Part shown: in pieces, positions 1 through 64,000 of the stretch
Numbering within the stretch: position 1 is the first letter of the stretch
Layout: each line of letters opens with the position of its first letter
The notes under the pieces: generated by a model
Database searches by the model: none
Seen by the model: only the letters and a program-made list of their open reading frames with translations
What the model was told of the DNA's origin: nothing
Assembly: GCF_014195545.1 (NCBI RefSeq)
Contig: NZ_JACIBX010000012.1
Span: 1 to 64,000 of the forward strand
DNA length: 64,000 nt
Direction of reading: 5' to 3'
Source of the DNA: Limimaricola variabilis
GTDB taxonomy: Bacteria; Pseudomonadota; Alphaproteobacteria; Rhodobacterales; Rhodobacteraceae
Translations under genes and position numbers: made by a program

Positions 1-135
1 GTCTTCGTCTCCAAGCGCGGCCAGGGCACCGGCTACTCCGGCATCGAAAACCCCCTCTTCTTCAAGGACAACACACGCATGTTCTACGGCGACGCCAAGA
101 AATCGCTCGACGAACTGCTGGCCAAGATCGCCTGA
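1..135 (+). CDS. pntB: NAD(P) transhydrogenase subunit beta, C-terminal end (partial)
   Basis: Only the last 44 codons and the TGA stop lie in the window; the gene begins upstream. The visible residues include [18 protein letters not shown] and end in [15 protein letters not shown], which match the C-terminal NADP(H)-binding end of PntB (the 'GYAG..NPLF' loop and the 'GDAK' segment). PntAB is the inner-membrane, proton-translocating transhydrogenase that makes NADPH from NADH. A strong hairpin follows about 20 bases after the stop, so this is probably the last gene of a pntAB operon. The family assignment is firm; nothing can be said of the missing part. Confidence 0.93.
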
Positions 136-154
136 TCCCGGCCCGGATCACAGG

Positions 155-181
155 AAGGCCCCGCCCCGCGCGGGGCCTTTT
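155..181 (+). terminator. Intrinsic terminator after pntB
   Basis: GGCCCCGC (157-164) pairs perfectly with GCGGGGCC (170-177) around a 5-base loop. Two A residues before the stem and a TTTT run after it extend the helix and give the U tract. It sits 20 bases after the pntB stop and before the next start. Confidence 0.85.
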
Positions 182-219
182 GCGTTGCAGGGGTGCACGC
201 TCTGGGCGAGTGTCGCCGC

Positions 220-1131
220 ATGACGAATAGCCCTTTGCACGGCATCGGCCTGCGGCTGCTCGCGGCGTTCCTCATCACCGCGATGTCGGCGATGGTGGCG
301 GTGGCGACGCGCGAGGTCGGGCTCGGCCAGATCGTGTTCTGGCGCTCGGCCGTGGCGCTGGTCCCGATCTGCGCCTACATGGCGCTGTGCCGCGAGTTTC
401 CCGCCGCCATCGCCACCCGCCGCCCCGGCCTGCACCTGACGCGCAGCCTGTTCGGGGCGCTGTCGATGGCGCTGTCCTTCGTCTCGCTCGCCTACCTGCC
501 GGTCGCCAATGCGCAGGCGCTGGGATACCTCGCCCCGGTGCTGACCTTGCCGCTGGCGGCGCTCCTGCTCGGCGAGCGGATCGGGCCGATGGTCTGGGGC
601 GCTGCCTGCCTCGGCTTTGCCGGAGTCATAGCGATGCTCGGCGCGGCGCTCGAGGCGCCGGGGCAGGGCGCGTTGATCGGCGTCGCGGCAGGGCTGGGCT
701 ACGCCGTGACGATGGCCTTCGTGCGGGTGCATATCAAGTCGATGACAGTGAGCGAGCGCCCGTCGACCATCGCTTTCTGGTTTGCCGCCGTCTCGGCGCT
801 GGCGGGGTTGGCGACGCTGCCCTTCGGCTGGGAGATGCCTTCGACACAGATGCTGCCCTGGCTGATCGGCGCGGGGCTGACCGGCGGGCTGGCGCATGTC
901 GCGGCGACCGAGGCGGTGGCCCGGGCGCCGGTTGGCGTGCTGGCGCCGTTCGATTTCACCGGGCTGGTCTGGGCGCTCGGCTTCGACGCGGTGCTGTTCG
1001 GCGTGATGCCGGATGGGCTTGGCCTCATGGGCGTGGCGGCGATTACCGGGGCGGCCCTGATGGTAACCTTTGCCACCTGGAAGCCGGGGCGGCCGGAGCG
1101 ACCGGGGCGAAGCCGGACGCCGACCCGCTGA
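220..1131 (+). CDS. DMT superfamily transporter (EamA domains)
   Basis: A 303-residue, strongly hydrophobic protein with about ten predicted membrane helices arranged as two similar halves, the layout of EamA/DMT permeases. Segments such as LGYLAPVLTLPLAALLLGER (around residue 100) and the late G-rich helix are typical: the 'P.....L.ER' turn recurs in this family. It would export a small metabolite through the inner membrane; the substrate cannot be read from the sequence. The ATG at 220 is preferred over a GTG at 193 because GGGCGAG lies 9 bases before it and the extra residues look non-coding. Family sure, substrate unknown. Confidence 0.85.
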   Translation: MTNSPLHGIGLRLLAAFLITAMSAMVAVATREVGLGQIVFWRSAVALVPICAYMALCREFPAAIATRRPGLHLTRSLFGALSMALSFVSLAYLPVANAQALGYLAPVLTLPLAALLLGERIGPMVWGAACLGFAGVIAMLGAALEAPGQGALIGVAAGLGYAVTMAFVRVHIKSMTVSERPSTIAFWFAAVSALAGLATLPFGWEMPSTQMLPWLIGAGLTGGLAHVAATEAVARAPVGVLAPFDFTGLVWALGFDAVLFGVMPDGLGLMGVAAITGAALMVTFATWKPGRPERPGRSRTPTR

Positions 1132-1171
1132 GGATGTGCTAGGCTTCCCGGGGCGGAAAGGGAGCGAGACG

Positions 1172-1528
1172 ATGGAAAAGGTGACCGGTATCGGCGGCGT
1201 GTTCTTTCGGGCCCGGGACCCGGAGGCGCTCGCGAAATGGTATCTCGACCATCTGGGCATCGAGGGTCCGGGGCCTTCGATCTGGCGGCAGGAAGCCGGG
1301 CCCACCGTGTTGATGCCCTTCGCGCAGGAGACGGACTATTTCGGCCGGTCCGAGCAGCAATGGATGATCAATTTCCGTGTCGCCGATCTCGACGCGATGG
1401 TGGCGCAGCTCGACGCGGCGGGCATCGCGGTCGAGCGCCGCGACGAATGGGACAGCGAGATAGGCCGCTTTGCGCGTATCCACGACCCCGAAGGCAACCC
1501 GATCGAGCTGTGGCAGCCGGCGAGCTAA
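1172..1528 (+). CDS. VOC family (glyoxalase/bleomycin-resistance-like) protein
   Basis: A 118-residue single-domain protein. It opens with a strand ending in GGVFFRARDPEALAKWY and closes with HDPEGNPIELWQP, the usual first and last strands of a vicinal-oxygen-chelate half. The terminal Glu of 'IELWQ' is the usual metal ligand position, so metal binding is likely. GGAGCGAGACG just before the ATG serves as ribosome binding site. It follows the DMT gene by 40 bases and may be co-transcribed. The actual reaction is unknown; VOC proteins range from dioxygenases to resistance proteins. Confidence 0.85.
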   Translation: MEKVTGIGGVFFRARDPEALAKWYLDHLGIEGPGPSIWRQEAGPTVLMPFAQETDYFGRSEQQWMINFRVADLDAMVAQLDAAGIAVERRDEWDSEIGRFARIHDPEGNPIELWQPAS

Positions 1529-1578
1529 GCCCTTCATCGCATCCCGCACAGGCGGGCCGCCGTTCGGCCCTACACGGC

Positions 1579-2127
1579 TCAGGCGTCGATCTCGCGCCAT
1601 TCTCCCGGCGCCAGCCCGTCGAGCGCCCAGTCGCCGATGCGCCAGCGCACGAGCCGCAGCGTCGGGAAGCCGGCAGCGGCGGTCATGCGGCGGACCTGGC
1701 GGTTGCGCCCCTCGCGGATGGCGATCTCGATCCAGGCGTCGGGCACCGATTTGCGAAACCGCACCGGCGGGTCGCGCTCCCACAGGGCGGGTGGCGCGAT
1801 CAGCCGAGCGCGGGCGGGCTTTGTCGGCCCGTCCTTGAGCGTCAGGCCGCGCCGGAGCGGTTCGAGATCGGCCTCGGTCGGCGCGCCCTCGACCTGCACG
1901 AGATAGGTCTTCTCCATCTTGTGCTTCGGGTCGGAGATCCGCGCCTGCAGCCGCCCGTCATCGGTGAGCAGCAGCAGCCCCTCGCTATCGCGATCCAGCC
2001 GTCCGGCGGGATAGATGCCGGGCCGGTCGATGAAGTCTGACAGCGTGGCGCGTGGGCTCGGGCTCTTGGCATCGGTGAACTGCGACAGCACGTTCATCGG
2101 CTTGTTGAACAGGACGAGGCGCGGCAT
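1579..2127 (-). CDS. RluE/RsuA-type rRNA pseudouridine synthase
   Basis: A 182-residue enzyme that isomerises a uridine in rRNA to pseudouridine. The active-site motif [17 protein letters not shown] is at about 42-58, with the catalytic Asp at about 45, and the late GRNRQVRRM motif is present. It lacks an N-terminal S4 domain, so it is closer to RluE (23S rRNA) than to RsuA or RluB. The start is taken at the [10 protein letters not shown] methionine; longer in-frame extensions upstream lack family similarity and run into the intergenic region. It is divergent from the decarboxylase gene, across a 286-base gap. Confidence 0.9.
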
Positions 2128-2413
2128 GGCAGATCTCCGGATACGTGCGGCCTCCCTAGGACGGGAGGGGGCGGAAAGAAAACCGGGCTGGGAAAAATAC
2201 CCCCTCGGGTCGGAATTCGCTCTTGATCCGACTCGGCGTTTATCCCAAATGCCCCCGCAAGACGCCAACGCACGCGCCTCTGGCCACGCCTGGACGCAAG
2301 CCTCCCCACGGGGGGCCTACGCACAGACCCAGCACGCGTTTATGCAGCGACGGTAACGTCTCCCTTGGAACCGCCGGCCTTTCGGGGCTCCCGTCAGTCT
2401 ATCGGAGATGCAC
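2128..2413. promoter_or_regulatory. Long leader/intergenic region before the ornithine-type decarboxylase
   Basis: This 286-base gap separates the divergent pseudouridine synthase and decarboxylase genes and is the longest in the window. It holds GC-rich short inverted repeats, for example CCTCCCC/GGGGGG around 2301-2315 and an imperfect GGAACC...GGCTCC hairpin near 2368-2392, close to the start codon. Alphaproteobacterial decarboxylases of this type are known to carry the 'speF' leader RNA (Rfam RF00518). I cannot confirm that motif by eye, so the RNA assignment is a guess based on context. Confidence 0.3.
2404..2407 (+). promoter_or_regulatory. Ribosome binding site that decides the decarboxylase start
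   Basis: GGAG at 2404-2407 directly abuts an ATG at 2408, too close for initiation, but lies 6 bases before the in-frame ATG at 2414. The second ATG is therefore the likelier start. Confidence 0.6.
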
Positions 2414-3583
2414 ATGACTGCATATGTCGCGGGCGCCAGCGCCCCCTCCTTCGCCGTTGCCAATCGCCTCGAAGCCTATGCCGCGACCGCCGAATTCGAC
2501 CGGCCGACGCTGGTGATCGACGTCAACCGCGTGGAGACCCAGTTCGAGGCGCTGAAAGCTGGCCTCGGCCGCGCCGACATCCACTACGCGGTGAAGGCCA
2601 ACCCGCATCCCGCCATCATCGAGCGGCTGGTGCAGCTCGGCTCGCATTTCGACGCCGCCTCGCGCGCCGAGATCGAACTGTGCCTGAGCCAGGGCGCGCG
2701 GCCCGAGCATGTCTCCTTCGGCAACACCATCAAGCGCGTCTCCGACATCGCCTTCGCCTATGGCGCCGGCATCCGCATGTTCGCGGTCGATGCCGAGGAA
2801 GAGCTGGAGAAGATCGCCGAGCACGCACCGGGCGCGCAGGTCTATGTCCGCCTGATCGTCGAGACGTCTTCGGCCGACTGGCCGCTGACTCGCAAGTTCG
2901 GCTGCGACCGCGACACCGCGCTCAAGCTGCTCGACCGGGCGACCGAGCTGGGTCTCGAGCCGCTGGGCTTCTCGTTCCATGTCGGATCGCAGACCCGTCA
3001 TGCCGAGATGTGGGTGCCGGTCCTCGACGAGCTGTCGCGCATCTGGACCGCCGCGCAGGAGGCCGGCCACCGGCTGCAGCTTCTGAACATCGGCGGTGGT
3101 TTCCCGGCCTTCTACGGCGAGGAAATCCAGGCGCCGACGGAATATGCCGCCGCGGTGATGGCGCTCGTGGAAGCGCGTTTCCCGGGAGCCCAGCGCATCA
3201 TGGCCGAACCCGGCCGCGGCATGGTGGCCGAGGCGGGGGTGATCGCCTGCGAGGTGATGCTGACCTCGCGCAAGTCGGACCGGGACCTGCACCGCTGGGT
3301 CTATCTGTCGATCGGCCGCTTCTCCGGCCTGGCAGAGACCGAGGGCGAGGCGATCCGCTACCAGTTCGTGACCCCGCATGACGGCGAGGCCACCGGGCCT
3401 TGCATCCTCGCCGGTCCGTCCTGTGACAGCGCCGACGTGCTCTACGAGAAGCGCCCGATGAACCTGCCGCTCGGCCTCAAATCGGGCGACCGGGTGCTGA
3501 TCCGCAACACCGGGGCCTACACCTCGACCTATTCCTCGGTCTGCTTCAATGGCTTCCCGCCGCTGGACGTGGTCATCCTCTGA
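2414..3583 (+). CDS. Fold-III PLP-dependent ornithine (or ornithine/lysine) decarboxylase
   Basis: A 389-residue decarboxylase of the eukaryotic-like, alanine-racemase-fold group (group IV). It makes putrescine from ornithine (possibly cadaverine from lysine) in the cytoplasm as the entry to polyamine synthesis. The PLP lysine is in HYAVKANPHP at about residue 61; the FHVGSQ and NIGGGFP phosphate-binding motifs follow, then EPGRGMVA, and the active-site Cys of GPSCDSADVLYEK is at about 337. Length and motifs match bacterial ODC. It is monocistronic: a long leader lies before it and a perfect terminator after it. Preference for ornithine over lysine is inferred from the family. Confidence 0.92.
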   Translation: MTAYVAGASAPSFAVANRLEAYAATAEFDRPTLVIDVNRVETQFEALKAGLGRADIHYAVKANPHPAIIERLVQLGSHFDAASRAEIELCLSQGARPEHVSFGNTIKRVSDIAFAYGAGIRMFAVDAEEELEKIAEHAPGAQVYVRLIVETSSADWPLTRKFGCDRDTALKLLDRATELGLEPLGFSFHVGSQTRHAEMWVPVLDELSRIWTAAQEAGHRLQLLNIGGGFPAFYGEEIQAPTEYAAAVMALVEARFPGAQRIMAEPGRGMVAEAGVIACEVMLTSRKSDRDLHRWVYLSIGRFSGLAETEGEAIRYQFVTPHDGEATGPCILAGPSCDSADVLYEKRPMNLPLGLKSGDRVLIRNTGAYTSTYSSVCFNGFPPLDVVIL

Positions 3584-3588
3584 GAGAT

Positions 3589-3612
3589 ACCGGGCGGCGC
3601 TGCCGCCCGGTT
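3589..3612 (+). terminator. GC-rich hairpin just after the decarboxylase stop
   Basis: CCGGGCGGC pairs with GCCGCCCGG around a 3-base centre, starting about 6 bases after the stop. There is no T run, so it may act as a stabilising 3' hairpin rather than the main terminator, which is the stronger one at 3648-3683. Confidence 0.5.
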
Positions 3613-3647
3613 GACGACCCACGGGGCTGCATTCCCGAACAGGTCTC

Positions 3648-3683
3648 CGCCCGCCATGGCCCTCAGGCCATGGCGGGCGTTTT
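3648..3683 (+). terminator. Intrinsic terminator overlapping the end of the opposing gene
   Basis: A perfect 14-bp stem (3648-3661 with 3666-3679) with loop CTCA (3662-3665) is followed by TTTT (3680-3683) on the plus strand. It ends transcription of the decarboxylase. The loop contains the stop codon of the convergent luciferase-like gene, and the 3' arm encodes its last residues. Confidence 0.85.
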
Positions 3684-4667
3684 CATGTCGGAGAGCACCT
3701 CGGCGCCGATCTCGAAGCTGCGCTTGCGTGCCTCAGGGTCGAACATCATGCCGGTGAGCATCAGCTCGTCCGGCCGATAGCGCTCGATGATCTCGCGCAG
3801 CTGCCGACGGACCGTGTCCCGGCTGCCGGTGGCCGAGACCGAAAGCGCCGCTTCGGCACCGGGAATGGCGCTGGCCGGAACGTGGTCGGCGACGTTCTCG
3901 ACCGGGCGGGAGAGGCGGCCCGGCGTCCCGGTCCTGAGCCGCGCGAAGGACAGGATCTGCGAGGAGCGGTAATAACGCGCCTCTTCGTCCGTATCGGCGG
4001 CGTGCAGGCCGGCGGCCATCATGAAATAGGGCTTCTCCAGCCGCTCCGACGGGCGGAACCCCTCGCGATAGGCCTGAATCGCGGCCTCCAGCATCTGCGG
4101 CGCGAAATGGCTGGCAAAGGCGTAGGGCAGGCCGAGATAGGCGGCGAGCTGCGCTCCGAAGGTCGAGGAGCCGAGGATCCATACCGGCAGATGCGAGCCC
4201 ATGCCCGGCACCGCGCGGACCGGGCCTTGGCCCGCGTCGTCGTCAAGGTAGCCCATCAGCTCGACCACGTCCTGCGGGAAGGCGTCCGCCGACTGGTGGT
4301 AGCGGCGCAGCGCCTGCGCCGTCGCCCCGTCGGTGCCGGGCGCGCGGCCCAGCCCGAGGTCGATCCGGCCCGGGTGCAGCGCGTCGAGCGTGCCGAACTG
4401 CTCGGCCACGATCAGCGGCGCGTGGTTGGGCAGCATGATGCCGCCCGCGCCCACGCGAATGGTCGAGGTGGCCTGCGCGACATGGCCGATCACCACCGCG
4501 GTCGCGGCCGAGGCGATGCCGGGCATGTTGTGATGCTCGGCCAGCCAGTAGCGGTGATAGCCCAGCGCCTCGGCGTGGCGGGCAAGGTCGGCGGCATGGG
4601 CCAAAGCCTGCGCCGGCGTCTCGTCTTCGGTCACCGGGGCGAGATCGAGTAGGGAAAACTTCTGCAT
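3663..4667 (-). CDS. LLM-class (luciferase-like) flavin-dependent oxidoreductase
   Basis: A 334-residue TIM-barrel flavoenzyme. It begins FSLLDLAPV, and has the [15 protein letters not shown] segment near 40-55, the [16 protein letters not shown] stretch and the GLGRAPGTD motif near 110, all typical of the MsnO8/bacterial-luciferase-like family that uses FMNH2 and O2. The substrate is unknown. The start is the ATG that has AGGAG seven bases upstream; longer extensions carry no family residues. Its last seven codons form one arm of the decarboxylase terminator. It is divergent from the DUF3422 gene. Confidence 0.9.
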
Positions 4668-4849
4668 GTCATGGCTCCTGCGTCGATGCTGATATGGGCG
4701 CGTGACGGCGCGGCGAAAACCGCCCCGCATGCACAACCCGGACGCGGTATGCGAACGCATGCGCCAAGCCGCTGTTCATGCGACCTTTTCCCCTGTTTAC
4801 AGTGCCGTCGCGCCCGGCCATCCTCCCCCGACGTCAAGCCGGAGCCACC

Positions 4850-6121
4850 ATGACCCTCGCCGACCACCCGCTGCGCCAGGAACTGGCGAACGAGCTGCAC
4901 GCCCGGCCCTTTCCCAGCCTCGGCGCGCCGGGGCAGGCGGCCTTTCTCGCTATTGGCCCGGCCGAGGGACAACCGCGCGACACCGAGGCCGAACGCGCGC
5001 ATCTGCTGGCGCTCTTGGATTGGTTCGGCGCGCCGCATCCGCAGCCCGGCGCCACCCATTGGTCCGGGCAGATCGGCCGGCACCGGCTGAAATGGGAAAG
5101 CCATACCGAGTTCGTCAGCTACATGATCCTGAGCGACGGCCCCTCCGAGCCGCCGTTCCGCGAGGGGCTGTCGGGCTTTCCCTCCGACTGGCTGGCACGC
5201 GCGCCGGGCCGCCGCCTGACCTCGGCGCTGGTCCGGGTGGAGCTCGCGGCGGGCGAGGAGGAGATCGCCCGGCGGGCGGAGGCGTGGTTCGTGGCCGAGA
5301 GCATGGCGATGGCGCGGGTGCTCGACGACCAGCTGATCGTCGCCGGCGATTTCCGGATAGATTCGGCCGGGCACATGCGCTTCGCGGTCTTTGCCCGGCC
5401 CGGCACGGGCGAGCGACGGATCGGCCGAGTCGTGCAGCGGCTCTGCGAGATCGAGACCTACAAGACCATGGCGATGCTCGGCCTCGCGCAGGCGCGCGGC
5501 ATGGGTGGGCGGATCGGTGCGCTGGAAACCCGGCTGTCGGATCTGGTGGCGGAGATGGCGGGCGGGCCGGGGGATCCGGCCGAGACGCTTGCGGTGCTGC
5601 TCGAGGTGTCGGCCGAGCTCGAGAAGCTGCGCGCGCAGTCGGGCTTCCGCAGCGGCGCGACGCGGGCCTACGAGACACTGGTGAACCAGCGCATCAGTGT
5701 GCTGCGCGAGTCGCGCTTCGGCGGGCGGCAGACCTTTGCGGAGTTCATGATGCGACGTTTCGACCCGGCGATGCGCACGGTCGAATCGACCGACCGACGC
5801 CTCGCCGTGATGTCGGAGCGGGCAGCGCGGGCGGGCGATCTGCTGCGCACGCGGGTCGATGTCGAACGCTCCGCCCAGAACCAGGCGCTGCTGGCCTCGA
5901 TGGACCGCCGCGCCGATGCGCAGCTCAGACTGCAGCACACGGTCGAGGGGCTCAGCGTGGTGGCGATCAGCTACTACGCGGTGAGCCTCGCCACCTACCT
6001 GCTGGCGCCGCTGGCCTATCCCATGGGGCTCGACAAGACGGCGCTGACCGCGGCGCTGGTGCTGCCGGTCGTGGCGATGGTGGCGCTGATGCTCCGCCGG
6101 ATCCGCCGCGGCCTGCACTGA
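4850..6121 (+). CDS. DUF3422 family membrane-anchored protein
   Basis: A 423-residue protein of a family I know as DUF3422, common in alphaproteobacteria. The family signature LANELHARPFPSL is near the N terminus, with WESHTEFVSY at about 80-90. The middle is helical and charged, and two hydrophobic helices close the protein (about 375-395 and 400-418), ending RRIRRGLH, so it is probably anchored in the inner membrane with its bulk in the cytoplasm. GGAG lies 5 bases before the ATG. The biochemical role is not known to me. Confidence 0.85.
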   Translation: MTLADHPLRQELANELHARPFPSLGAPGQAAFLAIGPAEGQPRDTEAERAHLLALLDWFGAPHPQPGATHWSGQIGRHRLKWESHTEFVSYMILSDGPSEPPFREGLSGFPSDWLARAPGRRLTSALVRVELAAGEEEIARRAEAWFVAESMAMARVLDDQLIVAGDFRIDSAGHMRFAVFARPGTGERRIGRVVQRLCEIETYKTMAMLGLAQARGMGGRIGALETRLSDLVAEMAGGPGDPAETLAVLLEVSAELEKLRAQSGFRSGATRAYETLVNQRISVLRESRFGGRQTFAEFMMRRFDPAMRTVESTDRRLAVMSERAARAGDLLRTRVDVERSAQNQALLASMDRRADAQLRLQHTVEGLSVVAISYYAVSLATYLLAPLAYPMGLDKTALTAALVLPVVAMVALMLRRIRRGLH

Positions 6122-6182
6122 CCCGGCTGGCCGCCATGGGCTTGCCACGCTAGACAGGCGCGGCAATTGATGGGGGCGAGCG

Positions 6183-6986
6183 ATGATCAAGCAGGTGATC
6201 TGCATCAACTGGGGCACCAAATACGGCGCGCCCTTCATCAACCGGCTCTACGGCATGGTGGCACGTAACATCACGCCGCCCTTCAGCTTCACCTGCTTCA
6301 CCGACAACCGCGAGGGCATCCGCCCCGAGGTGGATTGCCAGGACCTGCCGCCGATCGACGTGGAGATGCCGAAGAACTCCAAGGGCATCTGGCCCAAGTC
6401 GCGGCTCTGGGGACCGAGGCTGGGAGACCTGACCGGTCCGGTGCTGTTTCTCGATCTCGACCTCGTCATCACCGGCTCGCTCGACGACTTCTTCACCTAT
6501 GGCGATCCGCAGGACGTGATCCTGTCGCGCAACCCGAACACGCCGCTCGAAAAGCTGGGCCAGACCTCGGTGTTTCGCTTTCCGGTGGGCGGGCTCCTGC
6601 CGCTGCAGGAACGGTTCCGCGCAGATCCGCAAGGCATCGCCGACGAGTACCGCTTCGAGCAGCGCTTCGTGACCCGCAACGCGCCGGGCGGGGCCAAGCT
6701 CTTTCCCAACGCCTGGGTCCGGCATTTCCGCATGCATTGCCGCCGGCCGTTCCCCCTCAACTACGTGGCCGCCCCCAAGCTGCCGCGCGACGCGCGCATC
6801 GTGATCTTTCCCGGCGGGCTGCATCCCAGCCACGCCATCGACGGGCATTACCCACCCTATGCGCCCGACAGCGCCGGCGAGCATCTGCGTGGCCTGTTCT
6901 CGGAGGTGCGGCAGGACAAGCCGCTGCGCTACCTGCGGCACTACATCCGTCCCGCACCCTGGGTGGCAGAGCACTGGCGCGCCTGA
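6183..6986 (+). CDS. GT-A-like glycosyltransferase, function unassigned
   Basis: A 267-residue soluble protein. It starts with a Rossmann-like strand (KQVICINWGTKYG), then has PVLFLDLDLVITGSLDD near 88-104, where the DLD triad is the kind of metal/sugar-nucleotide site used by GT-A glycosyltransferases. Late segments (FPNAWVRHFRMHCRR, IVIFPGGLHP) resemble hypothetical glycosyltransferases encoded near surface-polysaccharide genes. It sits 2 kb from a GT29-like gene and a pyruvyl transferase, but on the other strand. The donor and acceptor are unknown. Confidence 0.65.
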   Translation: MIKQVICINWGTKYGAPFINRLYGMVARNITPPFSFTCFTDNREGIRPEVDCQDLPPIDVEMPKNSKGIWPKSRLWGPRLGDLTGPVLFLDLDLVITGSLDDFFTYGDPQDVILSRNPNTPLEKLGQTSVFRFPVGGLLPLQERFRADPQGIADEYRFEQRFVTRNAPGGAKLFPNAWVRHFRMHCRRPFPLNYVAAPKLPRDARIVIFPGGLHPSHAIDGHYPPYAPDSAGEHLRGLFSEVRQDKPLRYLRHYIRPAPWVAEHWRA

Positions 6987-7072
6987 CCGCGCGGCAGCGC
7001 CGGCATCGGCTTGCACAGCGCGCCGCTTGGGCGCAGTCTCGGGCCGCACCCGATAGGCCCGAAGGACGCATC

Positions 7073-8236
7073 ATGCCGATCAAGAACCGCTTCGCCGAGC
7101 TTCTTCCCGAAATCACCGCCTGGCGGCGCGACCTGCACGAGAACCCCGAGATCCTCTACGAGACGCACCGCACCTCGGGGATCGTGGCGGAAAAGCTGCG
7201 CGCCTTCGGCTGCGACGACGTGGCCGAGGGGCTGGGTCGGACAGGCGTGGTCGGCGTGATCAGAGGCCGCTCGACCGCGTCGGGCAAGGTGATCGGGCTC
7301 AGGGCAGACATGGATGCCCTGCCGATCCACGAGCAGACCGGCCGCGACTATGCGTCTAAGACGCCCGGCGCGATGCATGCCTGCGGCCATGACGGGCACA
7401 CCGCGATGCTGCTGGGCGCGGCGAAGTACCTCGCCGAAACCCGCAATTTCAACGGCACTGTCGTGGTGATCTTCCAGCCCGCCGAGGAGGGCGGCGGCGG
7501 TGGCCGCGAGATGTGCGCCGACGGGCTGATGGAGCGCTTCGGCATCCAGGAGGTCTATGGCATGCACAACTGGCCTGGCATCCCGCTCGGGCAGTTCGCG
7601 ATCCGGCCCGGCGCCTTCTTCGCCTCGACCGACCAGTTCGAGATCACCGTCGAAGGCCGGGGCGGCCATGCGGCCAAGCCGCACGAAACGGTGGATTCGA
7701 CGCTCGTCGCCTCGCATATCGTGCTGGCGCTGCAGTCGATCGCGAGCCGCAACGCCGATCCGACCGAGCAGATGGTGGTGTCGGTGACCTCCTTCGAGAC
7801 ATCGTCCAAGGCGTTCAACGTGATCGCCCAGCGGGTGCAGATGAAGGGCACGGTCCGCACCATGTCGCCCGAGCTGCGCAAGCTGGGACAGGAGCGGCTG
7901 ACGGCCATCGCCGAGACCACGGCGCGGGCCTATGGGGCCGAGGCCAAGGTGAACTACATCAAGGGCTACCCGGTGATGATCAACCATCCCGACGAGACCG
8001 AGTTCGCGGCCGAGGTCGCGCGTGAGATCTCGGGCGACTGTGCCGAGGCGCCGTTGGTGATGGGGGGCGAGGATTTCGCCTACATGCTCGAAGAGCGGCC
8101 CGGCGCCTACATTCTCGTCGGCAACGGCGACACGGCCTCGGTGCACCATCCGGAATACGACTTCTCCGACGAGGCGATCCCGGCGGGATGTTCGTGGTGG
8201 GCCGGCGTCGTCGAACGCCGGATGCCGGCGGCCTGA
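7073..8236 (+). CDS. M20 family amidohydrolase (hippurate/N-acyl-amino-acid hydrolase type)
   Basis: A 387-residue metallopeptidase-like hydrolase. The N-terminal domain carries RRDLHENPE, LRADMDALPI and the metal-binding HACGHDGHTAMLLGAA at about 101-116; PAEEGGGGGREM supplies the catalytic Glu, and GGEDFAYMLEERPG near the C terminus is the last metal motif. A lid domain with GRGGHAAKPH occupies the middle. Such enzymes release amino acids from N-acyl or N-benzoyl conjugates using two metals. The start is set by GAAGGA six bases before the ATG. Exact substrate not determinable. Confidence 0.93.
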   Translation: MPIKNRFAELLPEITAWRRDLHENPEILYETHRTSGIVAEKLRAFGCDDVAEGLGRTGVVGVIRGRSTASGKVIGLRADMDALPIHEQTGRDYASKTPGAMHACGHDGHTAMLLGAAKYLAETRNFNGTVVVIFQPAEEGGGGGREMCADGLMERFGIQEVYGMHNWPGIPLGQFAIRPGAFFASTDQFEITVEGRGGHAAKPHETVDSTLVASHIVLALQSIASRNADPTEQMVVSVTSFETSSKAFNVIAQRVQMKGTVRTMSPELRKLGQERLTAIAETTARAYGAEAKVNYIKGYPVMINHPDETEFAAEVAREISGDCAEAPLVMGGEDFAYMLEERPGAYILVGNGDTASVHHPEYDFSDEAIPAGCSWWAGVVERRMPAA

Positions 8237-8238
8237 CC

Positions 8239-8853
8239 TCAGGCCAGGGTGAAACGCGGGTCGTCGGCGATCAGCGCCGCGACCCGATCCCGCTCGGCCG
8301 CGAAATCATGCGGGACATCGGCGGCACCACGCCCGCCCGAGAGCGATTTCGAGGCGAAGAAGTCGAAGCCATACAGCCGCGCCTGCGCCAGCTCTGAGCG
8401 CGCAAGTAGGTCGATGGCGAGCATGCCGGTGGTCGGCCGCGCGCCCAAGGCAGCCCTGAGCGCGTCGGCACGCGCGGCGGGCAGCATCGCAAAGCCCGAC
8501 GCACGCGCCACGCGCCAAGGCATGCGCTTGCGCTTGGGGGTCATCCACAGCAGCAATTCGGGGTCGCGCGCGGCGATCACCTCGTCCGGGACCGGGATCG
8601 ACATGGCGAGCCAGTCGGTGCGGCGACCATGCGAGGCGGGCTCGGGCATCGGCGCGGCGTTGAGCCGGATCACGATGTCGGCTGCGTCGATCTCGGCGCC
8701 TTGCACCTTCTCTGCCAGCGAACGTGCATTCCCGACCAGCGCCACGCGCCGTCCCGCGAGCCGCTCCAGCAGACCGGTCTCTGGCAGTCCCAGCCGTGAC
8801 AGCCGAGCCTCGTCGCCCCGCCGCTTGGCGATCTCGAACACCAGCCGGTTCAT
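8239..8853 (-). CDS. GT29-like (sialyltransferase-motif) glycosyltransferase
   Basis: A 204-residue protein. Residues about 37-68 read VALVGNARSL...ADIVIRLNAAP, which resembles the L sialylmotif of family GT29 (VGNSG..., D.V.R.N). Later, PTTGMLAIDLL followed by LYGFDFF resembles the S sialylmotif (P.TG....L...., .YGF). It is short for a full enzyme but close to other bacterial GT29-like proteins. It is the last gene of the moaA-waaA-pyruvyl transferase run; its ATG overlaps the preceding TGA by 4 nt. I infer a role in adding an acidic sugar to a surface glycan; the sugar is unknown. Confidence 0.7.
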   Translation of the reverse strand: MNRLVFEIAKRRGDEARLSRLGLPETGLLERLAGRRVALVGNARSLAEKVQGAEIDAADIVIRLNAAPMPEPASHGRRTDWLAMSIPVPDEVIAARDPELLLWMTPKRKRMPWRVARASGFAMLPAARADALRAALGARPTTGMLAIDLLARSELAQARLYGFDFFASKSLSGGRGAADVPHDFAAERDRVAALIADDPRFTLA

Positions 8854-9833
8854 GCCGCCCCCCGCGCCAGCGCCGCGATATCGGCATAGAGGGCCTCGGC
8901 ATCGCGCGCGGCTCTGTCGCGAAACGCGCGGATCCGCTCGAGCTCGCCCGCATTGAAGGGCCGATCGTTCGTGTCGAGATGGTCGGGTGGGACCAGCCGC
9001 TCCGTCCCCAGTCCCGCATCCGACAGCAACCGCTCGATCTTGGAGGCGTTGGAGCCGAGCGCAAGAAAGGGCGTCTCGGTCAGCATCGAGAGGCAGACCG
9101 CGTGGAAGCGACCGGTGAGATGCAGACGCGATCGGGCGATGCGGTCGAGATAGGCAAACTCGTTCGCGGGCATCTCGAGGCGCGGCAATCCGAACCCGCC
9201 ATACCATGCGGCCGCCAATGCTGCGCGCACCGCGCCGTTGCGCCAGATCGGCGCGGCGAGCGTCTTGGTCGGGACGAGAACAGCGTCGGGACAATCCTTC
9301 GCCACCCGTCCCAGCGCCCTGCGGGGCCCCGGTTTCACGCTGTCGCCGATCATCACGCCGTGGCGCTCGGCCGCGGTGACTTCGGCGGGGGCCGAGAGCG
9401 ACAGATCGGGCAACCAGCGCACGTCGCGGCGGGTGACTTGGGCCATCGCCTCGGCGCTGACGCTGTCGCGCGCGGCGACGAGGTCGAAGCGGGCCAGCGG
9501 GCGGGACCAGTCCTCGGGATTGTCCTGCCACAACGCATTGACCAGAACGAGCGGCGTCGTACCGCGCGCCTCGTGCATCGCCACGTCGAGCAGCCGGGCA
9601 CCGAGAGGCCGACCGTGATGCAGCGTCCCCTCACCGTTGACGACGATGACGTCCGCCTCGCGCATGGCCGTCAGGAACGCCTCGTCCCGGGCCCAATCGT
9701 GTCGGGCCGGGCTGCGGGCCGTGACCGTCAGGCCGTGCCGCTGCAGCCCTTCGATCAGCAGCCGCATCACCCGCGAACAGCCATGGTGATAACGGGTCGA
9801 GGTGTCGTTGAGGATCACGGCGTTCAGGGTCAC
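8850..9833 (-). CDS. Polysaccharide pyruvyl transferase family protein
   Basis: A 327-residue protein of the CsaB/WcaK-like family, which adds pyruvate ketals to surface sugars or acts as a related glycan-modifying enzyme. It opens with VILNDTSTRYHHGCSRV, has VIVVNGEGTLHHG near 75, FDLVAARD near 125, and the late TGRFHAVCLSMLTETPFLALGSNASK block, a hallmark of the family (GxRxH...). The start is a GTG that overlaps the waaA stop (GTGA), with GGAGG nine bases upstream; no ATG lies near. The stop overlaps the next ATG. The position after waaA points to an LPS or capsule role. Confidence 0.85.
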   Translation of the reverse strand: MTLNAVILNDTSTRYHHGCSRVMRLLIEGLQRHGLTVTARSPARHDWARDEAFLTAMREADVIVVNGEGTLHHGRPLGARLLDVAMHEARGTTPLVLVNALWQDNPEDWSRPLARFDLVAARDSVSAEAMAQVTRRDVRWLPDLSLSAPAEVTAAERHGVMIGDSVKPGPRRALGRVAKDCPDAVLVPTKTLAAPIWRNGAVRAALAAAWYGGFGLPRLEMPANEFAYLDRIARSRLHLTGRFHAVCLSMLTETPFLALGSNASKIERLLSDAGLGTERLVPPDHLDTNDRPFNAGELERIRAFRDRAARDAEALYADIAALARGAA

Positions 9834-11101
9834 CTCGTGCCTCCGTTCGGGGTCGTGGCGTCCATCAGCCCGATCAAGGCGGCGAGGGTTCGTGGTCGGG
9901 CCTGACCGCGATCGGCCATGACCCGGCCCGCGGCGGTCCGCATCTCGTCGAGCGCCGGGCTGCCGAGCAGCGTCGCGACCGCGTCGCCCAGCGCCTCGCC
10001 ATCCGCGACCATGCGCGCCGCCCCCGCCGCGTCGAGCGCGGCATGGGCCTCGGCGGCGTTGGCGACATGCGGGCCGTGCAGCAGGGCTGCGCCCAGCACT
10101 GCCGGCTCCCAAGGGTTGTGGCCGCCTTGCGGACCGAAGGAGCCGCCGAGAAACACCAAAGGGGCAATCCGGAAGATCGCACCTGTCTCGCCCAGCCGGT
10201 CAACCAGCCAGACCTCGGCCTCGCCGGGTCTATCGCCTCGCGCGACCTCCAACCCGGTCGCCGCAAGGGCGCGCGCCACCGCGTCGGCCCGGTCGGGATG
10301 CCGCGGCGCGAGGATCAGCCGCAGGCCGCCATGGCGCTTCCGGGCCGCGAGATGCGCGGCGATGACCGGGCCCTCATCCTCGCCATGGGTCGAAACGGCG
10401 GCCCAGCGGGGGGCAGGCCCGAGATCGCTTCGAAGCGCGGTGAGCCGGTCGGGATCGGCGGGCAGGGGGGCTGCGGCGGCCTTGAGGTCGCCGGGGGCAA
10501 GGACGCGTGCGGCGGGCAGCCCCAACGCCACGATCTCGTCGCGCACGGCCGGCGTCTGCGCGGTCACGAGGTCGAACACCTGCAACAAGGCCGCCGTGCT
10601 CTTTGGCGCACGACTGCGCGAGCGCGACGGGCGCGCGTTGAGCAAAGCGAGCGGAATCCGGCGGCGCTCGGTCTCAGCGAGCAGGCGGGGCCAGAGGTCG
10701 CCTTCAACGAAGCAGGCGAGGTCCGGGGTCCAGTGGTCGAGGAAACGCCGCGTCGACCGCGCCGTGTCGAGCGGCTGGTACTGGTGCAGCACGCCGTCGA
10801 TCCGCCGCGCCCGCACGCCCCCCGTGGTCGTCGTCGTGGTCATCAAGACCGTGTAGCCCCGGGCCTGCAGATCATGCGCCAGATCGGCCACGGAGGCGAC
10901 CTCCCCCACGGAGGCCGCGTTGATCCAGACCAGCCGTCCTTCGGGACGGGGCAGGGTAGCTTTGCCAAGGCGTTCGGCCAACCGGGCCGGGGCAGACGAC
11001 TGACCGCGATGCACGCGACGCGCCAGCGCAATCTCGGCGAGACGGGGAAGGGCGCGGGATCCCCCGAGCCACAGCCTGAGCGGCCAAGGCGCAGCGGTCA
11101 T
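9830..11101 (-). CDS. waaA: 3-deoxy-D-manno-octulosonic acid (Kdo) transferase
   Basis: A 423-residue GT30 enzyme that transfers Kdo from CMP-Kdo onto lipid A precursor at the cytoplasmic face of the inner membrane. Visible features are [13 protein letters not shown] (the family 'H/N-AxSVGE' acceptor-side motif) near 60, [21 protein letters not shown] (the 'E..LWP' segment), [27 protein letters not shown], and [16 protein letters not shown] near 335. Length is normal. It starts inside the moaA stop (ATGA) and ends inside the next start (GTGA), so it is translationally coupled to a molybdopterin gene, an odd pairing. Confidence 0.95.
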
Positions 11102-12126
11102 CCGCCGGTATGGCTCATGTGGCGGCTGACCCGGCCCTCGACGGTCTGGCGCGAATAGTCGAAATCATGGCCCTTGGGCTTGAGCGCGATCGCATCGCGG
11201 ATCGCCGCTTCGAGGGCGGGATCGCCTTCGCTGGCCCGGAGCGGACCGCGCAGGTCGGAATGTCCCTCCTGCCCGAGGCAGGTATAGATCTCGCCGGTGC
11301 AGGTGATCCTGACCCGGTTGCAGCTTTCGCAGAAATTGTGGCTCATCGGTGTGATGAAGCCCACCCTCTGGCGCGTCTCGCCCAGCCGCACGTAGCGCGC
11401 CGGACCACCGGTCCGATCGGGCAGGTCGTGCAACGTGTAGCGGGTGCCGAGCGTGTCGCGCAGTTCGCGCAGGTTCCAGTACTGACCGATCCGATCCTCG
11501 TTGCCGATATCGCCCATCGGCATGACCTCGATGAAGGTCAGGTCCATGCCGCGCGCGGCGCAGAACTCGGTGAGGGTGAAGAGCTCGTCCTCGTTGAAGC
11601 CCTTGAGCGCGACGGTGTTGATCTTGACCTTGATCCCGGCAGCAAGCGCCGCGTCGATGCCCTCGAGCACCTGCGGCAGCCGGCCCCAGCGGGTGACACG
11701 GGCGAACTTGGCCTCGTCGAGCGTATCGAGCGAGACGTTCACCCGCCGCACCCCGGCGGCAAAAAGCTCCTCGGCATACTTGCCCAGCTGGCTGCCATTG
11801 GTGGTCAGCGTCAGCTCCTTGAGCGCCCCGCTGTCGAGATGGCGCGTCATGGAGCGGAAGAACTGCATGATGTTGCGGCGCACCAGCGGTTCCCCGCCGG
11901 TGATGCGCAGCTTCTCCACACCGAGGCGCACGAAGGCCGAGCAGAGCCGGTCGAGCTCTTCCAGCGTCAGCAGATCGGCCTTGGGCAGGAACTGCATCTT
12001 CTCGGACATGCAGTAGACACAACGGAAATCGCAGCGATCCGTCACCGAGACGCGCAGGTATCGGATGGCCCGCGCGAAGGGGTCGATCAGGGGCGCCGTC
12101 AGGGCGTGGTCGGAGACTGCTGTCAT
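11098..12126 (-). CDS. moaA: GTP 3',8-cyclase (molybdenum cofactor synthesis)
   Basis: A 342-residue radical SAM enzyme that converts GTP to 3',8-cyclo-7,8-dihydro-GTP, the first step of molybdopterin synthesis. The SAM cluster motif CDFRCVYC has cysteines at about 32, 36 and 39; [11 protein letters not shown] follows near 75; the second cluster uses [11 protein letters not shown] and a further Cys near the C terminus. Family length. It is the first gene of the minus-strand run; it ends in a 4-nt overlap with waaA. The promoter must lie in the short gap shared with the divergent lipoprotein gene. Confidence 0.97.
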
Positions 12127-12210
12127 GTCGGGAAACTAGGCGGGGGCCGGTATGAAAGCAAGCGGGCGAGCCGCACTTGCCGGTGAGGGGCGGGCCGCTA
12201 TCCTTGGCGC

Positions 12211-12708
12211 ATGACACGCCTCATCATCCCCTCCGCCCTCACCGCGCTTGGCCTGCTCTCGGCCTGCGCCGAGCTGCAACAGGCTGCCGCCCCGGCCGAG
12301 GCGCCTTCGGTGACCGCGCCGGCCCCGGCCGCCCAGCCAGCACCCACCGCCGCGCCGGCGCCACCTCCGCCGCCCGCTGGCGGGGCCAGCGCCGAGGCGC
12401 TCGACACCACCACGGCCGAGCAGCGCGCCGCGGCGACTGCTACCCCCGAACCCGCGGCCGAAAGGCGGCTCGGCACCACCATCGCCTCGCTCGGCGCGCC
12501 AACCGATCCGGGACTGTGGATCGAGACCCCGCTGGTGAGCAGCGTGACCCAGGGCCGCGTCGAGGCGGCGAACGGGAAATCGGTGAAGCTCGAGCTGCGC
12601 CCCTCGGGCGGGGCCGCCGGATCGGGCAGCGAAATCAGCCTGCCGGCGATGCGGCTGCTCGAAGTGCCGCTGACCTCGCTGCCGGAACTGACGGTCTACA
12701 GCGGCTGA
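12211..12708 (+). CDS. Putative lipoprotein with Pro/Ala-rich linker
   Basis: A 165-residue protein. A lipobox LLSAC ends at about residue 19, so it should be lipidated and sent to a membrane. Residues about 25-85 are an Ala/Pro linker of the kind that spans periplasm or peptidoglycan. The C-terminal 75 residues form a small globular part (TPLVSSVTQGRVE... and ISLPAMRLLEVPLTSLPELTVY). Similar Rhodobacterales proteins are sometimes labelled D-galactarate dehydratase, which the sequence does not support. Function unknown. Confidence 0.75.
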   Translation: MTRLIIPSALTALGLLSACAELQQAAAPAEAPSVTAPAPAAQPAPTAAPAPPPPPAGGASAEALDTTTAEQRAAATATPEPAAERRLGTTIASLGAPTDPGLWIETPLVSSVTQGRVEAANGKSVKLELRPSGGAAGSGSEISLPAMRLLEVPLTSLPELTVYSG

Positions 12709-12745
12709 ACACTGGCGACGTGCGATGCCGCATTAGTGAGAATGG

Positions 12746-12768
12746 AAAAGGGGGCCGTTGCGGCCCCC
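12746..12768 (-). terminator. Intrinsic terminator after glmS
   Basis: GGGGGCCG (12750-12757) pairs with CGGCCCCC (12761-12768) around TTG. Read on the minus strand the stem is followed by TTTT (12749-12746), eight bases after the glmS stop. It can also slow transcripts from the convergent lipoprotein gene. Confidence 0.85.
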
Positions 12769-12776
12769 TCTGCATG

Positions 12777-14597
12777 TCACTCGACGGTGACGGATTTGGC
12801 GAGGTTGCGTGGCTGGTCCACGTCGGTGCCCTTGGCCACGGCGGTGTGGTAGGCCAGAAGCTGCGCCGGCAGCGCGTAGAGGATCGGTGCCCAGAGCGGA
12901 TCGATCTCGGGCAGGGTGATGACCTCCCAGGCACCCTCGGCCGCGACCTGCGCACCCTTGGCGTCGGTGATCAGCAGCACCTTGCCGCCGCGCGCCATGA
13001 CCTCCTGCATGTTCGACACGGTCTTGTCGAACAGCTCGTCATGCGGCGCCATGACGATCACCGGCACATGCTCGTCGACGAGCGCGATCGGGCCGTGCTT
13101 CAGCTCGCCAGACGCATAAGCTTCGGCGTGGATGTAGCTGATTTCCTTAAGTTTCAGCGCGCCTTCCAGCGCGAGCGGGAACATCCGGCCACGCCCGAGG
13201 AACAGGATGTCGCGTGCCTCGGAGAGCCCCCGCGCGACACGCTGGCACTCCGCTTCGATGCTCAGCCCCTGCTCGATCAGGGCCGGCAGTTCACGCAGGC
13301 CGCGGACATGCGCCGCCAGTTCGGCCGCATCGAGCGTGCCCCGCTGCCGCGCTGCCTCGAGTGCCAGCATGCCCAGAACCAGAAGCTGGCAGGTGAAGGC
13401 CTTGGTCGATGCGACGCCGATCTCGGCGCCCGCGAGGATCGGCAGCGCGATGTCGCTGTCGCGCGCGATCGAGCTTTCGGTGACGTTGACCACCGACAGG
13501 ATGCTGTCGGCCTGTCCCCTGGCGTAGCGCAGCGCCGCCAGCGTGTCGGCGGTCTCGCCCGACTGGCTGACGAACAGCGCGGCAGAGCGCGCCGGGATCG
13601 GCGGCTCGCGGTAACGGAACTCCGAGGCGACGTCGATTTCCACGGGAAGCTTTGCTACCTGCTCGAACCAGTATTTCGCGACGTTGCAGGCGTAGAAGGC
13701 GGTGCCACAGGCGACCAGCGTCAGCCGGTCGATCGCGGTGAAGTCGATTCCCGGCTCGGGCAGGGTGATGCCGCCCTCCGGGGTCAGGTAGTGCCGCAGC
13801 GCCTCGGCCAGCACGCGGGGCTGCTCGGCGATCTCCTTGGACATGAAGTGCTTGTGACCGGCCTTGTCGACCTGCGCGGCCGCCTGCGCGATCCGCTTTT
13901 CCGGACGCGTGACCTGGCGGCCCTGCGCGTCGAAGATCACTGCGCCCGCGCGCGTCACCTCGGCCCGGTCGCCTTCCTCGAGATAGGTGATCCGGTCGGT
14001 GAGGTTGCCGAGCGCGATCGCGTCCGAGCCCACGAACATCTCGCCTTCGCCATGGCCCACCGCCAGCGGGCTGCCCTTGCGCGCGGCGATCAGCAGGTCG
14101 GGCTCGTCCTCGAAGAGGAAGCACAGCGCGTAGGCCCCGGTCAGCCGGGCGATGGTCGCCTCTGTCGCGGCGCGGGGCGTCATCTGCCGGTCGAGGAAGA
14201 GCTGGCACAGCAGCGCCACCGTTTCGGTGTCGGTGTCGGTGCGGGTCTCGATCCCTTCGACCGCCAGTTCGGCGCGCAGTTCGCGGAAGTTCTCGATGAT
14301 GCCGTTATGGACCACCGCCACGCGCGGCCCGGCATGCGGATGGGCGTTGGCCTCGGTCGGCGCGCCATGGGTGGCCCAGCGGGTGTGGCCGATCCCGGCA
14401 AACCCACGCAGGGGCTCGCGGACCAGCTTGTCTGACAGATTCACCAGCTTGCCCACGGCGCGGCGGCGGTCGAGTTGGCCCTCATGCACAGTGGCGATGC
14501 CGGCGCTGTCATAGCCACGATATTCGAGCCGACCCAGCGCCTCGACCAGGATGGGCGCAACCTCGTGGCTGCCCAGAACGCCTACGATTCCGCACAT
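12777..14597 (-). CDS. glmS: Glutamine-fructose-6-phosphate aminotransferase (isomerizing)
   Basis: A 606-residue enzyme that makes glucosamine-6-phosphate from fructose-6-phosphate and glutamine, the committed step to UDP-GlcNAc. It starts MCGIVGVLGS, so Cys2 is the N-terminal nucleophile after Met removal; RWATHGAPTEANAHPH and the NGIIENF motif belong to the glutaminase domain. Two SIS sugar-isomerase domains follow (ACGTAFYAC, SQSGETADTLAALR, STKAFTCQ, LKHGPIALVDE), and it ends in the usual LAKSVTVE. The ATG follows the glmU stop by one base. I see no glmS ribozyme, as expected outside Firmicutes. Confidence 0.98.
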   Translation of the reverse strand: MCGIVGVLGSHEVAPILVEALGRLEYRGYDSAGIATVHEGQLDRRRAVGKLVNLSDKLVREPLRGFAGIGHTRWATHGAPTEANAHPHAGPRVAVVHNGIIENFRELRAELAVEGIETRTDTDTETVALLCQLFLDRQMTPRAATEATIARLTGAYALCFLFEDEPDLLIAARKGSPLAVGHGEGEMFVGSDAIALGNLTDRITYLEEGDRAEVTRAGAVIFDAQGRQVTRPEKRIAQAAAQVDKAGHKHFMSKEIAEQPRVLAEALRHYLTPEGGITLPEPGIDFTAIDRLTLVACGTAFYACNVAKYWFEQVAKLPVEIDVASEFRYREPPIPARSAALFVSQSGETADTLAALRYARGQADSILSVVNVTESSIARDSDIALPILAGAEIGVASTKAFTCQLLVLGMLALEAARQRGTLDAAELAAHVRGLRELPALIEQGLSIEAECQRVARGLSEARDILFLGRGRMFPLALEGALKLKEISYIHAEAYASGELKHGPIALVDEHVPVIVMAPHDELFDKTVSNMQEVMARGGKVLLITDAKGAQVAAEGAWEVITLPEIDPLWAPILYALPAQLLAYHTAVAKGTDVDQPRNLAKSVTVE

Positions 14598-14598
14598 T

Positions 14599-15951
14599 TC
14601 ATTCGCCTTTCGACTTGGCGGCCTTGGCGGCGCGCAGTTTTTCGAAGAACCGGGTGGCGAAACCCGGCTTGTTGGTCTGCTTGGCACGCCCCACGGCCAT
14701 GTCGCCCGCCGGCACGTTATGGGTCACCACCGTGCCGGTGGCGGTCATCGCGCCGTCGCCCAGCGTCACCGGCGCCACCAGCATGGTGTTCGAGCCGATG
14801 AAGGCGTCGCGTCCGATGGTGGTGCGGTGCTTGAACACGCCGTCGTAATTGCAGGTAATGGTGCCGGCGCCGATATTGGTGCCGGCACCGATATCCGCGT
14901 CGCCGAGATAGGTCAGGTGATTGACCTTGGCGCCGGTGCCGACCTGCGCGTTCTTGATCTCGACGAAGTTGCCGACATGGACGTCCTCGGCCAGCTCGGC
15001 GCCGGGACGCAGCCGGGCAAAGGGGCCGACGGTGGCACCGCGCGAGACGTGGCATCCCTCGAGATGCGAGAACGCGCGGATCTTGGCGCCGCTCTCGATC
15101 GTGACATTCGGGCCAAACACGACATTGGGCTCGATCACCGTATCGCGGCCGACCACCGTGTCGCGGGCGAAGGTGACGGTTTCGGGGGCGAGAAGGGTGA
15201 CACCGTCCTCCATGGCCTCAAGGCGGCGACGCGACTGAAACGCCGCCTCGGCGGCGGCCAGCTCGGCACGGGTGTTGATGCCCAGCGTTTCGGCCTCGTC
15301 GCAACGTACGACTTCGGCGGTGAGCCCGGCTTCGCGCGCCAGCCCGACGATGTCGGTCAGGTAGTACTCGCCCGAGGCGTTGTCGTTGGTCACCCGGTCG
15401 AGCAGGGAGAACAGCGTCTCGCGATCCGCGGCGATCACGCCGGAATTGCACAGGGTGATGGCGCGGGTGGCGTCATCGGCGTCCTTGAACTCGACGATCC
15501 GCTCGAGCCTGTCGCCTTGCGTGACGAGCCGGCCATAGCGGCCCGGATCGGCCGCCTCGAAGCCAAGCACCACCACATCGGCGCGGCCCCGCGCGGCGAG
15601 CATCGCCTCGAGCGTTTCGGGCCGGATGAAGGGCGTGTCGCCATAGAGCACGATCGCGTCGCCGGAGAAGCCGTCCAGCGCGGCGCGGGCCTGCATCACG
15701 GCGTGGCCGGTGCCATCCTGGGTTTCCTGGCGGACCGTCACGATGCCCTCGTCGAAGTCGGTCGCGGCGCGCTCGACCGCTTCGGCGCCATGCCCCGCCA
15801 CCACGATCAACCGCGACGGCTCGAGCGCCATGCCCGCCGCCATCGCATGATGGAGAAGCGGCGACTGGCCGATCTCGTGCAGGACCTTCGGCAGGTCCGA
15901 GTTCATCCGCGTGCCCCGGCCCGCGGCCAGGACGATCAATGCCGTGCCCAT
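14599..15951 (-). CDS. glmU: Bifunctional GlcNAc-1-phosphate uridyltransferase / glucosamine-1-phosphate acetyltransferase
   Basis: A 450-residue protein catalysing the last two steps of UDP-GlcNAc synthesis. The N-terminal pyrophosphorylase has LAAGRGTRMNSDLPKVLH near 10-27, then VLYGDTPF and GEYYLTDIV. The C-terminal left-handed beta-helix has hexapeptide turns such as TVGPFARLRPGAEL and VGNFVEIKNAQVG, with the acetyl-CoA site around NYDGVFKHRT. A GTG lies directly before the ATG; AGGGG is placed better for the ATG at 15951. It is the first gene of the glmU-glmS pair, which supplies peptidoglycan and LPS precursors. Confidence 0.98.
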   Translation of the reverse strand: MGTALIVLAAGRGTRMNSDLPKVLHEIGQSPLLHHAMAAGMALEPSRLIVVAGHGAEAVERAATDFDEGIVTVRQETQDGTGHAVMQARAALDGFSGDAIVLYGDTPFIRPETLEAMLAARGRADVVVLGFEAADPGRYGRLVTQGDRLERIVEFKDADDATRAITLCNSGVIAADRETLFSLLDRVTNDNASGEYYLTDIVGLAREAGLTAEVVRCDEAETLGINTRAELAAAEAAFQSRRRLEAMEDGVTLLAPETVTFARDTVVGRDTVIEPNVVFGPNVTIESGAKIRAFSHLEGCHVSRGATVGPFARLRPGAELAEDVHVGNFVEIKNAQVGTGAKVNHLTYLGDADIGAGTNIGAGTITCNYDGVFKHRTTIGRDAFIGSNTMLVAPVTLGDGAMTATGTVVTHNVPAGDMAVGRAKQTNKPGFATRFFEKLRAAKAAKSKGE

Positions 15952-16065
15952 CACTGCCCCTCTTGTTGCTTGCGCCGTGTTCTACTAGCCGCAACTCTAG
16001 GCACAAGCCCGGGGCCGTTCCCGGCCGATCAATTCAGCCTACGCATCGTTACAGGAGAGCCGTTC

Positions 16066-16725
16066 ATGCGCGCCGTGATCTTCGACCTCGACGGGACGCT
16101 GGCCGAGACCAGCGGCGACCTGATCGCTGCCGCGAACCGCTGCTTTTCGGATTTGGGGCTCGGCCCGCTGCTCGATCCCCGCGAGGACGCCGCCACCGCG
16201 ATGCATGGCGCGCGTGCCATGCTGCGGCTCGGCCTCAGCCGGGTGGGCGAGGTCGAAGAGGCCGAGGTCGACCGGCAGTATCCGCGACTGCTCGCCTATT
16301 ACGAGGAGGAGATCGACCGCCATTCGACGCTGTTTCCCGGCGCGGTGGAGGCGATCGCGGAGCTCAAGCGGCTCGGCCACCCGGTCGCGATCTGCACCAA
16401 CAAGCCCGAGGCGCTGGCCGAGAAGCTGATGATCCGGCTCGGGGTGCGCGACCATTTCGTCTGCCTCGTCGGTGCCGATACGCTGGCGATACGCAAGCCG
16501 GATCCCGAATGCCTGCGGGAGACGGTGCGGCGCGCGGGCGGGGACCCGGCACATTGCGTTCTGGTTGGCGATACCGAGACCGATCGGATCACCGCCCGTG
16601 CCGCCGGCGTGCCCTCGATCCTGGTGAAGTTCGGCCCCAATGGTCATCGCACCGCCGATTTGCATCCCGAGGCGCTGATCGGTCATTACGACGAGCTGGT
16701 AGCAGCGGTTCAGGCCTTGGACTGA
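16066..16725 (+). CDS. gph: Phosphoglycolate phosphatase (HAD family)
   Basis: A 219-residue HAD hydrolase. The nucleophile motif is VIFDLDGTLAE (Asp7 and Asp9), motif II is ICTNKP near 108-113, the Lys of RKPDPECL and the acidic pair of VLVGDTETDR complete the site. The helical cap after residue 15 is of the Gph/PGP type. It removes phosphate from 2-phosphoglycolate formed by oxygenation or DNA repair. AGGAG lies 8 bases before the ATG. It is divergent from glmU; assignment to Gph rather than another HAD phosphatase is by overall resemblance. Confidence 0.88.
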   Translation: MRAVIFDLDGTLAETSGDLIAAANRCFSDLGLGPLLDPREDAATAMHGARAMLRLGLSRVGEVEEAEVDRQYPRLLAYYEEEIDRHSTLFPGAVEAIAELKRLGHPVAICTNKPEALAEKLMIRLGVRDHFVCLVGADTLAIRKPDPECLRETVRRAGGDPAHCVLVGDTETDRITARAAGVPSILVKFGPNGHRTADLHPEALIGHYDELVAAVQALD

Positions 16726-16759
16726 GCCCTAGCCTCAAGTGGCCAGGAAATAGGGCACG

Positions 16760-17227
16760 TTACTGCGCGGCCCCGGTGTCGTAGAGCGGGATGGTCGAAA
16801 GCGACATCTTGGCCGAGCCCTGGGTGAGTTCGCTGCCATGGGCGAGATAGATCAGCACTTGGTTCGTCTCGTCGTAGATTCGCGTGATCCTGAGGGATTT
16901 CAGAATGATCGAGCGGCTCTCGCGGAACACGGATTCGCCATCGCGCGAGCGATCGATGTCGCCCAGCGTGATCGGTCCGGTCTGGCGGCAGTCGATCGAG
17001 GCGTTTGAAGGATCCTCGAACCAGTTTCCCTGGCTCAGCCGATCGATCACCGAGCGTTCGAAATAGGCTATGTGGCAGGTCACGCCCTCGACCTTGGGGT
17101 CGGGGATCGCCTCGACGATCACGTCGTTGCCGACCCAGTCGACCCCGACCTTGCCGACCACCTCGGCGGAGACGGAAAGGGGAAGAAGGGCGAGGGCGGC
17201 GGCCGCGAGGCGAGTGATGCGTGTCAT
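16760..17227 (-). CDS. CreA family periplasmic protein
   Basis: A 155-residue protein with a signal peptide (cleavage near 'SVSA', residue about 21). The body EVVGKVGVDWVGND...AIPDPKVEGVTCHIAY is characteristic of CreA, with two cysteines (VTCHI, IDCRQ) that could form a disulphide in the periplasm. CreA is found widely in proteobacteria, and its function is not established. It is convergent with gph and divergent from the DUF1622 gene. Confidence 0.88.
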   Translation of the reverse strand: MTRITRLAAAALALLPLSVSAEVVGKVGVDWVGNDVIVEAIPDPKVEGVTCHIAYFERSVIDRLSQGNWFEDPSNASIDCRQTGPITLGDIDRSRDGESVFRESRSIILKSLRITRIYDETNQVLIYLAHGSELTQGSAKMSLSTIPLYDTGAAQ

Positions 17228-17319
17228 GCGCGGCCAACGCCGGTGCGGAGCCCCGGTTCCCCCGCTTGACCGGTCGGCGCCCCGAGACAGTATCCGGGTG
17301 ACAGGCGAAAGGGGGCCGT

Positions 17320-17733
17320 ATGGGGTCGATCTGGGAATTCGGGGCCGAGGAGGGCGTTCTGCACGCGCATCTCGGCTGGTTGGTCGCCGGGCTCGAATGG
17401 GTCGCGGCGCTGATCGATCTCTTTGCCATCGCGCTCCTCTTGGTGGGGGCGGCGCGCTTCGTGGCCGGGGTGATCCGGGCCGAGACGCGGCGCGACGACG
17501 CGGCGCGGGTGCGCGGCACCAATCTGGAGCGGATCGAGCTGGGCCGCTACATCCTCGCAGGGCTGGAGCTGTTCATCGTCTCGGACATCATCCACACCGC
17601 GCTGAGCCTCGCTTTCGCGGATCTGGTGTTTCTGGGGCTGCTGGTGATCATCCGCTCGCTGATCTCGTTCTTCCTCGATCGCGAACTGGAACAGGTGAAG
17701 CACGAACTGCAGGGCGAGGGGGGATCGAACTGA
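17320..17733 (+). CDS. DUF1622 family membrane protein
   Basis: A 137-residue protein with two or three membrane helices (about 17-50, 82-105 and 106-120) separated by a charged loop containing RRDDAARVRGTNLERIELGRYILAGLE (quoted in part: 'NLERIELGRYILAGLE'). The end is a charged helix. This pattern matches DUF1622 proteins of unknown function. GGGGG lies 4-8 bases before the ATG. It precedes the nuo operon in the same direction, but a clear promoter between them suggests separate transcription. Confidence 0.8.
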   Translation: MGSIWEFGAEEGVLHAHLGWLVAGLEWVAALIDLFAIALLLVGAARFVAGVIRAETRRDDAARVRGTNLERIELGRYILAGLELFIVSDIIHTALSLAFADLVFLGLLVIIRSLISFFLDRELEQVKHELQGEGGSN

Positions 17734-17773
17734 AACGCGCGCATCGGACGCAGCTCGGGCGTGCCGGGCTCGG

Positions 17774-17802
17774 TTGACCCTTGCGGGGCCGGGGTTTATG
17801 GA
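17774..17802 (+). promoter_or_regulatory. Candidate sigma70-type promoter of the nuo operon
   Basis: TTGACC at 17774-17779 and TATGGA at 17797-17802 are separated by exactly 17 bases. Start of transcription would fall near 17809, about 35 bases before the nuoA GTG. The -35 is five of six to consensus, the -10 four of six. Read by eye only. Confidence 0.55.
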
Positions 17803-17843
17803 TCGCGCAATCGACCGACAGCTCCCGCGCGAAAGGACCCGAC

Positions 17844-18733
<890 letters not shown>

Positions 18734-18786
18734 GGCCCCGGCGGGCCGGATCGGCCCGCCAAGACATCTTTTTCGGGGGAATCGCC

Positions 18787-19404
18787 ATGAGCGAGGCACT
18801 GAACGACCTGGGCGCGCATCTCGAAGCCAAGCGCCCCGACTGCGTGACCGGCTGGGAGATCGCCTTCGGCGAACTCACCGTCACCGTCACGCCCGAGGCG
18901 ATCCCCGGCTTCGTAGAATTGCTGAAGACCGACCCGACCTGCCGGTTCTCGACGCTCGTCGACATCACCGCCGTCGACTATCCGGGCCGCGAGAAGCGCT
19001 TCGACGTGGTCTATCACTTCCTGTCGATGTACCAGAACCAGCGCATCCGGCTTCGCGCCCAACTGCGCGAGGACGAGATGGTGCCCTCGATCATCGAGAT
19101 CCACCCCTCGGCCAACTGGTTCGAGCGCGAGGTGTTCGACATGTTCGGCATCCTGTTCTCGGGCCATCCGGACCTGCGCCGCATCCTCACCGATTACGGC
19201 TTCCGCGGCTTCCCGCTGCGCAAGGACTTCCCGACCACGGGCTACACCGAGGTGCGCTTCGACGAGGTGCAGAAGCGGGTGGTCTACGAGCCGGTGAAGC
19301 TCGTGCAGGAATACCGTCAGTTCGATTTCATGAGCCCGTGGGAAGGCGCGCAATACGTGCTCCCGGGCGATGACAAGGCCGCCGACACCGGCGCGAAGGG
19401 GTAA
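18787..19404 (+). CDS. nuoC: NADH-quinone oxidoreductase subunit C
   Basis: A 205-residue subunit of the 30-kDa family in the peripheral arm, next to NuoD and NuoB. The family signature is the [10 protein letters not shown] segment followed by [23 protein letters not shown]. It is a separate gene, not fused to nuoD as in E. coli, which is normal for alphaproteobacteria. GGGGGA precedes the ATG by 6 bases. It ends 3 bases before nuoD. Confidence 0.97.
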
Positions 19405-19407
19405 GTC

Positions 19408-20634
19408 ATGGACGGCTCAACCATCAACGCCCGCGGCTTCGAGGACACGAAGACCGGCGAGCAGAAGATCCGCAACTTCAACATCAACTTCGGCCCGCAG
19501 CACCCGGCGGCGCACGGCGTGCTGCGCCTGGTGCTCGAACTCGACGGCGAGATCGTCGAGCGTTGCGATCCGCATATCGGCCTGCTGCATCGCGGCACCG
19601 AGAAGCTGATGGAAAGCCGGACCTACCTGCAGAACCTGCCGTATTTCGACCGGCTCGACTACGTGGCGCCGATGAACCAGGAGCATGCCTGGTGTCTCGC
19701 CATCGAGCGGCTCACCGGCACCGAGGTGCCCCGTCGCGCTTCGCTGATCCGCGTTCTCTATTCCGAGATCGGTCGTATTCTGAACCACCTGCTCAATGTC
19801 ACCACGCAGGCCATGGATGTCGGTGCGCTGACGCCGCCGCTGTGGGGCTTCGAAGAGCGCGAAAAGCTCATGGTGTTCTACGAGCGGGCCTCGGGCGCGC
19901 GCCTGCACGCGGCCTATTTCCGGCCCGGCGGCGTGCATCAGGACCTGCCGCCCGAGCTGATCGAGGACATCGACGCCTGGGCCGCGGGCTTCCCGGCCTT
20001 CCTCGACGACATCGACGGGCTGTTGACCGAGAACCGCATCTTCAAGCAGCGCAACGTCGACATCGCCGTGGTGAGCGAGCAGGAGGCCACCGATTGGGGC
20101 TTCTCCGGCGTCATGGTGCGAGGCTCTGGCCTCGCCTGGGACCTGCGCCGTGCCCAGCCCTACGAGTGCTATGACGAGTTCGATTTCCAGATCCCGGTCG
20201 GCAAGAATGGCGACTGCTTCGATCGCTACCTCGTGCGGATGGCCGAAATGCGCGAGTCGACCAAGATCATCCGCCAGGCCTGCGAGAAGCTGCGCAACGA
20301 GCCGGGCGACGTGCTGGCCCGCGGCAAGCTCACGCCGCCGAAGCGGTCGGACATGAAGACCTCGATGGAAGCGCTGATCCACCACTTCAAGCTCTACACC
20401 GAGGGCTTCCACGTGCCGGCAGGCGAGGTCTATGCCGCCGTCGAGGCGCCCAAGGGCGAGTTCGGCGTCTATCTCGTGGCCGACGGCTCCAACAAGCCCT
20501 ACCGCGCCAAGCTGCGCGGCCCGGGCTACCTGCACCTGCAGGCAATGGACCACGTCGCCACCGGCCACCAGCTGGCCGACGTGGCCGCCATCATCGGCAC
20601 CATGGACATCGTGTTCGGCGAAGTGGACCGCTGA
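19408..20634 (+). CDS. nuoD: NADH-quinone oxidoreductase subunit D
   Basis: A 408-residue 49-kDa-family subunit that, with NuoB, forms the quinone-binding site. It shows [18 protein letters not shown] near 30-48 (the conserved His lies by the quinone head group), [12 protein letters not shown], and the C-terminal DIVFGEVDR. No deviations from the family are seen. It directly follows nuoC and is separated from nuoE by a small lipoprotein gene. Confidence 0.98.
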
Positions 20635-20690
20635 GGCGGGCCAATCGAGGCAACCGGCCGCGCGGCGGCCCAGACAGGACGGAACTGCAG

Positions 20691-21029
20691 ATGACGGCGA
20701 AGCGGATGATCTCGGCTTTCCTGGCGCTCGGCGCGCTCGGGGCCTGCACAGCGGGCGCGCAGATCGGCGGGATCGGTGCGCAGGGCAGCCTCGGCAGCGT
20801 CAGCCCGGCCGCCGCGCGCGCCCCGCAGGCCGCGCCTGCCGACCGGCTGGTGGCCGCGATCGAAGCCCAGGGCTGTGCGATCACCGCCGACAACGTGGCG
20901 CAGGTGCTGCTTAAGGCCAACCTGACCCAGCAGCAGCTGCTCGAACTCGGGCCGCAGCTGACCGCCCAGGGTCGCGCCGAGGTCACCGATGACGGCACCA
21001 TCCGGGTGCTGACCGACAACTGCATCTGA
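20691..21029 (+). CDS. Small putative lipoprotein inside the nuo operon
   Basis: A 112-residue protein between nuoD and nuoE. The lipobox LGAC (Cys at about 19) follows a short hydrophobic segment, so it is likely lipidated. After an Ala/Gly-rich linker the C-terminal 60 residues (ADRLVAAIEAQGCAITADNV...QQLLELGPQL) are helical with two cysteines, the second in the last four residues (DNCI). A compact fold stabilised by a disulphide is possible. I know no function; small frames between nuo genes are a feature of Rhodobacterales operons. Confidence 0.75.
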   Translation: MTAKRMISAFLALGALGACTAGAQIGGIGAQGSLGSVSPAAARAPQAAPADRLVAAIEAQGCAITADNVAQVLLKANLTQQQLLELGPQLTAQGRAEVTDDGTIRVLTDNCI

Positions 21030-21095
21030 GGGCACGCCCTCACGACATGATCCGCGCCACCCGAGGGGAGGCGCCCAGAACACCGGAACGAGCGA

Positions 21096-22163
21096 ATGCT
21101 GCGCAGACTTCATCCCGAACAGCCCGAGAGCTTCGCCTTCACCCCGGCCAACCAGGCCTGGGCCGAGGCGCAGATCACGAAGTATCCCGAGGGACGGCAG
21201 GCCAGCGCGGTGATTCCGCTGCTGTGGCGCGCGCAGGAGCAGGAAGGCTGGCTCTCGCGTCCCGCGATCGAGGAAGTCGCGCGGATGCTCGACATGGCCT
21301 ATATCCGGGTGCTCGAGGTCGCGACCTTCTACTTCATGTTCCAGCTCCAGCCGGTGGGCTCGGTCGCGCATATCCAGGTCTGCGGCACGCTGTCCTGCAT
21401 GCTGTGCGGCTCGGAGGACCTGATGAAGGTCTGCCAGGAAAAGATCGCGAAGAAGCCGCATGAGCTGTCGGCCGACGGCAAGTTCTCCTGGGAAGAGGTC
21501 GAGTGCCTCGGCGCCTGCGCCAACGCCCCGATGGCGCAGATCGGCAAGGACTATTACGAGGACCTGACCACCGAGCGACTGTCGGAGATCATCGACGAGA
21601 TGGCGGCCGGCCGCGTGCCGACGCCCGGCCCGCAGAACGGCCGTTACGCTGCCGAGCCCAAGGACAACCTGACCTCGCTGGCCGAAGGTGCCGACGACCG
21701 TGACCCGCACAACGCCGCCGTGGCGCTGGCCGTGGAGATCGGCGACACGATCAAGCGGATCGACGGCACCGAGGTGCCGCTGACCACGCCGTGGCAGCGC
21801 CAGGACGACCACGAGGCCGAGGGCTACGAGGATCCTGCGGAGCCCGCACCGGCGCATGGCCGTCCGGCCGACGCCTCCGGCGTGACCGAGCAGGAGGCCC
21901 CGGCCTCGAGCGCGGCCAAGCCGGTCTCGGCCGATTTCCCGGCCGAGGAGCCGCAGAACGCGACCGAGGGCAAGGAGGCGCCCGAGGGCGGCAAGCCGGT
22001 GGCTCCTTCGGGTGAAGGCGCGCCCGCGACCGATGCCGATGACGCGACCGAGGACAAGGTGGGCACCGCCGACCCGGTGGCGCCGGGTGGCGCCTACAAC
22101 GCGCCCAAGACCCAGAAGCCGGGCGACACGGCCAAGTCCGACTCTTCCTCCGAAGACAAGTGA
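21096..22163 (+). CDS. nuoE: NADH-quinone oxidoreductase subunit E with long acidic tail
   Basis: The first 165 residues are the 24-kDa-type NuoE with its [2Fe-2S] cluster (N1a): cysteines at about 96 and 101 (CGTLSC) and 137 and 141 (CLGAC). The remaining 190 residues are low-complexity, rich in Glu, Ala, Pro, Asp and Lys, ending in SSSEDK; ordinary NuoE is about 160-240 residues. The tail is probably disordered. The stop TGA overlaps an ATG (TGATG) that opens a 44-residue frame. The core call is certain; the tail's role is unknown. Confidence 0.97.
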
Positions 22164-22297
22164 TGGGCGGCGGCGCCCTCTGGATCGACGCGGTGCGCGG
22201 GCCGGAAGGCTCCGCGCATCCGTTTGATTCGGCGGGCATCCGTCCTATGACGAAGGACGGGGCATTTGGCCCCGGCCATCGGGAGGACGCGGCATGA
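22163..22297 (+). CDS. Possible 44-residue frame bridging nuoE and the next gene
   Basis: The frame starts at the ATG inside TGATG at the nuoE stop and ends in a TGA that overlaps the ATG of the next gene (ATGA at 22294-22297). It reads [20 protein letters not shown] at its start, contains a second Met near residue 29, and ends GHREDAA. No membrane helix or known motif is seen. Perfect coupling at both ends, in a 130-base gap that would otherwise be empty, argues for translation; the lack of recognisable similarity argues caution. Confidence 0.4.
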   Translation: MGGGALWIDAVRGPEGSAHPFDSAGIRPMTKDGAFGPGHREDAA

Positions 22298-23100
22298 ACG
22301 GCTTGGGAAACTGTCGGACCATCACCATCGGCGGCGCCGCCTTGGGCGGGGTGCTGTTGTGGATCCTGCTCGCGCTGGGTGAACGCGGCTGGTTCTCCTC
22401 GCTGCTGATCGCGGCGCTCCTCGCCGCCGCCGGTGCGCTTCTCGCGCTGGCGCTGGTCTGCCGTGACGACGAGCCGGAGACAGAGAACGCATCGGCCCAG
22501 ACCCCGGCCCCGACCGTGGACCGCAAGGATGCGGTGCCGGCGCCGGAGACCACTCAGCGCGATAGCAAAGCCCCGCAGAGTGCGCCTGCGAAAGGCGCGG
22601 CAGAGGCCGAGACCGGCGGTCGCCACACCGAAAGCGTAAAGCCCAAGGGCGGTGAGGTGGGCCGTGTGAACGACAGCGCGGTGCTCGAGGGCGGGGATGA
22701 CGACGCCGCTTCGGACGAAGGCGATCTGGGCGAAGAGGTGTCGCGCACCGAGGATCTCGATCGTGCGGCTGCCGAAGCGGATGATGGCGCAGGCGAAGGG
22801 GAAAAGGGCGCCACGTCCGATTTGCCGATGCCCGACGGAGTCGCCGCCGACATGCGCGAGAAGCCCGAGCTGCTCGACGCGCCGCGCGGGCAGGCAGACG
22901 ACCTCAAGCAACTGCGCGGCGTCGGGCCGCGGCTCGAGGAGCAGCTCAACCGGCTCGGCGTCTGGCACCTGCGGCAGATCGCGTCGTGGAGCGAGGGCGA
23001 GGCGGCCTGGGTCGACGACCATCTCGAAGGCTTCAAGGGCCGCATCCTGCGCGATGACTGGATCGGTCAGGCGCGCGAGCTGACGAAGGACGAGGCATGA
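22294..23100 (+). CDS. Membrane-anchored protein with C-terminal helix-hairpin-helix-like domain
   Basis: A 268-residue protein in the nuo operon. Two hydrophobic helices lie at about 8-28 and 32-52, then an acidic, probably disordered linker of about 140 residues, then a final 65-residue domain beginning DDLKQLRGVGPRLEEQLNRL. The 'L..L.GVGP..E..L..LG' pattern is that of HhH/H3TH-like domains (COG3743 style). From memory, a similar domain forms the C-terminal end of NuoE in rhizobia. GGAGG lies seven bases before the ATG. A complex I assembly or accessory role is inferred only from context. Confidence 0.8.
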   Translation: MNGLGNCRTITIGGAALGGVLLWILLALGERGWFSSLLIAALLAAAGALLALALVCRDDEPETENASAQTPAPTVDRKDAVPAPETTQRDSKAPQSAPAKGAAEAETGGRHTESVKPKGGEVGRVNDSAVLEGGDDDAASDEGDLGEEVSRTEDLDRAAAEADDGAGEGEKGATSDLPMPDGVAADMREKPELLDAPRGQADDLKQLRGVGPRLEEQLNRLGVWHLRQIASWSEGEAAWVDDHLEGFKGRILRDDWIGQARELTKDEA

Positions 23101-23300
23101 GCGGTGCGGCGGGTCGGCGCGCGGCGCTGGTGCTCGCCGGGACCGGCGTGTTCTGGGTGATCGCCATCGTCGCGGGCAACGCGTTCGACCTGCCGCATAG
23201 ATGGCGCGGATTGTTCGACCTGATGGCCCTTGCCGGGTTCGTCATGGGATTGTGGATGACTTATCAAACCTGGCGTGCGCGCCGGGACGACGAAAGGTGA
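23097..23300 (+). CDS. DUF5337 family small membrane protein
   Basis: A 67-residue protein with two transmembrane helices (about 8-27 and 38-58) joined by a short polar loop ([11 protein letters not shown]), ending in RRDDER. Size and pattern match DUF5337, which I know from Rhodobacterales nuo operons. The ATG overlaps the preceding stop (ATGA), and its end holds the nuoF ribosome binding site. It could be a small accessory subunit of the complex I membrane arm; this is inference. Confidence 0.75.
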
Positions 23301-23304
23301 GCCG

Positions 23305-24594
23305 ATGCTCAAGGATCAGGACCGCATTTTCACCAACATCTACGGGATGCATGACCGCACGCTGAAAGGCGCGCAGGCGCGGGGGCATTGGGACGGCACC
23401 GCCGGCATCATCCAGAAGGGCCGCGACTGGATCGTCGAGCAAATGAAGGCTTCCGGTCTGCGCGGCCGTGGCGGCGCGGGCTTCCCGACCGGCCTGAAGT
23501 GGTCCTTCATGCCCAAGGAAAGCGACGGCCGCCCCTCCTATCTAGTCGTCAACGCCGACGAATCCGAGCCCGGCACCTGCAAGGACCGGGAAATCATGCG
23601 CCACGATCCGCACACGCTGATCGAGGGCTGCCTGATCGCCTCCTTCGCGATGGGCGCACATGCCAGCTACATCTACCTGCGCGGCGAATACATCCGCGAG
23701 CGCGAGGCGCTGCAGCAGGCGATCGACGAGTGCTATGACGCGGGGCTGCTGGGCCGCAATGCCGCCGGATCGGGCTGGGATTTCGATCTCTACCTGCATC
23801 ACGGCGCGGGCGCCTATATCTGCGGCGAAGAGACGGCGCTGCTCGAGAGCCTCGAAGGCAAGAAGGGCATGCCGCGCATGAAGCCGCCCTTCCCGGCGGG
23901 TGCGGGCCTCTATGGCTGCCCGACCACGGTGAACAACGTCGAGTCCATCGCCGTCGCGCCGACGATCCTGCGGCGCGGGCCGGAATGGTTCGCGGGCTTC
24001 GGTCGTCCGAACAACACCGGCACCAAGCTCTTCGCGATCTCGGGCCACGTCAACAAGCCCTGCGTCGTCGAGGAGGAGATGTCGATCTCCTTCAAAGAGC
24101 TGATCGACAAGCATTGCGGCGGCATCCGCGGCGGCTGGAAGAACCTCAAGGGCGTCATTCCGGGCGGCTCCTCGGTGCCGGTGCTGCGCGCCGAGACCAT
24201 GGAAGACGCGATCATGGATTTCGACTGGCTGCGCGAGCAGCGCTCGGGCCTCGGCACGGCCGCCGTCATCGTCATGGACCAGTCGACTGACATGGTGAAG
24301 GCGATCTGGCGGCTGTCGAAATTCTACAAGCACGAGAGCTGCGGCCAGTGCACGCCCTGCCGTGAAGGCACCGGCTGGATGATGCGGGTGCTGGAGCGGA
24401 TGGTGCGCGGCGACGCGGCGATCGAGGAAATCGAGATGCTGCTCGACGTGACCAAGCAGGTCGAAGGTCACACGATCTGCGCGCTCGGCGATGCCGCCGC
24501 TTGGCCGATCCAGGGCCTGATCCGCAACTTCCGCGACGAGATCGAGGATCGGATCCGGGGCCGCGGCGTCGCGGCCACCATCGCCGCTCAATGA
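23305..24594 (+). CDS. nuoF: NADH-quinone oxidoreductase subunit F
   Basis: A 429-residue 51-kDa-type subunit that binds NADH, FMN and cluster N3. It has [16 protein letters not shown] near 50-65 (nucleotide/FMN site), [19 protein letters not shown], and the [4Fe-4S] ligands of [12 protein letters not shown] near 350 plus a Cys near 395 (HTICALGD). The start is the ATG at 23305, since AAAGGTGA sits just before it within the DUF5337 stop. Its TGA overlaps the next ATG. Confidence 0.98.
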
Positions 24595-24890
24595 CCGGGC
24601 GCGGCGATGAACGCCGCACCGTTACCTGGCGAGACCAGGCGCTGAAGAATTTCGGCGTCTGGCTCGCGGTCTATCCGGCCGTGCTGATCTCCAGCTACAT
24701 GTTCTCATGGTTGGCGCCGGGGCTCCCGCTCTGGCTGGAGATCCTAATTTCCACCGCCTTTACCGTGCCGCTCATTTCCTATGTCGCGGTGCCGTGGGTC
24801 GAAAAGCGTCTTGCCCATGCCAAGGGCGAGACCGCCGCCGAATTCAAGCATCAGGAAGCTGATCAGGCCGAGGGCGGCCCGCGCGGCTAG
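24591..24890 (+). CDS. Small two-helix membrane protein inside the nuo operon
   Basis: A 99-residue protein, coupled to nuoF through ATGA. Two membrane helices lie at about 22-42 and 47-68, the first reading [17 protein letters not shown] and the second ending in [17 protein letters not shown] charged tail ([17 protein letters not shown]) follows. The helix pair resembles, from memory, the C-terminal membrane part of some antibiotic-biosynthesis-monooxygenase-domain proteins, here standing alone. Function unknown. Confidence 0.75.
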
Positions 24891-25027
24891 TCGGGCAGGG
24901 TTCCGCTCACCCAAAGCCGCTCTCTGCAGCGTGATATTGAATAGCGCGCCTTCGGGTCCAAGGTCTCGCCCAGAAGCGCCGGCCGGAAAGAGCAGTTTCC
25001 GGAACCGGCCCGATAGGAGAGACCCGC

Positions 25028-25438
25028 ATGACCATCCCCCATTTCGCGCGCACTGCCGCGCTGATCCTGGGCTTTACCATTGCCGCCGGTGCGACCGCCG
25101 CGCTGCCCGCGCTGCGCGACAACGCCAAGATCCGCGAAGGCCTGATCTCGACCGCGATCGCCTATGAGATCGGCCGCAAATGCGACAGCATCGACTCGCG
25201 CTGGTTGACCGGGATCGGATTCCTCAACTCGCTGCGCAGCCACGCGCTGGAACTGGGATATACTCGCGCCCAGATCTCCGCCTTCATCGATGACAAGGAA
25301 GAGAAGGACAAGCTCGAGGTCGAGGCGCGTGCGCTGCTGCGCCAGAAGGGCGGGGTCGAGGGCGATTGGGAAACCTATTGCGAGGTCGGCCGCCGCGAGA
25401 TGGCGGCGGGCAGCCGGATCGGCACGCTGCTGCAGTAG
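25028..25438 (+). CDS. DUF5333 family exported protein
   Basis: A 136-residue protein with a signal peptide (hydrophobic 9-25, Ala-rich end). The mature part is helical with two cysteines (GRKCDSIDSR and ETYCEVGRREM) spaced to form a disulphide in the periplasm, and ends GSRIGTLLQ. I recognise the pattern of DUF5333, a Rhodobacterales family. AGGAGA lies ten bases before the ATG. A 137-base gap before it suggests it may also have its own promoter. Confidence 0.78.
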   Translation: MTIPHFARTAALILGFTIAAGATAALPALRDNAKIREGLISTAIAYEIGRKCDSIDSRWLTGIGFLNSLRSHALELGYTRAQISAFIDDKEEKDKLEVEARALLRQKGGVEGDWETYCEVGRREMAAGSRIGTLLQ

Positions 25439-25443
25439 GCAGG

Positions 25444-25474
25444 TCGGGGCTGCGCCCGCGTGCCGCAGCCCCGA
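25444..25474 (+). promoter_or_regulatory. Strong hairpin in the gap before nuoG
   Basis: TCGGGGCTGCG (25444-25454) pairs perfectly with CGCAGCCCCGA (25464-25474) around a 9-base loop, six bases after the DUF5333 stop. No T run follows, so it is more likely a processing or mRNA-stability element than a full terminator. A short palindrome, GGAAATTTCC, lies just beyond at 25489-25498. Confidence 0.5.
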
Positions 25475-25612
25475 AGCCGCCCGAGGTCGGAAATTTCCCC
25501 GATCCGGCACGTGGATGCGCTGGCATCACCGGGCGAGCCGCGCTAGAACCCCCTCGATCGCGGCCCCCGATCCGGGGACACGCGTCCGACGCGAGGAAAG
25601 GGGCGGCCTGCC

Positions 25613-27637
25613 ATGTCCGATTTGCGCAAAGTCAGCATCGACGGAAAGGTCATCGAGGTGCCGGGGGCGATGACGCTCATCCAGGCCTGCGAGACCGCGG
25701 GGATCGAGATCCCCCGTTTCTGCTATCACGAGCGACTGAGCATCGCCGGCAATTGCCGCATGTGCCTCGTCGAAGTGGTCGGCGGCCCGCCGAAGCCGGC
25801 GGCCTCCTGCGCCATGCAGGTCAAGGATCTGCGCCCCGGGCCCGAAGGTGCTCCGCCGCAGGTCAAGACCAACTCGCCGATGGTGAAGAAGGCCCGCGAG
25901 GGGGTGATGGAGTTCCTGCTCATCAACCACCCGCTCGATTGTCCGATCTGCGACCAGGGCGGCGAATGCGACCTGCAGGACCAGGCGATGGCCTATGGCG
26001 TCGACTTCTCGCGCTACCGCGAGCCCAAGCGCGCCACCGAGGATCTCGATCTCGGCCCGCTGGTCGAGACGCATATGACCCGCTGCATCTCCTGTACCCG
26101 CTGCGTGCGCTTTACCACCGAGGTGGCCGGTATCTCGCAGATGGGTCAGACCGGGCGCGGCGAGGATGCGGAGATCACCTCCTATCTCGGCCAGACGCTC
26201 GATTCGAATCTGCAGGGCAACATCATCGACCTGTGCCCGGTGGGCGCGCTGGTCTCCAAGCCCTATGCCTTCAACGCCCGCCCGTGGGAGCTGACCAAGA
26301 CCGAGACGATCGACGTCATGGACGCGCTTGGCTCCTCGATCCGGGTCGACACCAAGGGCCGCAAGGTGATGCGCATCCTGCCGCGCAACCATGACGGCGT
26401 GAACGAGGAATGGCTGTCGGACAAGGCGCGCTTCGTCTGGGACGGGCTGGCGCGCCAGCGTCTCGACACGCCCTATATCCGTGAGAACGGCAAGCTGCGG
26501 AAGGCCGACTGGCCCGAGGCGCTGACCGCCGCTGCCGCTGCCATGAAGGGCAAGCGGGTGGTCGGCCTCGTGGGCGATCTCGCCCCGACCGAGGCCGCCT
26601 TCGCGCTCAAGCAACTGATCGAAGGGCAGGGCGGCGTCGTCGAATGCCGCACCGACGGGGCCAAGCTGCCCGCCGGCAACCGCTCGGCTTATGTTGGCAC
26701 GGCGCGGATCGAGGATCTCGACACCGCCAAGCACATCATGCTCGTCGGCACCAACCCCGCCGCCGAGGCGCCGGTGCTCAACGCGCGGATCCGCAAGGCA
26801 TGGCTCGCCGGGGCGAATGTCGGGCTGGTCGGCGAGCCTGTCGATCTGACTTACGACTACACCCATGTCGGCACCGGCCGCGGGCCGCTGTCGCGGACCA
26901 TCGAGCACAAGTTCACCCGCATTCTCGACGAAGACTCGGTCGTCATCGTGGGGCAGGGGGCGCTGACCGGCGCCGATGGCGAGGCCGTGCTGTCCTATGC
27001 GATGGAGCTGGCGAGCCGGACCAAGAGCAAGTTTATGGTACTGCACTCGGCCGCGAGCCGGGTGGGCGCCATGGATGTCGGCGCCACCTCCGAGGGCGGC
27101 GTCGAGGCCGCGCTCGAGGGTGCCGAGGTGATCTACAACATGGGTGCCGACGAGATCGCGCTGCCTTCGGGCGCCTTCGTGATCTACCAGGGTAGCCATG
27201 GCGATCGTGGCGCGCATGCCGCCGACCTGATCCTGCCGGCCGCGGCCTGGGTCGAGGAGCAGGGCCTCTTCGTCAACACCGAAGGCCGTCCGCAGCTGGC
27301 GCTGCGTGCCTCCTTCGCGCCGGGCCAAGCCAAGGAAAACTGGGCGATCCTGCGGGCGCTCTCGGCCGAGCTGGGCGCGGTCCAGCCGTGGAACAGCCTC
27401 GCGCAGCTGCGCCAGAAGCTGGTCGAGGCGCATCCCCATCTGGGCCGTATCGACGAGGTCGCCGAGAACGAGTGGCAGCCGCTCGAACTGGGCACGCTGG
27501 ATGAGAGCTTGGGCGATTTCGACAGCATCGTCGCGGAGCACTACCTGACCAACCCGATCGCCCGCGCCAGCGAGCTGATGGGCGAGCTTGCCGGCAACGC
27601 CCGCGCGCGGCGGCAGCAGAAGATCGCGGCCGAGTGA
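25613..27637 (+). CDS. nuoG: NADH-quinone oxidoreductase subunit G
   Basis: A 674-residue 75-kDa-type subunit, the largest of the peripheral arm. [2Fe-2S] N1b ligands are Cys37, Cys48, Cys51 and Cys66; N5 uses the His/Cys set near 100-120 ([15 protein letters not shown]); N4 uses CISCTRC near 160 and CPVGAL near 210. The rest is a degenerate molybdopterin-oxidoreductase fold with [19 protein letters not shown] near 545. The length is typical of alphaproteobacteria and mitochondria, shorter than E. coli NuoG, and the fourth (N7) cluster motif is absent. Confidence 0.98.
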
Positions 27638-27639
27638 CG

Positions 27640-28029
27640 ATGCGGGGCGCGCTCCTCCTGCCCCTGGTGGCGCTCGCCGCCGGCTGTGCCGAGGCGGACG
27701 CTTCGGCCGGGCGGGAGGGCGCGCCGCGCCATGACGGCGTCGAGACCCGCCTTCTCGACGGCGACCTGGTCAACTTCCACGTCGCGATGAGCGGCGGTGC
27801 CAAGGCCGAGGACGTGATCGCCTATGCGGAGTGCGCGGCGGCGCAATATGCCCTGATCCGGGGCTATGGCTTCGCCCGTCACGTCCGTACGCAACTCGAT
27901 GAATCGGCTGGAAACTGGCGCGCCGATGCTGTTTACACCATCTCGCCGGCCCTGCCTGAGGGGCTGCGCACGATCGATGCCGAAGTCACCGTCCAGAACT
28001 GCGGACTGAACGGCATCCCGACGGTCTGA
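27640..28029 (+). CDS. Small putative lipoprotein between nuoG and nuoH
   Basis: A 129-residue protein. The lipobox is LAAGC at about residue 16, so it should be a lipoprotein. The mature part has a strand-rich end ([24 protein letters not shown]) and two further cysteines ([15 protein letters not shown]). The ATG at 27640 is preferred; a GTG at 27634 overlaps the nuoG stop (GTGA) and would add two residues. No function known. Like the nuoD-nuoE lipoprotein it would sit outside the cytoplasm, opposite the peripheral arm. Confidence 0.72.
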
Positions 28030-28039
28030 GGGAAGCACC

Positions 28040-29080
28040 ATGGTCGAATTCTTCACCGAAACCAGCATCGGAGCCGTGCTGCTGATCCTCGGTCAGTCTC
28101 TGCTGCTGCTCGTGCCGCTGCTGGTCGCGCTGGCCTTCCTGCTGCTGGTCGACCGCAAGGTCTGGGCCGCCGTGCAGCTGCGCAAGGGCCCCAACGTCGT
28201 GGGGCCGTTCGGCCTGCTGCAAAGCTTTGCGGACTTCCTGAAATACATCGTCAAGGAAGTGGTCGTGCCCGCTGGCGCCGACCGCCCGGTGTTCTTCTTG
28301 GCGCCGATGATCTCCTTCGTGATGGCGGTGATCGCATGGGCGGTGATCCCCTTCGCCGATGGCTGGGTGCTCGCGGATCTGAACGTGGCGCTGCTCTACG
28401 TCTTCGCGGTCTCCTCGCTCGAGGTCTACGGCGTGATCATGGGTGGCTGGGCCTCGAACTCCAAGTATCCCTTCCTCGGCTCGCTGCGCTCGGCCGCTCA
28501 GATGATCTCCTACGAGGTCTCGATCGGCCTGATCATCGTCGGCATCATCATTTCGACCGGCAGCCTGAACTTTGGCGCGATCGTTGCGGCGCAGGACGGT
28601 GATTTCGGCCTGTTCAACTGGTACTGGCTGCCGCACTTCCCGATGCTGTTCCTGTTCCTGATCTCGGCCATGGCCGAGACCAACCGCCCGCCCTTCGACC
28701 TGCCCGAAGCCGAATCCGAGCTCGTCGCCGGTTACCAAGTGGAATATTCCTCGACGCCGTTCCTGCTCTTCATGATCGGCGAATACGTGGCCATCGTGCT
28801 GATGTGCGCGCTGGTGTCGCTGATGTTCTTCGGTGGCTGGCTGTCGCCGATCCCCGGCCTGCCCGACGGCGTGCTGTGGATGGTGCTGAAGATGTTCTTC
28901 GTCTTCTTCATCTTCGCCATGGTGAAGGCGATCACCCCGCGCTACCGCTACGACCAGCTGATGCGCCTGGGCTGGAAGGTGTTCCTGCCGCTGTCGCTGG
29001 CCTGGGTCGTGATCGTGGCCTTCCTCGCGAAATTCGAGGTCCTTGGCGGGCTCTGGGCCCGCTGGACCCTGGGAGTCTGA
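28040..29080 (+). CDS. nuoH: NADH-quinone oxidoreductase subunit H
   Basis: A 346-residue membrane subunit with about eight helices that forms the entrance of the quinone channel. [21 protein letters not shown] near the N terminus (quoted in part: '[11 protein letters not shown]') and [20 protein letters not shown] near 215 are the family signatures; the acidic residues of the second lie on the quinone/proton path. GAGGGA precedes the ATG by 7 bases. No anomalies. Confidence 0.98.
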
Positions 29081-29082
29081 GC

Positions 29083-29577
29083 ATGACGCAGATCGACTAC
29101 ACCCGCGCCGCCAAGTATTTCCTGCTGCAAGACTTCATGCAGGGCATGAAGCTGGGCCTGAAATACTTCTTCAAGCCCAAGGCCACCGTAAACTACCCGC
29201 ACGAGAAGGGCCCGCTTTCGGCGCGCTTCCGCGGCGAACACGCGCTGCGGCGCTACCCGTCGGGCGAAGAGCGCTGCATCGCCTGCAAGCTGTGCGAGGC
29301 AGTCTGCCCCGCGCAGGCGATCACCATCGATGCCGAACCGCGGGAGGACGGCTCGCGCCGGACCACGCGCTACGACATCGACATGACCAAGTGCATCTAT
29401 TGCGGCTTCTGCCAGGAGGCCTGCCCGGTCGACGCGATCGTCGAGGGCCCGAACTTCGAGTATTCGACCGAGACGCGCGAGGAGCTCTACTACGACAAGG
29501 AGCGGCTTCTGGCGAATGGCGACCGGTGGGAAGCCGAGATCGCCCGCAACCTCGAGCTCGACGCGCCCTACCGCTGA
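29083..29577 (+). CDS. nuoI: NADH-quinone oxidoreductase subunit I
   Basis: A 164-residue ferredoxin-like subunit (TYKY type) carrying clusters N6a and N6b. Two CxxCxxCxxxCP motifs are seen: [12 protein letters not shown] near 65-76 and [12 protein letters not shown] near 104-115. It lies 2 bases after the nuoH stop, and its end is followed by the ribosome binding site of a carboxymuconolactone-decarboxylase-like gene. Confidence 0.98.
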
Positions 29578-29587
29578 GGAGCAGGCC

Positions 29588-29998
29588 GTGACCGATCAGA
29601 ACCCCTTCGCGCAGATGATGAAGATGGGCCAGGACTGGGCCCGGAAGATGAATCCCGCGCTCGAGCACTTCACGCCGAAGGGCTTCGAGCAGCTCTGGCC
29701 GACCATGCCCAAGGAGATGATGGAGGCGTTCATGGGACGCACCCTCAACCCCGAGGGCCTCGACGCCAAGACGCGGCTGCTGCTGACGCTGACCGGTCTG
29801 ACCATCCTCGGCGCGCAGGCCGAGAGCCAGGTCCGCCTCACCGTGCGCCACGCGCGCGAGGCGGGTGCCACGAAACAGGAGATCGCCGAGACCATCGCCC
29901 AGGCGGGGATGTTCGGCGGCGTGCCCGCGATGACCAAGGCGATGGAACTCGCCACCGAGGTCATGGACGAGGACACCGGAAAGGACACCGCACGATGA
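29588..29998 (+). CDS. Carboxymuconolactone decarboxylase-like protein, cysteine-free
   Basis: A 136-residue protein between nuoI and nuoJ. Residues about 60-130 have the CMD/AhpD helical pattern ([45 protein letters not shown]). There is no cysteine at all, so AhpD-type peroxidase chemistry is ruled out. The N-terminal 45 residues ([20 protein letters not shown]) look like an amphipathic, phasin-like helix. The start is a GTG with GGAG seven bases before it; the stop overlaps nuoJ (ATGA). A structural role is possible; function unknown. Confidence 0.8.
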
Positions 29999-30603
29999 CC
30001 GCCGCCGCCATCATCTTCTACCTCTTCGCGCTGTCGACCGTGGTCGGCGGGCTGTTCACCGTGGTTGCCCGCAACCCGGTCCATTCCGTGCTGTGGCTGA
30101 TCCTCGCCTTCCTGAGCTCGGCGGGGCTGTTCATCCTGGTCGGCGCCGAGTTCGTGGCACTGCTCTTGGTGATCGTCTATGTCGGCGCCGTCGCGGTGCT
30201 GTTCCTCTTCGTGGTGATGATGCTCGACGTCGATTTCGCCGAGTTGAAGGCGGAGATGGCGAAGTACATGCCGCTGGCGCTGCTGATCGGGGTGGTCCTG
30301 CTGATGCAGCTGGCGCTGGCCTTCGGCGTCTGGGACTACTCGGAGGGCTATGACGAGCGCCTCGCCGCGCCCTTCATCATCGATGTCGAGAACACCCAGC
30401 TGCTCGGCCTGCTGATCTACGACCGCTACATCCTGCTGTTCCAGCTCGCCGGCCTCGTGCTGCTGGTGGCGATGATCGGCGCGATCGTGCTGACCATGCG
30501 GCACCGCAAGGACGTGAAGCGCCAGGACATTCTGGCGCAGATGTATCGCGACCCGGCCAAGGCACTGGAACTCAAGGACGTGAAGCCCGGCCAGGGCCTC
30601 TGA
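29995..30603 (+). CDS. nuoJ: NADH-quinone oxidoreductase subunit J
   Basis: A 202-residue membrane subunit with five helices. [19 protein letters not shown] near 65-83 is the conserved third helix with the pi-bulge that links quinone binding to proton pumping. The end of the protein is a charged cytoplasmic tail ([19 protein letters not shown]). The ATG overlaps the stop of the preceding gene; a TGA-TAG double stop closes it. Confidence 0.97.
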
Positions 30604-30636
30604 TAGACCGCGAACGGGCAAAAGCCCGGAGGGACA

Positions 30637-30969
30637 ATGATGGACGCTTATCTCGCTGAAGCCCCGATAGGGCTCGAACATTATCTCACCGTCGCGGCGG
30701 CGCTGTTCGTCATCGGCATCTTCGGGCTGTTCCTGAACCGCAAGAACGTCATCATCATCCTGATGTCGATCGAGCTGATGCTGCTCGCGGTGAACATCAA
30801 CTTCGTGGCCTTCTCCGCCTATCTGGGCGATCTGGTCGGACAGGTCTTCACGCTCTTCGTGCTGACGGTCGCCGCCGCCGAGGCCGCGATCGGCCTCGCC
30901 ATCCTCGTCTGCTTCTTCCGGATCCGCGGCTCCATCGAAGTCGAAGACGTCAACGTGATGAAAGGCTGA
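30637..30969 (+). CDS. nuoK: NADH-quinone oxidoreductase subunit K
   Basis: A 110-residue MrpC-like subunit with three helices, containing [20 protein letters not shown] with the conserved membrane Glu on the hydrophilic axis. A second in-frame ATG at 30640 is also possible; GGAGGG (30628-30633) suits either. A short hairpin CGGGC-AAAA-GCCCG (30615-30628) abuts the ribosome binding site. Confidence 0.97.
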
Positions 30970-30974
30970 GGATC

Positions 30975-33143
30975 ATGGAGACGATCATCCTCTTCGCGCC
31001 GCTGGTCGGCGCCCTGATCGCGGGCTTCGGCTGGCGACTGATCACCGAGGCCGGCGCGCAGTGGGTCTCGACCTCGCTGGTCGGTCTCGCCTGCCTGCTG
31101 TCGTGGATCGTGTTCCTCGGCCATGACGGGCAGATGGAGCAGATCCAGATCCTGCGCTGGATCGAGAGCGGTTCGCTCTCGACCGATTGGGCCATCCGGC
31201 TCGACCGCCTGACGGCGATCATGCTGGTGGTGATCAACAGCGTGTCGTTCCTCGTGCATCTCTACAGCTTCGGCTACATGGCGCATGACGAGAACTTCCG
31301 CCCCGGCGAGAGCTACCGGCCGCGCTTCTTCGCCTACCTGTCGTTCTTTACCTTCGCGATGCTGACGCTGGTGACCGCCGACAACCTGGTGCAGATGTTC
31401 TTCGGCTGGGAGGGCGTGGGCGTCGCCTCCTACCTCCTGATCGGCTTCTACTACCGCAAGCCCTCTGCCAACGCCGCGGCGATGAAGGCCTTCATCGTCA
31501 ACCGCGTCGGCGATTTCGGCTTCGCGCTTGGCATCTTCGCGCTGTTCTTCCTCGCGGACTCGATCAACTTCTCCGACGTCTTCGCCGCCGCGCCGCAGAT
31601 GGCGCGCACCGAGCTGAACTTCCTCGGGCTCGATTTCCAGGCGGTCGAAATCGTCTCGCTGCTGCTGTTCATCGGCGCGATGGGCAAGTCGGCGCAGCTG
31701 CTGCTGCACACCTGGCTGCCGGACGCGATGGAAGGCCCGACCCCGGTGTCGGCGCTGATCCACGCCGCGACCATGGTGACGGCCGGCGTGTTCCTGGTCT
31801 GCCGAATGTCGCCGATCCTCGAATTCGCGCCCGACGCCAAAGCGATCATCGTCTTCATCGGCGCCTCGACCGCCTTCTTCGCCGCGACCGTGGGTCTGGT
31901 GCAGAACGACATCAAGCGCGTCATCGCCTATTCGACCTGTTCGCAGCTGGGCTACATGTTCGTGGCCGCCGGTTCGGGCGTCTATTCGGTGGCGATGTTC
32001 CACCTCTTCACGCATGCCTTCTTCAAGGCACTGCTGTTCCTCGGGGCCGGCTCGGTCATCCACGCGATGCATCACGAGCAGGACATGCGCAATTACGGCG
32101 CCCTGCGGAAGAAGATCCCCTACACCTACTGGGCGATGATGATCGGCACGCTGGCGATCACCGGCGTCGGCATTCCGCTGACCCATTTCGGCTTCGCGGG
32201 CTTCCTCTCCAAGGACGCGATCATCGAGAGCGCCTATGCCGGTGCCACGCCCTACGCCTTCTGGCTGCTGGTGCTCGCCGCCGCGATGACGAGCTTCTAT
32301 TCCTGGCGCCTGATCTTCCTGACCTTCCACGGCAAGGCGCGCGGCGATCACCACACCCACGACCATGCGCATGAGAGCCCGGCCGTGATGCTGGTGCCGC
32401 TCGGCGTGCTGTCGCTCGGCGCGATCTTCGCCGGCATGCTGTGGTACGCCCCCTTCTTCGGCGACGAGGCGCGCGTTCAGCGCTGGTTCGGGATGCCGGT
32501 GACGGCGGCGGCGCATGGCGCGGTCGAAGAGGCGCATGGTCCCGTCGACGCGGCGACCGAGCTGGCCGAGGGCGATCTCGACCACGCCGCCGAAGCGATC
32601 GTCGAGGAGACGCTGGTCGAGGGCGAGCACGCCGACATGGGCGAGGCGGCGCATGTGCCGACCGCGGCCGAGGTCGCCGTGGCCCGTCCGGGGCAGGGCG
32701 CGATCTACATGGCGCCCGGCAACGACGTCATCGACGAGGCGCACCACGCCCCCGTCTGGGTCAAGGTTTCGCCCTTCGTCGCCATGCTGCTGGGCCTGAG
32801 CCTCGCCTATCTGATGTATATCCGCAGGCCGGATCTGCCGGGCAAGCTCGCTGCCAACCAGCGGCCGCTCTACAACTTCCTGCTCAACAAGTGGTACTTC
32901 GACGAGCTCTACGATTTCGTGTTCGTGCGCCCGGCGCAGGCCATCGGCCGGTTCCTGTGGACCCGTGGCGACGGCAGCGTGATCGACGGCGGCATCAACG
33001 GTGTGGCGATGGGCATCGTGCCCTTCTTCACCCGCCTCGCCGGTCGCGCGCAGAACGGATACGTCTTCACCTACGCTTTCGCGATGGTTCTGGGCCTCGC
33101 CCTGATCCTGACCTGGATGACCTTGGCCGGGGGGGCCGAATAA
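30975..33143 (+). CDS. nuoL: NADH-quinone oxidoreductase subunit L with acidic/His-rich insertion
   Basis: A 722-residue antiporter-like subunit at the tip of the membrane arm. Core features are present: [19 protein letters not shown] near 137-155, [31 protein letters not shown] near 235-265 (quoted partly: '[20 protein letters not shown]'), and the long lateral helix toward the end. Two insertions stand out: a His-rich stretch [11 protein letters not shown] near 455 and an acidic stretch of about 80 residues near 510-590. E. coli NuoL is about 613 residues, so the excess is roughly 100. Confidence 0.97.
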
Positions 33144-33146
33144 CAG

Positions 33147-34712
<1,566 letters not shown>

Positions 34713-34724
34713 GGACCAGGACAC

Positions 34725-36158
34725 ATGTTCTCACTCGATCTCCAGACCGTCCTGCCCGAGGTGATCCTCTCGGTCTATGCGATGGTCGCGCTCATGGCGG
34801 GCGTCTACACCACCAAGGACAAGTCGGCTGGTCTGCTGATCTGGGCGACCGCCGCGATGTTCACCCTGATGGCCTTCCTGATCGCCACCCGCGAGGGCAC
34901 CGATCCGGCCTTCTTCAACAGCTTCATCGATGACGGCTTCGCCCGTTTCGCCAAGGTGACGATCCTGCTCTCGGCCGCCGTGGTGCTGGTGATGAGCCAG
35001 GAATACCTCGCCCGTCGCAACCTGCTGCGCTTCGAGTACCCGGTGCTCGTGACGCTGGCCGTGGTCGGCATGATGGTGATGGTGTCGGCCGGCGACCTGA
35101 TGGTGCTCTATATGGGCATCGAGCTGCAGTCGCTGGCGATGTATGTCGTGGCCTCGCTACGCCGCGACAGCGAGAAGTCGACCGAGGCCGGCCTCAAGTA
35201 CTTCGTGCTGGGCGCGCTCAGCTCGGGCCTGATGCTCTACGGTGCCTCGCTGGTCTACGGCTTCGCCGGCACGACCCAGTTCGAGGGCATCTTCATCGCC
35301 ACCGCGCTCGGCGCGCCGCTCGGCCTGATCTTCGGCCTCGTCTTCCTGATGGTCGGCTTCGCCTTCAAGGTCTCGGCCGCGCCGTTCCACATGTGGACGC
35401 CGGACGTCTACGAGGGCGCCCCCACGCCGGTCACGGCCTTCATGGCGACCGCGCCCAAGGTGGCGGCCATCGCGCTCTTCGCCCGCGTCGTCTATGACGG
35501 CTTCGGCGGGGTCGTGGGCGACTGGCAGCAGATCGTCGCCTTCCTGTCGCTGGTCTCGGTGTTCTGGGGCGGCGTCGCCGCGATCGGCCAGACCAACATC
35601 AAGCGCCTGATGGCCTATTCCTCGATCGCCCACATGGGCTTCGCGCTGATGGGCCTCGCCTCCGGCACCGCCTTCGGCGTGCAGGCGATGCTGATCTACA
35701 TGGCGATCTACGTCACCATGAACATCGGCACCTTCGCCTTCATCCTGTCGATGGAGCGCGACGGACGTCCGGTGACCGACATCAACGCGTTGCACATGTA
35801 TTCGCGCTATGCACCGATGCGGGCGCTGGCGATGCTGGTGCTGCTGTTCAGCCTCGCCGGCGTGCCGCCGATGGTCGGCTTCTTCGGCAAGCTCTACGTG
35901 CTGCGCGCGGCCTATGAGGGCGGGCTGACCTGGCTCGCGATCCTCGGCGTGATCGCCTCGGTGATCGGTGCGTTCTATTACCTGCGGATCGTCTACTACA
36001 TGTATTTCGGCGAAGAGGGCGAAGCGCTCGACACCGGTACCTCGCCGCTGCTGTGGGGCGTGCTCATGGCCTCGGCCGCGGTGATGGTGTTCGGCGTGAT
36101 CAATCTGTTCGGCATCGAGCCGTTGGCCGCGGCCGCGGCGGCGACCCTTGTCAACTGA
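34725..36158 (+). CDS. nuoN: NADH-quinone oxidoreductase subunit N
   Basis: A 477-residue third antiporter-like subunit. [20 protein letters not shown] near 127-146 holds the membrane Glu; [20 protein letters not shown] near 218-237 holds the Lys of the proton path; [20 protein letters not shown] follows near 292. It is the last of the fourteen core nuo genes. Its last codons overlap the likely birA start. Confidence 0.98.
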
Positions 36159-36912
36159 CCCCACATCCCGCGGGCTCTGGCCCGAGGGGTGGGAGCGGGT
36201 GGTGCTCGACACCGTCGACAGCACCATGGCCGAGGCCGCGCGACGCGCGGCCTCTGGTCTTGCCGGGCCGACCTGGATCATGGCGCATGAGCAGACCACG
36301 GGGCGCGGCCGTCGCGGCCGGGTCTGGAGCAGCGAGGCCGGCAACCTCTCGGCGACGCTGGTCTACAAGCCCGAGGCAACGCCGGCGGAAGCCGCGCGAC
36401 GCAGCTTCCTCGCCGCCGTCGCGCTGTTCGAAGCGCTGGCGATCCATGTCGACCGAACCCGACTCTCGCTCAAATGGCCCAATGACGTGCTACTCGACGG
36501 CGGCAAGGTCGCGGGCATCCTTCTGGAGAGCGCCGGGCAGGGGCCCTATGTCGACTGGCTGGCCATCGGTGTCGGCGTGAACCTCGCGCGATCGCCCGAA
36601 GGACTGGGCGACGCGGCCTTCCCGCCGATCGCGGTCGCCGACAATGGCGGGCCACTGGTCGATCCGGAGGAGTTCCTGACCCACCTCGCCGACGCCTTTG
36701 CCACCGAGGAGGGCAAGCTCGACGCATTCGGCTTCGAGCGCATCCGCGAGGACTGGTTGCGTCACGCCGCCCGGCTGGGCGAGGTGATCTCCGCGCGTAC
36801 CGGCACCGAAGAGATCACCGGCGTGTTCGAAACCGTGGACCTGGCCGGCAACCTGATGCTGCGGACAGCCAAGGGGCCCCGCGCGATCAGCGCCGCCGAC
36901 GTATTTTTCTGA
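36148..36912 (+). CDS. birA: Biotin-[acetyl-CoA-carboxylase] ligase
   Basis: A roughly 254-residue ligase that activates biotin and attaches it to carboxylase carrier domains. [11 protein letters not shown] near 50-60 is the biotinyl-AMP loop and [20 protein letters not shown] near 108-127 the catalytic core; a C-terminal SH3-like domain follows. There is no N-terminal helix-turn-helix, so it is not a repressor like E. coli BirA. No ATG or GTG fits; the start given is a TTG overlapping the end of nuoN, and it could begin slightly later. A birA homologue also follows nuo in Paracoccus denitrificans. Confidence 0.92.
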
Positions 36913-36922
36913 GAGGTCGGGA

Positions 36923-37696
36923 ATGCTTCTCGCGATAGACTGCGGCAACACCAATACCGTGTTCTCGATCTGGAACGGGTCCGAGTTCCTCGCCACATGG
37001 CGTACCTCGACCGAGTGGCAGCGGACGGCGGACCAGTATTTCGTCTGGCTGTCGACGCTGATGAAGATGCGCGGTATCGAGGCCCAGATCGACGAGATGA
37101 TCGTCTCCTCCACGGTGCCGCGGGTGGTCTTCAACCTGCGTGTGCTTGCGGATCGCTATTTCAACTGCCGCCCGCTGGTCGTGGGCAAGCCGGATTGCCG
37201 CCTGCCCGTGGCGCCGCGCGTTGATGCGGGCACGCAGGTCGGACCGGACCGGCTGGTCAACACCGCGGGGGCCTGGGACCGGCATGGCGGCGATCTGGTG
37301 GTCGTCGATTTCGGCACGGCGACGACCTTCGACGTGGTGGACACCGATGGTGCCTATGTCGGCGGTGTCATTTCGCCCGGCGTGAACCTGAGCCTCGAGG
37401 CGCTGCATCAGGCGGCGGCCGCGCTGCCGCATGTCGATGTGAGCAAGCCCGAGCGGGTGATCGGCACCAACACCGTTGCCTGCATGCAGTCGGGCATCTT
37501 CTGGGGCTATGTCGGCCTCGTACGCGGGATATGCGACCGCATCCGGGCGGAGCGCGACCGTCCGATGCGGATCATCGGAACCGGGGGGCTTGCGCCCCTG
37601 TTCGCGCAGGGCGACATGCTGTTCGACGATATCGAAGACGATTTGACGATGCACGGGCTGACCGTCATCCATAGCTACAACAAGGAGACCGCATGA
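36923..37696 (+). CDS. coaX: Type III pantothenate kinase
   Basis: A 257-residue ASKHA-fold kinase for the first step of coenzyme A synthesis. DCGNTNTVFSIWNG at about 6-19 is the phosphate-1 motif, DFGTATTFDVVD near 129 the phosphate-2 motif, and GTGGLAPLFAQ near 222 the adenosine motif. It lies 10 bases after birA and overlaps rnj by 4 nt (ATGA). Type III kinases need a monovalent cation and are not inhibited by CoA. No type I kinase is in the window. Confidence 0.97.
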   Translation: MLLAIDCGNTNTVFSIWNGSEFLATWRTSTEWQRTADQYFVWLSTLMKMRGIEAQIDEMIVSSTVPRVVFNLRVLADRYFNCRPLVVGKPDCRLPVAPRVDAGTQVGPDRLVNTAGAWDRHGGDLVVVDFGTATTFDVVDTDGAYVGGVISPGVNLSLEALHQAAAALPHVDVSKPERVIGTNTVACMQSGIFWGYVGLVRGICDRIRAERDRPMRIIGTGGLAPLFAQGDMLFDDIEDDLTMHGLTVIHSYNKETA

Positions 37697-39360
37697 GCGG
37701 CGAAAGACTGATCTACCTTCCTCTCGGCGGTGCCGGCGAGATCGGCATGAACGCCTATGTCTACGGCTACGGCAAACCGGGGCAGGAACGGCTGATCGTC
37801 GTCGATCTCGGCGTGACCTTCCCCGACATGGACACGACGCCCGGCGTCGACCTGATCATGCCCGACATCTCGTGGCTCGAGGCGCGCAAGGATCGCATCG
37901 AGGCGATCTTCATCACCCACGCGCATGAGGACCATGTCGGCGCGGTCGGCCATTTCTGGAAGCGTCTCGGCGCCACCATCCATGCCCGCAAATTCACCGC
38001 CGCGATCGCGCGGCACAAGCTCGACGAGCATGGCGCGCCGGACAGCGTGCTCAACGTGGTCGAGCCCTGGCCGGCTACCGTCGAGGCGGGGCCGTTCAAG
38101 GTCGGCTTCGTGCCGATCAGCCACTCGATCCCCGAGAGCTCGGGCCTCGTGATCGACAGCCCCGAGGGGCGGGTGATCCATTCGGGCGACTTCAAGATCG
38201 ACCACACCCCGGTGGTGGGCGAGCCGTTCAACCCCGATCTCTGGGCCGAGGTGTCGCAGGGCGGGGTCAAGGCGCTGATCTGCGACTCGACCAACGTCTT
38301 CTCGCCCCAGCCGGGCCGCTCGGAGGCGACGCTCGCCCCCGAGATCGAGAAGCTGATCGCCTCGCAGCCGGGCATGGTCGTCGCCACGACCTTTGCCTCG
38401 AACGTGGCACGTCTCAAGACCATCGCCGTGGCCGCCGACCGCGCCGGACGCACCGTCTGTCTGCTCGGCCGCGCGATGCGCCGCATGGTCGAGACCGCGA
38501 CCGAGTGCGGCCTGCTGCACGGCTTTCCGAAGACCGTCGGACCGGAAGAGGCCGCCTCGATCCCGCGCGAGAAGCTGCTGCTGCTCGTCACCGGCAGCCA
38601 GGGCGAGCGCCGCGCCGCCAGCGCCCAGCTGGCGCAGGGCAGCTATCTCGGCCTGAAGCTGCAGGAGGGCGACAGCTTCCTGTTCTCCTCGCGCACCATC
38701 CCCGGCAACGAGCGCGGCGTGATCAAGATCATGAACCAGCTCTCGGAAAAGGGTGTGGACGTGATCGAGGACACGCATGGCCTCTATCACGTTTCGGGTC
38801 ACGCCAACCGTCCCGACCTGCAGCTGCTGCACGATATCGTGCGGCCGCAGTTCCTCGTGCCGATGCACGGCGAGCACCGCCACCTGCGTGAGCACGTCAA
38901 GCTGGGCGCCGAGCGCGGGCTCTCGGGCATCGTGGCGGTCAACGGCATGATGCTGGACCTGTCGGGCAACGCGCCGAAGGTGGCCGAGTACATCGACACC
39001 GGTCGCAGCTACCTTGACGGTTCGGTCATGATCGGCGCCATGGATGGCATCGTGCGCGACCGGATCCGCATGGCGCTCAACGGCCATGTCACGGTGACGA
39101 TGATCATCGACGAGGACGACGAGCCGCTGGGCGATCCGTGGTGCGAGATCATGGGCCTGCCCGAGAAAGGCCGTTCCAACGCCTCGCTGGTCGAGACGCT
39201 CGAATCGGATCTGGCGCAATTCGTCAATCGCGCGGGCCGCAAGATGCTGCGCGACGAGGACAAGCTCGACCGCGAGCTCAAGCGGATCGCGCGTTCGACC
39301 ACCCAGGCCGAGACCGGCAAGAAGCCCGAGGTCAACGTGGTGGTGAGCCGGCTGAGCTGA
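37693..39360 (+). CDS. rnj: Ribonuclease J
   Basis: A 555-residue metallo-beta-lactamase/beta-CASP nuclease with 5'-3' exonuclease and endonuclease activity on RNA. The metal motif is THAHEDHVG (His76, His78, Asp80, His81); HSIPESSGLVIDSPEG and HSGDFKIDHTP follow; the beta-CASP domain has TGSQGE near 299, and the late PMHGEHRHLREH motif supplies further ligands. It is coupled to coaX and ends the long nuo-birA-coaX-rnj run. GC-rich hairpins follow. Confidence 0.96.
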   Translation: MSGERLIYLPLGGAGEIGMNAYVYGYGKPGQERLIVVDLGVTFPDMDTTPGVDLIMPDISWLEARKDRIEAIFITHAHEDHVGAVGHFWKRLGATIHARKFTAAIARHKLDEHGAPDSVLNVVEPWPATVEAGPFKVGFVPISHSIPESSGLVIDSPEGRVIHSGDFKIDHTPVVGEPFNPDLWAEVSQGGVKALICDSTNVFSPQPGRSEATLAPEIEKLIASQPGMVVATTFASNVARLKTIAVAADRAGRTVCLLGRAMRRMVETATECGLLHGFPKTVGPEEAASIPREKLLLLVTGSQGERRAASAQLAQGSYLGLKLQEGDSFLFSSRTIPGNERGVIKIMNQLSEKGVDVIEDTHGLYHVSGHANRPDLQLLHDIVRPQFLVPMHGEHRHLREHVKLGAERGLSGIVAVNGMMLDLSGNAPKVAEYIDTGRSYLDGSVMIGAMDGIVRDRIRMALNGHVTVTMIIDEDDEPLGDPWCEIMGLPEKGRSNASLVETLESDLAQFVNRAGRKMLRDEDKLDRELKRIARSTTQAETGKKPEVNVVVSRLS

Positions 39361-39369
39361 TCGCTCGGC

Positions 39370-39405
39370 CGCGAGGTTCGGTGCCATTTGGCCCCGGACC
39401 TCGCG
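39370..39405 (+). terminator. Hairpin after rnj (first of two)
   Basis: CGCGAGGT (39370-39377) pairs with ACCTCGCG (39398-39405), extended inside by CGG/CCG. It lies ten bases after the rnj stop. No T run follows; it may protect the 3' end. Confidence 0.45.
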
Positions 39406-39423
39406 GCGCATCCGTAAACGAAC

Positions 39424-39458
39424 CGGGCCGCGCTCTCCGAGGAGGGCGCGGCCCGTTG
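39424..39458 (+). terminator. Terminator-like hairpin after rnj (second of two)
   Basis: CGGGCCGCGC (39424-39433) pairs perfectly with GCGCGGCCCG (39446-39455) around 12 bases, with a short weakly T-rich stretch (GTTGCATTTC) after it. It probably ends the nuo-rnj transcript. Confidence 0.6.
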
Positions 39459-39499
39459 CATTTCATCGTTTGAATGCGTGCCTTCTGCGGAATACGGCC

Positions 39500-40150
39500 T
39501 CAGCCGCTGCAGACATAGACCGCGCCGCCGATCACCACGACCGATGCCGCGGCAGCGCCAAGCGCCACGGGGCCGGTCAGCGCGGCGGTGACGCCGGGCG
39601 CGGCGGTGCCGATGCTGGTGGCGAGCCAGTCCGCCGTGCCCTTCAGCACCAGCGCGCCCGAGCTGTGCAGCAGCCGCGACGGCTCGGCCACGGCCTCGGC
39701 CGGGCTGGGCGGCGGAGTCAGCATCAGCCCGGCCAGCGCCGCGCCGGTATCGATCGCGCCGTCGGCCGCGGCATTGACGCGGTCGCAGGTGGTGACACTG
39801 CATTGCGCGGTATCGCCACGCGCCCCGGGGACCAGCAGCCAGCCATCATCGTCGGGATCGCGCTGGAGGCAGTAGCCTTCGGTCTCCTTGGGCGGCAACT
39901 CGACCGAGAGATAAGTGAAGAGCACGCGGCTGTCGCAGGCGGGCGGCGTGCCCCAGGCCTTGTTCCAGACCCGGCCCGGCCAGCGCGAGAGGCGCTCGCG
40001 GGTGCCGAGCTTGGTGTCGAAGGCGATCTCGTCGTCATAGGTGACGACGGTCTCGCGTCCGTTGACGCTGGCGGTGCAGCGCCGCTCCTCGGCCTGCGCG
40101 GGCAGGGCGGGGAGCAGCATGGCAAAGGCGAGGGCAATCAGGCTGCGCAT
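39500..40150 (-). CDS. Exported hypothetical protein with C-terminal membrane segment
   Basis: A 216-residue protein. A signal peptide ends near residue 20 (LPALPAQA). The mature part has several cysteines (ERRCTASVNG, PPACDSR, GYCLQRD, AQCSVTTCDR), suggesting periplasmic disulphides. A Gly/Ala hydrophobic helix near the end (LGAAAASVVVIGGAVYV) is followed by CSG. I do not recognise the family. It lies downstream of the DEAD-box gene on the same strand, 17 bases after its stop, and may be co-transcribed with it. Confidence 0.7.
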   Translation of the reverse strand: MRSLIALAFAMLLPALPAQAEERRCTASVNGRETVVTYDDEIAFDTKLGTRERLSRWPGRVWNKAWGTPPACDSRVLFTYLSVELPPKETEGYCLQRDPDDDGWLLVPGARGDTAQCSVTTCDRVNAAADGAIDTGAALAGLMLTPPPSPAEAVAEPSRLLHSSGALVLKGTADWLATSIGTAAPGVTAALTGPVALGAAAASVVVIGGAVYVCSG

Positions 40151-40167
40151 CGCGTTCGGGCGCGGCC

Positions 40168-41694
40168 TCAGCCGGCGCGCCGCTCCTCGAAGCTCTTGAG
40201 AATGAAGGCGGGGGTATCGTCGCCCATGCCAACCACCTCTTCTTCGCGCGGCTCGTTGCGACGACGGTCGCGGCCACGATTGCCCCGATCATTGCGGCGC
40301 GGCTCGGCCTGCGCCGGCGCCGCTGCCGCGGCGGGCTCGGGAACCGGCTGGGGTGCGGGTTCCGGCTGCGGGGCAGGCTCCGGCTTGGCTTCGACCACGG
40401 TCTCGGCCTGCGGGGCGGCCGCTACGGGCTTCTCCTCGCGCTTGGCGTCGTCGCGGCTGCGCGACCGGGTGCGGCTGCGGCTGCGACGCGGACGCTCTTC
40501 CTCGCTGGTTGCGGCCTCGGCGGCAGGTGCGGCAGCGGGGCGCGCGCCGCGCGGGTCCTCGAGGCGCGGAATAGCGGACTGGACCAGCCGCTCCACGTCG
40601 TCGAGGTTCTTCTCGTCACGCGGGCTGCAGATCATGATCGCGGTGCCCTTGCGGCCGGCGCGGCCGGTGCGGCCGATCCGGTGCACGTAGTCCTCGGCAT
40701 GGCTCGGGACGTCGAAGTTGAACACGTGGCTCACCGAGGGGACGTCGAGGCCGCGCGCGGCGACGTCGGAGGCCACGAGGATCTTCACCTCGCCGGCACG
40801 GAAGCCGTCCAGCGTGCGGGTGCGCTGGCTCTGGTCGAGGTCGCCGTGGATCGGCTCGGCATCGTAGCCGTGCTTCTTGAGGCTCTTGGCGACCACGTCG
40901 ACGTCCATCTTGCGGTTGCAGAAGATGATCGCGTTGGTGCAGGCCTCGCCTTCGGCGTCGATCAGGGTGCGCAGCAGCTCGCGCTTCTCGTCGGCCTCGC
41001 GCTCCTTGCGGCTGGCCCGGAACATCACCACGCCCTGCTTGATGTTCTCGCCCGTGGTGGCGGCGCGGGCCACCTCGATCTTTTCCGGGTTCGACAGGAA
41101 GGTGTTGGTGATCCGCTCGATCTCCGGCGCCATGGTGGCCGAGAAGAACAGCGTCTGGCGGGTGAAGGGGGTCAGCCCGAAGATCCGCTCGATATCGGGG
41201 ATGAAGCCCATGTCGAGCATGCGGTCGGCCTCGTCCACGACCATGATCTGCACGCCGGTGAGCAGCAGCTTGCCGCGCTCGAAATGGTCGAGCAGGCGGC
41301 CGGGGGTGGCGATCAGCACATCGACGCCCTTGTCGATCAGCGCATCCTGCTCCTTGAACGAGACGCCGCCGATCAGCAGCGCCTTGGTGAGCTTGGTGTG
41401 CTTGGCATAGGTGTCGAAGTTCTCGGCCACCTGAGCCGCGAGTTCGCGGGTCGGGCACAGCACGAGGCTGCGCGGCATCCGGGCACGGGCGCGGCCACGG
41501 CCCAGGAGCGTGATCATCGGCAGCGTGAAGCTCGCCGTCTTGCCGGTACCGGTCTGGGCAATGCCCAGCACGTCGCGGCCTTCGAGCGCGGGCGGAATGG
41601 CGCCGGCCTGGATCGGCGTCGGCGTCTCATAGCCCGCCTCGGCGATGGCCTTGAGTACCTTGGGGTCGAGATTGAGGTCGTTGAACTGGGTCAT
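40168..41694 (-). CDS. DEAD-box ATP-dependent RNA helicase with SR/RG-rich tail
   Basis: A 508-residue RhlE-like helicase that remodels RNA in ribosome assembly or decay. All core motifs are present: the Q motif (GYETPTPIQ), AQTGTGKT near 46-53, PTRELA, the DEAD box [13 protein letters not shown], and [13 protein letters not shown]. After about residue 385 comes a tail of some 120 residues with [13 protein letters not shown], Pro/Glu/Ala repeats ([16 protein letters not shown]) and [14 protein letters not shown]; it likely binds RNA. The start is the MTQFNDL methionine. Confidence 0.95.
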
Positions 41695-41855
41695 GTGAGC
41701 CTTTCGAGACTGCGGCACCGATTGGCCGCAGGAGCAGGCGCGGCCCGCCCGGCCGGATTGCCGGGTCGTTCGACTTGGCCCGCCTTATGCCGAAAGCCCG
41801 TGCAGGTCAAGTTTGGCGAAGGAACGGGGCCTGCTTGCGCGCGTTGCGTCCGACA

Positions 41856-41870
41856 GCCCGCAAAGCGGGC
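41856..41870. other. Short perfect hairpin before osmC
   Basis: GCCCGC-AAA-GCGGGC at 41856-41870 is a 6-bp stem with a 3-base loop, 21 bases before the osmC start in the divergent helicase/osmC gap. It may be a leader hairpin or an operator. Nothing else is recognised in the 197-base gap. Confidence 0.35.
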
Positions 41871-41891
41871 GCGACCGAGATGGAGACGGCG

Positions 41892-42320
41892 ATGATCAAG
41901 AAACACGGCAAGGCCCATTGGAGCGGCGGCATCAAGGAGGGCGGTGGAGAGATATCGACCCAGACCGGTGTCCTGAAGGGCGAGCCCTATGGCTTCAACG
42001 CCCGCTTCGAAGGCGGCCCCGGCACCAACCCCGAGGAGCTGATCGGCGCGGCCCATTCGGCCTGCTACGCCATGGCGCTGTCGCTGGAGTTGGGCAAGGA
42101 CGAGTTGACCGCCGATGATATCTACGTGCAATCGACCGTATTCCTGGAGAAGGTCGGCGAGGGCTTCGAGATCACAAAGATCCATCTCGACGTGCGCGCG
42201 AAGGTCTCCGGCGCCTCCGAGGAGCAGTTCCGCAAGGCGGCCGAGGCCACCAAGACCGGCTGCCCGGTGTCGAAACTCCTCAAGGGGGCCGAGATCACGA
42301 TGGACGCGAAGCTCGTCTGA
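41892..42320 (+). CDS. OsmC family peroxiredoxin-like protein
   Basis: A 142-residue protein of the OsmC/Ohr family that reduces organic hydroperoxides through two cysteines. The first is in HSACYAMALSLEL near 58, the second in TGCPVSKLLKG near 123; the opening GKAHWSGGIKEGGGEIST is typical of OsmC rather than Ohr. GGAG lies six bases before the ATG. It is convergent with prfC and ends at a shared hairpin terminator. Confidence 0.93.
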   Translation: MIKKHGKAHWSGGIKEGGGEISTQTGVLKGEPYGFNARFEGGPGTNPEELIGAAHSACYAMALSLELGKDELTADDIYVQSTVFLEKVGEGFEITKIHLDVRAKVSGASEEQFRKAAEATKTGCPVSKLLKGAEITMDAKLV

Positions 42321-42339
42321 GTGATGGTTCGGAGGAGGG

Positions 42340-42378
42340 AAGATATGCGGCCCAACTAGGGCCGCATATCTTATTCTT
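42340..42378 (+). terminator. Terminator between osmC and prfC
   Basis: A perfect 14-bp stem (42340-42353 with 42359-42372) has loop AACTA and is followed by the T-rich ATTCTTT. It terminates osmC on the plus strand; the symmetric stem also lies just past the prfC stop and may serve both genes. Confidence 0.85.
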
Positions 42379-42382
42379 TCAA

Positions 42383-43978
42383 TTACACCATCATTTCCTT
42401 GGTGGCGGTGAGGCGGATCTCCGGGTGATCGCGCTCGACCCGGTCGATGTCCCACTGCATCCGGGTGAGATAGACCAGATCGCCGTCATTATCGGTTGCG
42501 ATGTGCTGCTTGTTCTTGGCGGCAAAGGTCTCGACCGCCGCCTTGTCGCCGGCCATCCAGCGCGCCGAGGTGAACTGCGACGGCTCGAAGCGCACCGGCA
42601 GGCCGTATTCCATCTCGATCCGGCTGGCGAGCACCTCGAACTGCAGCGCGCCGACGACGCCCACGATGAAGCCCGAACCGAAGGTCGGCTTGAACACCTT
42701 GGCGGCGCCTTCCTCGGCAAACTGGCTGAGCGCCTTGTCGAGATGCTTGGCCTTCATCGGGTCGCCTGCGCGGCAGGTCTGCAGCAGTTCGGGTGCGAAC
42801 GAGGGGATCCCCGCCACGCGCAGCATCTCGCCCTCGGTCAGCGTGTCGCCGATGCGCAGCTGGCCGTGGTTGGGGATGCCGATGATGTCGCCCGCCCAGG
42901 CCTCGTCGGCCAGTTCGCGGTCGGAGGCGAGGAACAACACCGGGTTGGTGATCGCCATCTGCTTCTTCGAGCGGACATGGGTGAGCTTCTGGCCGCGCTG
43001 GAAATGGCCCGAGGCGAGGCGCACGAAGGCGACGCGGTCGCGGTGCTTGGGGTCCATGTTGGCCTGCACCTTGAAGACGAAGCCCGCGACCTTGTCCTCT
43101 TCGGGCGCGATCTCGCGCGGCTCGGCTTTCTGCACCTGCGGCTCCGGGCCATAGGTGCCGATGCCGGCCATCAGCTCGCGCACGCCGAAGCTGTTGATCG
43201 CCGAACCGAACCAGATCGGCGTCATGTGTCCTTCGAGCACGGCCTGAGGATCGAGTGCGGGCAGCAGTTCGCGTGCCATCTCAACCTCCTCGCGCAGCTT
43301 CTCGAGCAGGTGGGCGGGAACATGCTCCTCCATCTTCGGGTCGTCGAGACCCGAGATGCGGACGCTTTCTGCCACGCGGTTGCGATCGGCGCGGTCCATC
43401 AGTTCGAGCCGGTCGTTCAGGAGATCATAGCAGCCGAGGAAATCCCGGCCGACGCCGATCGGCCAGGAGGCCGGGGTCACGTCGATGGCGAGGTTTTCCT
43501 GAATCTCGTCGATGATCTCGAAGGTGTCGCGGCTCTCGCGGTCCATCTTGTTGCAGAAGGTCAGGATCGGCAGGTCGCGCAGGCGGCAGACCTCGAACAG
43601 CTTGCGGGTCTGGCTCTCCACGCCCTTGGCGCCGTCGATCACCATCACGGCCGCGTCCACGGCGGTCAGCGTGCGGTAAGTGTCCTCGGAGAAGTCCGAG
43701 TGGCCGGGCGTGTCGACGAGGTTGAAGCGGAAGCGCTCGAAGTCGAAGGACATCGCCGAGGCCGAGACCGAGATGCCGCGATCCTTCTCCATCTGCATGA
43801 AGTCCGAGCGTGTGCGCCGCGCCTCGCCCTTGGCGCGGACCTGACCGGCCATCTGAATCGCCCCGCCGAAGAGGAGGAACTTCTCGGTCAGCGTGGTCTT
43901 GCCGGCGTCGGGGTGCGAGATGATCGCGAAGGTCCGGCGGCGGGCGATTTCGGGCGGGAGGGCGGGGCGGTTGTTCAT
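42383..43978 (-). CDS. prfC: Peptide chain release factor 3
   Basis: A 531-residue translational GTPase that recycles RF1/RF2 from the ribosome. G-domain motifs are SHPDAGKTTLTEK near 21-33, RGISVSASAMSF (switch I), DTPGHSDF (switch II) and NKMDRESRD; EF-Tu-like domain 2 and the RF3-specific domain 3 follow, ending ATKEMMV. Length is as expected. A perfect terminator lies just after the TAA stop. Confidence 0.97.
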   Translation of the reverse strand: MNNRPALPPEIARRRTFAIISHPDAGKTTLTEKFLLFGGAIQMAGQVRAKGEARRTRSDFMQMEKDRGISVSASAMSFDFERFRFNLVDTPGHSDFSEDTYRTLTAVDAAVMVIDGAKGVESQTRKLFEVCRLRDLPILTFCNKMDRESRDTFEIIDEIQENLAIDVTPASWPIGVGRDFLGCYDLLNDRLELMDRADRNRVAESVRISGLDDPKMEEHVPAHLLEKLREEVEMARELLPALDPQAVLEGHMTPIWFGSAINSFGVRELMAGIGTYGPEPQVQKAEPREIAPEEDKVAGFVFKVQANMDPKHRDRVAFVRLASGHFQRGQKLTHVRSKKQMAITNPVLFLASDRELADEAWAGDIIGIPNHGQLRIGDTLTEGEMLRVAGIPSFAPELLQTCRAGDPMKAKHLDKALSQFAEEGAAKVFKPTFGSGFIVGVVGALQFEVLASRIEMEYGLPVRFEPSQFTSARWMAGDKAAVETFAAKNKQHIATDNDGDLVYLTRMQWDIDRVERDHPEIRLTATKEMMV

Positions 43979-44222
43979 GCGGGCGCTATAGCCACTCCGA
44001 AGCGCCGAGACAATTGCCGGGATCGAACCGATCTGCCGTCAAGGCATGCTGAGGGTTCAACGCATTCGTCGTCGAGCGGTTCCACGATGTTCGGTGATAA
44101 AAGCATATAAATCATACACTTAAGGTGACCATTGCCACAAGTTTGCCACGGTCCATGAGCAACCTGAGGTGGTAAGTGCTGGTGGCGCATGCGCCACCGG
44201 CTGCATCTGAAAGGAACGGGTC
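43979..44222. promoter_or_regulatory. AT-richer promoter region with an 18-bp perfect palindrome
   Basis: The 244-base gap between prfC and the Gly-rich lipoprotein gene is AT-richer than its surroundings (for example AAAAGCATATAAATCATACAC near 44098-44118, quoted in part: 'GCATATAAATCATAC'). It holds two direct TTGCCAC copies near 44132-44149 and a perfect 18-bp palindrome, GGTGGCGCATGCGCCACC, at 44181-44198, 24 bases before the start codon. It probably contains the promoters of both divergent genes. Confidence 0.5.
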
Positions 44223-44819
44223 ATGACTTCAATGACCATTCGGACCACGATCGGCATGCTGCTGGTCGGCTCGACGCTCACCGCATGCGGTGAGCCGGAT
44301 AATCTGGCGTTCCGTGGCGGAGCAGGGACGGACCGCTCGCTCGCGCTCAGTGCCAGTGGCGAAGCAGGCGGTTCCGGCGGAGGATCGACGAACGGCGGCG
44401 ACACAGGGGGAAGTGCGGGCACCGGTGGTGCGGCAACAGGCTCGGGTAACGGCAGCGCATCGGGCGGTGGAAGCAGCGGCTCCGGCTCCGGCTCCGGCAC
44501 AGGGTCGGGTGCTGGGTCCGGCTTCGGCGGCTCCGGCGGATCGGGTTCCAGTAGCGGTTCCGGTTCATCCGGCGGTTCCGGCTCGCAGTCCGGAGGAAGT
44601 TCGGGCGGGGTAGCGAATGCGGATGCGGACGTCTCTGTCGGCGGCTCGGGCTCCTCAGGCGGCCTGGTCGATGCCGACGTCGATGCCTCGGTCGGCGGCT
44701 TGCGCTCGAATGGCGGGTCGCTGCTTGATGCGGATGTCGACCTGTCGGCTGGCAAGGCCAGCAAGACGGGCTCGAAACGGCTCCTCGACGCGCAGGTCGA
44801 TGTCGGGATCGGGGGCTGA
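44223..44819 (+). CDS. Gly/Ser-rich putative lipoprotein with DADVD repeats
   Basis: A 198-residue protein. The lipobox STLTAC ends at about residue 22. Residues about 45-130 are almost only Gly, Ser, Thr and Ala, a flexible surface-type linker. The last 70 residues form four imperfect repeats of 12-20 residues around the cores NADADVSVGG, LVDADVDASVGG, LLDADVDLSAGK and LLDAQVDVGIGG. The alternating Asp pattern could bind calcium or form beta strands. AAAGGA precedes the ATG by 7 bases. No known function; an envelope or surface role is inferred. Confidence 0.75.
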   Translation: MTSMTIRTTIGMLLVGSTLTACGEPDNLAFRGGAGTDRSLALSASGEAGGSGGGSTNGGDTGGSAGTGGAATGSGNGSASGGGSSGSGSGSGTGSGAGSGFGGSGGSGSSSGSGSSGGSGSQSGGSSGGVANADADVSVGGSGSSGGLVDADVDASVGGLRSNGGSLLDADVDLSAGKASKTGSKRLLDAQVDVGIGG

Positions 44820-44862
44820 GCGCTTCGCGTGGCATGCGCCGGGCCGCTTGCCGCGGCCCGGC

Positions 44863-45840
44863 CTACAATCCCGAGGCGCGCCGCAAGAGGGCCACGGCCT
44901 CGCCCCCCGAGACCAGCCTTTCGCTGACTTCGTAGTCGAGATGGCGCGGCGTCGGATGCGCGGAGAGATCATCGGGCAAGGCGCCACGGTTGCGGTGGTC
45001 GATCAGCAGGGACTCCGCGGCAATCCCCTCGGCATAGACAATCTGGTGCGAGTCGAAGACGAGTTGGAAGTAATCGACGAAGCCGCCTTCGCGCTGCTGC
45101 ACGCTGTCACCGTTGATCAGGTGACGTACCTTGACCAGAAGCTCGGCTCGACCGGCGCCGAGCCGATCCTCGCGCTGCCAGACGAAGACCCGGTGATCGG
45201 GGCTCAGCAACAGGTCGCGCGCGTTGTGCAGGGCCCCTTCGCGGATCAGCACCGGGGCGAAGCGTCCGGTGGCGCGCAGCGTCGTCTGGCCGATCCAGCG
45301 TAGCGGCTGCGGTCCGTCGTCGCGGGTCAGAACACGGTCGCCGGGGCGAAGATTCTCGACCGGCACCTGCGCGCCACTGGCGAGGGCGATATGGGTGCCG
45401 CGAGTGAAGGACACGCAGGTCACTTGGGCCAGGCGTTCGGTGCCCGCATGCCGGTCGATCCCGACCAGCCGATACTCTCCCTCGGGTTCCAGCCGTCCCA
45501 GCGGCAGCAGATAGATCGCCACGGCATGGCCGTCCTCGACCTCGACGAGGATGATCGCCTCGCCGGAGGCGCCGCTCTTGGCCATCAGGGTCAGGCAGCT
45601 GTCGAGATGCAGGATACGCCCGGGCTTCTCGGCGGCGCTGCCGGACAGGATCCGGAACCCGCCTGCGGCCTCGGGCCGGACGCTGATCTGCCGCAACCGC
45701 GCGTCGGTGGAGAGGCGATAGACATCGCCCGGCACGAGATCGTCGGCGAAGCTCAGCGCCTCGCCGCGGGCCACGCCCTGCACCACCCGGAAGGCCCCGG
45801 CCTCGTAGACGCCGAGCTGCTGCACTTGGTCATCATCCAT
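44863..45840 (-). CDS. Hint-domain (intein/hedgehog-like) protein
   Basis: A 325-residue protein. The first 130 residues are a beta-rich unassigned region. A Hint domain begins at Cys142 (TCVSFTRGTHIALASG), with VPVENLRPGDRVLTRDDGPQPLRWIG and the block LLLSPDHRVFV near 215-225, then HLINGDSV. Such stand-alone Hint_2 domains abound in Rhodobacterales, often on secreted repeat proteins; they may self-cleave or transfer an acyl/ester group. There is no signal peptide and no exteins. Whether the splicing chemistry is active is unknown. Confidence 0.85.
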   Translation of the reverse strand: MDDDQVQQLGVYEAGAFRVVQGVARGEALSFADDLVPGDVYRLSTDARLRQISVRPEAAGGFRILSGSAAEKPGRILHLDSCLTLMAKSGASGEAIILVEVEDGHAVAIYLLPLGRLEPEGEYRLVGIDRHAGTERLAQVTCVSFTRGTHIALASGAQVPVENLRPGDRVLTRDDGPQPLRWIGQTTLRATGRFAPVLIREGALHNARDLLLSPDHRVFVWQREDRLGAGRAELLVKVRHLINGDSVQQREGGFVDYFQLVFDSHQIVYAEGIAAESLLIDHRNRGALPDDLSAHPTPRHLDYEVSERLVSGGEAVALLRRASGL

Positions 45841-45928
45841 CCGCGCGCTTCCCCTCCGCAGTCACGGGCATCATTGCCCGGGGTCCGGACCGATGCTAGG
45901 CCATCCGGGTAAACAGGGAGGTTATCTG

Positions 45929-46708
45929 ATGGATCTGGGCATCAGGGGCAAGCGGGCGTTGGTCTGCGCGTCGTCCAAGGGCTTGGGCCGTGGCTGCGCC
46001 GAGGCGCTGGCCGAGGCGGGCGTCGATCTGGTGATGAACGCGCGCGGCGCCGAAGCGCTGGAGCAGACCGCGCAGGAGATCCGCGACCGGTTCGGTGTCG
46101 AGGTCACGACCGTCGCCTGCGACGTGACCACCCCGGAGGGGCAGAGCAAGGTCATCGAGGCGGCGCAGGGCGTCGACATCCTCGTCACCAATGCGGGCGG
46201 CCCGCCGCCGGGTATGTGGACCGATTGGGACCGCGAGGATTTCATCCGCGCGCTCGACGCCAACATGCTCACCCCGATCGCGCTGATGAAGGCGTTGGTG
46301 CCGGGGATGATGGAGCGCGGCTGGGGCCGCGTGGTCAACATCACCTCGCAATCGGTGAAGACGCCGATCGCAGTGTTGGGCCTGTCCAACTCGGCGCGTG
46401 CCGGCCTGACCGGCTTTGTCGCCGGTACCTCGCGGCAGGTGGCCCATGCGGGCGTGACGATCAACAATCTTCTGCCCGGCATCCATGATACCGACCGCGC
46501 GGCCTCGCTCGATGGCGGCGTCTCCCAGAAGGAAGGCATCAGCGTCGAGGATGCGCGCCGCAAGCGCGAGGCGACAATCCCGGTCCGGCGCTATGGCACC
46601 GCAGCCGAATTCGGCGCCACCTGCGCCTTCATGTGCTCGCAGCATGCCGGGTTCATGGTGGGGCAGAACGTGCTGCTCGACGGCGGCGCGGGCAACCAGA
46701 CCATGTGA
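45929..46708 (+). CDS. SDR family protein lacking the canonical Tyr-Lys pair
   Basis: A 259-residue short-chain dehydrogenase/reductase fold. The nucleotide loop is CASSKGLGRG (13-22), NAGGPPPG follows at 88-95, and ITSQSVKTP holds Ser140. The position of the catalytic YxxxK is occupied by SNSAR (Ser153, Arg157). This matches a BKR-like SDR subgroup I recall as having a non-canonical site. GGGAGG lies eight bases before the ATG. It may share a transcript with the downstream ABC ATPase. Usual names (3-oxoacyl-ACP reductase) are unsafe here. Confidence 0.88.
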   Translation: MDLGIRGKRALVCASSKGLGRGCAEALAEAGVDLVMNARGAEALEQTAQEIRDRFGVEVTTVACDVTTPEGQSKVIEAAQGVDILVTNAGGPPPGMWTDWDREDFIRALDANMLTPIALMKALVPGMMERGWGRVVNITSQSVKTPIAVLGLSNSARAGLTGFVAGTSRQVAHAGVTINNLLPGIHDTDRAASLDGGVSQKEGISVEDARRKREATIPVRRYGTAAEFGATCAFMCSQHAGFMVGQNVLLDGGAGNQTM

Positions 46709-46767
46709 CTTGCGGGCGGGAGGCGGGATTGCTAGGGCAATCCGACGTATTTGATCGGGATTTGACC

Positions 46768-47898
46768 TTGTTCGAGACCGCCCCTCCCGCCCGGACCACC
46801 GCCGCGCAGACCGCGCCCGCACCGCGCCTCGAGATCCGCGACCTGACCCGTGTGTTCGGGGGCCGCGAGGTGGTGTCGGGGGTGTCGCTCAAGGTGATGC
46901 CGGGGCAGGTGACCTGCCTGCTCGGGCCGTCGGGCTGCGGCAAGTCGACGACGCTGAGGATCATCGCCGGGGTCGATCGGCAGGATGCGGGCGGCGTCTA
47001 TGTCGATGGCGCGCCGATCTCCGAAGGCGCGCTGCACGTACCGCCGGAATCGCGCGGCATCGGGCTGATGTTTCAGGATTTCGCGCTGTTTCCGCATCTC
47101 GACGTGGCGCGCAATGTGGGCTTCGGTATCAAGGGCAGCAAGGCCGAGATCCGGACAAGGGTCGAGACGCTGCTCGACAAGGTGGGCATGCGCCGCCACA
47201 TCGACCGCTATCCGCATGAATTGTCGGGCGGCGAGCAGCAGCGCGTGGCCTTGGCGCGGGCGCTGGCGCCCAGCCCGCGCATCCTGCTGATGGACGAGCC
47301 GTTCTCGGGCCTCGACGACCGGCTGCGCGACGACATCCGCGACGAGACCTTGGGCGTGCTCAAGGCCGAGGGGACGGCGGTGCTGCTGGTCACTCACGAG
47401 CCCGCCGAGGCGATGCGCATGGCCGATGAGATCGCGTTGATGCGCGACGGCCGGGTGGTGCAGCACGGTGCGCCTTACAACATCTACAACGCGCCCAAGG
47501 ACCGCGAGGCGGCGGCGTTCTTCTCGGACATCAACGTGATCGAGGGCGTGGTACAGGGGGCCCTGTGCGACACCCCCTTTGGCGATTTCCTGACGCCGGG
47601 CCTGCCCGACGGCACCGAGGTCGAGATCGTGATCCGGCCCCAGCACCTCAAGATCGATTTCGACCGGCAGGGGCGTGGCCCGAACCCCACCGCACGCGAA
47701 GGCACACCCGCCGCCGGGACGGTGGAGCGGTCGCGGTTCCTCGGCGCGTCGAGTCTCGTGGAGTTTCGCATGGACCACGACAACGAGATCCTGCGCGCTT
47801 CCGTGCCGTCGGTCTTCCTGCCCAAGCCCGGCACGCGGCTGTGGCTGATGATGCGCCGCGACCGCTGCTTCGTCTTTCCCAAGCGACGCCGAGGCTGA
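46768..47898 (+). CDS. ABC transporter ATP-binding protein (FbpC/COG3842 type)
   Basis: An ATPase of about 376 residues. Walker A is GPSGCGKST, the Q loop MFQDFALFPH, the signature LSGGEQQR, Walker B ILLMDEPFSGLD and the H loop LVTHEP; a TOBE-like C-terminal domain follows (VIRPQHLKID). This build is typical of iron(III), thiamine or polyamine importers. No permease or binding protein lies nearby, so the partner is elsewhere. No ATG fits: a TTG at 46768 is chosen, with CGGGA upstream; a GTG at 46705 overlapping the SDR stop is the alternative. Confidence 0.85.
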   Translation: MFETAPPARTTAAQTAPAPRLEIRDLTRVFGGREVVSGVSLKVMPGQVTCLLGPSGCGKSTTLRIIAGVDRQDAGGVYVDGAPISEGALHVPPESRGIGLMFQDFALFPHLDVARNVGFGIKGSKAEIRTRVETLLDKVGMRRHIDRYPHELSGGEQQRVALARALAPSPRILLMDEPFSGLDDRLRDDIRDETLGVLKAEGTAVLLVTHEPAEAMRMADEIALMRDGRVVQHGAPYNIYNAPKDREAAAFFSDINVIEGVVQGALCDTPFGDFLTPGLPDGTEVEIVIRPQHLKIDFDRQGRGPNPTAREGTPAAGTVERSRFLGASSLVEFRMDHDNEILRASVPSVFLPKPGTRLWLMMRRDRCFVFPKRRRG

Positions 47899-47970
47899 CG
47901 CTCCGGGCGCCGCGTATCAATGCGCTGGGCCGACCGGGGCGGAGTTTGGATGCAAGGTTTCTAGCGGCTC

Positions 47971-48477
47971 TCAGAAGCTGTAGCGAAAGACCTCGTTCGG
48001 ATAGCTCTGGTCCCCGATCTGGAACTGTGTGGTTCCGATCCTCTCGAAGCCTTGGGATCGGTAAAATCCTATCGCCCGCATGTTCTCCGCATTCGTCGTC
48101 AGCCAGATCGACGGGCTGCCGGTCGGACGTGCGTGGCACAAAGACGCCTCCAGAAGGGCTCGGCCGATGCCTTTGCCGTGGTGCCGCGGCTGAACGTAGA
48201 GCGTGGACAGCTCCATGGTCGAGCGCGGGTCGAGCGGTGCCGTTTTGCCCGAGCTGACACGGGCGAAGCCGTCGATCCCGTCCGCGTTCATGGATACGAT
48301 GACATGCTCGTCGGGGTCGTCGAGCCAGGCGCGGTATCTTTCCGGGGTGAACTGGGTCAGCGCGTAATCCGCAAAGAAACCGTTTACGCCGTTGCGGATA
48401 TAGGTGCCCAGCCAGACTTCGATGGAAAGGGCCGCGAGGCTCGACGCGTCGGCCGCCTGTGCAGGTCTGAGGTTCAT
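47971..48477 (-). CDS. GNAT family N-acetyltransferase
   Basis: A 168-residue acetyltransferase. MELSTLYVQPRHHGKGIGRA near 90-110 (quoted: 'LYVQPRHHGKGIGRALLE') is the acetyl-CoA-binding motif A with the (Q/R)xxGxG/A loop; NAENMRAIGFYRSQGF is motif B. The substrate could be an amino acid, antibiotic or protein N terminus. The ATG at 48477 is set by GGGG five bases upstream. It stands alone, convergent with the ABC gene. Confidence 0.88.
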   Translation of the reverse strand: MNLRPAQAADASSLAALSIEVWLGTYIRNGVNGFFADYALTQFTPERYRAWLDDPDEHVIVSMNADGIDGFARVSSGKTAPLDPRSTMELSTLYVQPRHHGKGIGRALLEASLCHARPTGSPSIWLTTNAENMRAIGFYRSQGFERIGTTQFQIGDQSYPNEVFRYSF

Positions 48478-48587
48478 GGCGGCCCCTTGGGTGTGAGCGA
48501 TGCGCTGCTTTTCTGCGGCACCGCGGCAAGAGGCAAGTTCCGCGCGCTGAACTTCGGGCAGATCATCCGCTCCCAATCCTCCGAGCC

Positions 48588-49259
48588 CTATGCCCGCGCG
48601 CCCCGCGCGGCCTCGAGGTCGGCGAGCATGCGCCCCGGCTCGTCCACGAAGAGCTGTGGCAGCACCTTGAGCGCGGCGATACGATCGACCCGCAGCTCGG
48701 CGAAATCGCGCGTGGTCTCATTCCAGCCGGTCAGCGTCCACACCCGTCCCCAATAATCGAGCCGCAGCGGTCGCAACACATGGGTGACCGGTGCATCGCG
48801 CATCGTCACCTGCAGCTTTTGCCGCGCTCGGATCGCGGCGCGCAGGCTGCCCATGTGCCGGAAGCCCGTCACGGCATCGCCCAAGGGGGGCGTGGCAAAG
48901 CTCCAGCCGCCGGCGCGGTCGCGATCCTCGGGCAGAACGGCATCGATCCGCCCCGAAAGCGACAGCGCGGCGGCGCGCAGCTCGGCATCCTCGGCACGCG
49001 CCACTGCCGCGAGCCCCAGATGCAGCGCTTCCAATTCGGTCATCGTCAGGTTCAGCGGCGGCAGGGTGACGGCGGCGGTGGCCCGGTAGCCCAGCCCCCG
49101 GCGCCCCTCGATCGGCACGCCCGAGGCGATCAGCCGGTCCATGTCGCGATAGACCGTGCGCGCGGAGACGCCGAGCCGTTCGGCCATGTCTTCGGCGCGG
49201 TGCAGCCGTCCGTCGCGCAGGATGCGGATCATCTCGACGAGGCGGTCGGAGCGGGGCAT
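48588..49259 (-). CDS. YafY-type transcriptional regulator (HTH + WYL domain)
   Basis: A 223-residue regulator. The N-terminal winged helix (RILRDGRLHRAEDMAERLGV, then SARTVYRDMDRLIASG) spans about 10-50; a WYL domain follows, with the conserved 'RPLRLDYWGRVWTLTGW' segment in place of the namesake triad. WYL domains bind nucleotides, nucleic acid or other ligands to tune transcription. AGGAG lies seven bases before the ATG. It is divergent from tatABC; its targets are unknown. Confidence 0.9.
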   Translation of the reverse strand: MPRSDRLVEMIRILRDGRLHRAEDMAERLGVSARTVYRDMDRLIASGVPIEGRRGLGYRATAAVTLPPLNLTMTELEALHLGLAAVARAEDAELRAAALSLSGRIDAVLPEDRDRAGGWSFATPPLGDAVTGFRHMGSLRAAIRARQKLQVTMRDAPVTHVLRPLRLDYWGRVWTLTGWNETTRDFAELRVDRIAALKVLPQLFVDEPGRMLADLEAARGARA

Positions 49260-49421
49260 GGCGGTTCTCCTGTCGCGGTCTGGATGCGCTCCTGACAGTT
49301 TCGTGTCAAGAAAAGCGCTGCCTTTCACCGCTTGCGCTCTTTCGTAGCGGGGCGGGTCGGCGTATCTCGGGGCTGCGAGACAAGGCGCGGCCCCGAGGGC
49401 CGCCGGAATGGGAGACACGCC

Positions 49422-49652
49422 ATGCTCAACAATATCGGCCTGCCGGGCCTGCTTCTGATCGCCGTCGTGGTGCTGGTGCTGTTCGGACGCGGCAAGATTT
49501 CCTCGCTGATGGGCGAAGTCGGCAAGGGCATCACCGCCTTCAAGCGCGGCGTCGACGACGGCAAGCGCGAGATCGACGACCAGTCCAAGACCGTCAACGA
49601 GGCGGGCACCGTGCACGAGCCGGGCACCGTCGAGGACAAGGACCGGGCCTGA
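49422..49652 (+). CDS. tatA: Sec-independent protein translocase subunit TatA
   Basis: A 76-residue protein with one N-terminal membrane helix (about 7-22), the [17 protein letters not shown] hinge and amphipathic helix with the invariant FG pair, and a polar tail. TatA oligomers form the pore through which folded proteins with twin-arginine signals cross the inner membrane. GGAGA lies six bases before the ATG. First gene of tatABC. Confidence 0.95.
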
Positions 49653-49674
49653 GCCCAAGACAGGATAGACCGAC

Positions 49675-50163
49675 ATGTTCGATCTGGGCTGGAGCGAGCT
49701 TCTGCTGATCGGGATCGTGGCACTGATCGTGGTCGGTCCCAAGGACCTGCCCGGCATGTTCCGCGAAATCGGTCGCTTCACCGGCAAGGCCAAGGCCATG
49801 GCGCGGGAGTTCTCGCGTGCCATGGAAGATGCCGCGGACGAGAGCGGCATGCGCGACATCCAGAAGACCATCAAGGCCGCCGCCGATCCCAAGAGCTTCG
49901 GGACCGATGCGCTGAAGAAGAACTTCAAGTCGGGCAGCGACAAGCCGCTTTCCGAGGAGCGGGCCGAGACGCGTCGCAAGGTGGAGGAGGCTGCCGCCAA
50001 GGCCGCGACCGAACGGCAGGCACGTGCCGCCGCCGCGCCGACCGAGGAAGAACTGGCCGATCTCGAGCCGGAGTTCGAGCCCGAGCCGATCAGCGCCCCG
50101 GCCAAACCGCTGGACGACCCCGCGCCCGCTGCCCCCGCGCGAAAGGATGAGACGTCATCATGA
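49675..50163 (+). CDS. tatB: Sec-independent protein translocase subunit TatB
   Basis: A 162-residue protein. [26 protein letters not shown] is the TatB helix and its conserved Glu8 and GPKDLP hinge (quoted partly), followed by a long amphipathic helix and a low-complexity Ala/Glu/Pro tail ([13 protein letters not shown]). With TatC it forms the signal-peptide receptor. Its TGA overlaps the tatC ATG. Confidence 0.95.
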
Positions 50164-51020
50164 CCCCTCTCGACGAGATCGAGGACAGCTCGGCCCCGCT
50201 GATCGAGCATCTGGCCGAACTCAGGTCGCGACTGATCCGCTCACTGCTTGCCTTCGTGGCGGGCATGGTCGTGTGCTTCACCGTCTGGAACCCGATCTTC
50301 GACTTCCTGACCCGACCGCTTTGCGCTGCCATGGCGACGCGCGGGCAGGAGGATTGCGGGCTGATCCTGATCGCGCTGCAGGAAGGCTTCTTCGTCGCGG
50401 TGTCGATCTCGATGCTGGGCGGGCTGGTGCTGGCCTTCCCGGTGATCTCCTACCAGATGTGGCGTTTCGTGGCACCGGGGCTCTACAAGTCCGAGAAGGG
50501 CGCCTTCCTGCCCTTCATGATAGCCTCGCCCTTCATGTTCTTCCTCGGCGCGTCCTTCGCCTATTACGTCGTGACGCCGCTGGCCTTCGACTTCTTCCTC
50601 GGCTTCCAGCAGCCCGGCAGCCTGGTCGAAGGGCCCGATGCCGAAACCGCCGTGGCAGGCATTGCCTTCCAGGGTTCGGCCCAAGCCTATCTGGCGCTCA
50701 CCATCAAGTTCATCGTGGCCTTCGGGCTGTGCTTCCAACTGCCCGTCCTGCTGACGCTGATGGGCAAGGCGGGGCTGGTCTCGGCGAAGGGGCTGGGCAG
50801 CGTGCGCAAATACGCAGTCGTGGCGATCCTGCTGCTCGCCGCCGTCGCCACGCCGCCCGACGTGGTGAGCCAGGTGATCCTGTTCACCGTGGTCTATGGC
50901 CTCTACGAGGTGTCGATCCTGCTCGTCGCCCGCGTCGAAAAAAAGCGCGAAGCGCGGCTCCGGGCCGAGGGGCTGTGGGTCGAGGATGAGGACGAGGATG
51001 ACGAGGAGGCCGTGAAATGA
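50160..51020 (+). CDS. tatC: Sec-independent protein translocase subunit TatC
   Basis: A 286-residue membrane protein with six helices. [18 protein letters not shown] near the N terminus is the twin-arginine signal contact region, and [18 protein letters not shown] near 100 is the conserved first cytoplasmic loop. The end is a charged tail ([13 protein letters not shown]) within the normal length range. The stop overlaps the start of a DUF815 ATPase gene. Confidence 0.97.
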
Positions 51021-51859
51021 GCCAGGACGCGCTCGACCGTATCGCACTGGCGCTCGAACGGATCAGCCCGCCGCCGCAGCCGGCGCCCAGCCTGCGCGGC
51101 GCGCCGGCCTATATGTGGCAGCCCGATCCCGACCGCATGGTCGCGGTGCCGAAGGTGAGCCGGGTCGATCTCGACCTGCTGGTCGGCATCGATCGGGCGC
51201 GCGACACGCTCCTGGCCAATACCCGGCGGTTCGCCGCCGGGCTTCCGGCCAACAACGCGCTGCTCTGGGGCGCGCGGGGAATGGGAAAGTCGAGCCTCGT
51301 CAAGGCCGTTCACGGTTCGCTCCAGTCCGAGTTCCCGCAGCTCAAGATCGTCGAGGTGCAGCGCGAGGATCTGGCCTCGATCGACCGCTGCCTATCGATC
51401 CTGCGGGCCGCACCGCAGCGCTTCATCCTGTTTTGCGACGACCTGTCCTTCAGCCATGACGACGCGCATTACAAATCGCTCAAGGCGGTGCTCGACGGGG
51501 GCATCGAGGGGCGGCCCGAGAACGTGGTGCTCTATGCCACCTCGAACCGGCGCCACCTGATGCCGCGCGAAATGATCGAGAACGAGCGCTCCACCGCGAT
51601 CAGCCCCTCCGAGGCGGTCGAGGAGAAGGTGTCGCTGTCGGACCGGTTCGGTCTCTGGCTCGGGTTCCACCCCTGCGATCAGGACGAGTTCCTGTCGATG
51701 ATCCGGGGCTATTGCGATGCCTTCGGGCTGCAGATCGACGACGCGCGGCTGCGCGCCGAGGCGATCGAATGGCAGGCGACGCGGGGCGGCCGCTCGGGCC
51801 GGGTCGCATGGCAGTTCTTCACCGATCTTGCCGGGCGCGAAGGCATCCGGATCGGTTGA
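51017..51859 (+). CDS. DUF815 family AAA ATPase
   Basis: A 280-residue ATP-binding protein. Walker [14 protein letters not shown] is near 87-99, Walker [10 protein letters not shown] near 136-144, and a sensor-type segment [14 protein letters not shown] follows near 175. These fit DUF815. It is translationally coupled to tatC (ATGA), so it may be made with the Tat translocon, but no family function tells what it does. It ends 20 bases before a strong terminator. Confidence 0.9.
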
Positions 51860-51880
51860 CCTGACGCCGGACCGAACGAC

Positions 51881-51910
51881 GAAAGGGCCGCTCCTCGGAG
51901 CGGCCCTTTC
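51881..51910 (+). terminator. Bidirectional terminator between the DUF815 and nlpD-like genes
   Basis: GAAAGGGCCGCTC (51881-51893) pairs perfectly with GAGCGGCCCTTTC (51898-51910) around CTCG. The A-rich foot on one side and T-rich foot on the other suit both converging genes. Confidence 0.8.
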
Positions 51911-51935
51911 GAGTGTTGGGATCCCGTCCGGGCGA

Positions 51936-53243
51936 TCAGGGCAGGTAGTTGGTCGGGTCCTGGCTCTCCATGCCCTTGCGCACTTCGAAATGCAGCAGGC
52001 TGGGCGAGCCGGCCTTTACCTTGCCGATGGTCTGGCCCTTGGAGACCGACGCGCCACGCTCGACGGTCAGGTCGACTACGTGGGTATAGACCGTGAGCAG
52101 TTCGTCGGGATGGCGGATCACGACGATCTGGATGCCTTCGGTGTTGGTGGTGATCGCCGCCACGGTGCCGGCGGCGGCGGCCTTTACCGCGCTGCCCGCC
52201 GGGGCGCCGATGTCGATGCCGTCGTTGCGGCCCCTGGCGTAGGCGCGGATGATGCTGCCCTGCGCCGGCATTGCCATGGCCGATGGCTTGGGCGCCGATT
52301 GCTCGGCCACGGGCTGCGGCGTGGGCGCCGGGGCAGGCGTCTGGGGCGCGCTGGGCGTCGCGGCGGCGACCGGGGCCGGACGTTCCTCGGGCAGCGGCGC
52401 CGAGGCCGAGGGCGGGGTCGGCGTCGGGCTGCCCTGACCGGGCTGCGTCACCGGGGCGGGGGCAGGCGCCGCCGGTGCGGGGGCCGCCGAAGCGGTCGCG
52501 GCGGCGGCCGGCGGGATCAGCAGGAACTGCCCCTCGCGCACCGCGAGGTCCGAGCCCAGCCCGTTCCACTCCGCGAGGCTGCGCACCGGCACGTTGTAGA
52601 GTCGCGCGATCGAATAGGCGGTCTCGCCGCGCCCGACCTGATGCCGCACCGGCTCTTGACCCGTGGGCTGCACAGGGCGGACCGCCGGGGTCGAGCTGGC
52701 GGTGGCACTGGCGGCCGGTGTCTGCGGGGCCGGAGCCGGGGTCGGGAAGGAAGGCTGCGCCTGCGGCGAGGCACGGTCAATCGCCGCGCCTGCCAGCGTG
52801 GTGACGTCGATCCGGCCGGTGCTGACTGGCGGCGTGCCGGTGTTGGACGGGGTGATCGGGCCGGTAACGGTGGCGCCGGTGGCAGGCGACGGTTCGGCCA
52901 CGCGGCTGGGCAGGGCGATCACTTCGCCACCGCGCAGGCCCGCATTCGCGGCGATGCCATTGTAGCGTGCCAGCGCTGCCGGCTCGAGGCCGAGCCGGTT
53001 TGCCAGGGTCACGACGCTGTCGCCCTCGCGCGCAACTGCGACCTGGTAATTGGGGTAGGAGATGACACCGCGATCATCGGGCTGGGGCCGGGGCGCGGGG
53101 TTCAGAGCTGCGGCCGAGGTGTCGAAGCCATTGCCCATGTCGCGCAGGTCCGGGTCGAAGGGCTCCGCGCAAGCCGCCAACAGCGCCAGCGCCGTGGAGC
53201 AAGACAGCAGGCGCCACGCCCGGCGGAGTGATGTGTTCTGCAT
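51936..53243 (-). CDS. nlpD: NlpD-like lipoprotein: two LysM domains and a degenerate LytM (M23) domain
   Basis: A 435-residue envelope protein. The lipobox LAAC gives lipid-Cys25. LysM-like repeats lie at about 67-112 and 200-243 and bind peptidoglycan; Pro/Ala linkers join them to a C-terminal LytM domain (about 330-430). In that domain the first metal His is Asn (RGRNDGIDIGAP) and the last motif reads LHFEVR, not HxH, so catalysis is unlikely. As with EnvC/NlpD it probably activates amidases in daughter-cell separation. It follows surE and pcm, the classic order. Confidence 0.9.
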   Translation of the reverse strand: MQNTSLRRAWRLLSCSTALALLAACAEPFDPDLRDMGNGFDTSAAALNPAPRPQPDDRGVISYPNYQVAVAREGDSVVTLANRLGLEPAALARYNGIAANAGLRGGEVIALPSRVAEPSPATGATVTGPITPSNTGTPPVSTGRIDVTTLAGAAIDRASPQAQPSFPTPAPAPQTPAASATASSTPAVRPVQPTGQEPVRHQVGRGETAYSIARLYNVPVRSLAEWNGLGSDLAVREGQFLLIPPAAAATASAAPAPAAPAPAPVTQPGQGSPTPTPPSASAPLPEERPAPVAAATPSAPQTPAPAPTPQPVAEQSAPKPSAMAMPAQGSIIRAYARGRNDGIDIGAPAGSAVKAAAAGTVAAITTNTEGIQIVVIRHPDELLTVYTHVVDLTVERGASVSKGQTIGKVKAGSPSLLHFEVRKGMESQDPTNYLP

Positions 53244-53310
53244 CGATCTGACCTCGTTTCCCGATTTCCCCCGTGTCGTCCGGGGGTTTCATGCCTGTGG
53301 GCGCGTGCCC

Positions 53311-53952
53311 TCAATCCTGACCCAGCCCCTCGACGAGGGGCACGAAACGCACAGCGCGCAGCTCCTCGTAATCGAAGCCGGTTTCGTTCCGCGTCACCCG
53401 GATCAGGCTCTGCACCGTATCCGACTGCCCGACCGGAAGCACCATGATACCGCCCACCCGAAGCTGCGCCAAGAGCGGCCCCGGAGGATCCTCCGCGGCG
53501 GCGGTCACGATGATGCGGTCGAAGGGTGCCTGCTCCGGCAGCCCGTGCGAGCCGTCGGCGGTGATCGCCGTGATGTTGGGCAGGTCCAGTTCCGTGAAGA
53601 TCGTGCGGGCCTCGGCGACTAGGCTGCGAAACCGGTCGATGGTGTAGATCCGGCGGCCCAGATAGCTCAGGATCGCGGCTTGGTAGCCCGAGCCACAGCC
53701 GACCTCGAGCACCTTGTCGCGCGGCTGCACGTCGAGCGCCTGCGTCATCAGCCCCACCACCGAGGGCTGGGAGATGGTCTGACCGCAGGCGATCGGCAGC
53801 GGCATGTCGGCATATGCCCGTTCTGCGAACAGGCCCTTGACGAACCGGGCGCGGTCGATCTTTTCCATCGCGTCGAGCACCCGCGCATCCGTCACTCCGT
53901 GCGACCGCAGCGCATAGAGGAACTTCATCTTGGCGTCGGCGTCGAAGCTCAT
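53311..53952 (-). CDS. pcm: Protein-L-isoaspartate O-methyltransferase
   Basis: A 213-residue SAM-dependent repair enzyme for isoaspartyl residues in aged proteins. [13 protein letters not shown] near 57-69 is the substrate loop, [15 protein letters not shown] near 82-96 the SAM site, and VTAAAEDPP near 150 the later motif. Its ATG overlaps the surE stop (ATGA). Normal length. Confidence 0.96.
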
Positions 53953-54749
53953 GCCACGGCATCTCCGAGCGCGGCGCTCACCGCGTCGAGCGCGTCATGG
54001 GCGGTCAGGTCGGCGCGCATCGGCACCACCGAGATGTAGCCGTCCAGATTGTCCTGCGCGTCGGTGCCGGGGCCGGTCGGGACGTCCTGCCGCCCGCCAC
54101 GCACCCACAGGAACCGCCGCCCGGACGGGGAGACATGCGGCTCGACCCCGAAGCTGGTCTCGCGGCGGAAGCCCTGCCGCCCGACCTTCAGCCCGCGCAC
54201 CTCGGCCGCCGGCAGAGCGGGGAAGTTGACGTTGTAGAACAGCCGGTAATCTGCATCCGCGTCCCAGATCCCATGGTCGAGCAGGCGCCGTACCGTCGCG
54301 GCGCCGTGCCGGCGGGCCGCGTCGAACGGGTCGTCGCGTCTCGCATTGCCGGGGCCGTAGAACTGCGACAGCGCGATCGCGGGCAGCCCGTGCAGCGCTG
54401 CCTCCATCGCGCCGCCCACCGTGCCGGAATACATGGCGTTCTCGGCGGCGTTGTTGCCGCGGTTGACGCCGGAAAGCACAAGGTCGGGGCGGCCGTCGGC
54501 CAGCACGTCGTGCAACCCGGCCATCACGCAATCCGCTGGGCTGCCCTCGGCCGCGAAACGGCGCGGGCCCAGCTCGGCGATCATCGTGGGATGAGTGTAG
54601 GAGATGCAATGGGCCACGCCCGACTGCTCGAAGGCGGGGGCCACGACCCAGACCTCGCCGGAGGGGCCGGCGATCTCGGCGGCGATCTCCTCGAGCACCT
54701 TGAGCCCGGGCGCGTTGATGCCGTCGTCATTGGTGATGAGAATACGCAT
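53949..54749 (-). CDS. surE: 5'/3'-nucleotidase SurE
   Basis: A 266-residue metal-dependent nucleotidase/polyphosphatase. [13 protein letters not shown] at 3-15 provides Asp8 and Asp9, [12 protein letters not shown] gives the conserved Ser, and [20 protein letters not shown] near 93-112 the Asn and the signature. It begins the surE-pcm-nlpD series found in many proteobacteria as a stress/ageing cluster. Confidence 0.97.
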
Positions 54750-54828
54750 GCCGGGCCCCCTTTGGCCCCTTGTTACGGGAGCCGCCGGGATGCGGCAAGC
54801 GCTGCGCGCGGCAGGCGCGCCGGGGCGC

Positions 54829-55482
54829 TCAGTCCGCCAGGATTTCGGGCAGCAGCCGCGCCGCCTCGGCCCGAATGTCGGCCAGCGGCGTGCGGTCCTC
54901 GCCGGGGTAGAACCGGGCGCGGGTCGCAGTGGGCATCGGGTGCGGGGCCAGGATGCGCACCTGCGGTCCGGTCTTCACCGTCTCGGCCTGCCAGCTCCGC
55001 GCCAGCGCCATCTGACCGGCCTTGGTCGAGCCGTAATGACCGAAGAATTTCTCGCCGCCCATGGGGTCGTCGAAGAACACCGCCCGCCCGTCCTGGCCCA
55101 GAAGCGGCGCGACATAGGCGATCAACCGCGCCGTGGCGCGCAGGTTGGTGGCGATGGATCGGTCGAGATCCTTGTCGGCCAGATGCGGCGCCGGGGCGAG
55201 GGGGCCTGCGTGGATGGCGGTGTGCACCCACATCGACAGCCCGCCCCAGCGGTCATGGATCGAGCGGCAGAGCTGCTGCATCGCTTCCGGGACTGTGATG
55301 TCCATCGGTGCCAGCGTCGCCTGGCCGCCGGCGGCGCGGATCCGGTCGTCGAGTTCTTCGAGCGCACCGGTCGTGCGACCCACAGCGACGATGTGGCGGC
55401 CCGGCGCCAGCGCCTCGGCCAAGGCGGCGCCGAGGCCGCGGCTGGCGCCGGTGATCAGGACGGGCTTGGCGGTATCGGTCAT
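54829..55482 (-). CDS. SDR family oxidoreductase
   Basis: A 217-residue short-chain dehydrogenase/reductase, a little shorter than usual. [12 protein letters not shown] at about 10-21 is the NAD(P) loop, MDITVPEA the adenine-side Asp, and [13 protein letters not shown] near 149 the catalytic YxxxK. The family NAG motif is changed (HTAIHAGPL). It overlaps the upstream sulfotransferase-like gene by 4 nt and lies 79 bases before surE on the same strand. Substrate unknown. Confidence 0.88.
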
Positions 55483-56078
55483 GCCGGGGTGTCTCCTTGG
55501 GTCGCGTTGTGGCGGCGCGCCAGTTCAGCGCGAGCGGCGGCGAGATCGCCTTGTGCGCCGATCCAGCTGGTGAAGCGCTCGAAATCGGCCTCGATCGTCT
55601 CCAGCCGCATCGTCATCACGTGGCGGCGGGTGGCGAGGAAGGCCTCGATATTGGCGGTGACGGTCTCGACATGGTCCCGGCACTGCTCGATCAGCGAAGC
55701 CTTCGGCTCCCGCCAGCGGGTGTGGGTCAGCACGTCCTGCCGCCATGCGCGCATGATGCCCTGATTGGCGCGACGCGCGAAGCTCTGTGCCACCGCCTCA
55801 GCATCTCGGGTCAGGTGCACATAGGCCGCACGGTCACCAATGTCGCGGCCGATCCGCCCCAGATACCAGCTCAGCCGGTTGTCGATCTCGATGTGGCGCG
55901 ACGGGTAGGAGAGCCGAGCCGGGCCGACCAGATGAGTCCGGCTTTCATGCGCCGCGCTCCAGCCGTCGAGATGCGCGCAGGCCCGCGCCAACGTCGTCGA
56001 GCCGCAGCGCCCCGTGCACAGCACGAGCACGAGGTCCGGGCGCTCCGGCGCAGAAAGGGGGGACGGATGGTCGATCAT
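55479..56078 (-). CDS. Sulfotransferase-like P-loop protein
   Basis: A 199-residue protein. LVLCTGRCGSTTLARACAHL near 18-37 resembles the 5'-phosphosulfate-binding loop of PAPS sulfotransferases (RSGST type); VHLTRDAEAVAQSFARR near 105 resembles the 3'-phosphate-binding segment (R...S). It could sulfate a glycan or small molecule, or be a kinase-like relative. The ATG at 56078 is chosen as the last Met before the P-loop strand. It leads the SDR-surE-pcm-nlpD run. Confidence 0.7.
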   Translation of the reverse strand: MIDHPSPLSAPERPDLVLVLCTGRCGSTTLARACAHLDGWSAAHESRTHLVGPARLSYPSRHIEIDNRLSWYLGRIGRDIGDRAAYVHLTRDAEAVAQSFARRANQGIMRAWRQDVLTHTRWREPKASLIEQCRDHVETVTANIEAFLATRRHVMTMRLETIEADFERFTSWIGAQGDLAAARAELARRHNATQGDTPA

Positions 56079-56185
56079 TTGCCCTGCATTTGAAGCATTA
56101 TCCCCGGCCCGGCAAGGCCTGCGCGCTTGACCCGAGGGGGGCTGCCGATGACCCTGACCCGGCATCAAGATCGAGGAGCGGCCTC

Positions 56186-56815
56186 ATGAACGGAACGCGC
56201 GTACTGGTCCGAACCCTCTGGAAAGAGAGCCTGTTCGTCCCGGTCGGGATCGCGCTGGGCGGGGCGCTGCTGGTGGGGCTGGCGGCGCAGATCGACGTGC
56301 CGATGTATCCGGTGCCGATGTCGCTCCAGACCTTTGCCGTCTCGGTGATCGGCCTGCTTTGTCGGCCGATGCTGGCGGCGGTGACTCTCCTCACCTACCT
56401 GGCGCTGGGGGCGGCGGGGCTGCCGTTGTTCGCCGGTGGCAATAGCGGCCTTGCGGCGCTTTCCGGGCCCACGGCGGGCTATCTGTGGGGCTTCGTCGGC
56501 ATGGCATGGATGACCGCATGGCTGGTTGGCCGGTTGCGGCGGCACAGCTTTGGTGCCCTGTTCGTCGCGGCCTTCCTGCCGTCTCTGGCGCTTTTGGTGC
56601 CGGGTGTTCTGTGGCTCGCGGCGAGCACGTCGCTGACGCTCGGCGCTGCCGTGATGACCGGCGCGGTGCCGTTCCTCGTCGGCAAGCTGGTGAAGACCAC
56701 GCTCGCGGTGCTCGTGGCGCGGCTGGTCGGGGCCGAGTTGGAGCGGCGCGGGGTGCCGCCCTGGCATGGGCGGCGGATGACCGCTCAGCCGGAAGCGCCG
56801 CCTCGCGGCGGTTGA
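56186..56815 (+). CDS. bioY: Biotin transporter BioY
   Basis: A 209-residue membrane protein of the ECF-type biotin S component with about six helices. VPMYPVPMSLQTFAVSVIGL near 37-56 is the family signature, and GGNSGLAALSGPTAGYLWGF near 85-104 the biotin site. GAGGAG lies seven bases before the ATG. BioMN partners are not in the window. The upstream 107 bases hold no obvious BioR palindrome. Confidence 0.95.
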   Translation: MNGTRVLVRTLWKESLFVPVGIALGGALLVGLAAQIDVPMYPVPMSLQTFAVSVIGLLCRPMLAAVTLLTYLALGAAGLPLFAGGNSGLAALSGPTAGYLWGFVGMAWMTAWLVGRLRRHSFGALFVAAFLPSLALLVPGVLWLAASTSLTLGAAVMTGAVPFLVGKLVKTTLAVLVARLVGAELERRGVPPWHGRRMTAQPEAPPRGG

Positions 56816-56863
56816 GACAGGGGCCCCCGCGGCATGTAGCCTTGCCGAAAGGGAGGCACGCGC

Positions 56864-57334
56864 ATGGGGTGGTCGCCGCAGCGGACATGTCTTTGGTTCT
56901 ACGGCCAGTGCGAGGAGGCGGCGTCGTTCTACGTCACGCTTCTGCCCGACAGCCGGATCGACGAGATGTTGCGCCGACCCGATGACGAGGTGGCGACCGT
57001 GGTCGCCTTCACGCTCGGCGGCGCGGCCTATCTGGCGCTCGATGGCGGCCCGCATCTGCGATTGACCGAGGCCGTGCCGATTTCCCTGATGACGCGGGAT
57101 CAGGCCGAGACGGACCGCCTGTGGGCAGCGCTGACGGCGGATGGCGGGGAAGGCGGCCGCTGCGGCTGGTTGCGTGACCGCTTCGGCCTGTCCTGGCAGA
57201 TCCTGCCCGAGGCGTTGCCGCACATGCTCGCCCGCGCCAGCCGCGACGCGGCCGGGCGCATGGCCGAGGCGATGATGGAAATGGGCCGCATCGACATCGC
57301 GGTGCTGGAAGCGGCGGCGCGGGAGGCCGAGTGA
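56864..57334 (+). CDS. PhnB-like VOC protein (3-demethylubiquinone methyltransferase-type fold)
   Basis: A 156-residue VOC protein. QRTCLWFYGQCEEAASFYVTLLPDS is the usual opening (quoted in part: 'LWFYGQCEEAASFY'), FTLGGAAYLALDGGP the second strand pair, and GWLRDRFGLSWQILPEALP the characteristic end of PhnB-like proteins. GGGAGG lies seven bases before the ATG; it may be co-transcribed with bioY (48-base gap). Function unknown despite the family name. Confidence 0.85.
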   Translation: MGWSPQRTCLWFYGQCEEAASFYVTLLPDSRIDEMLRRPDDEVATVVAFTLGGAAYLALDGGPHLRLTEAVPISLMTRDQAETDRLWAALTADGGEGGRCGWLRDRFGLSWQILPEALPHMLARASRDAAGRMAEAMMEMGRIDIAVLEAAAREAE

Positions 57335-57359
57335 GGCCTCCGCCGCGCCGCGCGCGATC

Positions 57360-58823
57360 TCACTCGGCGGCGGTCTTGAGCTGGAAGCCCTTGTCGACCA
57401 TGTCCGCCGGCACCACCGGATAGTCGCCAGAGAAGCAGGCGTCGCAATAGCGCGGCGCCTTGGGATCGCGGCCCTCGGACACGCCGACCGCGCGGTAGAG
57501 GCCGTCCAGCGAGATGAACTTGAGGCTGTCCACGTCGAGATGGCGGCGCATCTCCTCCTCGCTCATATGCGAGGCCAGCAGCTTCTCGCGCTCGGGCGTA
57601 TCGACGCCGTAGAAGCAGGGCCACGCGGTCGGCGGGGAGGCGATCCGGAAATGCACCTCGGCTGCGCCCGCATCGAGGATCATTTCCTTGATCTTGCGCG
57701 AGGTGGTGCCGCGCACCACCGAGTCGTCGACGAGGATCACCCGCTTGCCGCGAATGAGCGCGCGGTTGACGTTGAGCTTGAGCCGCACGCCCATGTTGCG
57801 GATCTGCTCAGAGGGTTCGATGAAGGTCCGGCCCATATACTGGTTGCGGATGATCCCCATGCCGTAGGGAATGCCGCTCTCATGGCTGTAGCCGATCGCC
57901 GCGGGCGTGCCTGAATCGGGCACCGGGCAGACCAGATCGGCCTCGACCGGGGCCTCGCGGGCCAGCTCGACACCGATCTGGCGCCGCGTTTCATAGACCG
58001 AGCGGCCGCCGAGGATGCTGTCGGGGCGCGAGAAATAGACGTGCTCGAAGATGCAGAAGCGCGAGGCGCGGTTCTTGAAGGGGAAGTTGCTCTCGACGCC
58101 CTTGGGGGTGATCACCACCATCTCGCCCGGCTCGATCTCGCGCACCAGCTCGGCGCCGACGATGTCGAGCGCGCAGGTTTCCGACGATAGCACCCAGCCA
58201 TCGCCCAGCTTGCCGAGCACCAGCGGGCGCACGCCCAGCGGGTCGCGGCAGCCGATCAGCTTGGTACGGGTCATCGCGACGATCGAGAAGGCGCCCTCGC
58301 ATTTGCGCAGCGCTTCCTCCATCCGGTCGGGGATCGAACGGCCCATCGAGCGCGCCATCAGGTGGATGATGCATTCGGTGTCCGAAGAGGACTGGAAGAT
58401 CGAGCCACGCTCGATCAACTCGCGGCGCAGCGCGGCGGCGTTGGTCAGGTTGCCGTTATGGGCCACGGCGGCGCCGCCCATCGAGAATTCGCCGAAGAAG
58501 GGCTGCACGTCGCGGATCGCGGTCTGGCCCTTGTGGCCGGAGGTCGAGTAGCGGACATGGCCGATGCCGAGCGTGCCGGGCAGGGTTTCGAGCACCTCGC
58601 GCGAGGTGAAGTTGTCGCGCACGTAACCCATCCGGCGGGCCGAGCAGAAGCCGGCTTCGGGGTCGTGGGTGACCATGCCGGCGGCTTCCTGGCCGCGATG
58701 CTGCAGGGCGTGCAGCCCGAGCGCGAGGAAGTTCGCGGCGTCCGCGACGCCGATGACGCCGAATACGCCACATTCCTCCTTGAGCTTGTCGTCATCGAAG
58801 GGGTGGGCGGGGAAATCGCGCAT
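57360..58823 (-). CDS. purF: Amidophosphoribosyltransferase
   Basis: A 487-residue enzyme for the first committed step of purine synthesis (PRPP plus glutamine to phosphoribosylamine). The glutaminase nucleophile is Cys18 (KEECGVFG), so 17 residues must be removed as a propeptide, as in Bacillus PurF. Cysteines in FCIFEHVY, CPVPDSG, WPCFYG and CDACFSGDYP fit an iron-sulfur cluster. VILVDDSVVRGTTS near 360 is the PRPP loop. GGAG lies eight bases before the ATG. An inverted repeat lies 64 bases upstream. Confidence 0.96.
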   Translation of the reverse strand: MRDFPAHPFDDDKLKEECGVFGVIGVADAANFLALGLHALQHRGQEAAGMVTHDPEAGFCSARRMGYVRDNFTSREVLETLPGTLGIGHVRYSTSGHKGQTAIRDVQPFFGEFSMGGAAVAHNGNLTNAAALRRELIERGSIFQSSSDTECIIHLMARSMGRSIPDRMEEALRKCEGAFSIVAMTRTKLIGCRDPLGVRPLVLGKLGDGWVLSSETCALDIVGAELVREIEPGEMVVITPKGVESNFPFKNRASRFCIFEHVYFSRPDSILGGRSVYETRRQIGVELAREAPVEADLVCPVPDSGTPAAIGYSHESGIPYGMGIIRNQYMGRTFIEPSEQIRNMGVRLKLNVNRALIRGKRVILVDDSVVRGTTSRKIKEMILDAGAAEVHFRIASPPTAWPCFYGVDTPEREKLLASHMSEEEMRRHLDVDSLKFISLDGLYRAVGVSEGRDPKAPRYCDACFSGDYPVVPADMVDKGFQLKTAAE

Positions 58824-58886
58824 CTGGCTGGCTCCGAATCCGGTGCGTTGCGGGGTCCGTTTACGACCTCCGCGTCCGAGTGTCAC

Positions 58887-58908
58887 GAAAGGATCATATC
58901 ATCCTTTC
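58887..58908. promoter_or_regulatory. Inverted repeat over a -10-like element upstream of purF
   Basis: GAAAGGAT (58887-58894) and ATCCTTTC (58901-58908) form a perfect 8-bp inverted repeat with 6 bases between. On the minus strand it contains TATGAT (58898-58893), a good -10 for purF. A repressor bound here would block purF; the protein is unknown. Confidence 0.45.
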
Positions 58909-58982
58909 CGTCGGGTCGCCCAATGCCCAATCCAGCGGCGCAGCGCAAGCCGGACCGCGTGCCGCAGGGTCACGATGTCGCG

Positions 58983-59010
58983 TTGTCAGGGGCAGATAGG
59001 TCCCTAAGTC
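58983..59010 (+). promoter_or_regulatory. Weak candidate promoter of the cytochrome bd operon
   Basis: TTGTCA (58983-58988) and TAAGTC (59005-59010) are 16 bases apart, 27 bases before the cydA start. The -10 is poor. No FNR-type TTGAT-N4-ATCAA site is seen in the whole intergenic region. Confidence 0.3.
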
Positions 59011-59036
59011 AGGGTCAAGGCACAAGGAACCCGGCC

Positions 59037-60473
59037 ATGGACACCTTTCTCGGCTTCGACGCGGTCATGCTGGCGCGGATGCAGTTCGGCTTCACCGTCG
59101 CCTTCCACTTCATCTTTCCGGCGGTCTCGATCGGGCTGGCAAGCTTTCTCGCGGTGCTCAACGGGCTGTTCCTGTGGACCAAGGACGAAGCCTATCTGCG
59201 GCTGTTCAAATACTGGCTGAAGATCTTCGCCATCACCTTCGCCATGGGCGTCGTGTCGGGCATCACCATGTCCTACCAGTTCGGCACCAACTGGTCGGTG
59301 TTCTCCGACATCGCCGGGCCGGTGATCGGCCCGCTCATGGCCTACGAGGTGCTGACCGCCTTCTTCCTCGAGGCCGGGTTCCTGGGGATCATGATCTTCG
59401 GCCGCGACAAGGTGGGGCCGGGGTTGCACATGTTCGCCTGCCTGATGGTCGCGGTGGGCACGGCGATCTCGGCCACCTGGATCCTGTCGGTGAACTCGTG
59501 GATGCAGACGCCGCAGGGCTTTGCCGTGGCGGAGAACGGCCAGTTCGTGCCCGAGGACTGGTGGGCGATCATCTTCAATCCGTCCTTTCCCTACCGCCTC
59601 GCGCATACGCTGACCGCGGCCTATCTCACCACCGCCTTCATCGTCGGCGGGGTCGGGGCGTGGCACCTGCTGCGCGGGCAGCGCGAGAATCCCGGCGTGC
59701 GCACCATGTTCTCGATGGCGATGTGGATGGCCGCCATCGTGGCGCCAGTCCAGATCTTCCTCGGCGATGCGCATGGTCTCAACACGCTCGAACACCAGCC
59801 CGCCAAGGTCATGGCGATGGAGGGGCATTTCGAGAGCCATCCCGACGGCGCGCCGCTCTACCTCTTCGGCATTCCCGACCAGGAGGCGCAGGAGTTGAAA
59901 TACGCGGTCGGTATCCCGAAGTTGTCCTCGCTGATCCTCAAGCACCACCTCGACGCCCCGCTCGACGGGCTCGATACCATCCCGCGCGACGAGCAGCCGC
60001 CCGTGGCGGTGGTGTTCTGGAGTTTCCGGGTCATGGTCGGGATCGGCTTTGCCATGCTGGGGATCGGGATGTGGTCGCTCTGGGCGCGGTTTCGGAAGCG
60101 GCTTTTCGAAGCGCCTTGGCTGCATCGCGCGGCGCTGGTGATGGGGCCCTCGGGGCTGGTCGCGGTGATCGCGGGATGGATCACCACCGAAGTCGGGCGG
60201 CAGCCCTACGTGGTCTATGGCGCGCTCAGGACCGCCGAGGCGCATTCGCCTCTGGGCGCCAGCGCGGTGGGGGCCTCGCTGATCGCCTTCGTGGTGATCT
60301 ATTTCGTCATCTTCGGCGCTGGCGTCGCCTATATCCTCAAGCTCATGCACCATGCACCAGCGCTGGGCGAGCGGGGCGTGCGCGTCGAGCCGGGCCCGAT
60401 CCGCACCGCCGGCGTGACGCCGCAGAACCAGATGCGCGAAAGTGGCCATGACATCGCCCCGGAGACCCCGTGA
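59037..60473 (+). CDS. cydA: Cytochrome bd-type ubiquinol oxidase subunit I (CIO type)
   Basis: A 478-residue membrane subunit that oxidises quinol and holds the b558, b595 and d haems. MQFGFTVAFHFIFPA gives haem ligand His24; RLAHTLTAAYL near 187-197 gives another; GWITTEVGRQPYVVYG near 380 is the conserved loop. The Q loop between EGHFE and the PPVAVVFWSF helix is only about 60 residues, the short form of cyanide-insensitive oxidases (CioA). This oxidase does not pump protons. It is the first gene of a three-gene operon. Confidence 0.96.
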   Translation: MDTFLGFDAVMLARMQFGFTVAFHFIFPAVSIGLASFLAVLNGLFLWTKDEAYLRLFKYWLKIFAITFAMGVVSGITMSYQFGTNWSVFSDIAGPVIGPLMAYEVLTAFFLEAGFLGIMIFGRDKVGPGLHMFACLMVAVGTAISATWILSVNSWMQTPQGFAVAENGQFVPEDWWAIIFNPSFPYRLAHTLTAAYLTTAFIVGGVGAWHLLRGQRENPGVRTMFSMAMWMAAIVAPVQIFLGDAHGLNTLEHQPAKVMAMEGHFESHPDGAPLYLFGIPDQEAQELKYAVGIPKLSSLILKHHLDAPLDGLDTIPRDEQPPVAVVFWSFRVMVGIGFAMLGIGMWSLWARFRKRLFEAPWLHRAALVMGPSGLVAVIAGWITTEVGRQPYVVYGALRTAEAHSPLGASAVGASLIAFVVIYFVIFGAGVAYILKLMHHAPALGERGVRVEPGPIRTAGVTPQNQMRESGHDIAPETP

Positions 60474-61492
60474 TGTTCTACTCCATCGACCTCACCATCG
60501 CCTGGGCCCTGCTGCTGGCGTTCTCGGTCTTCGTCTATGTCGTGCTGGACGGCTTCGATCTCGGGATCGGCATCCTCTACCCGTTCTTCCGGGAGAAGTC
60601 GGACCGGGACATCATGATGAACTCGGTCGCACCGGTCTGGGACGGCAACGAGACATGGCTCGTGTTGGGCGGCGGCGGGCTCTTCGCCGCCTTCCCGATG
60701 GCCTATGCCATCATCATGCCGGCGGTCTATCCGCCGATCATCGCGATGCTGCTCGCGCTGATCTTCCGAGGCGTCGCTTTCGAGTATCGCTGGCGCGCCA
60801 ATTCGCGCCTGTCCAAACGGGCTTGGGACGCGGCCTTCATCGGAGGCTCGGTCACGGCGGCGCTGGCGCAGGGGATCATCCTCGGTGCCTTCCTGCAGGG
60901 GATCGAGGTCGAGGGCCGCGCCTATGCGGGCGGCTGGTGGGACTGGCTCACCCCGTTCTCGATCCTGTGCGGCGTGGCGGTGGTGGCGGGTTATGCTTTC
61001 TTGGGAGCCTGCTGGCTCAACATGAAGCTCGAGGGCGAGATCCAGCACCGGGTGCGGATCATGGCGCGTGGCTTCTTCGTGGCGACGATCATCGGCATCG
61101 CGGCAGTCAGCCTTGCCACACCGTTCCTTGGCGCGGGCTACGCTGCGCGCTGGTTCGACTGGCCGCAGATCGCGTTGACCGCGCCGGTGCCGATCCTGAT
61201 CGCCGGGATTGCGCTGCTGCTGTTCCGTACGCTGTTCCACCCCGAACGCGACCGGCTGCCCTTCATCCTCGGGCTGGTGCTGTTCGCGCTGTGCTTTCTG
61301 GGCTTGGGGATCTCGATCTGGCCGTTGGCGGTGCCGCAGGAGATCACCCTGTGGGAAGCAGCCGCACCGGCCAAGAGCCAGCTCTTCATGTTCGTGGGCG
61401 CGATCGTGCTGGTGCCGATCATCCTCGGCTACACCGCCTACGCCTACTGGGTCTTCCGCGGAAAGCTCGACCCGGAGAAGGGCTACCACTGA
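60470..61492 (+). CDS. cydB: Cytochrome bd-type ubiquinol oxidase subunit II
   Basis: A 340-residue membrane subunit with about eight helices, partner of CydA. YVVLDGFDLGIGILYPF near 23-39 and SVAPVWDGNETWLVLGGGGL near 58-77 are the family signatures. It overlaps cydA by 4 nt (ATGA) and its TGA overlaps the ATG of the 31-residue subunit gene (TGATG). Confidence 0.97.
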   Translation: MMFYSIDLTIAWALLLAFSVFVYVVLDGFDLGIGILYPFFREKSDRDIMMNSVAPVWDGNETWLVLGGGGLFAAFPMAYAIIMPAVYPPIIAMLLALIFRGVAFEYRWRANSRLSKRAWDAAFIGGSVTAALAQGIILGAFLQGIEVEGRAYAGGWWDWLTPFSILCGVAVVAGYAFLGACWLNMKLEGEIQHRVRIMARGFFVATIIGIAAVSLATPFLGAGYAARWFDWPQIALTAPVPILIAGIALLLFRTLFHPERDRLPFILGLVLFALCFLGLGISIWPLAVPQEITLWEAAAPAKSQLFMFVGAIVLVPIILGYTAYAYWVFRGKLDPEKGYH

Positions 61493-61587
61493 TGCTGCAG
61501 CGGGTGCTTTGGTTCATCGCGCTCTGGGCGATGGGGGTCGGGGTTGTCGGCGCGGTGGCCTATGCCATCCGCGCCGTCATTCTCTAG
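61492..61587 (+). CDS. DUF2474-type small subunit of the cytochrome bd oxidase
   Basis: A 31-residue protein, MLQRVLWFIALWAMGVGVVG then a short hydrophobic end AYAIRAVIL, forming one membrane helix. The TGATG overlap with cydB and this composition fit DUF2474, the small CIO-associated analogue of CydX, which stabilises the oxidase haems in related systems. It is easy to miss because of its size. Confidence 0.85.
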   Translation: MLQRVLWFIALWAMGVGVVGAVAYAIRAVIL

Positions 61588-61590
61588 GGA

Positions 61591-62151
61591 TCAGGCCGGC
61601 GCGCCGCAAAGGCCGACGAGCTGCTCGTATTGCAGCGTGACCCAGGCCAGCGCCGCCTGCGGTTCCTCGGTCGAGAAGCTTTCGGTGATCTGGCCGAACA
61701 CCGCCGCGGCGCGACTATTCTCGACCATCGGGATCTGCTGCGCCGAGAGGATCACCTCGTAGACGAAGAAGCCCACCGCGACGAGCAGGATGCCGCGTGC
61801 CACGCCGAACAGGAAGCCGAGGCCCTGGTCGATGCCGCCCAGCGCCGAACGCTGCACCGCGCCGGAGAAGACCGGCGTGAAGATCGAGAAGATGACCAGC
61901 GCCACCGCGAAGACCACCGCGAAGGCGGCGATGATCGACAGCTCGCAGCTGTCACCGATGAAGTCGCCGACGACCGGGATCTGCCGCACTAGCGGCCGCA
62001 CCTGGTCTGCAAAGATGAAGGCGAGGATCGTCGCGCCGATCCAGCCGGCGATGGCGAGCGCCTCGCGCACCAATCCGCGCGAATAGGCGAGAAGCGCCGA
62101 CACCACGACGATGAGCGCGACGATGCCGTCGATGATCGTGAAACTTTCCAT
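61591..62151 (-). CDS. cvpA: CvpA family membrane protein
   Basis: A 186-residue protein with four membrane helices. [29 protein letters not shown] (quoted partly: 'AYSRGLVREALAI') is the classic CvpA opening, and GGIDQGLGFLFGVARGILL near 110-128 the conserved second half. CvpA supports envelope integrity and, in E. coli, colicin V production; the biochemical function is open. Its stop lies 3 bases from the DUF2474 stop on the other strand. It follows radA, 8 bases after that stop. Confidence 0.93.
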   Translation of the reverse strand: MESFTIIDGIVALIVVVSALLAYSRGLVREALAIAGWIGATILAFIFADQVRPLVRQIPVVGDFIGDSCELSIIAAFAVVFAVALVIFSIFTPVFSGAVQRSALGGIDQGLGFLFGVARGILLVAVGFFVYEVILSAQQIPMVENSRAAAVFGQITESFSTEEPQAALAWVTLQYEQLVGLCGAPA

Positions 62152-62159
62152 GAGAGCCC

Positions 62160-63551
62160 TTATTCCCGTTCGCCCGGCGCCAATCCGAACACCGTGTCGA
62201 CGAAGCCTGGCAGGTCGCGCATCTCGCGCAGCTCCAGCCCGGCCGCCATCTCCGCCGCCGCGCGGCGCTTGGGGCGCTGTGGCAGGATCGCCTGCGTGAA
62301 ACCAAGTTTCGCGGCTTCTTTCAACCTGTTTTCCATCTGCGCCACGGGCCGCACCGCCCCGGAGAGAGAAATCTCGCCGAAGATCGCGCAGTCGACCGGC
62401 AAGGCACTGTCCTCGCGGGCCGAGATCAGTGCCGCGGCGACCGCGAGATCGGCGGCGGGCTCCGTGATCCGGAGGCCGCCCGCGACGTTGAGATAGACGT
62501 CGAGACCGGAGAAAGAGACGCCGCACCGGGCCTCCAGCACGGCGAGGATCATCGCCAGTCGGCCCCCGTCCCAGCCCACGACCGAGCGCCGGGTCTGGCC
62601 CGGCGCAGCGGGCGAGACCAGCGCCTGGATCTCGCACAGGATCGGGCGTGTGCCTTCGATGCCGGCGAAGACGACCGAGCCGGGTGCCGCAGTGTCGCGC
62701 TCGGAGAGGAACAGCGCCGAGGGGTTCTTGACCTCGGCGAGCCCCTTGCCAGTCATCTCGAACACGCCGATCTCGTCGGCCGGGCCGAAGCGGTTCTTGT
62801 GCGCGCGCAGGATACGGAACTGGTGGCCGCGCTCGCCCTCGAAGTAGAGCACGCAATCGACCATGTGCTCGACCACGCGGGGACCCGCCAGCGTGCCTTC
62901 CTTGGTGACGTGGCCCACCATGATGACCGCGATGCCGCGGGTCTTGGCGAATGTCGTCAGCTCATGCGCGGCGGTGCGCACCTGGCTGACCGAGCCGGGC
63001 GCTGCCTCGACCTTGTCGGACCACATGGTCTGGATCGAATCGATGATCACGAGGTCCGGCCGCTCGGCGTCGAGTGTGGTCAGGATGTCGCGCAGGTTGG
63101 TCTCGGCCGCGAGCGTGACCGGGCTTTCGGTGAGGCCGAGGCGCTGGGCGCGCATCTGCACCTGCGCCGCCGATTCCTCGCCGGTGACGTACATAACCTT
63201 GAGGCCGCCCCTGGCAAAGCGGGCCGCGGCCTGCAGAAGCAGGGTCGACTTACCGATGCCGGGATCGCCGCCCACCAGAAGCGCCGATGCCGCGACGAGG
63301 CCGCCGCCAAGCACCCGGTCGAGTTCGGCAACGCCGGACACGGTGCGGGGTGGCGCCTCGGGGGTGGAGGCAAGATCGGTCAGCACCAACTTGCGGCCGC
63401 GTTGCGCGCCGAGCGCCTTGGCGCCCGGACCCGCGGTCAGCGGTGCCTCTTCCTGAATGGTGTTCCACGCGCCGCAGGCGTCGCAGCGCCCCGACCATTT
63501 CGAATGGGTCGCGCCGCATTCGGTGCAGACGTAAGCAAGATCCTTGGCCAT
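62160..63551 (-). CDS. radA: DNA repair protein RadA
   Basis: A 463-residue RecA-like helicase involved in branch migration during recombinational repair. The zinc site is Cys9, Cys12, Cys23 and Cys26; Walker A GGDPGIGKST is near 92-101; the RadA-specific KNRFG is near 251; a Lon-protease-like domain forms the C-terminal third (GLDVYLNVAGGLRI). Normal length. The distance to cvpA suggests a radA-cvpA operon. Confidence 0.97.
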   Translation of the reverse strand: MAKDLAYVCTECGATHSKWSGRCDACGAWNTIQEEAPLTAGPGAKALGAQRGRKLVLTDLASTPEAPPRTVSGVAELDRVLGGGLVAASALLVGGDPGIGKSTLLLQAAARFARGGLKVMYVTGEESAAQVQMRAQRLGLTESPVTLAAETNLRDILTTLDAERPDLVIIDSIQTMWSDKVEAAPGSVSQVRTAAHELTTFAKTRGIAVIMVGHVTKEGTLAGPRVVEHMVDCVLYFEGERGHQFRILRAHKNRFGPADEIGVFEMTGKGLAEVKNPSALFLSERDTAAPGSVVFAGIEGTRPILCEIQALVSPAAPGQTRRSVVGWDGGRLAMILAVLEARCGVSFSGLDVYLNVAGGLRITEPAADLAVAAALISAREDSALPVDCAIFGEISLSGAVRPVAQMENRLKEAAKLGFTQAILPQRPKRRAAAEMAAGLELREMRDLPGFVDTVFGLAPGERE

Positions 63552-63584
63552 GGGGTCTTTTCACCGATCGGGGCGGGACGAGCA

Positions 63585-63611
63585 ATGGCCCGGCGCAGCG
63601 CGCCGGGCCAT
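63585..63611 (-). terminator. Perfect hairpin between the edge gene and radA
   Basis: ATGGCCCGGCGC (63585-63596) pairs perfectly with GCGCCGGGCCAT (63600-63611) around 3 bases. It lies 29 bases after the stop of the edge gene and before radA on the minus strand. No T run, so termination may be partial. Confidence 0.55.
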
Positions 63612-63639
63612 GAATGTTCACCTTGCGTTGACCCGATTA

Positions 63640-64000
63640 TTACTCGGCCGCGGGCTTCATGTTGACCACTTTGGGCGCGTCCTCCTCCGGAGTGTGGCTG
63701 TCGCGCTTGGTGGCATCGTAGCCCAGTTCCGGCAGGATCTCGCGCAGCTGGTCGTCGAGCTGGGCCAGCTGGCTGGCGACGACGCTTTCCTCCAGCTCGA
63801 CCTGGTCGGACCAGCGCTTAAGCTCGCGGCAGATATGCAGCGCCTCGATGATGCGCTCCTGCTGGCGCTCGGCGTCCTCTTGCCGTGCGGCGAGGAATTT
63901 CTTGGCGCGGGCGACCTTTTCGTCCGAGTAGATGTCGGCAAGCTCGCGGGCCTGCTCGCCCATCTGGGCCGCGACCTCCATCACCTCGTGCTCGAGATGA
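63640..64000 (-). CDS. Helical hypothetical protein, 5' end outside the window
   Basis: At least 120 residues, open to the edge of the window; the first codons visible read HLEHEVMEVAAQMGEQ, so the start probably lies beyond. The protein is almost wholly alpha-helical and charged (ARAKKFLAARQEDAERQQER, ELEESVVASQLAQLDDQLRE), likely coiled coil, and ends in KVVNMKPAAE. No enzyme motif is seen. GTG and ATG codons at 63984 and 63981 are possible but less likely starts. Family not recognised. Confidence 0.65.
   Translation of the reverse strand, partial: HLEHEVMEVAAQMGEQARELADIYSDEKVARAKKFLAARQEDAERQQERIIEALHICRELKRWSDQVELEESVVASQLAQLDDQLREILPELGYDATKRDSHTPEEDAPKVVNMKPAAE

Follow-up and report, generated by a model that had tools for sequence, protein, structure and literature searches.

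The complex I operon of Limimaricola variabilis was studied in a window of 64,000 nucleotides (positions 1 to 64,000 of contig NZ_JACIBX010000012.1), where eight non-core frames are interleaved with the nuo genes from nuoD to nuoJ. All the features described here lie on the forward (+) strand. The eight open frames listed in the initial annotation were all present, and the coupling that it described was found as stop/start overlaps at 23097 (helix-hairpin-helix, HhH, membrane protein/DUF5337), 24591 (nuoF/two-helix protein) and 29995 (CMD/nuoJ); at the nuoG/lipoprotein 2 junction, 27634, there is an overlap too, but it reads GTGA and not ATGA. The dN/dS ratios were computed over 8 congeneric genomes (28 pairs), with core genes for comparison running from 0.05 (nuoF) to 0.20 (nuoE). 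The relatives' loci were the best 80 of at least 588 matches to the window NuoF, a set that leans to close kin, and the 65 of them with complete nuoD-J are the denominator of the counts over 65 relatives. Seven of the frames are under selection and none is visible on the eighth, so that the former are real genes and the latter very likely a non-gene; the original observation is confirmed in part.

The eighth frame (22163..22297) had been put forward as a possible 44-residue peptide. Its dN/dS was 0.81, the differences at the three codon positions were 0.35/0.29/0.37, which shows no bias, and a similar protein was found in 1/65 operons. In 8/8 Limimaricola genomes its ATG lies at the nuoE stop and no stop codon interrupts it over a length of 44 or 45 codons, which speaks against this verdict; still, it is very likely no gene but an intergenic stretch, which contains the ribosome-binding site of the HhH gene and may form a hairpin at 22197-22215. 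Pairing in that hairpin reached 98% of cells over 7 distinct rows, a value equalled by 151/500 shuffles. A consensus scan of 22100-22320 for an internal promoter ahead of the HhH gene gave none. A TTGATT-N16-TATGAC-like stretch is seen by eye in this region and was not counted.

Four of the genes make up a stable part of the operon, each in a constant gap: DUF5337 (64/65 relatives), the CMD protein (60/65), DUF5333 (57/65) and lipoprotein 2 (47/65). DUF5337 (23097..23300), a protein of 67 aa in which visual inspection suggests two hydrophobic segments, bears its label with a Pfam E-value of 1.4e-21 (76.6 bits against a cut-off of 27) and showed a dN/dS of 0.17. It adjoins nuoF in 121 of the 122 family genomes with both places among the matches listed. 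The claim of lineage specificity was borne out for this gene, which was above the Pfam cut-off in 177/198 genomes of the family and in 3 of the 210 drawn from the class, all three from the window's family; 185 genomes of that draw, all without a DUF5337 match, were unlisted and their kinship was not given. Where NuoE matched strongly it was found in 175 of 183 genomes, versus 2 of the 15 in which the NuoE match was weak or missing, the limit having been set post hoc; this co-occurrence may reflect shared ancestry.

DUF5333 (25028..25438, 136 aa; Pfam 4.6e-34, 117.4 bits against a cut-off of 27; dN/dS 0.19) is a predicted secreted helical bundle with two invariant cysteines, C52 and C118 (46 sequences). 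By a crude pattern, its N-terminus was hydrophobic in 66/72 members, and a lipobox occurred in 1/72. Among the matches listed, it lay within 6 kb of complex I genes in 107/113 genomes, with the two on different contigs in the rest. Its predicted model (pLDDT 89.5) gave no Foldseek match at E <= 0.001; pilotins occupied three of the top four rows of the fold comparison, with scores under helical-bundle level, the best being that with the GspS-type pilotin 3sol (Z 4.8, rmsd 4.5, 85 aligned; Foldseek E 7.1). Lipoprotein 2 (27634..28029, in the nuoG-nuoH gap; dN/dS 0.22) has the lipobox AAGC, two further invariant cysteines and a conserved mature part; by a crude pattern, lipobox and signal-like N-terminus were present in 43/51 family members, including that of the window, in agreement with its label. 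Its model (pLDDT 87.4) gave no Foldseek match at E <= 0.001 either, its highest-scoring VIA alignment (Z 6.4, rmsd 2.7, 77 aligned) being with an archaeal ribosome chain and under the usual noise level, and Pfam assigned 0 families to 46 of its sequences. PDB sequence searches at E <= 0.1 returned no match for DUF5337, DUF5333 or lipoprotein 2.

The CMD-fold protein (29588..29998, 136 aa, in the nuoI-nuoJ gap; dN/dS 0.21) was labelled correctly (PF02627, 6.5e-17, 61.7 bits against a cut-off of 23), also as to its lack of cysteine: there is none in the window protein, and the matched region is cysteine-free in 59/71 members. The active site of AhpD-type peroxidases is a CxxC motif. Such a peroxidase was rejected as an assignment, with CxxC in the matched region of 0/71 members, and so was the carboxymuconolactone decarboxylase PcaC, with 45.5 bits for TIGR02425 against an NCBIfam equivalog cut-off of 155.7.

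Two other genes lie outside this stable part. Lipoprotein 1 (20691..21029, 112 aa, lipobox LGAC; dN/dS 0.35) belongs to a family found in the nuoD-nuoE gap of 42/65 relatives, with lipobox and signal-like N-terminus in 35/47 members, again by a crude pattern that includes the window protein and agrees with the label. The two-helix membrane protein (24591..24890; dN/dS 0.33) is lineage-restricted: it was found in all 8 Limimaricola genomes, in 4/82 loci (the window, L002, L036 and L025) and in 1/65 relatives with complete nuoD-J. The nuoF-nuoG gap itself varies from 10 to 3374 bp across the relatives' loci and elsewhere hosts another lipoprotein (30/66 complete loci) or DUF3291-like genes (23/66). 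Genes with a DUF4259 domain were counted in 3 loci.

The seventh gene (22294..23100; dN/dS 0.40) codes for the HhH membrane protein, of 268 aa, with two hydrophobic helices, a long linker and a C-terminal helix-hairpin-helix. Its PDB matches, 8yy9_O (2e-24) and 9wqv_a (2.9e-26), are both in reaction-centre entries, and, as judged by sequence, it is homologous to protein-O, which belongs to the RC-LH1 complex of Dinoroseobacter shibae as a subunit and is encoded between nuoE and nuoF (PDB 8yy9; PMC12079452). The two share this gene position, which was also seen in 42/65 relatives (from the best 80 of at least 588 matches), the C-terminal HhH domain (E 2e-24), and a hairpin of two helices whose paired cysteines are separated by 49 positions: Cys7/Cys56 in the window protein, with helices assigned by hydropathy, and Cys10/Cys59 in protein-O, where they form a disulfide (PMC12079452). 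The function of protein-O and the native or acquired origin of its gene were left open in that paper.

The settings are different, since L. variabilis, unlike Dinoroseobacter, has no detected reaction-centre L/M gene: PF00124 was not found in its genome, which is 99.55% complete, so that the HhH protein can hardly be an RC-LH1 subunit here. The presence of PF00124 was also tested in 50 of the 65 relatives, 27 whose locus includes the HhH protein as a gene of its own and 23 whose locus does not, all with genomes of unstated completeness and some of them metagenome assemblies; it was not found above cut-off in 15 of the 27 carriers (a match below cut-off in L062 was scored as absence of a reaction centre). 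In three Litoreibacter without reaction centre, the hairpin showed a dN/dS of 0.04-0.06, a value of strong selection, with synonymous distances saturated in two of the three, and the constraint was weaker (0.40) in two Pseudooceanicola also lacking it. The role of the HhH protein must reach past photosynthesis.

The same domain connects this protein to NuoE. An HhH domain ends NuoE in 62/65 relatives and in 0/8 Limimaricola genomes; the window nuoE (21096..22163, 355 aa) has a long acidic tail without a C-terminal domain matching that of the protein-O homologue. Residues 92-267 of the latter match the C-terminal part of PRK12373-type NuoE (NCBIfam NF009040, E 8.1e-26); in the window the domain fused to NuoE in that type stands on a separate membrane protein. 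NuoE-HhH and hairpin HhH are encoded side by side in 41/65 relatives' operons, NuoE-HhH occurs without hairpin protein in 21/65, and Limimaricola shows the reverse, from which it follows that the two need not pair. Similarity among the HhH copies is equal whether both come from one kind of carrier, NuoE or the separate protein, or one from each (0.65, 0.64, 0.63). The domain is found, moreover, at the end of ribosomal L21, and on this resemblance a role in nucleic-acid binding would fit equally well.

Concerning the proposal that the frames form one accessory or assembly set for complex I, the link to the complex stood for a part of the list and the single set did not. Co-inheritance with the nuo operon was found for DUF5337 and DUF5333, by their neighbourhood in family genomes, and for lipoprotein 2 and CMD, by their constant gaps in the 65 relatives; a complex I reading is plausible for this part, and the four are candidates for helpers. 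As a set, however, all six recurrent genes occur together in only 20/65 relatives, the nuoF-nuoG gap takes in other genes, and the HhH protein has its homologues in reaction-centre structures. The accessible text on the 2.3 Å Paracoccus complex I gives 14 core subunits plus NDUFS4, NDUFS6, NDUFA12 and PIMT (PMC11522691), and none of the seven is among the structure's subunits named there, although this absence is not decisive. The four accessory subunits of that text resemble the genes described here in being non-core and tied to alphaproteobacterial complex I; unlike these, they are resolved subunits. PDB sequence searches with the HhH protein, DUF5337, DUF5333, lipoprotein 2 and CMD matched no complex I structure. 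A search over 394 family genomes with Paracoccus NuoE found no Paracoccus genome: the best match was 81%, and among the 5 genomes of the genus to which this match belongs none was closer. The part available of an R. sphaeroides Tn-seq paper discusses 14 complex I subunits and does not mention the interspersed genes. In the literature searched, no use of the family names DUF5333 and DUF5337 was found, and a search for reading frames in old complex I operons gave, among the matches listed, only work on mitochondrial frames. Operons of Paracoccus and Rhodobacter capsulatus, members of the same family, described in the 1990s reportedly contain unidentified reading frames, as small extras between nuo genes.

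On balance, we consider it more likely than not that the complex I operon of Rhodobacteraceae gathered lineage-specific genes in layers. DUF5337, DUF5333, lipoprotein 2 and CMD are inherited with the operon and, rather than as tightly bound subunits, would most likely serve in complex I building or membrane upkeep; for these four, with linkage and selection observed, the helper role is what we infer. DUF5337 would be a membrane hairpin made just ahead of NuoF, DUF5333 and lipoprotein 2 would act on the periplasmic side, and CMD would be a cytoplasmic, non-catalytic protein. The HhH membrane protein, in a second layer, may be a tethering adaptor, whose hairpin, probably closed by a disulfide, would dock beside large membrane complexes, while the long linker would let the HhH domain extend into the cytoplasm. 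Docking of the homologue in the Dinoroseobacter RC-LH1 was demonstrated by others (PMC12079452); in L. variabilis the hairpin would have to dock elsewhere, with complex I as the first candidate because NuoE usually bears the same domain. The two-helix protein, and perhaps lipoprotein 1, would be passengers added patchily, and the 44-residue frame would be intergenic DNA.

It could be argued that all these small genes are hitch-hikers, which exploit a strong and hardly ever lost operon and have no tie to complex I. The elastic nuoF-nuoG gap, filled by other families elsewhere, the rarity of the six recurrent genes together and the presence of an HhH homologue in a photosynthetic complex agree with such an origin, but we find it rather unlikely in view of the constancy with which the stable four keep their gaps and of DUF5337 tracking the NuoE type. 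The opposite extreme, nearer to the initial annotation, is that all seven proteins are bound to complex I as true accessory subunits. It would account for the linkage to the nuo operon and for the HhH domain common to NuoE and the hairpin protein; with none of the seven in the accessible account of the Paracoccus structure, a patchy joint distribution, a two-helix protein rare beyond the genus and HhH homologues in reaction-centre entries, it seems quite improbable.

For the HhH protein, a purely photosynthetic function, with a fading remnant in carriers without reaction centre, is improbable as well, if slightly less so. Besides the reaction-centre homologues, it could invoke that the gene is carried by 12 of the 17 genomes with PF00124 above cut-off versus 15 of the 33 others, a difference that is not significant (Fisher p = 0.14); a remnant is hard to reconcile with the Litoreibacter ratios, even with the saturation mentioned, and with at least two N-terminal cysteines in 13/15 carriers without reaction centre versus 7/12 with it, by a crude count. 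The least expected of these possibilities, and a long shot, is that HhH is a shared docking tag, placed on the complex I tip by NuoE and on another membrane complex by the hairpin, RC-LH1 in phototrophs. If this were true, one partner would join complex I and a quinone-pool neighbour, for instance in light-driven reverse electron flow, and non-phototrophs would place the same hairpin beside a different complex.

Returning to the layered operon, it should be kept in mind that the place of a gene in an operon does not reveal what the gene does. With this caution, the comparison gives four candidate complex I helpers, DUF5337 in the first place, in a family that includes Paracoccus, a main bacterial model of mitochondrial complex I. 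As to the HhH gene, its presence under selection in species without a detected reaction centre makes its role testable in non-phototrophs.

The window contains a complete stretch of the nuo operon, and the eight non-core frames placed between nuoD and nuoJ by the initial annotation (lipoprotein 1, a 44-residue peptide, an HhH membrane protein, DUF5337, a two-helix protein, DUF5333, lipoprotein 2 and a CMD protein) were all found there on reading the window. Three of them, DUF5337, DUF5333 and CMD, exceeded the Pfam cut-off. Selection was estimated on the same stretch of the window and seven other Limimaricola genomes (28 pairs). The dN/dS values of core genes were 0.05 for nuoF and nuoI, 0.09 for nuoH, 0.10 for nuoJ, 0.14 for nuoG and 0.20 for nuoE, and those of the seven larger extra frames were 0.17 to 0.40 (the CMD value including one genome, L140, in which the frame aligned over residues 58-136 only). 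The 44-residue frame gave 0.81, and its differences were even across the three codon positions, the pattern expected for non-coding DNA. Seven genes are under selection, and none is visible on the 44-residue frame. The latter is very likely no gene; it cannot be called certain because the ATG, at the nuoE stop, and an open frame of 44 or 45 codons are kept in all eight genomes. Just 5′ of the HhH gene, a hairpin-like intergenic stretch (22197-22215) is conserved across the genus; in the genus alignment its covariation was not above shuffles.

The distribution of the frames was followed in the best 80 named loci of at least 588 NuoF matches, a sample biased to close relatives, 65 of which contained all of nuoD-nuoJ. 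Among these 65, DUF5337 was present in 64, CMD in 60, DUF5333 in 57, lipoprotein 2 in 47, and lipoprotein 1 and a separate HhH hairpin protein in 42 each; the two-helix protein and the 44-residue frame occurred in one each. The six recurrent genes were found jointly in 20. In complete loci each family kept to one gap (lipoprotein 1 D-E, DUF5337 E-F, DUF5333 F-G, lipoprotein 2 G-H, CMD I-J), the sole exception being a CMD stretch read in the same frame as nuoI, and all separate HhH genes lay in the E-F gap. The nuoF-nuoG gap (24595-25612 in the window) is plastic, ranging from 10 to 3374 bp with the relatives included; in other genomes, a different lipoprotein family occupies it in 30 of 66 complete loci, and DUF3291-like genes are found there in 23 of 66. 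In the nuoI-nuoJ gap of three loci, DUF4259-type genes adjoin the CMD gene; the DUF4259-type gene at L061:15981-16610 gave 3.9e-25. Seven loci (L010, L021, L022, L037, L050, L054 and L063) carry two CMD frames, near full length and in tandem in the three inspected (L022, L037 and L063). The Thermohalobaculum operon (L064) has the HhH domain on NuoE, and no other accessory family was found in it.

Concerning the wider linkage to complex I, 198 genomes of the family contained DUF5337 over cut-off in 177, DUF5333 in 144 and NuoF in 197. Where both places were listed, DUF5337 was 344-765 bases away from the domain of NuoF in 121/122 genomes and DUF5333 within 6 kb of NuoF in 107/113, the exceptions being on other contigs. 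Linkage at the level of the family is established for four genes (DUF5337, DUF5333, lipoprotein 2 and CMD). In a class-wide draw, DUF5337 exceeded the cut-off in 3 of 210 genomes, all three belonging to the same family as the window; for the 185 unlisted genomes the kinship was not given. DUF5337 also tracked the NuoE type of the family (175/183 genomes with a strong NuoE match versus 2/15 with a weak or no match, the limit having been chosen after the data were seen); this co-occurrence could be caused by shared ancestry.

DUF5333 has two invariant cysteines and is predicted to be secreted and to fold as a helical bundle; the structures closest to it are type II secretion pilotins, with a similarity that may be due to chance. 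Lipoprotein 2, whose mature part is conserved, gave a confident alpha/beta model, for which no clear structural relative was found. Since the CMD protein scores short of the PcaC model and misses the CxxC of the AhpD type, a non-catalytic role might be guessed for it.

Residues 92-267 of the HhH protein match a fused NuoE model of 400 residues in its C-terminal part (E 8.1e-26), and overlapping stretches match the terminal regions of the ribosomal S2, L21 and phasin models. The class-wide search found the domain in 22/210 genomes; by eye, it is carried by NuoE and L21, among others, and by proteins with a membrane anchor or coiled coil, and two of the weakest matches resemble ordinary DNA-repair proteins. 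In the genome of the window's organism (L086, C1:482375-482566), ribosomal protein L21, so read by eye from its sequence, ends in the same domain. At four loci (L057, L065, L079 and L081) nuoF is preceded by an additional HhH gene, phasin-like by eye at its N-terminus; no Pfam family was found for that of L065. NuoE carries the domain in 62 of the 65 complete relatives and in none of the eight Limimaricola genomes, where its acidic tail is still there. Domain identity was 0.65 when NuoE copies were compared with one another, 0.64 for the separate copies and 0.63 between kinds; within one locus it was 0.67, above the mean of other loci in 31/49. These identities suggest that both kinds of copy share a partner or a constraint.

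Against the PDB (E <= 0.1), the HhH protein matched 8yy9_O, a sequence shared by four entries, and a second, distinct sequence, 9wqv_a. The former is the RC-LH1 subunit protein-O of Dinoroseobacter shibae, which was recognised in the density and by LC-MS/MS and is visible only from Met8 to Cys59, with a Cys10-Cys59 disulfide; it is encoded between nuoE and nuoF and is, according to its authors, of unknown function (PMC12079452). The 9wqv entry includes a reaction-centre L chain as well (9wqv_L) and is not among the PDB entries listed as NuoE matches; the name of chain a, 'NADH:ubiquinone oxidoreductase 41 kd complex I subunit', is probably an annotation name. The HhH protein is thus homologous to a subunit of RC-LH1, although PF00124, the marker of reaction-centre L/M genes, had no match in this genome. 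Reaction-centre genes exceeded the cut-off in 17 of 50 relatives (genomes of unstated completeness), and the hairpin protein was present in 12 of these 17 versus 15 of the other 33 (Fisher p = 0.14); therefore, it is more than a gene for photosynthesis. The dN/dS of the hairpin was 0.04-0.06 in three Litoreibacter without a reaction centre (two of the three synonymous distances saturated, the unsaturated pair giving 0.04), 0.40 in two Pseudooceanicola also without one, and 0.34 for the window against L. pyoseonensis, a species with a reaction centre. By a crude count, 13/15 hairpin proteins without a reaction centre have two or more N-terminal cysteines, versus 7/12 of those with a reaction centre.

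The proposal that the eight frames form a single lineage-specific accessory or assembly set for complex I is only partly supported. As far as the account of the Paracoccus complex I structure goes, none of the proteins is present, which counts, though not decisively, against a helper or tether role; the purified complex was also analysed by mass spectrometry by its authors (PMC11522691). On the inferred reading, DUF5337, DUF5333, lipoprotein 2 and CMD would assist in assembling or holding complex I, and the HhH protein may act as a tether.
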